Assembly: GCA_016927815.1 (NCBI GenBank)
Contig: JAFGLY010000052.1
Span: 1 to 34,974 of the forward strand
DNA from: Deltaproteobacteria bacterium
GTDB lineage: Bacteria > Myxococcota_A > UBA796 > JAFGLY01
Length of the DNA: 34,974 nucleotides
Reading direction: 5' to 3'
A program made the translations under genes and the position numbers. Below the pieces are notes generated by a model that was not told the origin of the DNA, ran no database searches, and worked only from the letters and a program-made list of their open reading frames with translations. Shown in pieces: positions 1-34,974 of this stretch. The first letter of the stretch is position 1. Each line of letters opens with the position of its first letter.

Positions 1-1782
1 CGTGAACCCGGGGTCCCAGGAGAGGTTGCCCGAGGTCCCGGTGGGGTTGGTGACCCCCGAGTACTCGCCGCCGGCATTGCCGTAGACGTCGTTGTACAGG
101 CCGCTGAAGGTGGCGGTGGAGTCCCCGTAGACGCCCTCGCCCGTGGCCGCGCCCCAGAGGATGGTGTTCATGATCGAGCCGGTGGAGGTGCCGTGCAGGT
201 AGAGCCCTCCCCCGATGTCCGCGTCGTCCCCGCCGTGCGTGACGTTCACCTCGGTGAGGAGGCCGTCCACCACGAGTGCGCCGCCTCCGGTGTCCGACGC
301 GGTGTTCCAGGCGGACAGAACGTTGTTCAGGGTGAGCCGGCCCCCGTCCACCTCGAAGGCCGCGCCGTCGGTGGCGAGGTTGGCCTGGACCAGGGATTGG
401 GTCCAGGTGACCGACGCGCCCTCGTTGATCCAGGCGCCGCCGCCCTGGTCGGCGAAGTTGCCGACGAGGTCCACCCGCTCGAGCGTGAGGGTGGTGTCGC
501 GGGCGCACAAGCCCCCACCGTAGGAGTACTCGTAGTAGTAGTAGATGATGCCCGAGGTCCAACTGCTCACCTCGGGCAGGAGGTTTTCGCTCAGGACGAG
601 GTCGCGCAGAGTGGGGGTGGCGCCGTCCACGTAGATGCCCCCGCCGCACCAGGTCGTGGTGAAGCTGTAGCAGGTCCACGAGGCGGATCCGCAGGTGTAG
701 CTGTCCTCGAAGAGTTCGCTGTGCCCTCCCCCGTTGGTCAGCGTGAAGCCCGTGAGTTCGGCGTCTGCGCCCTCGCCGCTGGCGAAGGTGACGACGGCCG
801 CGTCCACCGACTCGCCCGAGATGACGGTGACGTCCCTGCCCTCCACACCCGTGACGCGGATGCCCTTGCCCCCGAAGTCGATGTTCTCGTGGTAGGTGCC
901 GGGGTAGACCACCACGCACTGGTCGGCGCCGTCGATGCCTTCCTGGATGGTGGTCCAGGGGTACGCAGCCGTCCCGTCGGACCGGGTGGCGGCAGCCGAG
1001 ACGTCCACCACCTGGGGCTCGCTGGCGTCCGCGTCGTCGCAGTCCCAGTCGTTGGCCGATCCCGAGCAGGCCCACTCGAGCGCCAGGGTGTTGCCGAAGG
1101 TGTCGCCGTCCTCGTCCGCGTAGTACCAGGCCCCGTCGATCGGATCGTCGTCCGTCCGCGCGTCGCAGTCGTTGTCCACGCCATCGCACACCTCGTCCGC
1201 GCCCGGGTGGGTGTCGGCGTCCGCATCGTCGCAGTCGTCCGCGCTGGCCGCGTACCCGGGGGGCTGCGTGCAGCCCGTGAGCGTGGTGCCGGGGACGCCG
1301 TACCCGTCGCCATCGGCGTCCGGGTACCAGGTGGGGGCATCCACGGCGTCCTCGTCCACGCTTCCGTCGCAGTCGTTGTCGGCGCCGTCGCAGACCTCGT
1401 TGCCGAGAGGGTGGCTGTCGGGATCGCTGTCGTCGCAGTCCGTGCCGTTGGCCACGTACCCCTCGGGCGGATCGCAGGCGGGCAGGGGGTTCGCGGGATC
1501 GCCGTAGCGATCGCCGTCGGCGTCGGCGTACCACGTGGTGGCATCGGCTGCGTCGCCCTCGTCGGTCTGGCCGTCGCAGTCGTCGTCGTGACCGTTGCAG
1601 TACTCCGTGGCGCCGGGGTGGACCGCGGGATCCTGGTCGTCGCAGTCGGTCCGGTCGTCGTACCCGTCTTCGTCCCGGTCCTGGTGCTCGCCGGGGACGC
1701 TGTCGCCCTCACCCGTGTCGTTCTCCTGCGAGTCGTCACAGGCGCCGAGGGCGAGCAGCAGGGCGAAAGGCAGGGTGCGCAT
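1..1782 (-). CDS. MopE-like metal-binding-repeat lipoprotein with beta-helix domain (3' end cut by window edge)
   Basis: The ATG at 1782 is preceded by a good GGAGG site, and 594 codons are open to the window edge, so the C-terminus is missing. The N-terminus is a lipoprotein signal with lipobox LGAC (Cys15). Residues about 45-250 hold three full and one partial 'putative metal-binding motif' repeats, each with DCDD, HPG, CDG..DNDCDG and a WYxDxDGD calcium-loop-like element. From about residue 255 the protein changes to a right-handed parallel beta-helix style (IQEGIDGAD, YPGTYHENIDF, GGGIYVDG, GGGLC), as in pectin-lyase-fold surface proteins. Such repeats are frequent in secreted myxobacterial proteins and are thought to bind Ca or Cu. 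A surface or outer-membrane location is inferred. The ligand and substrate are unknown. Confidence 0.9.
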   Translation of the reverse strand, partial: MRTLPFALLLALGACDDSQENDTGEGDSVPGEHQDRDEDGYDDRTDCDDQDPAVHPGATEYCNGHDDDCDGQTDEGDAADATTWYADADGDRYGDPANPLPACDPPEGYVANGTDCDDSDPDSHPLGNEVCDGADNDCDGSVDEDAVDAPTWYPDADGDGYGVPGTTLTGCTQPPGYAASADDCDDADADTHPGADEVCDGVDNDCDARTDDDPIDGAWYYADEDGDTFGNTLALEWACSGSANDWDCDDADASEPQVVDVSAAATRSDGTAAYPWTTIQEGIDGADQCVVVYPGTYHENIDFGGKGIRVTGVEGRDVTVISGESVDAAVVTFASGEGADAELTGFTLTNGGGHSELFEDSYTCGSASWTCYSFTTTWCGGGIYVDGATPTLRDLVLSENLLPEVSSWTSGIIYYYYEYSYGGGLCARDTTLTLERVDLVGNFADQGGGAWINEGASVTWTQSLVQANLATDGAAFEVDGGRLTLNNVLSAWNTASDTGGGALVVDGLLTEVNVTHGGDDADIGGGLYLHGTSTGSIMNTILWGAATGEGVYGDSTATFSGLYNDVYGNAGGEYSGVTNPTGTSGNLSWDPGFT

Positions 1783-1855
1783 GGGACCTCCGAATCGTGT
1801 GGGACGAGTCTACCACATGCTTCCGGTGTGCCAGGAGGGCGTCCGCAGTTCGTCT

Positions 1856-3766
1856 CTACTGGAAAGACCCGGGAGGCCGCAGATCCTTCAAGGACCGTGG
1901 AGGATCCCGGAGTTCGGTGTCCGGGCGTACCTCGTCCGGGCCGCAGGGTGCAGGGTCGCCCCAGGGTGCGTAGAGGGCCGCGCGGGCATCCTCGTACACC
2001 ACGGGGCCGGCCAGTTCGGGCAGGACCGACCCGAGCCGACGCAGCCGCACGGCGTGGGTCACCTCGCCCTGGTCCCGGCCATCGGAGCCCGTCGCGTGCA
2101 CGAAGGCGTCCTTCTGGAGGAGGACGTAGCGATAGCCGAGGTCGCGGATCGCGAGGCGGTCCGCCTCGCTCCAGGCCTTGGGGGGGAGGTCCGACCGGCT
2201 GGCGTCCAACAGCGCCTCCAGCCAGGTGTTCCCGTCGCGGAGCGCCCGCATGGAGGCGGGCTCGAGGATGGGCGTGGCCTCGGCCATGCCGCCGAGGATG
2301 GGGCGGCCGTGGAGGGTCTGGTAGAGGAGGTGGGCCTGGGTGAACCCGTGGGGCAGTTCGATGAGCGCGCCGGGCGGTCCACTCGCGAGGCACCGGTACG
2401 CCGCCGGGGCCGTAGCGGACCAGCAGGGGAAGGGCAGCAGGCCTTGCGCCCTCAGGTGGGCGCCCCACAGGATCACCGCCGCCACCGCCACGACCCCCTG
2501 CGCTTCGGGTCCCCGGCGGACGAACCGTCGGATCCCGGAAGGTGTCGAAGCCGCCGTACCGTATAGCCAGGCGAGCCCCGCGCTCGCGGCGAGCGAGCCC
2601 AGAAGCGCCAGCCAGGCGTAGGCACGGACCGGCCACCACAGGCGTTGCAGGGGTGGAATGCTCTTGACGAGGGCTACGTAGACCGGGTTGGGCAGGTACC
2701 GGTCCCCCACGACGACGAGCGGCCCGACCGCCACCAGGCCCGCGGCGATGGCCATGGCCAGGAGCGGACCCCGGCCCATGCGTCCGGGCCGTGCCACGCC
2801 CAGCAGAGCCAGGCCGACGGCCACCCACGAGGTGAGGTGCTGGGTGGTCTGGAACCAGGAAGCGCCCTCGTCCTCCCGCACCCAGGTCCCGGCCGCGCCC
2901 AGCAGCGGCTGCCACGTGGTCAGGGACACCGGATCCCCGGCCGTGGTGCGGAGCGGCGTGGAGAGGAAGCTCCAACGCTCCATGTCGAGAAAGCCGGGAA
3001 CCTCGCCCCGGGCCATGGCCGACAGCATCGGCACCGCGACGGGGGAAGCGAGCGCGAGCGCCAGGCCGGCCAGGAGGGCGAACCGGCCGAGCACGTCCAG
3101 CGACCGGCCGGCCTCCGGCGCGGGCCGGACGGCGAGCGCGAGGCCGAGCGCGAACAGGGCGATGGACGAGAAAATCGCGTAGAACCAGTATTGGTAGCCG
3201 ACGAGCGCGAGCAGCACGCCCGCGGCGATCGGATCGCGCACCCCACGCCGGAGGCCCGTGCGCCAGGCATGGCGGAGGAGCAGCGGGAGCAGCAGCAGGA
3301 TGCCCTGCGTGGGGCGGCCTTCGGCGATCTCGTAGAGCGCCCATGGAGAGGCCGCGAAGGTGAGGGCCCCCACGCCCACCGCGACGGGATCGTCGGTGAA
3401 CTCCCGTGCGAGGAGCGCGAAGGACCCCATCGCGGCGAGGAGGCAGGCGCACAGGAACGCGTCGTACCCCGCCACCGGTCCGAGGAGCGCTCGGAAGGGC
3501 AGGGCCGCCACGGCGTCCAGCACGTTGGCCCCGGTGTCGGCGAACACGTCCTTGCCGAAGGGAAAGAAGAACAGATCCGTGTGGAGGATCCGGCCGACGT
3601 GCGGGAACTCGCGCTCGACCAGCCAGTAGAACCAGAGGGTGCCGTAGGCGTCCACGGACTCCACCCCCATGTAGGCGCTCCGTGCTTGCACCAGGGCGGG
3701 ACCGAGGAGCGGGACACCGAGCAGGAGGGCGAGCAGGGCGGGGAGGAGGCGGGACCGCACGGGCAC
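1856..3766 (-). CDS. Polytopic membrane protein, GT-C/YfhO-like, paralog A
   Basis: This is a 636-residue protein from a GTG start; no strong ribosome site is visible. It has an N-terminal hydrophobic helix, a periplasmic-looking first loop with the signature DAYGTLWFYW and HTDLFFFPFGKDV, then about ten hydrophobic segments, and a soluble C-terminal domain from about residue 450 (GALIELPHG, LHGRPILGGM, YVLLQKDAF). The acidic first loop followed by many membrane helices and a soluble tail is typical of GT-C fold lipid-linked-sugar transferases and YfhO-like proteins. I cannot assign a specific family. The adjacent gene 3789-5672 is a clear paralog, transcribed divergently from a gap of only 22 bp. 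A role in envelope polysaccharide or glycolipid transfer is inference. Confidence 0.85.
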   Translation of the reverse strand: MPVRSRLLPALLALLLGVPLLGPALVQARSAYMGVESVDAYGTLWFYWLVEREFPHVGRILHTDLFFFPFGKDVFADTGANVLDAVAALPFRALLGPVAGYDAFLCACLLAAMGSFALLAREFTDDPVAVGVGALTFAASPWALYEIAEGRPTQGILLLLPLLLRHAWRTGLRRGVRDPIAAGVLLALVGYQYWFYAIFSSIALFALGLALAVRPAPEAGRSLDVLGRFALLAGLALALASPVAVPMLSAMARGEVPGFLDMERWSFLSTPLRTTAGDPVSLTTWQPLLGAAGTWVREDEGASWFQTTQHLTSWVAVGLALLGVARPGRMGRGPLLAMAIAAGLVAVGPLVVVGDRYLPNPVYVALVKSIPPLQRLWWPVRAYAWLALLGSLAASAGLAWLYGTAASTPSGIRRFVRRGPEAQGVVAVAAVILWGAHLRAQGLLPFPCWSATAPAAYRCLASGPPGALIELPHGFTQAHLLYQTLHGRPILGGMAEATPILEPASMRALRDGNTWLEALLDASRSDLPPKAWSEADRLAIRDLGYRYVLLQKDAFVHATGSDGRDQGEVTHAVRLRRLGSVLPELAGPVVYEDARAALYAPWGDPAPCGPDEVRPDTELRDPPRSLKDLRPPGSFQ

Positions 3767-3788
3767 TCGCTATCCCGAGCGGTTTAGG

Positions 3789-5672
3789 ATGACGCTTCCC
3801 CGACCGGGGTCCCTCGTGTCCCGTCGCCTGGCCCTTCTCCTGGCCGCTGCGTCCGCCCTCGCGCTCGCGGCCCTGTTGTGGGCTTCGCGCCTCGACGACC
3901 TCGCCGGCGCCTTCCTGGGCCGGACCCACGTCGATGCCTACGGCTCGCAGTGGTTCTACTGGTTCGTGGACCGGCAGGTGGGGCGCCACGCCTCGTTCGC
4001 CCACACCGACCTGTTCTTCTTCCCCCACGGGAAGGACGTCTACCTCCACACCGGCAGCAACGTGCTCGACGCGCTGGTGGCCGTGCCGTTCCGCCGGCTC
4101 CTCGGCCCCGTGCTCGGGTACAACGTCTTCGTGGTGAGCGGGCTTCTGGCCTCCGGTTGCGCCTTCTACGCCCTGGCGCGGGACTTCACAGAGGATCGGC
4201 TCGCAGCGGCCGTCGGGGCCGTCCTCTTCGCCTTCGCGCCCTACGCGCTCCTGGAGCTGGCCGAGGGCAGGCCCACGCAGGCGATCCTGGCCCTGCCGGT
4301 GCTCTACGTCCGCTACCTGTGGCGCACGGGGCTTCGGCGGGGGGTGAACGCACCGATCCTGGCGGGGGTCCTGCTCGCGCTCGTCGGCTACCAGTACTGG
4401 TACTACGCCGTCTTCGGGGCGCTCCTCGGGCTCGGGTTGGGTGCGTGGTACCTGGTGCGGCCGCCGCCGGGATCGGGCGGACGGTGGGCCCTGGCGGGGC
4501 GCACCCTGCTCGTGGGTGGCGTGGCGGTGGCGCTCGCTGCGCCGGGTGCCGGCCCCCTGCTCGTGGCCGCGGCCCAGGCGGGGACGGACGTGCCGGGGCT
4601 CCTGGACGTGGATCGCTGGACGTGGGCCCACACACCGCCGGTGACGGTCGAGGAGCGCTGGGTGGGCCTCCTCCTCTGGCAGCCCTTCCAGTTCGCCGCG
4701 GGCACCTGGTCGCACCTCCGCGCGACCGGGGAGGATCGGTTCGTCCGCGAGATGCACTGGACCCCGTGGGTGCTGGTGCCCCTCACGGCCGCGGCCCTGG
4801 TGCGGCCGGGCCGCCTGCCGCGCGGCCCGCTGCTCCTGCTCCTGGCCCTGTGCACGCTGGTGGCCATGGGGCCCCGGGTGTGGGTGGGCGCCCACGCCCT
4901 GCCCAACCCTCCGTACATCGCGTTGGCCAAGGTCTTCTCTCCCCTGCAGCGCCTGTGGTGGCCGGGCCGCTGCTACGCGTTCGTCGCGGTGCTGCTCGGC
5001 CTGGCGGCCGTGCAGGGCCTCGCCCTGGCAAGGCGTCGGCCGCGCCTGGGGGCGGCCCTGTCGCTGGCCGTGGTGGCGGCCTGGGCCGGGCACCTCCACC
5101 AGGAGCGCATCGTGCCCTTCCCCACCTGGGACGCAAGAGTGCCCTCAGGGTACCGCTGCCTCGCCGAGGGGCCGCCGGGCGCGCTGATCGAGCTGCCCTA
5201 CGCCGCGTCCGACGCCCACGTCTACTACCAGACCCTCCACGGCCGGCCGATCCTGGGCGGCATGATCGAGAACAACCCCTCGTTCACGCCTCCGGAGACC
5301 TCGGCGCTCCTCAGGGACAACGGCTGGCTGGCGGAGTTGCTCCGGATCACCGGAACGACCCACGAGGTCACGGCGTGGAGCGAGGCGGACCGCGAGGCGA
5401 TTCGCGATCTCGGCTTTCGGTACGTGATCCTTCAAAAAGACGCCTTCACAGCCACGGACGGTTCGGGCTCGTTCCACGCGGAGGTGGCCCGGACCCGCCA
5501 GCGCCAGGTCCGAAAGGCGCTCCTACCGCTGCTCGGCGAGCCGGTGTTCGAGGACGTGCGCACCGCGGTGTTCGCCCCGTGGGGCGACGCCGTGCCGTGC
5601 GATCCCGAACGGGTCGGGCGCAACCGCCACGCAGGAAGTGTCTCCCGACCGGACGGGCGGCCGGGGACGTAG
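3789..5672 (+). CDS. Polytopic membrane protein, GT-C/YfhO-like, paralog B
   Basis: This is a 627-residue protein from an ATG preceded by GGTTTAGG rather than a classical ribosome site. It is collinear with the divergent neighbour throughout. Shared blocks are DAYG..WFYW, HTDLFFFP.GKDV, G.NVLDA, EGRPTQ.IL, LVGYQYW.YA, LQRLWWP.R.YA, GALIELP, LHGRPILGGM, and AWSEADR.AIRDLG.RYV.LQKDAF. Hydrophobic segments fill residues about 12-440, and the C-terminal 180 residues are soluble. The conserved acidic/aromatic first loop would be the catalytic loop if this is a GT-C enzyme, but that is inferred. It ends 27 bp before the convergent rarA stop. The pair probably arose by inverted duplication; the two proteins could act on different acceptors or as a heterodimer. 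Confidence 0.85.
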   Translation: MTLPRPGSLVSRRLALLLAAASALALAALLWASRLDDLAGAFLGRTHVDAYGSQWFYWFVDRQVGRHASFAHTDLFFFPHGKDVYLHTGSNVLDALVAVPFRRLLGPVLGYNVFVVSGLLASGCAFYALARDFTEDRLAAAVGAVLFAFAPYALLELAEGRPTQAILALPVLYVRYLWRTGLRRGVNAPILAGVLLALVGYQYWYYAVFGALLGLGLGAWYLVRPPPGSGGRWALAGRTLLVGGVAVALAAPGAGPLLVAAAQAGTDVPGLLDVDRWTWAHTPPVTVEERWVGLLLWQPFQFAAGTWSHLRATGEDRFVREMHWTPWVLVPLTAAALVRPGRLPRGPLLLLLALCTLVAMGPRVWVGAHALPNPPYIALAKVFSPLQRLWWPGRCYAFVAVLLGLAAVQGLALARRRPRLGAALSLAVVAAWAGHLHQERIVPFPTWDARVPSGYRCLAEGPPGALIELPYAASDAHVYYQTLHGRPILGGMIENNPSFTPPETSALLRDNGWLAELLRITGTTHEVTAWSEADREAIRDLGFRYVILQKDAFTATDGSGSFHAEVARTRQRQVRKALLPLLGEPVFEDVRTAVFAPWGDAVPCDPERVGRNRHAGSVSRPDGRPGT

Positions 5673-5700
5673 GACGTTCCGCTTGGCGGGTCGCCGTCCT
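5671..5700. terminator. Weak inverted repeat between convergent genes
   Basis: AGGACG at 5671-5676 is the reverse complement of CGTCCT at 5695-5700, with an 18-nt loop. It lies between the convergent stops of paralog B and rarA. There is no T-tract, so intrinsic termination is doubtful; chance is a real alternative. Confidence 0.2.
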
Positions 5701-7004
5701 CACGATCCGTTGCCGCCCTCGCGGCTCGAGAGGAGCTGTCGCCAGTACGCGAGGCGTTCGGCGAGGACTTTCTCGGCGCCGAGGTCGGTGGGTTCGTAGT
5801 AGCGATCCGAGGCCACCTCGGGAGGCCGGTAGGCCTGGCGCACCACGTGGCCCGGAAAGGCGTGGGGGTCGAGGTACCCCTCGCCGTGCCCCTCGGCGCG
5901 GGTGAGCGCGGTGGGGGCGTTGCGCAGGTGAAGGGGCACCGGGAGCGAGCCGGTCTCCTGCACCCGGGCGAGCGCCGCGGCGAGACCCAGGTAGGAGGCC
6001 TTGCTCTTCGGGGCGCTGGTGCACCAGGTGACCGCCTGGGCGAGCAGGATCCGGGCCTCCGGCAGGCCCACCATCTCCACCCCCCGAGCGGCGGCCACCG
6101 CCACCTCCAGTGAGCGGGGATCCGCGTTCCCGACGTCCTCGGCCGCGAAGATCACGACCCGCCGGGCGATGCCCTCCGGTGGCTCCCCGGCCGCCAGGAG
6201 CCGGGCCAGCCAGTAGAGGGCGGCGTCGGGATCGGATCCGCGCATGGACTTGATGAACGCTGAGAGGACGTCGTAGTGGGCATCGCCGTCGCGGTCGTGG
6301 ACCAGTTCGCCCCGCTCCGAGGCGGCCTCGAGGGCAGCCCGATCCACCGTCCCCCCGTCGGGCAGGCCACGGGCTACGTCTTCGAGCAGGCCAAGCGCCC
6401 GTCGGGCATCCCCGTCGGCGGCCCGGGCGAGGCGGGTCAGCACGTCCGAATCGGCCCGAAGCCTGCGATCTCCCAGCCCCCGTTCCACGTCCTGGAGCGC
6501 GCGCGCGAGGAGGATCACGAGGTCGTCCTCCCCCAGGCGCTCCAGGCGGAACACCCGGCAGCGCGATCGCAAGGGGGGGATGACCTGGAACCCGACGTTC
6601 TCGGTGGTGGCCCCCACGAGGGCCAGCAGGCCGGACTCCACGTGGGGGAGCAGCGCGTCCTGCTGGGCCTTGTTCCACCGGTGGATCTCGTCCACGAACA
6701 GGATCGTGGGGCGGCCGTCGTACCGGCGCGCCAGCTCGGCCGCCTCCACGGCCCGGCGCAGGTCGGGCACGCCCGAGAGCACAGCGGAGAACGGGACGAA
6801 CCGGGCTCCGGTCGACTCCGCGAACAGGCGGGCGAGGGTCGTCTTGCCCGATCCGGGCGGTCCGTGGAGGAGGAAGGAGGGCAGGGGATGCGTGGCGAGG
6901 CGACGCAGCAGGCCGTCGGGTCCGGCCAGGTGGGCCTGACCGACGACCTCGTCGAGGGAGACGGGGCGCATTCGGTCGGCCAGGGGCGGGCGGAGGTCGG
7001 GCAC
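5700..7004 (-). CDS. rarA: Replication-associated recombination protein A (RarA/MgsA, AAA+ clamp-loader-like ATPase)
   Basis: This is a 434-residue protein from a GTG start. The family's usual N-terminal phrase PLADRMRP lies before the internal ATG at 6971, which supports the longer start. It shows the Walker A GPPGSGKTT (residues 48-56), Walker B with DEIHRW (105-110), sensor-1 GATTEN, and arginine-finger region RSRCRVF. The C-terminal MgsA/RarA tetramerisation part follows (DAHYDVLSAFIKSMRGSDPDAALYWLARLL). Length and motifs match intact bacterial RarA, which acts at stalled replication forks together with RecA and SSB. It is transcribed divergently from the LpxH-like gene across 43 bp. Nothing in it looks damaged. 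Confidence 0.96.
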   Translation of the reverse strand: MPDLRPPLADRMRPVSLDEVVGQAHLAGPDGLLRRLATHPLPSFLLHGPPGSGKTTLARLFAESTGARFVPFSAVLSGVPDLRRAVEAAELARRYDGRPTILFVDEIHRWNKAQQDALLPHVESGLLALVGATTENVGFQVIPPLRSRCRVFRLERLGEDDLVILLARALQDVERGLGDRRLRADSDVLTRLARAADGDARRALGLLEDVARGLPDGGTVDRAALEAASERGELVHDRDGDAHYDVLSAFIKSMRGSDPDAALYWLARLLAAGEPPEGIARRVVIFAAEDVGNADPRSLEVAVAAARGVEMVGLPEARILLAQAVTWCTSAPKSKASYLGLAAALARVQETGSLPVPLHLRNAPTALTRAEGHGEGYLDPHAFPGHVVRQAYRPPEVASDRYYEPTDLGAEKVLAERLAYWRQLLSSREGGNGS

Positions 7005-7047
7005 GGGGAACCGGCGGGCGGGCGGGGGACGCGGTAGGTTCCGCCCG

Positions 7048-7737
7048 ATGCGGGTGGTGCTGCTATCCGACGCTCACGTGGACGGCCCGGCCGACCCGGT
7101 CCAGGCCCGGCTGGTGGCCTTCCTGGAGGACGTCCGGGCGGATCGGCTCGTGCTGCTCGGCGATGTCTTCCACCGCTGGTGGGAGATCCGTGGCCGGCCG
7201 TTCCCCGCGTACGAGCCCGTGATCGCTGCGTTGGCAGTCGTGGTCGCGCGGGGGGTGGCCGTGCACGTGGTCATGGGCAACCACGACTTCGCGGCGGCAC
7301 CGAAGCTGGAGGCCCTGCCCGGACTGTGGAGGACCGGCCCCGTCACGGTCGACCTCGACGGCCGGCGGGTCTACCTCGCCCACGGCGACGCCGTGGATCC
7401 CGGGGCCGGGGTGCGATGGCTCGGTCGGGTGATCCGGAGCGCCACGTTCGACCGCCTGCTCCAGGGGGCGGGGCCCGCCGCGGCCTGGCGCCTGCTGGGC
7501 GCCCTGGCGGGTCCGGCGGGCAGGGATCGTGCGCCCCCGCCATCGCTTCTCGCTGCACAGCGATCCTTTGCCGAGGCCCGGATCCGCGAGGGTGCCGACC
7601 TCGTGGTGATGGGCCACCTCCACCGGCCGTGCGTGGAGGCGCTCGGTGGGGGCACGCTCGCCAACCCGGGAACCTTCCGGCACGCGGACAGCCACCTCGT
7701 GTTGGAGGACGGCGTCCCACACCTCGTGCGGGAGTAG
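7048..7737 (+). CDS. lpxH: UDP-2,3-diacylglucosamine pyrophosphatase-like metallophosphoesterase (LpxH family)
   Basis: This is a 229-residue calcineurin-type phosphoesterase. All metal ligands of the LpxH family are recognisable: SDAH (D8, H10), LGDVF (D39), GNHD (N78, H79), HGD (H112) and GHLHRP (H190, H192). LpxH cleaves UDP-2,3-diacylglucosamine to lipid X in lipid A synthesis at the inner membrane. The length is close to the 240-residue E. coli enzyme, and the lid-like insertion around residues 120-175 is present. It sits 2 bp from the convergent MreB-like stop. The broader class 'UDP-2,3-diacylglucosamine diphosphatase or related metallophosphoesterase' is safer if no other lipid A genes lie nearby; none is seen in this window. 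Confidence 0.85.
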   Translation: MRVVLLSDAHVDGPADPVQARLVAFLEDVRADRLVLLGDVFHRWWEIRGRPFPAYEPVIAALAVVVARGVAVHVVMGNHDFAAAPKLEALPGLWRTGPVTVDLDGRRVYLAHGDAVDPGAGVRWLGRVIRSATFDRLLQGAGPAAAWRLLGALAGPAGRDRAPPPSLLAAQRSFAEARIREGADLVVMGHLHRPCVEALGGGTLANPGTFRHADSHLVLEDGVPHLVRE

Positions 7738-7739
7738 GT

Positions 7740-8762
7740 TTAGAAGGCCACGCGACCGAGGACCGACGGCTCCTCGATCGCCGAGGCCGCACCGAGGGCC
7801 ACCGCGTGGAGCGGCTCGGGGGCGCGCACGACCGCGAGCCCCGTGGTCTGGCGCAGCCAGGCGTCGAGCCCCCACAGGAGGGAGCCGCCCCCGGCCACGA
7901 CGAGGCCGGCGTCCACGATGTCCGCCGCGAGTTCGGGCGGGGTCTCGGCCAGGGTCTGGCGCACCGCCTCCGCCAGCTGCCCGAGGACGGGCCCCAACGC
8001 GTCGCGGGCGTCGTCGCTCGTGACCGTGATCTGCCGGGGGATGCCGGCGGCCAGGTCGCGGCCTCGAACAACGAAGGCACGCGGGGAGTCGGGCTCGAGG
8101 GCGCACCCCACCTCGAGCTTGATGGCCTCGGCGGAGAGATCGCCGACCAGGACGTTGTGCGTGCGCTGGAGCCACGCCACCAGCGCCTGGTCCATGGCGT
8201 CCCCGGCGGCGCCCGTGGTGCGGCTGGCTACGACGGCGCCCATGGAGAGCACGGCGGCTTCGGTGGTGCCCGCCCCCACCACGCACAGGAACGTCCCGGA
8301 CGGATCCTCCACCGGGAGCGCTGCTCCGAGGGCCGCGGCCACCGGGCCGTAGACGAGGCGGACCTCCCGCCCGCCCGCGGCGCGGGCGCACTCCCGCGCG
8401 GCCCGCTGCTGCTCCTCGGTCACGCCGAAGGGGACGCAGACCAGGATCCGGGGTCGAACCAGGCTGCGCCGGCCGGCCACGCGTGCGATGAAGAAGCGGA
8501 GCATGGCCTCCGCGACCTCGTAGTCCACGATGACGCCGCCACGAACCGGCCGGACGGCGGTGATGGACTCGGGGGTGCGGCCCAGCATCTCCTTGGCCGT
8601 GGCCCCCACGGCCACGACCTCGCGGTGCGTACCGCGCTGGCGGACCGCCACCACGGAGGGCTCGTCGAGCACCACGCCCCGGCCGGGAATCGCCACCACG
8701 GTGTTGGCAGAGCCGAGATCGATGGCGAGATCGTGCGAGAGGAAGCCGAGGAAGAGACCCAC
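7740..8762 (-). CDS. MreB-like actin-fold protein with altered ATPase residues
   Basis: This is a 340-residue protein from the GTG at 8762, with GGAG seven bases upstream. It is collinear with MreB: phosphate-1 loop LAIDLGSAN (residues 12-20), DEPSVVAV, RPVRGGVIVDYE, connecting parts, and an adenosine-type motif VVAGGGSLLWGLD. Two key sites differ. The family's catalytic I-E-E-P reads V-Y-G-P (about 137-140), and the phosphate-2 D-I-G-G-G-T-T-E reads V-V-G-A-G-T-T-E (161-168), losing the Asp. ATP hydrolysis should therefore be weak or absent. No mreC/mreD follow it, unlike a housekeeping mreB locus, so this is probably a second, specialised MreB paralog. The zinc-ribbon gene lies 16 bp upstream on the same strand and may be co-transcribed. 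Confidence 0.85.
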   Translation of the reverse strand: MGLFLGFLSHDLAIDLGSANTVVAIPGRGVVLDEPSVVAVRQRGTHREVVAVGATAKEMLGRTPESITAVRPVRGGVIVDYEVAEAMLRFFIARVAGRRSLVRPRILVCVPFGVTEEQQRAARECARAAGGREVRLVYGPVAAALGAALPVEDPSGTFLCVVGAGTTEAAVLSMGAVVASRTTGAAGDAMDQALVAWLQRTHNVLVGDLSAEAIKLEVGCALEPDSPRAFVVRGRDLAAGIPRQITVTSDDARDALGPVLGQLAEAVRQTLAETPPELAADIVDAGLVVAGGGSLLWGLDAWLRQTTGLAVVRAPEPLHAVALGAASAIEEPSVLGRVAF

Positions 8763-8778
8763 GAGATGCTCCGGTCCG

Positions 8779-9294
8779 CTACCGGGTCTGCGATTCGATG
8801 GCGGCCTTCTCCCACTCCTTGCTGAACCCCCTGACCTTCCGGTTCTCCTCCAGCGGTTTCCCGATGATGCGGGCGACCTGGATGGCGTACCCGGCGAGGT
8901 TCTCCTCGTCGGAGGCGCTAAGAAGGCGCCGCTCGCCCCCCTCGAGGATGACCGCCACCTCCCACATCGCGCTGCTGCCCCCGATCGTGAAGTCCACCCG
9001 CTCGATGCGATCGAAGGAGACCCGGTCGGCGTCGGTCCCGTCCGCACGCACGGTCGTCCAGACCACGGACTGGGTCTCCTCGTCCACGACGACGTTCTGC
9101 TTCACGGACTGGTGGAACGCGACGTAGTACATCACGCCCGCACCGACGATCGCCATGACGGCGAGCGACACGACCAGGACGACGAAACCGGTGTTTCGCT
9201 TCCTCCCGTCCGTGAACTCGTGGAAGCAGACCTTGCAGCGGGTGGCGACGATCGGAGCTTCTGCGCCGCAAGAAGGGCAGATCTTGGTCTCCAC
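8779..9294 (-). CDS. Zinc-ribbon single-pass membrane protein
   Basis: This is a 171-residue protein. The N-terminus carries a CPSC...CKVC zinc ribbon (C6, C9, C20, C23), followed by a basic patch (GRKRN) and one hydrophobic helix (about residues 36-58). The rest is a small soluble domain with SFDRIERVDFTIG and a charged C-terminus. The topology by the positive-inside rule puts the zinc ribbon in the cytoplasm and the soluble domain outside. I do not recognise a named family. It lies just upstream of the MreB-like gene on the same strand, so a joint role near the membrane cytoskeleton is possible but inferred. Confidence 0.8.
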   Translation of the reverse strand: METKICPSCGAEAPIVATRCKVCFHEFTDGRKRNTGFVVLVVSLAVMAIVGAGVMYYVAFHQSVKQNVVVDEETQSVVWTTVRADGTDADRVSFDRIERVDFTIGGSSAMWEVAVILEGGERRLLSASDEENLAGYAIQVARIIGKPLEENRKVRGFSKEWEKAAIESQTR

Positions 9295-9375
9295 GGGATG
9301 CCTCCGCTCCGGCCGTCGCTGGGGCCGGAGTCCCGTCTATGGGTGGCGCGGACCGCCTGTCAAGCCGGCTGGCGG

Positions 9376-11112
9376 GTGACACCCCGGGGAGGGAGGCATA
9401 GGCTGCGCCCGAGCCCTGCCGGGAGGTGTGCCGTCCTCGACACGCTGGCCAGAGCCTTCTCGCTCCTCCTCCTCGCGCCCTTCCGGTTCCTGTCGTGGGC
9501 GTCCGGCGTTCGGCTCGGGCGTCGCGGACTGGTCCGGGTGGACCTGCCCGCCCTCCAGGAGGCCCTGGGATCGAACGAGGCCCTCGACCACCTCGCACGC
9601 GCCCTCGACGCGATGGGTTCGGATCGTCACGTCCGTGGCGTCTGGCTGCGCCTCCGCCACACGCAGGGCAGCCCTGCGCTCCTCCAGGAGGTCGCGGCGG
9701 CCCTGGTCCGGCTCAAGGCCTCCGGGCGACGGGTGCTGGCGGCGCTGGACGAGGCGGAGGACGGGGACCTCCTCCTGGCTGCCCAGGCGGACCGGATCAC
9801 CTGCTCCCCCGCGGGCACGGTGGATGGCCGGGGGGTTGCGATCCGGGGTGTGTACCTCGCCGACGCGTTGGCTCGGCTGGGCGTCCGCGTGGAGGTCCTG
9901 GCCGCGGGCGCGTTCAAGAGCGCCGCCGACCCGCTCGCCCGGGCAACCCCGAGCCCTGCCCATCGCGAGGCCATGGAGGGCCTGGTGGCCGACCTGCAGG
10001 CCCAGTGGACCTCGAGCGTGGCGCAAGGACGTGGGTTGCCCGAGGACCGGATCCGCGTTGCGCTCGATCGGGCGCCGCTCAGCCCCCAGGAAGCCCTGGA
10101 GGCGGGGCTCGTGGACGAGGTGACCTGGCCGGATCAGGACGCCGAGCGGTGGCCGGAACGCCTCGGGTTTCGTCCGAGGCCCATCGACTTCCCCGCCTGG
10201 AACCGTCGCTGGATTCTCGACCGCGCGTGGCGACGCGCCCTCGGGGACGTACGGCCGATCGCGGTGGTGCGGCTCGGCGGCCCCGTGGTGTACCGCGCTC
10301 CCTCCGTAAACGCCCGCCCGTGCATCGCCGCCGACCGTGTGATCCCCTTGCTCGACCGTCTCGCACAGGATCGCCGCGTACGGGGAGTCCTGCTCGTGGT
10401 GGACTCCGGGGGGGGAGGCGTTGGGCCCTCCGAGGCACTCCACCGCGCCGTGACCCGCCTGAGGGAGAGACGGCCGGTGGTGGCCCTGCTCAGAGGGACC
10501 GCGGCGAGCGGCGCCTATGCGCTGTCGCTCCCTGCGCGGACGGTGGCCGCGCCGGGCACGCTCACCGGATCCATCGGCGTCCTGCTGGTGCGCCCACTCG
10601 TGGCCGGTGCGCTCCGGCGTCTCGGCATCCACGCCACCACCTGGAGGGGCGCTCCCCACGCGGACCTCGACGATCCCGCCCGCCCGCTCACCGATCCGGA
10701 GCGGGCCCGGCTGGAGGCCATGGTCCAGCGCTTCTACACGACCTTCGTCGAGCGGGTGGCCCAGGCGCGTCACCTGGCCCTTGCCGACGTGGAGGCCGTG
10801 GCCCAGGGCCGTGTCTGGACCGGCCGACAGGCGATCGAGCGGGGGCTGGTCGATCGACTGGGGGGATTTCCCGAGGCCTTCGCGGACCTCTGCGAGGCCG
10901 CTGGCCTGCCCTCGGGCCGACGGCCCGAACCCCGGTGGGATCTCGCGCCCGGTCGCCCCTCCACCTTGAGGCGCCTGGCCGGCCGGATCCTTCCCGTGCC
11001 GGCGCTGCTGGGTGATCTCACGCGTTGGACGGCGCTGCCGCTGGCCGCATGGGTGCTGAGAGAGGCGGGCCGCCCTCTCGCCCGCGCGCCGTTCGACCTG
11101 GAGGGGGAGTAG
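9376..11112 (+). CDS. sppA: Signal peptide peptidase SppA-like S49 protease (two-domain type)
   Basis: This is a serine protease with a Ser/Lys dyad, of the long (67K) SppA type, with two tandem S49/Clp-fold domains. Numbered from the GTG at 9376, the general-base Lys is K181 in GAFKSAADPL (first domain), and the nucleophile is S378 in AASGAYALS followed by GTLTGSIGVLL (second domain). The spacing of 197 residues matches E. coli SppA. It would degrade membrane-released signal peptides. The start is uncertain. A good GGGAGG stands at 9421-9426, but no ATG/GTG/TTG in this frame follows it closely. The GTG at 9376 is the nearest usable one, and a rare start near 9433 is possible. The recognisable protein begins at LDTLARAFSLLLL. 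Confidence 0.85.
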   Translation: MTPRGGRHRLRPSPAGRCAVLDTLARAFSLLLLAPFRFLSWASGVRLGRRGLVRVDLPALQEALGSNEALDHLARALDAMGSDRHVRGVWLRLRHTQGSPALLQEVAAALVRLKASGRRVLAALDEAEDGDLLLAAQADRITCSPAGTVDGRGVAIRGVYLADALARLGVRVEVLAAGAFKSAADPLARATPSPAHREAMEGLVADLQAQWTSSVAQGRGLPEDRIRVALDRAPLSPQEALEAGLVDEVTWPDQDAERWPERLGFRPRPIDFPAWNRRWILDRAWRRALGDVRPIAVVRLGGPVVYRAPSVNARPCIAADRVIPLLDRLAQDRRVRGVLLVVDSGGGGVGPSEALHRAVTRLRERRPVVALLRGTAASGAYALSLPARTVAAPGTLTGSIGVLLVRPLVAGALRRLGIHATTWRGAPHADLDDPARPLTDPERARLEAMVQRFYTTFVERVAQARHLALADVEAVAQGRVWTGRQAIERGLVDRLGGFPEAFADLCEAAGLPSGRRPEPRWDLAPGRPSTLRRLAGRILPVPALLGDLTRWTALPLAAWVLREAGRPLARAPFDLEGE

Positions 11113-11170
11113 CCGGCGGGGCGACGGAGGTCCTTCGGAGGCCCAGCCGGTCGGATAGGGGCTGGCGTCC

Positions 11171-12595
11171 ATGCTGTTCGTCTCGCTCGACTACCTCCTG
11201 TTCCTGCCGCTCGCGGTGCTGGCCTACTGGCTCTCTCCGCGCCGCTGGCGCCTGGGGGTGATGGGTACTGCATCCCTGGCGTTCTACGCCTCGTGGAAGC
11301 TCGCATACCTGCCCGTGGTCCTGGGCGTGATTCTCGTGGCCTGGGCCGGTGCGCTCTGGGTGGCGCGCCTGGCGCAAGAGGGCCGTCCCCGCACGGTGCC
11401 CCGCGCTGTGGTGGCCGTGGGCCTGGTTGTCCCGCTCCTCGTCTTCAAGTACTGGAACTGGCTGTCCAGCGATGCCGAGGCGTTCGTCCGCTCCCTGGGG
11501 ATCCCCTTCGATCTGCCCCAGACCACGCTGCCTTTGCCCATCGGCATTTCTTTTTTCACGTTCCAGGCCCTCGCCTACGTGTTCGACGCTGGGCGCGACG
11601 GGAAGGCGGAGGCGAATCCCTGGCGTTTGGGGACGTTCGTCAGCTTCTTCCCCCAGCTCGTGGCGGGTCCCATCGTGCGGCGCGACGAGCTCATCCCGAC
11701 CCTCCGCGCCCTCCCCGACCTGTGCCGTGGCCAGGTGGGCGCCGGTCTCTGGCGCATCGCACGGGGCCTCGTGAAGAAGCTGCTCATCGCCGACGTGGTG
11801 AGGGTCGGCATGGTGGACCCCATGTTCGACGATCCGGGAAGGTTCACCGGGCTCGAACTGCTCGTGGGGCTCTATGCGTTCACGCTGCAGATCTACTACG
11901 ACTTTTCAGGCTACACGGACATGGCCATCGGCTCGGCCCGCCTGTTCGGCATCGAGCTGCCCGAGAACTTCCGGCGACCCTACAACGTCACGAACATCAC
12001 GGCGTACTGGCGACGCTGGCACCGTACGCTCTCGCTCTGGGTCCGGCATTACATCTACTTCCCGCTCGGAGGGGCTCGAGTCCGCTTCCAGGCTCGGGTG
12101 TACTTGAACCTCCTCGTCACGTTCCTGGTCCTCGGCGTCTGGCACGGAGCCTCGTGGAACTTCGTGATCTACGGCCTCGTCCACGGAAGCGCGATGTGCG
12201 TCCACCGCTGGTTCCGCAAGCGGCACGGACGCGACCCCGAGGACCCGTCGCCCGGCGGCTGGTGGGGATGGACCTGGCGCTTCGTCCTGACCTTCCAGTT
12301 CGTGGTCCTGGCCCGGATCCTCTTTCGAGCGCCGGACCTCGGGACCGCCTGGGCGTTCGCGGAGGGGCTCCTGCACCCCTCGGCGGTGTTCCCCAGGTTC
12401 GCCCCGCTGGCGTGGGCCGCCCTCGCCGTGGGGTACGCCATCCACTTCACGCCCATCCGGTGGCAGTCCGAGGTCGAGGACTGGTTCCGGAGCGCCGGGC
12501 CCGTTCGCTGGGCGCTGGTGTTCGCGGTCGTGGCTACAGCCTGCGCCCTCCTGGGCACGGGAGAGCAGCTTGCCTTCATCTACTACCAGTTCTGA
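11171..12595 (+). CDS. MBOAT-family O-acyltransferase (AlgI-like)
   Basis: This is a 474-residue polytopic protein. It begins with the MLFVSLDYLLFLPLAVLAYW helix that is typical of AlgI/DltB-like MBOAT proteins. Diagnostic blocks are PIGISFFTFQALAYVFD, FFPQLVAGPIVRRDE, YYDFSGYTDMAIGSARLFGIELPENF and WRRWHRTLSLW. The catalytic-region VWHGASWNFVIYGLVHG (His325) is also present. The family moves acetyl or other acyl groups across the inner membrane onto polysaccharide or peptidoglycan, usually handing them to an SGNH partner. Such a partner starts inside the end of this gene with a 26-bp overlap, supporting a two-protein acylation system. The substrate is not evident. Confidence 0.95.
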   Translation: MLFVSLDYLLFLPLAVLAYWLSPRRWRLGVMGTASLAFYASWKLAYLPVVLGVILVAWAGALWVARLAQEGRPRTVPRAVVAVGLVVPLLVFKYWNWLSSDAEAFVRSLGIPFDLPQTTLPLPIGISFFTFQALAYVFDAGRDGKAEANPWRLGTFVSFFPQLVAGPIVRRDELIPTLRALPDLCRGQVGAGLWRIARGLVKKLLIADVVRVGMVDPMFDDPGRFTGLELLVGLYAFTLQIYYDFSGYTDMAIGSARLFGIELPENFRRPYNVTNITAYWRRWHRTLSLWVRHYIYFPLGGARVRFQARVYLNLLVTFLVLGVWHGASWNFVIYGLVHGSAMCVHRWFRKRHGRDPEDPSPGGWWGWTWRFVLTFQFVVLARILFRAPDLGTAWAFAEGLLHPSAVFPRFAPLAWAALAVGYAIHFTPIRWQSEVEDWFRSAGPVRWALVFAVVATACALLGTGEQLAFIYYQF

Positions 12596-14060
12596 CGCCG
12601 GCCCCGACGTCCCGATCCGCCGCCGGGAACTCGGGCGCTTCGCGATCTTCCTCGCCCTCCTCGCCACGATGGCCCTGGCCACCTGGATCCACCCGGTCCT
12701 GGGTCCGATGCGGCCCTGGGTGCCCGGCGAGCCCATCCCGCTCCTCCACCTCCTGGTTCCGGACCGCGAGACCGTCGAGGAGGACGCCTGGGGAGAGATC
12801 CGCACGGTCCACGAGGCTCCCCCGGCACCGTCCGTCTCGCTGGAGGCCCCGGCCCCCGTTTCGCGCCTGCCCGTGCGCCCCCCGGCCGTCCCGACGCCCC
12901 TCGACGTCCCGCCCGGCGCACTGGACCACTGGTTCGAGGCCCTGTCTCACGCCGAAGCTGGCGAGCCGGGCCGGGTGGTCCGGACGTGCCACTGGGGGGA
13001 CTCCACCATTGCGGCGGACGGGATCACCAGCCGCGTCCGCAGCCGCCTGCAGGCCCGCTTCGGGGACGGCGGCCCCGGGTTCCTCGCCCTGAAGGTGGAT
13101 CCACGGTGGCAGTCGCGGCCGGGTGTCGCCCGCTGGGTGAAGGGGGACTGGAGCGCCCTGGAGATCACCTTCGGGGGCGCCGAGGAGCGCCGGTACGGGC
13201 TCGCCGGCGTCGTGAGCACCGCCACCGGCGAGGGCACGGCCACGCTGGGGGGCATCGAGGTGGACGGCATCCGCCAGCCCCTGCACCGCTTCGACGTCTT
13301 CTACCAGCGTCAGCCGGGCGGAGGCACGCTGTCCCTGTCCCCCAAGGGCGCCCCAGGCGCTCGGATCTCGACGGCTTCGGACCGGGTGAGGGACGCGTTC
13401 CGGGAGCTTCGCTCCGAGGCAGGGTCCTCGTTTCTGTTCCTCAAGGCCGTGGGCGACGGCCCGGTGACCGTGTACGGGGTGGCCCTCGAGACGGCAGGCC
13501 CGGGCGTCACCTGGGAGACCTTCGGAGTGGCCGGGGCGTCCGTGGGGTCCATGCTGGCCCGGCAGGCCTCGTGGCACCTCCGTGCGCAGATCCAGCGCCG
13601 GAGCCCGGACCTCATCGTCTACCAGACCGGAGGCAACGAGCTGGAGTACCCCGGGCTGAAGGTGGACGGGGGCGCCGCCTTCCGCACGCCCTACCTCCAG
13701 GTGCTCTCGAACCTCGAGGCCGGCGTGCCCGAGGCGTCCTGCCTCGTGATCGGTCCCCTGGACCAGGCCCGGCGGGAACGGGGCAAGGTCGTGAGCAAGC
13801 CCAACCTGGAGATCATGATCCGGGTCCAGCAGGAAGCGGCCCGGGAGGCGGGGTGCGCGTTCTGGGACGCTCGTCACGCCATGGGCGGGGAAGGGGCCTT
13901 CGCCCGTTGGCTCGAGCACGAGCCGCGGGTGGCCTGGACCGACCTCATCCACCTCACGAGCGCGGGCCTGGATCTGGTGGGCGACTCCCTCGCGGACGCG
14001 CTGCTCGACGCCTACGACACCTGGAAGCAGGAGCAGGTGGCTCCGGATCCCTTGCCGTAG
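12570..14060 (+). CDS. Membrane-anchored SGNH/GDSL hydrolase, partner of the MBOAT acyltransferase
   Basis: This is a 496-residue protein. It starts at TTG 12570, inside the MBOAT gene in another frame, with a GGGAG site six bases before; the overlap suggests translational coupling. One N-terminal helix (about residues 22-40) anchors it, followed by a Pro-rich linker and a large periplasmic part. SGNH blocks are HWGDSTIAADG (Ser145), a central beta-domain insert (residues about 170-310), TGGNE (Asn of block III) and DLIHLTSAG (Asp458, His461). In AlgJ/AlgX, PatB and similar systems such an enzyme transfers the acyl group from the MBOAT onto the glycan. The related gene at 14074-15498 has the same layout. 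Confidence 0.88.
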   Translation: MPSSTTSSDAGPDVPIRRRELGRFAIFLALLATMALATWIHPVLGPMRPWVPGEPIPLLHLLVPDRETVEEDAWGEIRTVHEAPPAPSVSLEAPAPVSRLPVRPPAVPTPLDVPPGALDHWFEALSHAEAGEPGRVVRTCHWGDSTIAADGITSRVRSRLQARFGDGGPGFLALKVDPRWQSRPGVARWVKGDWSALEITFGGAEERRYGLAGVVSTATGEGTATLGGIEVDGIRQPLHRFDVFYQRQPGGGTLSLSPKGAPGARISTASDRVRDAFRELRSEAGSSFLFLKAVGDGPVTVYGVALETAGPGVTWETFGVAGASVGSMLARQASWHLRAQIQRRSPDLIVYQTGGNELEYPGLKVDGGAAFRTPYLQVLSNLEAGVPEASCLVIGPLDQARRERGKVVSKPNLEIMIRVQQEAAREAGCAFWDARHAMGGEGAFARWLEHEPRVAWTDLIHLTSAGLDLVGDSLADALLDAYDTWKQEQVAPDPLP

Positions 14061-14073
14061 CGCGCGGCCCTCG

Positions 14074-15498
14074 TCAGGAACGCATGGCCAGGAGGGCGGC
14101 CAGGAACCGATCCGCCACCAGCGCGTACCCGGTCGGCGTGAAGTGGATGAGATCGGACGCGGCCAGCGGCGGATCGTGGAGGCGCCAGGCCACCATCGAG
14201 CCCGGCCCGCCCGTGGCCGCCTGCCAGTCCCAGAAGGCGCACCCCCAAAGGGGTGCCACCTCGCGCTGGACCGTGGCCACCCGTTCGGTCCGATCCCACA
14301 CCGCGTACCGGTCCTGGGAGAGCTTCACGCCTCGGTCCGAGGGGCCGACGAGGATGCATGGGATCTCCGGGGAGAGCACCGCCCGCAGCCGGGCCAGCAC
14401 GGCTTCGAGCTCCCTCCGGTAGGCCGCCTCCTCCCAGCGGGAGTCGTTGGCCTCGTTGGTCCCGTAGGCCAGGACCACGAGGTCCGGATCGAGGGCCGCC
14501 AGGCCCTGGGCCGCCATGCTCGGCTCCCACGTGAGCCAGGAACTCGCGGTCTCGCCCCGGACGCCCAGCGCGTCCACGATCGCGCCTCCCCCCTCCCGCT
14601 CCATGGACACGCCGAAGATCCGCACCTCGCCGTCGCCCGAGGGCGCGAGCACGAGCCGATGGGGGCCGTCCGGAACCTCCACCCGGATCCGTTGAAGGGT
14701 CGGGCAAGGGGCCACCGTGGACACCGCACGCTCCGGGGCCTGGTCCACCTGGATCCGCAGCGTGCCCCCCCCGGGCTGGCCGAGGGCGAACACCTCGAAG
14801 CGGGACACGCGACGCCCCTGCGCGTTGGTGTGCGTGGTCTCCACCCAGCCGAAATCCTGGGGATCCGAGCTCGACACGCTGACGCCCGCGAGCCCCAGGA
14901 GGCCGTCTCCGCGCCCTGACGACCGGCTGGCCCAGTCCCCGAACCAACCCTCGCTGCGGCAGAGGTTCACGTCCTGTCCGCGGTATCCGGCGAAGGGTGC
15001 GGCCGGCAGCACGAACCCGTGACCCAGGTCGCCCCAGCGATCCTGGAGCACGCGCCGGATGCGGCCGGTCCAGTGGTCGCCCTCGGTGTGGGACGCCCCG
15101 TAGAACGTCAGGCGTACGCGTTGGCCCCCGTCGCCCCGTCGGATCACGTGGGAGATGCGGGCCAGCACCTCGCTTTGGCCCTCGAGGGGCTGCAGGGGGA
15201 GGGCCTCGGGTCGAGCCCCGGGCAGGGCCGCCGCGTCCACCTGCCGATCGCGGATCAGGACTTGGGGCATGGCGGTTGGATCCGGTGGTACGACCTTGAC
15301 GATCCCGGATCGGCGAGGTCTGCTCTCCGGGCGTTGGACTGCGGTACGCGCTCTCGCCTCCTCGCAGGTCAGGTTTCCGGGGCCGTCCGCCTCGGGCACC
15401 TGGAGGACCACCGGTGCCACCGTCTCCACCAGGGGCGAGGGCCTGGCCGGCAGGCCGGAGGCGGCGACCAGGACGGCAGTCAGCGGGACGAGGCGCAT
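14074..15498 (-). CDS. Secreted SGNH/GDSL hydrolase, second copy
   Basis: This is a 474-residue protein with an N-terminal signal-like segment (MRLVPLTAVLVAASGLPARP) and a linker. The SGNH domain shows block I FYGASHTEGDHW (Ser136), GHGFVLPAAPFAGYRG, block III AYGTNEAND (Asn348) and block V SDLIHFTPTGY (Asp449, His452). The middle contains a beta-rich insert (residues about 200-300) with FEVFALGQPGGGTL that parallels FDVFYQRQPGGGTL of the neighbour, so the two SGNH proteins are distant paralogs. It is convergent with the first SGNH gene across 13 bp. It could act as a second acyltransferase with different acceptor specificity, or as an esterase that removes acyl groups. Confidence 0.87.
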   Translation of the reverse strand: MRLVPLTAVLVAASGLPARPSPLVETVAPVVLQVPEADGPGNLTCEEARARTAVQRPESRPRRSGIVKVVPPDPTAMPQVLIRDRQVDAAALPGARPEALPLQPLEGQSEVLARISHVIRRGDGGQRVRLTFYGASHTEGDHWTGRIRRVLQDRWGDLGHGFVLPAAPFAGYRGQDVNLCRSEGWFGDWASRSSGRGDGLLGLAGVSVSSSDPQDFGWVETTHTNAQGRRVSRFEVFALGQPGGGTLRIQVDQAPERAVSTVAPCPTLQRIRVEVPDGPHRLVLAPSGDGEVRIFGVSMEREGGGAIVDALGVRGETASSWLTWEPSMAAQGLAALDPDLVVLAYGTNEANDSRWEEAAYRRELEAVLARLRAVLSPEIPCILVGPSDRGVKLSQDRYAVWDRTERVATVQREVAPLWGCAFWDWQAATGGPGSMVAWRLHDPPLAASDLIHFTPTGYALVADRFLAALLAMRS

Positions 15499-15603
15499 AC
15501 CCAGGGCTCCTCGACCTTCATAGCCCGCACGCCTCGTGCGGGGACAGGCATCGCTGGGACGGTCCGCACGCCGGGCAGGCGATAGGATCGACCTGGAGCA
15601 CCG
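15499..15603. promoter_or_regulatory. Divergent intergenic region upstream of the SGNH gene and the tandem paralogs
   Basis: This is a 105-bp gap between two divergent starts. On the plus strand GATAGGAT (about 15580-15587) could serve as a -10 element shortly before the GGAG ribosome site of the next gene. No clear -35 is visible. Promoter assignment is tentative. Confidence 0.25.
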
Positions 15604-16614
15604 ATGCCTGTCCAGAACGACGAGCCATTCATCCAGCGTGTCGAGAGCCTCATCGAACCGGGGGAGGTCTGCGACCTCTTCTTCATCCAGCGTTTCAAGA
15701 AGCTCATGCCGAACGTGCTCTTCAAGAGGCTGCTCTACGAGACCTCACGAAGATACCCCCAGATCGGCTTCGTCATCGAACCCTACAGCCTCTTCCTCTT
15801 CTTCCGCCTGAAGGACCTGGATAGGGCGAAATCCCTCCTCCCGGCGCGCTACGAGCTCGTGAAGTCGCGAATCGTGGAGGGGGACGAACCGGACCATTAC
15901 CACGGGATGGGCATCTTCAACACGAGGGGCAGCACCTTCTGGGGCACACGCCTCGAATCCTACCTCATCGCTCGAGACAAGGAGACCGGGCTGGTTTCCT
16001 GGATCTTCATCGACATCTTCAGCAATACCCTCATCGCCCTGCCCAAGGCGGGGGTGGCCGACCCGAACAGCCACGGGGCGGTCTACACCACCAGCTCCAA
16101 GGGCGATTTCTTCGTGAACATCGCGGAGGACGGGACGGGGCGGCGCCTCAAGCTCAGGGGCACGCTGTCCAGAGGCCAGAGGAAGGTCCCGGACAAGCCT
16201 TTGTGGATCGGGGGGAACACGTCCATCGCCTACACGGAGAAGCTCTCCGGGGGCGACGAGACGCCCTTCGCGGTGATCTTCGACCCGGCGGAGGTCGCCA
16301 CGGCCCTGGAGATCCCCGTGGAGGACGTGAAGCTCGAGGAGAACGGCCTCATGCCGGGCCTGGCCGAGCCGGAGCTCTGCAAGGTCCTGTGCTTCCCCTT
16401 CGCCCAGCACTACATCGCGGACAGCCCGGGGTGCAGGACCTTCGTCAAGGACGAGGAGGACATGGTCGCCAAGGTCCACGCGATTGCAGAGCGCACGCAG
16501 ATGGAGACCTTTTCCACGAGGGGCGTCAAGAGGCTCTTCCTGGCGGGCTTCCTCCTTTTCGCTCTCCTGAGCCTCGGTGTCCTGGCCGCCCTCATCGCGG
16601 TCCTGGTCTCTTGA
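15604..16614 (+). CDS. Tail-anchored protein of unknown family, tandem paralog 1
   Basis: This is a 336-residue protein from ATG with GGAG six bases upstream. No family is recognised. The soluble part (residues 1-305) includes IGFVIEPYSLFLFFRL, LPARYELVKSRI, GTRLESYLIARDKETGLVSWIFIDIFSNTLIALP, KPLWIGGNTSIAYTEKL and a Cys-containing CFPFAQHYIAD. The last about 28 residues form one hydrophobic helix (FLAGFLLFALLSLGVLAALIAVLVS), so it is probably tail-anchored with the domain in the cytoplasm. The next gene is a clear paralog with the same order of motifs. The beta-rich pattern loosely recalls acetoacetate-decarboxylase-like or DUF2071-like folds, but this is only an impression. Proximity to an SDR and a CrtI-like flavoprotein hints at lipid metabolism. 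Confidence 0.85.
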   Translation: MPVQNDEPFIQRVESLIEPGEVCDLFFIQRFKKLMPNVLFKRLLYETSRRYPQIGFVIEPYSLFLFFRLKDLDRAKSLLPARYELVKSRIVEGDEPDHYHGMGIFNTRGSTFWGTRLESYLIARDKETGLVSWIFIDIFSNTLIALPKAGVADPNSHGAVYTTSSKGDFFVNIAEDGTGRRLKLRGTLSRGQRKVPDKPLWIGGNTSIAYTEKLSGGDETPFAVIFDPAEVATALEIPVEDVKLEENGLMPGLAEPELCKVLCFPFAQHYIADSPGCRTFVKDEEDMVAKVHAIAERTQMETFSTRGVKRLFLAGFLLFALLSLGVLAALIAVLVS

Positions 16615-16647
16615 GCCAGCCTTTCATGAAGACGAACCGGAGTCGCC

Positions 16648-17664
16648 TTGACCAAGGATGAATACGACGCTTTCGTGAGGAAGACGGAATCCCTGGTGAA
16701 GCCGGTGGACTCGACGGCCATCAGCTTCCTCGGGGCCTTCAACAAGTTCCTCCCCATCAAGACACAGCGGAGCATCATGGAGAAGGGGAGCCGAAGCATC
16801 CCCTACATGGGCTTCATCGTGGACCCGTACTGTTTCTTCCTCTCCTATCCCGTCACCGACAGGACAGTCGCCCAGGCGATGCTCCCCGAGGGCTACGAGC
16901 TGGCAGACACCTCGATCTTCGAGGACGAGGCGAAGCAGCCCACGGTCATCATCAGCGCCTTCTCCGTCCGCACCTCCGTCTTCACGGGGATGCGGCTGGA
17001 GTGCTACCTCATCGCGCGGAACCGGGCGACGGGCCGCGTGGCCTGGATCATCACCGACTACGAGACCAACACGCTCAGCAACGATCCAAAGAACGGCTTC
17101 TGCGGCTATTCCTGCGATCCAGCCTTCTTCACCACGACGCCCTACGGTGAGATCTCGGCGGAGGCGGTCAACGAGAAGACCCAGAACCGCTACTCGGTGC
17201 GGGCGGACCTTACCGGCGGCCGGATGAGGGAGCTCGACCAGGCTCTCTGGGTGGAGGGGAACATGGCCGTGGACTACGGCGGGAGGCTCAAGGACCCCTC
17301 CTCGGCTCCCTTCAGCCTCCTCTTTGACCCCGTCCTCATGAAGGAGGCCCTGGAGATCCCCCTGGATGGAGTGAAGATTGTCGAGAACACGCTCATGAAG
17401 GGCATCATAGACGGCGCCCATCCTTCCTGCGCGGCCTGCTTCCCCTACGCCCAGCACTTCGTCATCCGGCAGGACCTCGGAGATCAGGTCATCGCCACTT
17501 CGGAGGATCTCCTGGCCCAGGTGGGCACCTTCATGGGGAGGAAGGGCTTCAAGACCATGAGGGGCCAGGACATCACCAGGCCGCTCTTTTGCGGCATGGT
17601 GGCTTCCTCCGTCCTCAACGCGGCCATCATCGCGACCCTCCTCGTCAAGATCCTGTTCTTCTGA
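16648..17664 (+). CDS. Tail-anchored protein of unknown family, tandem paralog 2
   Basis: This is a 338-residue protein. The start is TTG 16648, chosen because GGAG lies six bases before it and no in-frame ATG is near. It is a paralog of the preceding gene: MGFIVDPYCFFLSYPV, LPEGYELADTSIF, GMRLECYLIARNRATGRVAWIITDYETNTLSNDP, QALWVEGNMAVDYGGRL, CFPYAQHFVI, and a C-terminal hydrophobic helix ending KILFF. The gap to paralog 1 is 33 bp, so the two are co-transcribed. Its last 20 bp overlap the 3' end of the convergent flavoprotein gene. Two related subunits may form a hetero-oligomer on the membrane. The function is not known. Confidence 0.85.
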   Translation: MTKDEYDAFVRKTESLVKPVDSTAISFLGAFNKFLPIKTQRSIMEKGSRSIPYMGFIVDPYCFFLSYPVTDRTVAQAMLPEGYELADTSIFEDEAKQPTVIISAFSVRTSVFTGMRLECYLIARNRATGRVAWIITDYETNTLSNDPKNGFCGYSCDPAFFTTTPYGEISAEAVNEKTQNRYSVRADLTGGRMRELDQALWVEGNMAVDYGGRLKDPSSAPFSLLFDPVLMKEALEIPLDGVKIVENTLMKGIIDGAHPSCAACFPYAQHFVIRQDLGDQVIATSEDLLAQVGTFMGRKGFKTMRGQDITRPLFCGMVASSVLNAAIIATLLVKILFF

Positions 17665-19261
17665 CAGAGCCCGTCCGCCTCAGGATGGCGCCTGCGGCGA
17701 GGCGGCCCGTCAGGATGGCCACGGGGACCCCGGAGGGGCTGTAGCTCCACTGGCCTGCCTTGAGGACGCGGGGGATTCCGGTGCGGACGGCAGACACGAC
17801 CGCGGTCAGGCTCGAGGCGACGGGCGGTTTGTCCTCGAGGCTCCAACCGGTGATGGCCCCGGCAGCGGTATTGAAGCGCTTCAGAAGGCTCTGGGGCGTC
17901 GCGGGCACCATGAAGAGGAGCTTCGACAGGAGCCCGGGGTAGGGGGAGCCGTGCAAGGTCTCCAGCATGGCCTGGGCGGCGACGTCGCGCAGTTCGCCTT
18001 CGATTCCCCGGCGCGCGGCCAGCTCCCAGAACTCGCCGTCGCAGAGGATGCTCACGACAAGGCCCGTCTTTCCCGCTGGGGCCAGGGAGGGATCCTTCAG
18101 GACCGGAATCGAAATCTCGTAGGAGGAACGCGCGCACAGGTCCTCGATCCATCCGATGAGGTCGCCGATGGGCACTTCGTCGAAGCCCGCCTTGATGCGT
18201 TCGAGCCTCCCGCGGTGGATGTCGCCCAGGCCCTCCGTCTGGGGGGTGTGGATGAAGTGGCCATGGGAGATGCGCCTGAAGGACTCAGGGGGTTCATCGA
18301 CGGCGAGGAAGAGGCTCAAGACCGACTCTCCCGCACGTGCGGAGGCAAAGGCCTGCTGCTCGCTCTGGATCCGCCGGAGGACGCCTGTGGGCAGACCGCT
18401 CCGGTCCAAGCGTGCGTACAGGGAGCGCAGGTCCGCGGCCCAGATGAGGTCGCCATAGGGATGGGTGTTGTTGCTCGAATCGACCAAGGTCCGCAAGGCT
18501 GGATGGACTTCCACGACCTCTCGACCGGTCTGGATGGTGCCGCCCGCCTTCCGGATGAAGTCCGCCAGGGCGGCCGGCAGGCGGCCGGTGCCGCCGACCG
18601 GGTAGAAGTAGTCCTGGAAGTTCTCGAAGTAGCCAAGGGCGAAGTGCCAGGGCGTGCCCTTGAAGAAATGCTGGCACACCATGTCCTTGAAGGACGGATC
18701 GGCCGAGAGGGAGTCCAGGATGCTCTCGATGGAGCGCCGGTCCCTGCCCGTCCGGAGGGCCACGCCCAGGAAGGAGGGAAGCCAGGGGAGGAAGCGGCCG
18801 AGGAGGTAGCCTGGATCGGTCGTAGGATTCCTGAACACCGGATTGGGGAGGCGCCTGAGGACGCGGGCCATGCGGCAGGCTGTGTGAACCAAGGGTTCCA
18901 GGTCGGCAGCTGCAGTGGCTTGTCCGGGGAAGAGCCGCCCCAGGGAGGAGAGCCACTCGCCGGTGGCACCCTCGTGGTCGAAGTGGACGACCTCGTCGCG
19001 GATTCCGGTGGAAACGAGACTCTTCACCAGGGGAAGCTCGATGCCCAGGTCCTCGAGCATGGGGCGGAGGATGCCGGCGTCCCCGAGGGCCCGGGGGCCG
19101 GCATCGAAGCTGAACCCTCCGCGCTGGAAGGACTGCACGAGGCCGCCGCACTGTTCGCTCCTCTCGAGCAGGAGGGGTTCGCGGCCGGCGCGGGCCAGGT
19201 AGGCCCCGGCGACGAGGCCAGAGAGCCCCGCCCCGACGATGATCGGCCGTCCTTCCCTCAT
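17645..19261 (-). CDS. FAD-dependent oxidoreductase, phytoene desaturase/retinol saturase-like
   Basis: This is a 538-residue protein. The N-terminal Rossmann motif is VGAGLSGLVAGAYLARAG (GxGxxG at residues 10-15), with the FAD-binding Glu in LLLERSEQCGG. Further CrtI-superfamily blocks are SFDAGPRALG, the HFFKGTPWHFALGYFENFQDYFYPVGGTGRLPAAL stretch (substrate-entry and FAD contact area), and a C-terminal GWSLEDKPPVAS. This superfamily desaturates or saturates isoprenoids and related polyenes. The start ATG overlaps the SDR stop by four bases (ATGA), indicating translational coupling. The 3' end overlaps the convergent tail-anchored gene by 20 bp. The real substrate cannot be read from the sequence; no carotenoid synthesis genes are present here. 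Confidence 0.9.
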   Translation of the reverse strand: MREGRPIIVGAGLSGLVAGAYLARAGREPLLLERSEQCGGLVQSFQRGGFSFDAGPRALGDAGILRPMLEDLGIELPLVKSLVSTGIRDEVVHFDHEGATGEWLSSLGRLFPGQATAAADLEPLVHTACRMARVLRRLPNPVFRNPTTDPGYLLGRFLPWLPSFLGVALRTGRDRRSIESILDSLSADPSFKDMVCQHFFKGTPWHFALGYFENFQDYFYPVGGTGRLPAALADFIRKAGGTIQTGREVVEVHPALRTLVDSSNNTHPYGDLIWAADLRSLYARLDRSGLPTGVLRRIQSEQQAFASARAGESVLSLFLAVDEPPESFRRISHGHFIHTPQTEGLGDIHRGRLERIKAGFDEVPIGDLIGWIEDLCARSSYEISIPVLKDPSLAPAGKTGLVVSILCDGEFWELAARRGIEGELRDVAAQAMLETLHGSPYPGLLSKLLFMVPATPQSLLKRFNTAAGAITGWSLEDKPPVASSLTAVVSAVRTGIPRVLKAGQWSYSPSGVPVAILTGRLAAGAILRRTGSVRRTGS

Positions 19262-20202
19262 GCCAGGTCGCAGAGCTCCAGGCTCTTGAGCCACACCGGT
19301 TCGATCAGGGTCGGGTCGAGGGCGTGGGGGGCGGGCTTCTCCGGCGTGGTGAGGTTGAAGAACTGCCCGGTGACGCCATCCAGTTCTTCTGCCGCAGCGA
19401 GGTGGAGGAGGGCCTGGGCCGAGATGGAGGGATCCCGTGCGGAGGAGAGGATGAAGGTCTTCTTCATCCACCGGTAGAGTCGCCCGTTGTTCTCCCCGAG
19501 GTGGGATTTCACGTTGCCCGGGTGCATCGCATTGATGGTCACCCGAGAGCCACCCAGGAGTTCCACGAAGCGGGCCATGGTGAGGAGCTGGGCCGTCTTG
19601 GCCGCCCCGTAGGACGCGAGGCCCGTGTAGACGTGCCGCTTCCAGCCGAGGTCGTCGAGGTGGACGCCGCCCAGGGCGAAGCGGTGGCCCTCGGAGTTCA
19701 CGTAGACAATCCGGGCGCGGTCCTCCTTCTTGAGCCTGTCCAGGAGGATCCGGTTCAAGTAGAAGGAGGCCAGGTGGATCACCTGGAAGACGGCCTCGAT
19801 GCCGTCGGGGGTGAAGGTACGTCGGGTGTGGTAGACCCCGGCATTGTGGATGAGGATGTCGATGGGTTCCTTCAGGGCGAGCAAGGCCTCGGCGCATTCC
19901 CGGGTCCGGGCGAGGGAGGAGAAGTCGGTGAGGAGGGTCCTGACCTCCGTGCCGTGGCGGTCTCGGAGCTCTTCTTCCAAGGCCCTGGACTTGTCGGCGT
20001 TCCGGTTGCAGCAGACAAGGGAGGCCCCCCGCGAGGCGAAGAGCCGTGCGGTCTCCAGGCCGATGCCCGAGGTGGCCCCGGTGATGACCGTCGTCTTGCC
20101 CGCCAGGTCGGCTTCGCAGGAGGCGGGGGAGCGCTTCTCGTTGCGGAGGAAATCGGCCATGTCCCGCACACTGTACTTGGGGACGTACCTGAGGAAGCCC
20201 AT
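19258..20202 (-). CDS. Short-chain dehydrogenase/reductase, retinol dehydrogenase-like
   Basis: This is a 314-residue classical SDR with an N-terminal extension of about 35 residues. It has the NAD(P)-binding TGATSGIG (41-48), HNAG (119-122; the usual first Asn is His), catalytic Ser170 in VYVNSEGH, and Tyr198/Lys202 in SYGAAK. The C-terminal half continues with NAMHPGNVKSHLG, as in RDH11-14-like enzymes that reduce retinal-like or lipid aldehydes. The family substrate range is wide. It starts one base inside the stop of the upstream NTF2-like gene (TGATG) and overlaps the downstream flavoprotein gene by four bases, so the three are one operon acting on a common pathway. Confidence 0.93.
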   Translation of the reverse strand: MGFLRYVPKYSVRDMADFLRNEKRSPASCEADLAGKTTVITGATSGIGLETARLFASRGASLVCCNRNADKSRALEEELRDRHGTEVRTLLTDFSSLARTRECAEALLALKEPIDILIHNAGVYHTRRTFTPDGIEAVFQVIHLASFYLNRILLDRLKKEDRARIVYVNSEGHRFALGGVHLDDLGWKRHVYTGLASYGAAKTAQLLTMARFVELLGGSRVTINAMHPGNVKSHLGENNGRLYRWMKKTFILSSARDPSISAQALLHLAAAEELDGVTGQFFNLTTPEKPAPHALDPTLIEPVWLKSLELCDLA

Positions 20203-20651
20203 CAGCCGAAGGCCCTCCGCATGAAGAAGCGATACACCCTGGCCAGGAAGGGGATGTTGTCCCAGATGTCGCCCCACAGGTCGAAGTAGTCGCGCTGCTC
20301 CGCCACCTTGCCGTCCCGGAGGACGAGCCTGCTCGTCCCGTAGACCGAGGATTCCGGGAACTTCCAGTAGGAGATGACCATCTCCCACTCGAGGAAGGCG
20401 ACGTCCCCCTCCATGACGGCGTTGTGGATGAGGAACCTGAGCTTGCGAGAGCGTTTCGCCAGCCGCCTGGTCATCGCGGCGAAGCGCTCCTGGCCGCGGA
20501 TCTCCTGGACGGCGTCCCGGAACCGGATGTCCTCGGCGTAGTACGGCAGCATGGAACTCCAGTCGATGCCGCCGCTCGGGGCGTAGATGTCGCGCCAGAG
20601 TGACTTCAGGTGCTCGATGTCCCTGATCCTGAATTCGTCCATGGCGGCCAT
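20202..20651 (-). CDS. SnoaL/NTF2-like domain protein
   Basis: This is a 149-residue protein with the alpha+beta cone pattern of the SnoaL/NTF2 superfamily. An N-terminal helix (LKSLWRDIYAPSGGIDW) comes first, then YYAEDIRFRDAVQEIRGQERFAAM, then beta strands with EWEMVISYW, and RLVLRDGKVAEQRDYFDLWG at the end. The family includes ketosteroid isomerases, polyketide cyclases and scaffold-only members; no clear catalytic Asp pair is assigned. Start ATG 20651 is chosen; ATG 20642 (MDEFRIRD) is an alternative, and neither has a strong ribosome site. It is the first gene of the operon that continues with the SDR and the flavoprotein. Confidence 0.82.
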   Translation of the reverse strand: MAAMDEFRIRDIEHLKSLWRDIYAPSGGIDWSSMLPYYAEDIRFRDAVQEIRGQERFAAMTRRLAKRSRKLRFLIHNAVMEGDVAFLEWEMVISYWKFPESSVYGTSRLVLRDGKVAEQRDYFDLWGDIWDNIPFLARVYRFFMRRAFG

Positions 20652-20937
20652 GGTACATCGGGAGGAACGGTCCAGCAATCTCCCGGCTGTCCTGCCCCCG
20701 CACGCGGGGAGAGGGTGGGGAGAGACCCCAGCGCGCGCGTCGCACCCTGGCCCCCCCCCATGCTCCACCCGGCGCTCGATCCTGGCCCGTGGACCGGCGG
20801 CTCTGTCCTGAAAAAGAAAGCGTTCTTAGGTCATTTATACGACAGCCTTCGGCGATGTCTTGTACCGGGTGAGGGCCTCCTGTACCGTCGAGGCGTGGGT
20901 CTCACCCACCCCCGATCTCTCAACCACGGAGACGCTC
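20652..20937. promoter_or_regulatory. Divergent intergenic region with AT-rich patch and a GC hairpin
   Basis: This is a 286-bp gene-free gap between the NTF2-like operon (minus) and the MopE lipoprotein (plus). CCCCGC at 20696-20701 and GCGGGG at 20704-20709 form a perfect 6-bp inverted repeat. Around 20810-20845 the sequence is unusually AT-rich for this genome (AAAAAGAAAG, TTCTTAGG, ATTTATAC). That patch could hold the promoters for both directions; TATAAA appears on the minus strand there. TTGTAC near 20862 with TACCGT 17 bases later is another weak plus-strand candidate. No start sites can be fixed from sequence alone. Confidence 0.35.
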
Positions 20938-22245
20938 ATGGACAGAACCCCTCTACTCGCGGTCCTGGCAGGCCTCTCGCTGTTCTTCACGGCGTGCGAC
21001 GCGACCGATGAAACCGGCGACTCCGAGGCCAACGGCGAGACCGACGACATCCCCTGCCACGACCAGGATGGGGACGGGTACGGGAGTCCAGGAGACTACC
21101 GATGCAGGTCGGGAAGCGAGGAAGACTGCGACGACGGCAATGCCGCCGTCTTCCCGGGAGCGGTCGAGATCTGCGACGACCTCGACAACGACTGTGACGG
21201 CCTGGTGGACGAGGAGGGCACGATCAACGCCTCGACGTACTACCGGGACGCGGACGAGGACGGGTATGGGGACCCCACGTCCACCACGACCGCCTGTGAC
21301 ATGCCGAGCGGCTACGTGGCCAACGGGGCCGACTGCGACGACCAGAAGGCGGACGTCCACCCAGGCGTCGACGAGTACTGCAACGGGTACGACGACGATT
21401 GCGACGGCGAGACCGACGAGGACGACGCCGTGGATACCACGAGCTGGTACGCCGATTCGGACGGCGACCTGTACGGGAATGCCAGCGTGTCGGTGATCGC
21501 CTGCAATCCTCCGGACGGCTACGTCGCCGACGCCACCGACTGCGACGACGCCCAGCCGGCCTCCCATCCGGGTGAGGTGGAGGACTGCTGCGATGGCATC
21601 GACAACGACTGCAACGGCCTCATCGATCCGGACGACTCGGCCTGCAGGCGTGCGTTGCCCACGGTGACGGAGCCGATGGGTGCCACGTGGTGCGGGGGAA
21701 GGCTCTGGGTCAGCAGCCGGGACCAGATGGCCGTCCTCTCCTTCGACGCATCGTTGAAGCCCGGTACGACGTTCTACACGCCAGAAAGCGAGTACATTCA
21801 CGGCATCACCTGCATGTGGGACGGACTCTGGCTCGTGACGTACCCCAGCGGGAGCATCTACCACTTCGACACGAGCGGCACTTGCGTGGGGATCATCGGG
21901 AACCTGGGTGAGTACCGCCAGGGCATGGCCAGCGACGAGACCGGGCTCTTCGTGGTGAACGGGAGCACCGACGCGTCCTCCTACGGGATTCACAAGATCA
22001 CCACCACCGGCACGGAGCAGGAGTACCTCGAGGTCGAAGCGTTGTACTCGGACCTGGAGTGGGTTTCGGGCGAACTTTGGGCGGTGGCCCCCGACGAGGT
22101 GCACGTCTTCAACTTCCGGTCGGGCACGACGCCCGTGGGTTCGTTCGACCTCCCGCTGGCCTCCCCGGTCGCTTGCGCCTACGACGGTGAGTTCGTGTGG
22201 TGGATCGGGGAGGGCACGGCCATCCTCGGGTGCCCGGACTGGTGA
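20938..22245 (+). CDS. MopE-like metal-binding-repeat lipoprotein with propeller-like C-terminus
   Basis: This is a 435-residue protein from the ATG at 20938, with GGAG six bases upstream. The lipobox is FFTAC (Cys20). Residues about 40-240 hold repeats of the putative metal-binding motif: DCDD...FPGAVEICDDLDNDCDGLVDEEG, ADCDD...DDDCDGETDE, TDCDD...NDCNGLIDPDD, separated by YYRDADEDGYGDP-type segments. The C-terminal about 190 residues differ from the beta-helix of the protein at the left edge. They show WCGGRLWVSSRDQ, GITCMWDGLWLVTYPSG, LEWVSGELWAVAP and CAYDGEFVWWIGEG, a series of about five similar W-rich blades that suggests a beta-propeller. It is probably surface-exposed; the ligand is unknown. 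Confidence 0.88.
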   Translation: MDRTPLLAVLAGLSLFFTACDATDETGDSEANGETDDIPCHDQDGDGYGSPGDYRCRSGSEEDCDDGNAAVFPGAVEICDDLDNDCDGLVDEEGTINASTYYRDADEDGYGDPTSTTTACDMPSGYVANGADCDDQKADVHPGVDEYCNGYDDDCDGETDEDDAVDTTSWYADSDGDLYGNASVSVIACNPPDGYVADATDCDDAQPASHPGEVEDCCDGIDNDCNGLIDPDDSACRRALPTVTEPMGATWCGGRLWVSSRDQMAVLSFDASLKPGTTFYTPESEYIHGITCMWDGLWLVTYPSGSIYHFDTSGTCVGIIGNLGEYRQGMASDETGLFVVNGSTDASSYGIHKITTTGTEQEYLEVEALYSDLEWVSGELWAVAPDEVHVFNFRSGTTPVGSFDLPLASPVACAYDGEFVWWIGEGTAILGCPDW

Positions 22246-22357
22246 GCCCTGCCCCAGTGGTCGAACGCTGGCGCGGCGCACGTTCGAGAGCGAGCCCGTT
22301 GCATGAGGCGCGTTTCACGTCCGCCGGCTGGAGCCGCAAGGACGTTACGTAGCAGGA

Positions 22358-22370
22358 CCGATGACATCGG
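22358..22370. promoter_or_regulatory. Perfect 13-bp palindrome overlapping the ribosome site of the GT87 gene
   Basis: CCGATG and CATCGG flank a single central A, and the second arm runs directly into the GGAGG ribosome site (starting at 22369) of the gene at 22377. This could be a small operator that controls access to the start, or a chance palindrome. No second copy was seen in the window. Confidence 0.25.
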
Positions 22371-22376
22371 AGGTCC

Positions 22377-23627
22377 GTGACGGGTCCGCTCCCATCCCCC
22401 GTGCCTCGCGATCGCCTGCGAGGCCTCAAGCATGCACTCGCCTGGACGCTGACCCTCCTGGCGGTCGCCTGGGCCGCCTGGGCGATCCTGGGTCTGGTGG
22501 GCGACCTGGCCTCCCGCCCACCCGGGTATCGGGATTTCCTGCCCCTCTGGCTGGGTGGACGCGCGTTGTTGGACGGCCGGGATCCGACGGACCCGGCGGT
22601 GCTGGCCGCCCTGTTCGACGCCACCCGCCCGAGCAGGCCGCCGGGCGCGTTCCTGACCTACTACCCGCAGAGCGCGGCAATGCTCTGCATCCCCTTGAGC
22701 CTGCTCGATTTCCGGGTGTTGGGGCGGGGGCTCCAGGCGGCGCTCGGGATCGCGCTGCTCGCCGGGCCTGCCCTGGCGGCCGCGTCCACGAACCGGGGCA
22801 TGCGCCTCGTGGCCGCGATGGCCGTGGCAGCCGGCATCGCGGCCTCGCTCCCGATCGCATGGGTCGTGGTCAACATGGGGCAGTGCAACGCGATCATGGT
22901 GCTGCTGACCGGGTTGGGCATCTGGGCGCTGGCCCGCGATCGGCCCGTCGTGGGGGGCCTCGCCATCGGGCTCGGCATCGCGCTCAAGCTGTTCCCGGTC
23001 GTGCTCCTGGTCCCGGCGATCCTGGGGCGACGCTGGAGGCTGGTCGCCATCGCCCTGACCCTGCCGATCCTGGTGTTCCTGTCGTCGCTCCCGCTCTACG
23101 CCGGCCCGTGGGCGGGCTCGCCGATGGGCTCCGATGCGCTCTCGTGGCTGGTTCAACCCCTGCGCCCCCAGTGGAGCCCGGACGTCTCCCCCCTGGTCCG
23201 CGCCCTGTGGCATGCCCGCCTGTGGGTGCCGGGTGGGCTGGCGGTCGGGCTCACCGCGTGGGGGACGCTGAGGCGCGAACCCAAGGCGCTCGCGCCCCTG
23301 GCGGCGCTCTGGCTGGCCTGGATCAGCGCCACCATCATTGCGAGCCAGGCCCCCCACTACGCGATCCTGCTCCTGCCGGCGGTGGGCTGGATCGTGGGGT
23401 GGTCGCCGTCGGCGAGGCGCCCCTGGCTGGCGGGCGCCGCACTGCTCCTGCTGGCCGTGGCGGCCTGGCAGGGGGGCATCTTCGTCGGGCACCGTGCTCG
23501 GACCCTGCAGTGGCTGCCGGTCAGCTTCGCCGTGGTGCTCGGGTGTGCGGCGGGGGTGGTGGACCGACTGCTGCCCGCGAGGCGCGGCTCGAACGGAACG
23601 ACACGACGAGGGACATCCGGGGCCTGA
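22377..23627 (+). CDS. GT87-family (DUF2029) mannosyltransferase-like membrane protein
   Basis: This is a 416-residue polytopic protein from the GTG at 22377, with GGAGG before it. The early luminal loop contains YRDFLPLWLGGRALLDGRDPTDP, in which the Asp residues are in the position of the GT-C catalytic acid. The core NMGQCNAIMVLLTGLGIWALARDRP...GLAIGLGIALKLFPVVLL is the hallmark of the GT87/DUF2029 family (PimE and relatives), which use polyprenyl-phosphate-mannose on the outer side of the membrane. Ten or eleven hydrophobic helices follow in the usual order. It stands alone, 131 bp after the MopE gene and convergent with the Clp-like gene (24 bp gap). The acceptor is unknown. Confidence 0.85.
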   Translation: MTGPLPSPVPRDRLRGLKHALAWTLTLLAVAWAAWAILGLVGDLASRPPGYRDFLPLWLGGRALLDGRDPTDPAVLAALFDATRPSRPPGAFLTYYPQSAAMLCIPLSLLDFRVLGRGLQAALGIALLAGPALAAASTNRGMRLVAAMAVAAGIAASLPIAWVVVNMGQCNAIMVLLTGLGIWALARDRPVVGGLAIGLGIALKLFPVVLLVPAILGRRWRLVAIALTLPILVFLSSLPLYAGPWAGSPMGSDALSWLVQPLRPQWSPDVSPLVRALWHARLWVPGGLAVGLTAWGTLRREPKALAPLAALWLAWISATIIASQAPHYAILLLPAVGWIVGWSPSARRPWLAGAALLLLAVAAWQGGIFVGHRARTLQWLPVSFAVVLGCAAGVVDRLLPARRGSNGTTRRGTSGA

Positions 23628-23651
23628 CGGTGGTGGATGGCGGAAGGAGGA

Positions 23652-26600
23652 TCAGCCGGTCCCGGGCACGAGGTCGAAGTCCCCAGATAGCACCCGGTCG
23701 AGGCGACCCGTGCGCCAGCCGCGCACGAGGTCGCGCACGAGGGGGGCCGGCTCCTCCCGGTAGCGCCGGACGATGACGGGCTCGCCACGCCTCGCTTCGG
23801 CCAGCGCGGCGTCCGCCTGGGCGAGTACCCGTGCCCGGTCTCCGTCCGGCCCGGCCGGCCGGGGCGCGACGGTCACCCGCACGGACGTCTTCCGGACCGT
23901 CCGCCCCTCCCCGCACTCGTGCACGTGCAGGCCGTGCTCGCTGGCGAGCAGGCGCCGCGCCCCGAACCCCGAGACCGCCGCGACCCACCGCGTCGGGTCG
24001 TCGCATAGCACGGTCAGGTTCATCCGGCGCGCGGCGGCCCAGCCCGTGTACATGCCGACCAAGGCCCCGGCGAACTCGGCGAGGGACTGGCCGTCGCGGT
24101 CGACCGCGATGAAGGCGTCGGCGGGGCTCCGGGTGGCCAGGTCGTCCACCGCCGCCTCGAGCAGCAGGATCTGCACCGCCAGCCGGGCAACCAGGTCCTG
24201 GTGCGCCCGGCCCTGCGAGCGTCCGCGGCGCAAACGCTCGAGCAGGCCGCTCGCCGTGCTCAGGCCCACCTGCACGCGGTCGCGGTACTCGAACTCGGCG
24301 AGCTGGGCATAGCGCCCGGGATCGTCCCAGAATCCCGGCTGCTGGGTGGCTGCGAGGCCCGCGTCCCGGGCCCGTCGCCAGTCCTCGTCCTCGACGACGC
24401 CCTGCAGCAGGGCGACGTGGTCGGCCAGTACCGCCGCCGCCTCGGCTCCGGCTCGCGGGCGCCAGGCCACGGCCCGGGGATCGCTCCCGTGCCGATCGAG
24501 CTCGGAGGCCTCGTCGGCGTCGGCCTGAACGCCCTTGGCGTCGGGGTCGACGAAGTCCACCCTGAGCGCTTCGCCGTCGGCCCGCACGAACAGGAACTGC
24601 TCGCCCGAGGGCACCCGGTGCTCCACCAGGGTGCGGGCCAGCGGGGCCAGGAGGAGGCTCTCGATGGCGCGCTTGAGCGGCCGGGCGCCCAGGTGGGGGG
24701 TGAAGCCCTTCTCCAGCAGGAGGTCGAGGGCGGCCGCGTCCCACTCCACCGCCCACCCCCGGTGCCTGAGGCCGCGACGTTCGAACGCGTCGTGGAGCTC
24801 CTTGTCGAGGATGCGTCGCATGGTGGCCCGGGGCAGCGGACGGAAGACCACCACCCGGTCCAGCCGGTTGAGGAACTCGGGGCGGAAGGCGTCCTCGATG
24901 GCCTTGTGCGTCGCACGCGGGCCGAAGGCCGGGGTCGAGGCACCGAACCCGACCCCGTGATCCACCTGCACCTTCGAGCCGAGGTTGGTGGTGAGCACCA
25001 CGATGGCGTTCCGGAAGTCGGCCACCCGGCCCTGGGCGTCGGTGAGCCTCCCGTCGTCGAACACCTGGAGGAAGAGGTCCCACACGCGGGGGTGGGCCTT
25101 CTCGAACTCGTCGAGCAGGACCACGCTGAACGGCTGACGGCGGATCCACTGCACCAGCGCGCCGTCGGGGACGTCGTTGCTGCTGCCGATGATGGCATGG
25201 AGCCCATCGGGCGTCTGCTGCTCGCTCATGTCGAGGCGGACGAGCCGCTCCTCAGACCCGAACAGCAGCTCGGCCAGCGCCTTGGCGAGCTGGGTCTTGC
25301 CGGTGCCCGTGGGACCGGCGAACAGGAAGACGCCCAGCGGCCGGTGGGGGTCGGTCACGCCGGCCTTGACCATGGCGACGCGGTCGACGATGCAGCCCAC
25401 CGCCTCGTCCTGTCCCATCACGCGTGCGTCCAGGAACGCCCTCACCGCCGCGAGATCCAGCCGCTCGCTCTCGTCGAGGATCGACGGCGGCAGGCCCGTG
25501 AGGCTGGACAGACTGGCGAGCAGGTCGGGGCGACCCAGCCGACGGGGCGCGCCCTCCACGGTCTCGACCCGTGTCCCCGCCGCCTGGAGCAGGGAGAGGA
25601 CGTTGCCGGGCGGCAGGTCGCGCGTGAGGAACTGCGAGGCGAGCTGCCACGCCTCCTGGGCGACCGTCGCGTCGACGACGCTGCCTGCCTCGCCCCAGGC
25701 CACGGCCAGCGCCAGGGTGTCCGCCCGATCGAGGGGTTGCACCCGCAGGACCTCGACGGCGGTGCGTAGGCCGGGTTTCTCGAGCGCCAGGCGCGACCAC
25801 GCGCCCGCCTCGCACTCGCCGAGCACCACGAGGGCGCCGCTACGGACCCGGGGCAGCAGGAAGTCGAGCACGCCGTGACGGCTGTGCTCGTGCAGGCCGG
25901 CCCAGGACAGGACGTGGACGTCGCCGACGACCCACAGCACGCGGCGATTCGACAGCGCCTGTTCCAGGGTCCTCAAGCGCTCCTCGAAGCTCCCGACGTA
26001 GATGCGTCCGGCCATCAACTCGGCCGCACCGGCCTCGAAGACGACCCAACCGCTAGCCGCGAGGCGACGACACGCCTCGCGCACGAGCGACGTCTTGCCG
26101 ACGCCGGGCTCGCCGACCACCACGACCGAACGGCGCGGCGTGGACAGGACCGCGTCGAGGACGGCCTGTGCCGCACGCTCGAGCGCGGGGTGCCGGATGA
26201 CCTCGGGGTACGGACTGCTCTGCTGCCAGACCTGGCCCACCTCCTTGAGCGTGGCCAGGTCGATCGAGCGCCGGAGGGCCGCCTGCAGGACGGGGCGGAG
26301 GAGGGCGGCCTCTCGGCTGTCGAGCACGGCCGCGACCTTCTCCGCGATGCACAAGGCGGCGTAGGGACACGCCTCCAGCGCCTCAGCGTCGGGCACGGGC
26401 TCGCCGGCGTCGAGACGCAGTCGTACGAAGTCCCCGAAGATCGCGTGCCACGGCTCCTCGGCCCAGTGCCCGTCCAGGCGGGCGAGCAGCTCCGGCAAGA
26501 GCGGCGCGGGCGCCGGGGTCCAGGCGTGCAGCACACGCAGACGAAAGTACCGGTTCCACGGATGGAAGCGGTTGATCGCGTCGAGCAGGCGCTCGCGCAC

Positions 26601-26960
26601 CTCCGGGTCGGGCGGGCGCAGGGTCAACGCGCCCAGCGCGGCCAGTGCAGGCAGCAACTCGTCGCCGTGGGCGGCGCCGAGGAGATCCGACGCGCTCGTC
26701 GGAGCGTCGGCGAGCGTGCGGGCGACCTCCTGGAATGCCGGGTCCCGCTCGAGGGACGCAGGGCTCGGGGCCTCCTCGTACGGGTCCTTGACCGCCCGGC
26801 CGCCAGCCACGATCGGGTCCACGTCAGGAGTCGGATCCGTCTCGGGAGGCGACGGGCGCGACGGGGGCGGCTCGGCCGCCGAGCGGTGGTACCGTGTCCA
26901 AGCCGCCACGGCACCCATGACCGCGAGGAGGAACAGGAGCAGGGCGACGAAGGAGGACAA
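23652..26960 (-). CDS. Membrane-anchored ClpB-like double AAA+ protein fused to a release-factor-2-like domain lacking GGQ
   Basis: This is a 1102-residue protein from a TTG start (no strong ribosome site; the next ATG is at codon 15). Residues 4-21 form one membrane helix. Residues 30-260 are a helical region with no ClpN motif. D1 (about 265-430) keeps Walker A GEPGVGKT (283-290) and pore Tyr in IYVGSFEERL, but Walker B reads VLWVVGDVH instead of an IDELH type, and the arginine-finger pair is lost. D2 (about 510-780) is intact: GPTGTGKT (549-556), VVLLDEFEKAHP (613-624), TTNLGS, FRPEFLNRLD, GARPLKR. The usual GYVG pore loop is replaced by NDVPDG. Residues about 845-1102 resemble RF2 (PrfB): FWDDP, a PCRF-like block with ASEHGLHVHE, and a C-terminal YREEPAPLVRDLVRGWRTG..D.VLSGDFD. 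The GGQ region is missing. I know of no characterised protein of this build. Confidence 0.9.
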   Translation of the reverse strand: MSSFVALLLFLLAVMGAVAAWTRYHRSAAEPPPSRPSPPETDPTPDVDPIVAGGRAVKDPYEEAPSPASLERDPAFQEVARTLADAPTSASDLLGAAHGDELLPALAALGALTLRPPDPEVRERLLDAINRFHPWNRYFRLRVLHAWTPAPAPLLPELLARLDGHWAEEPWHAIFGDFVRLRLDAGEPVPDAEALEACPYAALCIAEKVAAVLDSREAALLRPVLQAALRRSIDLATLKEVGQVWQQSSPYPEVIRHPALERAAQAVLDAVLSTPRRSVVVVGEPGVGKTSLVREACRRLAASGWVVFEAGAAELMAGRIYVGSFEERLRTLEQALSNRRVLWVVGDVHVLSWAGLHEHSRHGVLDFLLPRVRSGALVVLGECEAGAWSRLALEKPGLRTAVEVLRVQPLDRADTLALAVAWGEAGSVVDATVAQEAWQLASQFLTRDLPPGNVLSLLQAAGTRVETVEGAPRRLGRPDLLASLSSLTGLPPSILDESERLDLAAVRAFLDARVMGQDEAVGCIVDRVAMVKAGVTDPHRPLGVFLFAGPTGTGKTQLAKALAELLFGSEERLVRLDMSEQQTPDGLHAIIGSSNDVPDGALVQWIRRQPFSVVLLDEFEKAHPRVWDLFLQVFDDGRLTDAQGRVADFRNAIVVLTTNLGSKVQVDHGVGFGASTPAFGPRATHKAIEDAFRPEFLNRLDRVVVFRPLPRATMRRILDKELHDAFERRGLRHRGWAVEWDAAALDLLLEKGFTPHLGARPLKRAIESLLLAPLARTLVEHRVPSGEQFLFVRADGEALRVDFVDPDAKGVQADADEASELDRHGSDPRAVAWRPRAGAEAAAVLADHVALLQGVVEDEDWRRARDAGLAATQQPGFWDDPGRYAQLAEFEYRDRVQVGLSTASGLLERLRRGRSQGRAHQDLVARLAVQILLLEAAVDDLATRSPADAFIAVDRDGQSLAEFAGALVGMYTGWAAARRMNLTVLCDDPTRWVAAVSGFGARRLLASEHGLHVHECGEGRTVRKTSVRVTVAPRPAGPDGDRARVLAQADAALAEARRGEPVIVRRYREEPAPLVRDLVRGWRTGRLDRVLSGDFDLVPGTG
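23655..24428 (-). other. Release-factor-like domain segment of the Clp fusion protein
   Basis: This is the coding part for residues 845-1102. Compared with RF2 it keeps the N-terminal helical motif with FWDDP, the strand-helix pattern of the PCRF/decoding domain (DAFIAVDRDGQSLAEFAGALVGMYTGWA, in place of DAYLEI..GAGGTEAQDWAEML..MY), and the terminal RTG...D.VLSGDFD. The RF2 'tripeptide anticodon' SPF neighbourhood is shortened to HECGEGRTVRKTS, and about 60 residues that normally hold GGQ are replaced by a short linker (about 1036-1060). Stop-codon reading and peptidyl-tRNA hydrolysis are thus not expected; ribosome binding remains possible. The assignment rests on eye alignment to the known family pattern. 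Confidence 0.7.
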
Positions 26961-27222
26961 CGAACCGGTACCCGAGAGGGGAGGAGGGTCCGTAACCGAG
27001 CGGGAGTGGGCAACCCATGGGGATCCTCAGCGTGATCGGGCTGTGCCCGCAGCCCAGGAGGCGGGCACGGGGAACGATCCCCCCGACCCCCACCCGTCGG
27101 AACGCCCCAGGTACACCCCCCCGGGGCCCGCCGGCCACCCCGCCGGCCCGGAACCTCTCCACGCGCCGTCCCTCGTCCGCCTCCTGGACCTCACCGCCTC
27201 CGGATGCGGCTTGCTCGCTGCC
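26961..27222. other. Gene-free stretch upstream of the Clp fusion gene
   Basis: No coding sequence is supported here. It holds an 8-bp perfect inverted repeat (GTGCCCGC 27043-27050, GCGGGCAC 27061-27068) that could end transcription from the decayed DUF4143 gene, though no T-tract follows. The promoter of the Clp fusion gene must also lie here; no convincing -35/-10 pair was recognised. Confidence 0.4.
27043..27068. repeat. 8-bp inverted repeat (hairpin candidate)
   Basis: GTGCCCGC and its exact complement GCGGGCAC are separated by 10 bases. The repeat lies after the broken DUF4143 gene and about 80 bp before the Clp fusion start, all on the minus strand. The stem is strong but the tail lacks a U-run. 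Confidence 0.35.
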
Positions 27223-27440
27223 TCAAGAGGCCGTAAAGTCCTGGAACCGATCGGGGAAGGCGTCCCGGAGGGCGGCGAGCCCCGCGACATCGCGGGCGCC
27301 GAGGGTTGCGGACGCCTTGACCTCGATCCCGACGAGGCGGCCCGCGCGGTGCTTCCAGGAGAAGGTCCACTTCGTGGCCCCCGTGCACGCGGTAGTGGAA
27401 GGCATCCGGCCGCGCGCGAGAGGGAGCATGGGACGGATGA
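27223..27440 (-). pseudogene. C-terminal fragment of a DUF4143-type AAA ATPase, frameshifted
   Basis: Two reading frames together give the end of a DUF4143 protein. The first reads AFHYRVHGGHEVDLLLEAPRG. After a frameshift at about 27340-27360 the second reads GRLVGIEVKASATLGARD and VAGLAALRDAFPDRF up to the TGA at 27223. The pattern 'HEVD.LLE...GIEVKAS' is the PD-(D/E)XK-like end of the DUF4143 family of archaeal/bacterial ATPases, often linked to toxin-antitoxin or mobile regions. The N-terminal ATPase is absent: the coding trace stops where the group II intron remnant begins. It is non-functional. Confidence 0.75.
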
Positions 27441-27512
27441 ACGCTGCATTGGTAGACCTCCTGCCTGGCCCTTCGTGCCGAGGCACTCGGGGTGGGTAGG
27501 AGGCCCCCTTTC

Positions 27513-27545
27513 GAACCGTGCGTGCGGATTTCCCGCACACGGCTC
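27513..27545 (-). ncRNA. Group II intron domain V hairpin
   Basis: This is a 33-nt hairpin on the minus strand that begins GAGCCGT and ends ACGGTTC. It is closed by a GAAA tetraloop and has the AGC catalytic triad at its base and the family's bulge. The arms GTGCGG/CCGCAC pair perfectly. Domain V is the most conserved part of group II introns, so this is strong evidence for the element around it. Confidence 0.85.
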
Positions 27546-27597
27546 ACGGGTGAGGTCTCGGGTCGAGGCATTACGCAGCTCCCGGGTAGCGGACTTC

Positions 27598-27773
27598 ACC
27601 CGTTCCCACGCCGTCCACAGGATGTCACCCCGGTGGATGCGGTCATACAAGGCATGGAAACGGCGCCCCGGCGACCGCTTGGCCGCGACCCACAGCCGGC
27701 GTTGGAGATGGCGCACTTTGGCGTCGTCCGAGGGGACAACGGGGGAATTGGACCGGCTCTGATGCCCGGCCAT
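27598..27773 (-). pseudogene. N-terminal remnant of group II intron reverse transcriptase (LtrA-like)
   Basis: From the ATG at 27773 the frame reads a short leader and then AKVRHLQRRLWVAAKRSPGR and RFHALYDRIHRGDILWTAWE, the typical first 60 residues of intron-encoded maturases before the polymerase domain. It stops being recognisable after WERVKS. The palm (YADD), maturase and endonuclease parts are absent, and domain V follows about 50 bases later. This indicates a large internal deletion. Confidence 0.82.
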
Positions 27774-28319
27774 GCCCTCGCGCGTAGCTCCGCTTCCGAC
27801 ATCCTCACCGTAGGGGCCCTTCCCTCCGCCGGCGTTCTGCCGCACCGGCATCGACGGTACTACGACCCCCTCGGACTCCCGCTGCACGGCGGACGACTTC
27901 GCCATCGGCCTATACGTCGCGCCTCGCCCCGACTCGGGCTGTGCAGACGGGCCTCTCCTGTTCCGCACCTCTCCTTGCACACGTGCCGCCGCCACTACCC
28001 CGGGGGAATCCGTCGAGCGCTCCGGAACATGCTCGCCGGACATGGCCTTCGCCGTGACATGAGCGGCTCGGCTTCCCCGTTGTTCATCTGTCGAGGCTGC
28101 AGCGTTCACTTCATGTTGCGGCCCGCGTGCTCGCTCCCTCCGAAGAGGCTCTTGACGCCCCGCTCGGGCCACCGGGGTCTCCCCCGATGCCTGGGGCCTG
28201 CTACCCGGCGCTCCGACGCCTACCGGGGCGGGACTCCCACCCGCTGGAGATGTGCAGCCAGACCACGCCTCGCCCCCGAAGGGCAGCAGGAGCTGGACGT
28301 CGTCGTCAGGACGCACCAT

Positions 28320-28455
28320 GAAGGGACTGTAGCTCCGGTCTGGTACGAGGGGCGAGGAGCCGGAGGAGCGAGGAGAGAGGGACCGAGGCCTGGACGGGCG
28401 GTCCTGGAAGGGACGAGGGGCTGGGGACGGAAGCAGGAGGCGCACCCGGGGCCCT
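28320..28455 (-). repeat. IS91-type 3' end repeat, copy 1
   Basis: This shares with 30336-30450 the blocks GGGACTGTAGCTCCGGTCTG and GGAGGAGCGAGGAGAGAGG followed by GGCCTGGACGG (plus-strand reading). It shares with 33247-33312 the blocks GACGGGCGGTCCTGG and AGCAGGAGGCGC. No transposase coding is left beside it. Its outer end is cut four bases before the GTGCG start of the group II intron, where the other copies continue. So the intron, or a deletion, interrupts the repeat. Confidence 0.75.
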
Positions 28456-28679
28456 CGCCGACGGGACCGACCGCCCACCGCCACCTCGCCGCGGCGCTGG
28501 CACGCCTCGAACCGACCCTCTACGCGGGTCTGGGACTGGAGGCCGCCGCGCTCCTCGCGAGCCTGGATCGGGGCGCGGCCCCGGCCGTCCGCGCCTGGCA
28601 CGACGCCGTCCTCGGCCGGATCCCAGAGAGCCACCACGCGACCCTGCTCGCCCGTCCGGACCTGGCGGACCTCGCCTGA
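28455..28679 (+). pseudogene. 3' fragment of an unrecognised gene
   Basis: The open frame ends at the TGA at 28679 and has the strong third-position G/C bias of real genes here. It reads HLAAALARLEPTLYAGLGLE, then an Ala/Leu-rich helix pattern, and ends LLARPDLADLA. It has no start; its 5' side is cut by the IS91-type end repeat. It looks like the helical C-terminus of a truncated protein. The family is not recognised, and a non-coding origin cannot be excluded. Confidence 0.4.
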
Positions 28680-28749
28680 TCCGGGTCCAAGTCAACAGCC
28701 GTTCCCCCCGGCGCCACTTGCAGATCGACCGTTCCGGGCGGAGTCTTCC

Positions 28750-30303
28750 ATGTGCAGCGTCACGCCCCTCCTGCTCCTGCCGGTCCTGGGCTGCGGGCCC
28801 GACGGGGATCGCGACGACACCGCAGCTGCGGACCAGCCCCCCTGGGCGGGCTGGGAGGCCGAGTGGTTCCCCTGCTCGCTGTACGAGGGGGAGGACGACG
28901 GGCTGGCGGAGTGCTCGGCCACGACCATGCCGCTGCGCTGGGACGACCCTGACGACGACCGCACCATCGAGATCTGGGCCAAGCGGCTGCCCGCGCCCGA
29001 GGGCACCGATCGGCAGATCTGGCTGCTCGACGGCGGTCCGGGGGCCTCGGGCCTGTGGGACTTCGGCGCGCGCATGGCGTACGTCCAGGCGCGTGACCCC
29101 AACGCCACCCTCTACACGCTCGACCACCGGGGCACCGGGTACTCCGAGCGGCTGGGCTGCGACGCGGAGGCCCCAGGCTCCAGCTCCGGGACGTCGATCG
29201 CGAGCGGCGAGTATCCGGACTGCATCGCGCAGATCCAGGAGGACCTCGGCGATCGGCTCGAGGCCTACACGAGCACCCAGTCCAGCCACGACCTCGCGGC
29301 CTACGTCGAGGCCACGCGCGAGGCGGGCGTCCCGGTGTTCGTCTGGGGTGGCTCCTACGGCTCCTACTGGGCCCAGCGCTACCTGGCGGTGGCCCCCGAG
29401 CAGGCCGACGGCGCGATCGTCGAGGGGATCATCCCCATCGACGGCACCTTGATCCTGTCGGAGCCCTACACCGACCTGGCCGCCATGGTTCTCTTCGGCC
29501 GCTGCGCCGAGGACGCGACTTGTGCTGCGCGGCTGGGCGAGGATCCCTGGGGCCGGCTGGCGGATGTGCTCGCGCGAATGGAGGCGGGGCACTGCACGTC
29601 GTCCGGGCTGTCCGCCAGCCTCGTCCGCGCCCTGTTCGCCTACCTGATGTACTCCCGCGCCGGGATGTCGGTGATCCCGGCCGCCACGTGGCGGCTCGAC
29701 CGGTGCGAGGAGGCCGACGAGGACGCCATCGTGCACCTGTACTACGCCCTCTTCGGCGACGGGGGGGCCTGGGACATCGAGGCCTACTCCATCCTCCTGC
29801 AGCACCACGTCGGCTTCTCGGAGATCTGGGACCACCCCGACTTCGAGGGGGTCGACCTGGATGCCTGGTACGACGATCTGTACGCGGAGGCCCTGGTGGT
29901 GAAGGGCTACGGCCACACCAAGGTCGAGATCTACGAGCAGTGGCCCCGCTACGCGGACCCCGACTGGGACGATCGCTGGCCCGAGACGGACACGCCCATG
30001 CTCATGCTGCAGGGGGAACTGGACCCCGTCACGCCCCACGCCCTGGCCCTGGCCGTCCCCGAGCACCTGGACGGCGCGCACCAGCACTTCGTGACCTTCC
30101 CCCACTCGGCCCACGGCAGCAGCTTCGACTCTCCGGTGGACGGCGGCGACGAGCCCTGCGGGTTCCAAATGGTGCAGGGGTTCCTCGCCGACCCCACGGC
30201 CCCTCCGGAAACCGCCTGCGTGGAGCGCACGCTTCCGGTGGACTTCGACCCGGGCGCGGCCTACGCCGACTACTGGTTCGGGACCGAGGCGATCTGGGAC
30301 TGA
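28750..30303 (+). CDS. S33-family alpha/beta-hydrolase lipoprotein (tripeptidyl/prolyl aminopeptidase-like)
   Basis: This is a 517-residue protein from ATG with GGAG seven bases upstream. The lipoprotein signal has lipobox VLGC (Cys15). The alpha/beta-hydrolase signature of peptidase family S33 is complete: oxyanion GGPGAS, DHRGTGYS, nucleophile Ser202 in VWGGSYGSYW, Asp425 in QGELDPVTP, and His455 in PHSAHG. A helical cap lies between about residues 250 and 400. Members cleave short peptides or esters outside the cell. The gene itself is intact, but it sits between a truncated gene and IS91 remnants: a 3' end repeat starts 33 bp after its stop. It could have arrived with those elements. Confidence 0.92.
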   Translation: MCSVTPLLLLPVLGCGPDGDRDDTAAADQPPWAGWEAEWFPCSLYEGEDDGLAECSATTMPLRWDDPDDDRTIEIWAKRLPAPEGTDRQIWLLDGGPGASGLWDFGARMAYVQARDPNATLYTLDHRGTGYSERLGCDAEAPGSSSGTSIASGEYPDCIAQIQEDLGDRLEAYTSTQSSHDLAAYVEATREAGVPVFVWGGSYGSYWAQRYLAVAPEQADGAIVEGIIPIDGTLILSEPYTDLAAMVLFGRCAEDATCAARLGEDPWGRLADVLARMEAGHCTSSGLSASLVRALFAYLMYSRAGMSVIPAATWRLDRCEEADEDAIVHLYYALFGDGGAWDIEAYSILLQHHVGFSEIWDHPDFEGVDLDAWYDDLYAEALVVKGYGHTKVEIYEQWPRYADPDWDDRWPETDTPMLMLQGELDPVTPHALALAVPEHLDGAHQHFVTFPHSAHGSSFDSPVDGGDEPCGFQMVQGFLADPTAPPETACVERTLPVDFDPGAAYADYWFGTEAIWD

Positions 30304-30335
30304 ATCCGCCTGCCCGCGCTCCTCGTCGAGCGAGG

Positions 30336-30450
30336 GGCATAGGCCCGATGAACGACTCCTGGAGGGACTGTCGCTCCGGTCTGGTGCGAGGGTCAGGGAG
30401 CAGGAGGAGCGAGGAGAGAGGAAGCGGGGCCTGGACGGACAGTGCCTGGG
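30336..30450 (-). repeat. IS91-type 3' end repeat, copy 2
   Basis: This lies at the 3' side of the transposase remnant at 30450-31112, on the same strand. It shares about 60 nearly identical bases with 34782-34842 (from GGGGCATAGGCCCGATGAAC to GCGAGGGTCA in plus reading), and the block GGAGGAGCGAGGAGAGAGG with copy 1. The common outer limit at GGGGCATAGG in copies 2 and 3 probably marks the element's end (oriIS side). Confidence 0.75.
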
Positions 30451-31112
30451 CGGTCCGGCCCGCACGGGCGCGGTCGCAGAGCAGGACCAGGTGGATGTGG
30501 GTGTCCGAGCCTCGAAACGCGACAAGACCCGAAGCCTCGGCGATCGCGTGGACGGCGCGGGCAAGGGGAGGCCTGGAGTCGTAGCGGCACAGGCGTTCGA
30601 GGCCCTGGCGGTCGAAGGGTGCCACCCGGACGCCTGCGTGGAGGTCGTCCGCGACTCCGTGTTGTAGCCGTCGCAGGCGGCGCAGCGCGGAGGGAGCAGG
30701 AACGTGCGGCCCGCGTGGACTTGCAGGCGGCCGGTCCGCGTGCGGGGGCCTGCCGGCCCGCACGGCGTCCCAAGGCCGCGACCCCGGCGAGGCTGGCCTG
30801 CTCGAGGAGGACCTGGGCGTCGTTGGGGTCGTCACCTCCTTCGCCCTCGCCGAAGCCCATGTGGTCGAGGAAGCGTTCGCAGGCGTCCGCGAGTTGGACG
30901 ACGAGGTCCTCGACGTCGTGGGTGGTGGGCCCCCGGACGGAGCGGAAGGCGGGATCCGGTCCTCGGGGGGTGGCCCCTGGGCCGAGGACCCAGGCACCGT
31001 CCGGGACGAGGATGTGGAAGTGGACGTTCAGGTTCAGCGCGCTGCCGAACCTCTGGAGGATGGTGACGGCGCCGCAACGGGCCTGCCGGGGCGCGCGGGC
31101 ACGGCCCCGGTA
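30450..31112 (-). pseudogene. IS91-family transposase remnant A (HUH Y2-type), frameshifted
   Basis: The first frame gives CGAVTILQRFGSALNLNVHFHILVPDG, which holds the HUH motif (HFH) of the IS91/Y2 transposases. It continues to VLLEQASLAGVAALGRR. A second frame then gives LHAGVRVAPFDRQGLERLCRYDSRPPLARA and a remnant of the following DGTTH region. The N-terminal zinc-finger part, the catalytic tyrosine region and the C-terminal zinc ribbon are missing. The remnant joins the 3' end of the SBBP gene on one side and the end repeat on the other. It is non-functional. Confidence 0.82.
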
Positions 31113-33133
31113 CGGCCGTCACGCGGCCATATCTCCCGGAGATGACCCCATCCCTCCGAGTTCTGGCCGCGATCGGGGTTCCCCGTCGGCAGGGCGGAAC
31201 GGCGGTCGCCCCCTCGGCGCGGTCGGCCCCGCCGCCGGAGGAGCGCGAGCAGCGGGATGAGCCAGCCCGCGCCGGACGCGGCGGTACCACCCGACGTGCA
31301 CCCGCATCCGTCCCCTCCGGGCGCCGCCTCCGGACCGGTGTCGCCCGAGGTGTCGCCGGGAATGGCAGGACCGTCGAGGAAGGCGACGAACGCGTCGGTG
31401 TCGCCCGCGGGGGCGACGCTGGTCGCGGGGAAGTCGGCCGACGCGGTGGTCCCCACCAGCACGAGATCACCATCGTGAGCAGGTGCGAGGGCCGTCCCCT
31501 CGTCGAGGTCCGAACCACCCAGGTAGCTGCCGAACGCCGCCGCCGAGAGGTCCGGATCCAGCACCACCAGGAAGGCGTCGCCCAGCCCGGCGTGGGCCTG
31601 GGACCAGGCCCCACCACCCACCGGGAAGCCGGCCTCGGAGGTGGTGGTGCCCGAGACGGCGACGTACCCGTCGTCGCGGATGGCCAGGGTCCCGGGGGTC
31701 TCGTCGCCGTCTCCCCCCACGAAGGTCGAGGCTGTCAGCCGCGTGCCCTCCGGATCGAGCCGCGCCACGAACACGTCCGTCCGCCCGTCGAGCGTCGTGT
31801 CGAGGGCGCCGTCGGTCGTGGGGAAGGTCGACCCCTCCCCGGGATCGAAGGCCAGTCCCGTGGCCAGGACGCTGCCGTCGCCGTCGACCGCCACGCTGTG
31901 GACGGCATCGAAGAACGCGCCGCCCAGGAACGTGGAGAAGCGGAGCTCGCGCGTGGACGGGCGGTACCGGAGCACGAAGCCCGTGGTCTGGCCGGGGCGG
32001 GTGACCTGGTACGCCCCCGGCGTGGTGGGGAACTCCACGGACGTGGTCCAGCCCCCCACGATCCGGTCGCCGTCCGGATCGATCGCGACGGAGAGCGCCT
32101 CCTCGGCGCCCGACCCTCCCCAGAAGGCCGCGTCGGTCAGGGCGGTGCCGTCGGAGGCGAGCTCGGCCAGGAGTGCGACCCCGTGCTCGGCCGGGACCGG
32201 GCCGCCCACCGTAGGGAAGTCGTGGGAGTCGGTCCGGCCCACCACGACCACGCGCCCGTCTGCGTCCACGGCGACGTCTCCGGCCGTCTCGGGCCCGGTG
32301 CCACCCAGGTACGTGCCAAAGACCAGGTCCGACCCGCTCGCCTCCAGCCGGAGCACGAACAGGTCGGGCTGGTAGGTGGTCCCGTCGCCGTTGAGGAGCG
32401 TACGGAAGGCGCCGGCCGTGACGGGGAAGTCCGAGGACCACGTACTGCCGTGCACGACGACGTCCCCGTCGCCGGTGGCGGCGACCGCGGTGACCAGGTC
32501 GATGCCGGTGCCACCCACGAAGGTCGAGAACGCGATCCCCTCCCCATGGGGCTCGAGCGCCGTCACGAACACGTCCAAGCCCGCGTTGCCCAGGTCCCAG
32601 GCACCGGCCGTGACCGGGAAGTCGGTCGAGGAGGTGGTGCCGGCGACCACGACGGTGCCGTCGGGGCGGACCACCACGTCCTCCGCGGTGTCGGTGTACG
32701 TCCCCCCGAGGCACCCCGTCCCGCCCGCCGTCCAGCCGTCGTCGAGCAGGAGGGCCCGACCGGTGTGCACGGCCCGGCCCACCAGCCGGCCGTCCTCGAA
32801 CGCCAGTCGGAGCGGAGCCCCCCCGTCCGCGTCGGGTAGGACCACGGTCTTCCAGGTCCGGGCGTCCCGGACCCACGATCCGGGATCGGCACCGAGCAGG
32901 AAGTGCGTGGGGTAGCCGCGATCCCCCACCCCGAGTGGCGGATCCGCGAGGCCGTCGAGCAGCACGTGTCGCGCGCCATCGGGACGGACGAGGGACACCG
33001 CGTGGTCGCCGACGATCACCATCCCGGACGGCGATCGGCCGACGAAGCGGATCTCCGGGGGCCACTGGCCCCGGTTCTCGGTGAACCCTCCCTGGAGCAG
33101 GAGCACACCGGCCAGGGTGCAAGACACGGACAT
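31034..33133 (-). CDS. SBBP-repeat (beta-propeller) secreted protein with MYXO-CTERM-like tail; 3' end altered
   Basis: This is a 699-residue protein. After a short signal-like start it has the typical N-terminal FTENRGQWPPEIRFVGRSPSG and then at least seven SBBP repeats (STFVGGTGIDLVTAVA, GTYLGGTGPETAGDVAVDADGRVVVVGRTDSHDFP, STFLGGAFFDAVHSVAVDGDGS and others). Together these form one or two propellers. Residues 607-645 carry a MYXO-CTERM-like sorting tail: GDGCGC, a hydrophobic WLIPLLALL stretch and RRRGRPRR. Such tails normally end right there. Here 54 more residues (31034-31198) follow with no similarity to anything; their last part is read out of frame through IS91 remnant A. The original stop was therefore probably lost when the element joined. 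Confidence 0.85.
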   Translation of the reverse strand: MSVSCTLAGVLLLQGGFTENRGQWPPEIRFVGRSPSGMVIVGDHAVSLVRPDGARHVLLDGLADPPLGVGDRGYPTHFLLGADPGSWVRDARTWKTVVLPDADGGAPLRLAFEDGRLVGRAVHTGRALLLDDGWTAGGTGCLGGTYTDTAEDVVVRPDGTVVVAGTTSSTDFPVTAGAWDLGNAGLDVFVTALEPHGEGIAFSTFVGGTGIDLVTAVAATGDGDVVVHGSTWSSDFPVTAGAFRTLLNGDGTTYQPDLFVLRLEASGSDLVFGTYLGGTGPETAGDVAVDADGRVVVVGRTDSHDFPTVGGPVPAEHGVALLAELASDGTALTDAAFWGGSGAEEALSVAIDPDGDRIVGGWTTSVEFPTTPGAYQVTRPGQTTGFVLRYRPSTRELRFSTFLGGAFFDAVHSVAVDGDGSVLATGLAFDPGEGSTFPTTDGALDTTLDGRTDVFVARLDPEGTRLTASTFVGGDGDETPGTLAIRDDGYVAVSGTTTSEAGFPVGGGAWSQAHAGLGDAFLVVLDPDLSAAAFGSYLGGSDLDEGTALAPAHDGDLVLVGTTASADFPATSVAPAGDTDAFVAFLDGPAIPGDTSGDTGPEAAPGGDGCGCTSGGTAASGAGWLIPLLALLRRRGRPRRGGDRRSALPTGNPDRGQNSEGWGHLREIWPRDGRTGAVPARPGRPVAAPSPSSRGSAAR

Positions 33134-33353
33134 GGGGATCGCCCTCGCTGGACGTCGATGGACGACGGCCGGGCACAGGATGACGGGTTCCCCCGCCCCT
33201 GTCCACCACCGTCCCCTGAGGCCGCCGGTTACCCTCCCGGGGATCCCGGACGGGCGGTCCTGGGAGTGCCGGGCGCCCGGGGATGGGAGCAGGAGGCGCT
33301 CCCGTGGCCAGGAGGTGAGGCCAGGAGGAGAGCGTGGTCGGGAGAGGAGGCGG
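33134..33353. other. Intergenic: SBBP upstream region and IS91-type end
   Basis: No gene is seen. The left 100 bp must hold the promoter of the SBBP gene (minus strand), but no clear element is visible. The right part (33247-33312) is the partial end repeat listed separately. Confidence 0.4.
33247..33312 (-). repeat. IS91-type 3' end repeat, partial copy with hairpins
   Basis: This lies downstream of transposase remnant B. It shares GACGGGCGGTCCTGG and the AGCAGGAGGCGC block with copy 1. It contains the perfect 12-bp palindrome CCGGGCGCCCGG (33269-33280) and a hairpin GGGAGC/GCTCCC with a 7-nt loop (33285-33303). Terminal hairpins at the 3' side of the transposase are expected for the origin end of HUH elements. 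The outer 80 bp seen in copies 1 and 2 are missing here. Confidence 0.6.
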
Positions 33354-33697
33354 TCAGGAGACCCGGGTCAGGTCGGAACGGGGGAGCGGCACAGGAGGGT
33401 CCCGGGCAGCAGCGGCCTCGAGACCGGCGAGGACGTCGAGGGTGGCAGGGGGGAGGACGACGGTGCGCAGGTGCATCAGGCTGCCGCAGTTCGGACAGGC
33501 GAAAGGGTCGACCTGAACGCCAGAGGAGGGCCGCCCAGCAGGGCCAGTAGGGAGAGGGCGAGGGGGTGGAGGAGGACAGAGCTGTCGTGCTGCGCTTCGA
33601 GCCTGGCGCGGGCAAGGGGAGGCCTGGCGATGGTGCGGCACAGGCGTTCGAGACCGGCCCTGTCGTGTGCGCGGACCCGGACGCCGCCTCGCCCTCA
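33354..33697 (-). pseudogene. IS91-family transposase remnant B (internal deletion and frameshift)
   Basis: The minus strand reads GVRVRAHDRAGLERLCRTIARPPLARAR, the conserved segment after the HUH domain. After a deletion and a frame change it reads VDPFACPNCGSLMHLRTVVL, the C-terminal zinc-ribbon end of IS91 transposases, which closes at the TGA at 33354 (LTRVS). The whole catalytic tyrosine region between them is absent. The first segment matches remnant A (GVRVAPFDRQGLERLCRYDSRPPLARA) closely but not exactly, so the two come from related, separately decayed copies. Confidence 0.82.
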
Positions 33698-33810
33698 ACC
33701 AGCGCCTGCTGGTGGAGGTGCGCGTGCCCGGCTCGGGCGCGCCCTGTCCCGTGGCCGCGGTGGTGAAGCGGGTGGGCCACGACGGCGTAGGGGTGGAGTT
33801 CCTGCCAGGA
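33697..33810 (+). pseudogene. Possible PilZ-domain fragment
   Basis: On the plus strand, just where IS91 remnant B ends, the frame reads LNQRLLVEVRVPGSGAPCPVAAVVKRV followed by GHDGVGVEFLPG. This is the strand pattern and 'GVGVEF' ending of a PilZ (c-di-GMP-binding) domain; the RxxxR end is missing. There is no start codon and no sensible stop, so it would be the remains of a gene cut by the element. The support is short similarity by eye only. Confidence 0.4.
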
Positions 33811-33916
33811 TGTGGCTTGCATCGTCCCTGTCCCACGCTCGAACTCGCGGTCTCCCTCACACCGAACTGCGGGCTGGAGATCGGGACGTCGGCCAGGGAA
33901 AGGAAGGCAGGAACAC

Positions 33917-34765
33917 CTACATGCTCAGCACCGCCTCGAGGAACTCCGTGTTGTCCATGTCGCCGTCCACCACGACCCACTCCAGGTCCTCGTTCAGCAG
34001 GTTCAGATCGGGCCAGGCGCCGATGCCCATGGCCAGGAAGAAGCGGCGCTCGGGATCGGTCATCACCGCGACGTGCTCGTTTGGGAACTCCTCGTCCCAC
34101 GCCTGGACGTCCTCCAGACCCGCCTCGCTCTCGCTGTCGGCGGCGTAGTAGAGCATGGTGATCCACAAGAGCTCTCCGTCCATGACCATGTCGCGCACGG
34201 GCTCCCACTCCTCACTGACGTAAACGTCCTCCTGTCCCGCGAGCCAGCCGGCCAAGCTCCGGCAGGGCACGCAGGTGAACGAGGACTGGTCGATGACGAT
34301 TGGCTTGCCCTGGTGGGCAAAGTCGTAGAGGTCCACCTCCTGACCGAATTGATCGATGCCCATGTAGCGCGGGGCCACGGTGCCCGTGTCGGCCGAGTTG
34401 GCGGCGAAAGAACCCTCCTCGATGGTGTCCTTGTCCCAGCAGTAGGGCCAGAAGCCGACGTAGATCCGGCTCTCGAAGTCCAGCGGGTCGGTGCCCTCGG
34501 TGATCTCGTCGCCGTCGGCGTAGGTGTCCCCATCGGTGTCGTCGCTCAGGGGATCGGTCCCCAGTTCGACCTCCTCCCCATCCTCTAGCCGGTCCTCGTC
34601 GGTGTCAACGCTGTTGGGATCGGTGTCCAGCTCGCTCTCTCGGACATCGGTGAGCCCGTCGCCATCGGTGTCGGTGGTGTCGTCCACGTCCTCGTCTCCG
34701 CTCCCGGCACAGCCGAGGAGGAACAGGAACAGGCCCAGGGAAGCTGGACGGATGGCGGGTGTCAT
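33917..34765 (-). CDS. TSP3-repeat lipoprotein with thioredoxin-like domain
   Basis: This is a 282-residue protein; the start is the ATG at 34765, chosen because it gives a clean lipoprotein signal (LFLFLLGC, Cys19). Residues about 30-95 are thrombospondin type 3-like calcium-binding repeats (DTDGDGLTD, ELDTDPNSVDTDEDRLEDG, DDTDGDTYADGDE). Residues about 100-282 are a thioredoxin-like fold: YDFAHQGKPIVIDQSSFTCVPCRSLAGWL with C165-x-x-C168, then AVMTDPERRFFLAMGIGAWPDLNLLN, which contains the family's cis-Pro region in WPD. The domain would be a cell-surface disulfide reductase or TlpA/peroxiredoxin-like protein. IS91-type end repeat copy 3 lies 17-77 bp upstream of the start, so it may supply or disturb the promoter. 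Confidence 0.88.
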   Translation of the reverse strand: MTPAIRPASLGLFLFLLGCAGSGDEDVDDTTDTDGDGLTDVRESELDTDPNSVDTDEDRLEDGEEVELGTDPLSDDTDGDTYADGDEITEGTDPLDFESRIYVGFWPYCWDKDTIEEGSFAANSADTGTVAPRYMGIDQFGQEVDLYDFAHQGKPIVIDQSSFTCVPCRSLAGWLAGQEDVYVSEEWEPVRDMVMDGELLWITMLYYAADSESEAGLEDVQAWDEEFPNEHVAVMTDPERRFFLAMGIGAWPDLNLLNEDLEWVVVDGDMDNTEFLEAVLSM

Positions 34766-34781
34766 GGTGGGCTCCGCGGGG

Positions 34782-34842
34782 GGGCATAGGCCCGATGAAC
34801 GACTTCTGGAGGGACTGTAGCTCCGGTCTGTTGCGAGGGTCA
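34782..34842 (-). repeat. IS91-type 3' end repeat, copy 3 (terminal 60 bp)
   Basis: Plus reading GGGGCATAGGCCCGATGAAC, then GGAGGGACTGTAGCTCCGG and TGCGAGGGTCA, is almost the same as 30336-30397. The similarity ends after GGGTCA. No transposase sequence is attached within the window. It stands directly in front of the TSP3 lipoprotein gene, in the same orientation. Confidence 0.75.
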
Positions 34843-34878
34843 AGATGAGATGAGGTGGCCGGCCCCCTCGTGCGGGAA

Positions 34879-34901
34879 GGATAGGGTCCTGACCCTGATC
34901 C
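34879..34901. repeat. Inverted repeat upstream of copy 3
   Basis: GGATAGGGTC and GACCCTGATCC pair with one extra base in the second arm and a 2-nt centre. It could be an operator or a decayed terminator. Past it to the window end (34974) no gene is supported on either strand. Confidence 0.3.
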
Positions 34902-34974
34902 GATCTCGTGGACAGGTGGATCGGACGGTGGTGGTGCTGGGGGAGGTGCAGCGAGGACACGGGTTGGCACCTCC

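Follow-up and report, generated by a model that had tools for sequence, protein, structure and literature searches.

The divergent MreB gene of the window (the whole stretch of DNA that was analysed, 34,974 nucleotides), here called mreB-B, is intact and belongs to a class-specific paralog group. Its protein has lost the glutamate that is catalytic in MreB, as has the second MreB of the same genome, and in all 51 genomes of the host's uncultured order in which both paralogs can be read, this residue is either kept in both or lost from both. This coupling, perfect across genomes and thin in evolutionary events, is suggestive. The purpose of ATP hydrolysis in MreB is unsettled according to PMC9597168 and PMC13310574, and lineages in which the catalytic residue is gone from both paralogs, beside sister families that keep it in both, constitute a natural experiment on MreB hydrolysis.

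The mreB-B gene and its active site

The first-pass annotation had recognised the MreB fold pattern, and both profiles and structure bear this out. The protein scores 372.7 bits against Pfam MreB_Mbl PF06723 (cut-off 27) and 384.3 bits against NCBIfam mreB TIGR00904 (cut-off 365.75). An AF2 model, built on a 6-row alignment, reaches a pLDDT of 86.3, and when it is used as Foldseek query, ranks 1-25 are all MreB or Mbl (4czj: TM 0.88/0.95).

Features of the window discussed in the text, with their positions
Feature	Positions	Strand	Basis or remark
mreB-B, divergent MreB, 340 aa, GTG start	7740..8762	-	profiles, structure model
GGAG, putative ribosome-binding site of mreB-B	8769..8772	-	sequence; 6 nt before the GTG start
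Z: protein with a zinc ribbon (CPSC...CKVC), a predicted TM helix and a beta domain at its C-terminus	8779..9294	-	upstream neighbour of mreB-B, 16 nt away
sppA (S49 signal peptide peptidase), divergent from mreB-B	9538..11112	+	Pfam/NCBIfam; start uncertain
Metallophosphoesterase, convergent with mreB-B	7048..7737	+	Pfam
Gly139 codon, at the catalytic Glu (CcMreB E140)	8346..8348	-	CcMreB alignment, column counts
Val161 codon, at the phosphate-2 Asp (CcMreB D162; ScMreB5 D156, Mg2+-coordinating)	8280..8282	-	alignment; role from PMC9195046
Glu117 codon, at CcMreB V118, inter-protofilament interface	8412..8414	-	alignment, column counts
Gly75 codon, at the conserved Asp of R-D-G; equated with ScMreB5 D70 by residue offset	8538..8540	-	column counts
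First protein of a tandem related pair, 336 aa	15604..16614	+	no NCBIfam family match
Second protein of the tandem pair, 338 aa	16648..17664	+	32% identity to the first over 328 columns, E 5.6e-64

Residues are numbered after Caulobacter MreB (CcMreB), a numbering that we in part assume. E140 and D162 themselves are named in PMC4051119, according to which the attacking water is held in CcMreB by E140 and T167. The ATPase motif E140...T167-x-[D/E]169 is present in 95.8% of non-Spiroplasma MreBs (Takahashi et al., PMC9597168), a figure which implies that a small share of MreBs elsewhere is also without it. In the window protein the motif is broken and reads G..T-x-E; T167 and E169 are retained. 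The strings V-Y-G-P (in L-V-Y-G-P) and V-V-G-A-G (in C-V-V-G-A-G) are present as first annotated, where they had been read as altered forms of the catalytic I-E-E-P and the phosphate-2 D-I-G-G-G. Alignment with CcMreB confirms the loss of the phosphate-2 Asp (D162 to V161) and of the Glu (E140 to G139), but it shifts the position of the latter: of the two Glu in I-E-E-P it is the second that is catalytic, and the Tyr replaces the non-catalytic first one. Beyond these, the Asp of R-D-G has become G75 and V118 has become E117.

The nearest relative, from a genome of the same family f1 (G001), reads H-G-P in the E140 region. Together with many further rows (63 without E140 in total), it rules out a single odd gene or a sequencing error as the source of this loss. 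D162V may be an assembly error, as G001 keeps D162; V118E is common to both f1 genomes, i.e. G001 and the window genome (G000).

In ScMreB5, kobs falls from 0.15 per min to 0.01 in the E134A mutant, 0.08 in D156A and 0.05 in D70A, and the E134A protein still assembles filaments, although their organisation and liposome binding are poorer (PMC9195046). Because the window protein lacks the counterparts of E134, D156 and (by residue offset) D70 together, little or no hydrolysis is expected of it, while it could still assemble, with a lower affinity for membranes. The combined absence of E140 and D162 may even prevent it from binding Mg-nucleotide. CcMreB carrying V118E forms single protofilaments (PMC4051119); by analogy, the same change predicts single protofilaments, or pairing with MreB-A, for the MreB-B of family f1.

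Two paralogs and the distribution of the ATPase motif

A search with the window protein finds matches in 57 of 58 genomes of the order, exactly two of them in 48, so that two MreB paralogs per genome are the rule. Based on up to 17 kb of sequence fetched around nearly all of these matches, the trees split the order's MreBs into a clade B of 52 loci, including the window, and a clade A of 50 loci. When outgroups are added, three B-type rows of family f9 join the order's B clade (SH-aLRT 85) and five A-type rows of f9 join its A clade (SH-aLRT 86), while the rows of f7 and f8 stand separate; in the class outgroups paralog A adjoins mreC. These topologies give moderate support to a duplication that took place close to the base of the class. 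Of the 52 B loci, 38 have an sppA homolog, as do 18 of the 50 A loci, which fits the duplication of a block; homologs of the metallophosphoesterase occur at 18 of 52 B loci and none of 50 A loci. That almost all genomes of the order share this gene arrangement speaks against contamination.

The tree kin of the window protein are MreBs of its own class, in a tree that holds no Spiroplasma row; in the alignment and Foldseek lists the Spiroplasma MreBs rank last among MreBs, which speaks against common ancestry with Spiroplasma MreB3. As to the host, MYXO-CTERM domains, which we take to be a mark of the phylum Myxococcota, score over cut-off 15 times in G000 and not at all in 14 controls, and the class probably belongs to Myxococcota.

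The second MreB of the window genome, mreB-A at C75, reads V-E-Q-P and D-I-G-G-G, i.e. it carries E140Q and keeps D162, T167 and E169. The paralog status proposed for the window gene is thereby confirmed, and its being the sole mreB of the genome is ruled out. The expected companion, a canonical mreB with mreCD, was found only in part: a second mreB exists, but it bears E140Q, and in the nine surrounding ORFs that were scanned Pfam detects neither MreC nor MreD. A genome-wide profile search of G000 also detects no MreC. This leaves no canonical main MreB that the window protein could regulate, as had been suggested for it.

Nor is the loss of catalytic residues peculiar to the window gene. All 30 MreBs read from 25 genomes of the phylum's other classes (30 of the 35 matches, those given loci) have the full motif, with E140, D162, T167 and the acid at 169 all kept. 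It is likewise complete in the A and B rows that keep E140 (28/28 for A and 29/29 for B; 87/87 with the other classes included), and in none of those that lack it (0/32 for A and 0/31 for B, 0/63 in total), zeros that follow from grouping by E140. Not a product of this grouping is the state of T-x-[D/E], which is also broken in 28 of the 32 A and 20 of the 31 B copies without E140. D162 is kept in 32/32 and 25/31 of these copies, respectively, the window protein being one of the six B copies that lack it.

Both paralogs are readable in 51 genomes of the order: E140 is kept in both in 23, lost from both in 28 (G006 and G038 among them), and mixed in none. Both paralogs keep it in 3 of 3 class outgroup genomes, in family f2 (21/21) and in genera g11 and g18 of f5; both have lost it in f1, f3, f4, f6 and genus g6 of f5. 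This count omits genomes with one readable paralog, the fragments G006:C31 and G051:C1136, which lack the catalytic site, G043:C583 (E140R, no paralog assignment) and G039 (no match); the B copy of G038 was assigned by its position behind Z and not by the tree. On a concatenated tree of A and B, from which the catalytic columns were excluded, parsimony places two changes in each paralog, or about three if E140 was never regained. A formal pair test for coupled loss finds two pairs (p 0.5); with only two or three independent events, the coupling falls short of statistical proof.

The replacements are patterned. At E140, R or K occurs in 16/32 and Q in 10/32 of the A copies that lost the residue, and K in 13/31 of such B copies; R at T167 occurs in 13/31 of these B copies. 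In many A copies of f3, f4 and f5-g6, E140 is replaced by R, K, L, H, A or P. Basic residues are often found next to the gamma-phosphate, at E140 (A of f3; B of f4, f5-g6 and most of f6) or at T167 (B of f3). A different altered active site is seen in three Chloroflexota MreBs (L011, L012, L013), which keep E140 and have D162N together with T167I or T167M.

The Z gene and the elongation machinery

The zinc-ribbon membrane neighbour noted in the first-pass annotation turns out to be a conserved partner gene. Z, with two CxxC pairs and a single TM helix that is predicted, lies directly upstream of mreB-B on the same strand at 51 of 52 loci, the exception (L134) stopping at a contig edge, and the arrangement is an apparent operon. 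The gene is present in 57 of 63 genomes of the order and in six of eight other genomes of the class, one of the six being partial; in four of these six (G064, G068, G069, G070) it adjoins an MreB, and in G067 it has no MreB beside it. Among 282 genomes of the phylum, with at most 13 candidates per genome scored, full-length Z was found only in this class; matches outside are confined to positions 1-59 of the 162 in the model, which cover the zinc ribbon and some of the TM segment. We regard Z as a candidate MreB partner family. A single-sequence model (pLDDT 66) has its best Foldseek match, at E 0.013, to a PH-PTB protein, at most a hint at its fold. Z has no HTH or RodZ_C match in Pfam at E up to 1. 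The idea that it replaces RodZ is weakened by RodZ_C matches in 28 of the 34 genomes of the order that were tested, of which 23 score over cut-off; the same test finds none in G000 and 0/16 in genomes from the phylum's other classes. Near Z, at 21 loci of f1 (G001) and f3-f6, tblastn detects a further gene of about 130 aa, gene X (e.g. L045 9042-9440, minus strand), which was not found in the window or at f2 loci and matches no Pfam family over cut-off.

MreC is detected in 3 of 58 genomes of the order (two over cut-off) and in 1 of 5 further ones, compared with 7/8 class outgroups and 25/25 other genomes of the phylum. Of the 58, 55 carry a SEDS gene for wall synthesis, and a cell wall is therefore presumed. 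At least two SEDS matches, some of them fragments, are found in 16/20 genomes of f2 versus 7/38 others. The second SEDS of G000 (at C198; locus L250 4264-7467, minus strand) is a fusion of SEDS glycosyltransferase and penicillin-binding transpeptidase of 1068 aa, and SEDS matches in long frames suggest the same fusion for most f2 genomes.

The genomes that lost the elongasome are not exactly those that lost E140. In G003 and G013, MreC, a PBP2-type transpeptidase and RodA lie beside mreB-A, yet both have Arg at E140, so that the elongasome would go with an MreB-A that apparently lacks the motif; conversely, f2 retains E140 although no MreC was detected in it. The 273-aa gene that follows mreB-A in f3 was considered as MreC and set aside, as its start looks like glycogen synthase.

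Candidate functions and known systems

We favour, at roughly even confidence, a repurposed MreB filament that hydrolyses slowly or not at all, in which B works with A and is perhaps held at the membrane by Z. MreB-B would still fold as an actin and may bind nucleotide, but could neither position the attacking water in the manner of MreB nor fully coordinate Mg2+. Its protofilaments would be long-lived, their assembly no longer timed by hydrolysis; such a static filament, which had also been proposed from the first reading, is what we infer from the lost residues. MreB-A, with an actin-like Gln at E140 in f1, would join it in a hetero-filament, and Z, its zinc ribbon in the cytoplasm, would anchor MreB-B and so make up for the weakened membrane affinity. 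Once the MreC-linked elongation machinery had gone, the pair would serve as a scaffold at the membrane. Several features of the window protein count against this reading: T167 and E169 are kept, V118E predicts that B of f1 does not pair into antiparallel doublets, and Mg-nucleotide binding may have been lost with E140 and D162. So do the mismatch between elongasome loss and E140 loss, the Z of G067 that has no MreB beside it, the small number of independent loss events, and the loosened positions, long branches and Z rates described below. More tentatively, and at somewhat less than even confidence, we propose a presumed walled lineage with a two-subunit MreB cytoskeleton that gave up hydrolysis in both subunits together two or three times independently, has the lineage-specific Z as partner, and forms an actin scaffold without a hydrolysis cycle.

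Rates of divergence link the two paralogs. Identity to f2 references covaries between A and B with rho 0.90 (n=27 non-f2 genomes), compared with 0.56-0.57 for either paralog against PpiD and -0.24 and 0.00 against SppA, which varies little and is of limited use as a control; given PpiD, the partial r is 0.86 (n 26). Since genomes do not count as independent data, the p-values of these correlations cannot be relied on. Z correlates with MreB-B (rho 0.65) no more than with PpiD (0.73), and rates thus give no support for contact between B and Z. The covariation of A and B also fits MreB-B as a pseudo-ATPase that co-polymerises with, caps or spaces an MreB-A whose Gln at E140 still permits hydrolysis. 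Actin Q137 is the water-positioning residue (PMC9597168) and the window genome's MreB-A reads Q..T-x-E with D162 kept; V118E may disfavour B-B doublets, and MreB paralogs of B. subtilis are reported to co-polymerise laterally (title of PMC7641798). This alternative nevertheless appears unlikely, since the residues at E140 in many A copies of f3, f4 and f5-g6 mean that an active, actin-like A partner cannot hold order-wide.

It is similarly doubtful that both genes are relics under relaxed selection, slowly decaying after the elongasome was lost, although several observations would suit it. MreC is undetected in most of the order and multiple SEDS matches concentrate in f2. Lineages without E140 have long branches in the tree, and dN/dS of MreB between close pairs is 0.02-0.32 in their families compared with 0.02-0.08 in f2 (one f6 pair, saturated at synonymous sites, gives no value); this difference and the long branches also fit plain relaxation. 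Of 136 positions fixed across the phylum, copies without E140 keep 67-69% on average versus 92% in copies with it, which indicates a general loosening as well, and near the phosphates G164 (41-65%), T167 (28-35%), D188 (41-58%) and T18 (56-73%) are less strictly kept in the lost sets. Nonetheless, dN/dS is well below 1 and purifying selection on MreB persists in these lineages. None of the listed MreB matches contains a stop, which together with the low dN/dS excludes pseudogenes. Among the residues that we presume, partly by assumption, to touch the nucleotide (including the E212/K215 pair), the P1 Asp, G17, G163, G286 and G291 are invariant among the letters present in both lost sets, and G165, E212, K215 and G292 are kept at 84-97%; Z, moreover, has stayed beside mreB-B. 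That other residues stand in for E140 and sustain an altered hydrolysis is improbable despite the patterned basic and Gln replacements, given that the window protein has Gly at E140, a non-basic T167 and no D162, and that SpeMreB3, in which T167 is Lys, shows hardly any ATPase activity (PMC9597168).

For the slowly or non-hydrolysing filament that we favour, Spiroplasma MreB3 is a precedent of a motif-less MreB: SpeMreB3 forms filaments while its Pi release is too slow to measure (PMC9597168). Like MreB-B, it is an MreB paralog with a broken E..T-x-[D/E] that acts beside other MreBs. The two share only 30-31% identity and differ at the motif positions (D, K, S in SpeMreB3; G, T, E in the window protein); the Spiroplasma host is wall-less and swimming, whereas the host of the window is presumed walled and has both paralogs affected, and SpeMreB3 is not known to have a Z partner. 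Among the best-matching literature we found no case that combines loss in both paralogs, a presumed walled host and a Z partner.

With canonical MreB of Caulobacter and E. coli, the window protein shares the fold, the length, several pocket glycines, the P1 Asp, E212/K215 and a hydrophobic N-terminus, and structural alignment to chains of CcMreB gives 45-48% identity; it differs by E140G, D162V, V118E, the change of R-D-G to R-G-G, the absence of a detected MreC and the link to Z. A co-occurring MreC is usual in rods but does not define an MreB, as Spiroplasma illustrates, and the ATPase motif is likewise common without being a defining trait, given that MreB3 lacks it. RodZ resembles Z by architecture only, as both combine a small domain at the N-terminus with one TM helix and a beta domain at the C-terminus and are found beside MreB; Z differs in its zinc ribbon and in having no HTH or RodZ_C. 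Mbl and MreBH of Bacillus subtilis, finally, are likewise extra MreB paralogs in a walled cell.
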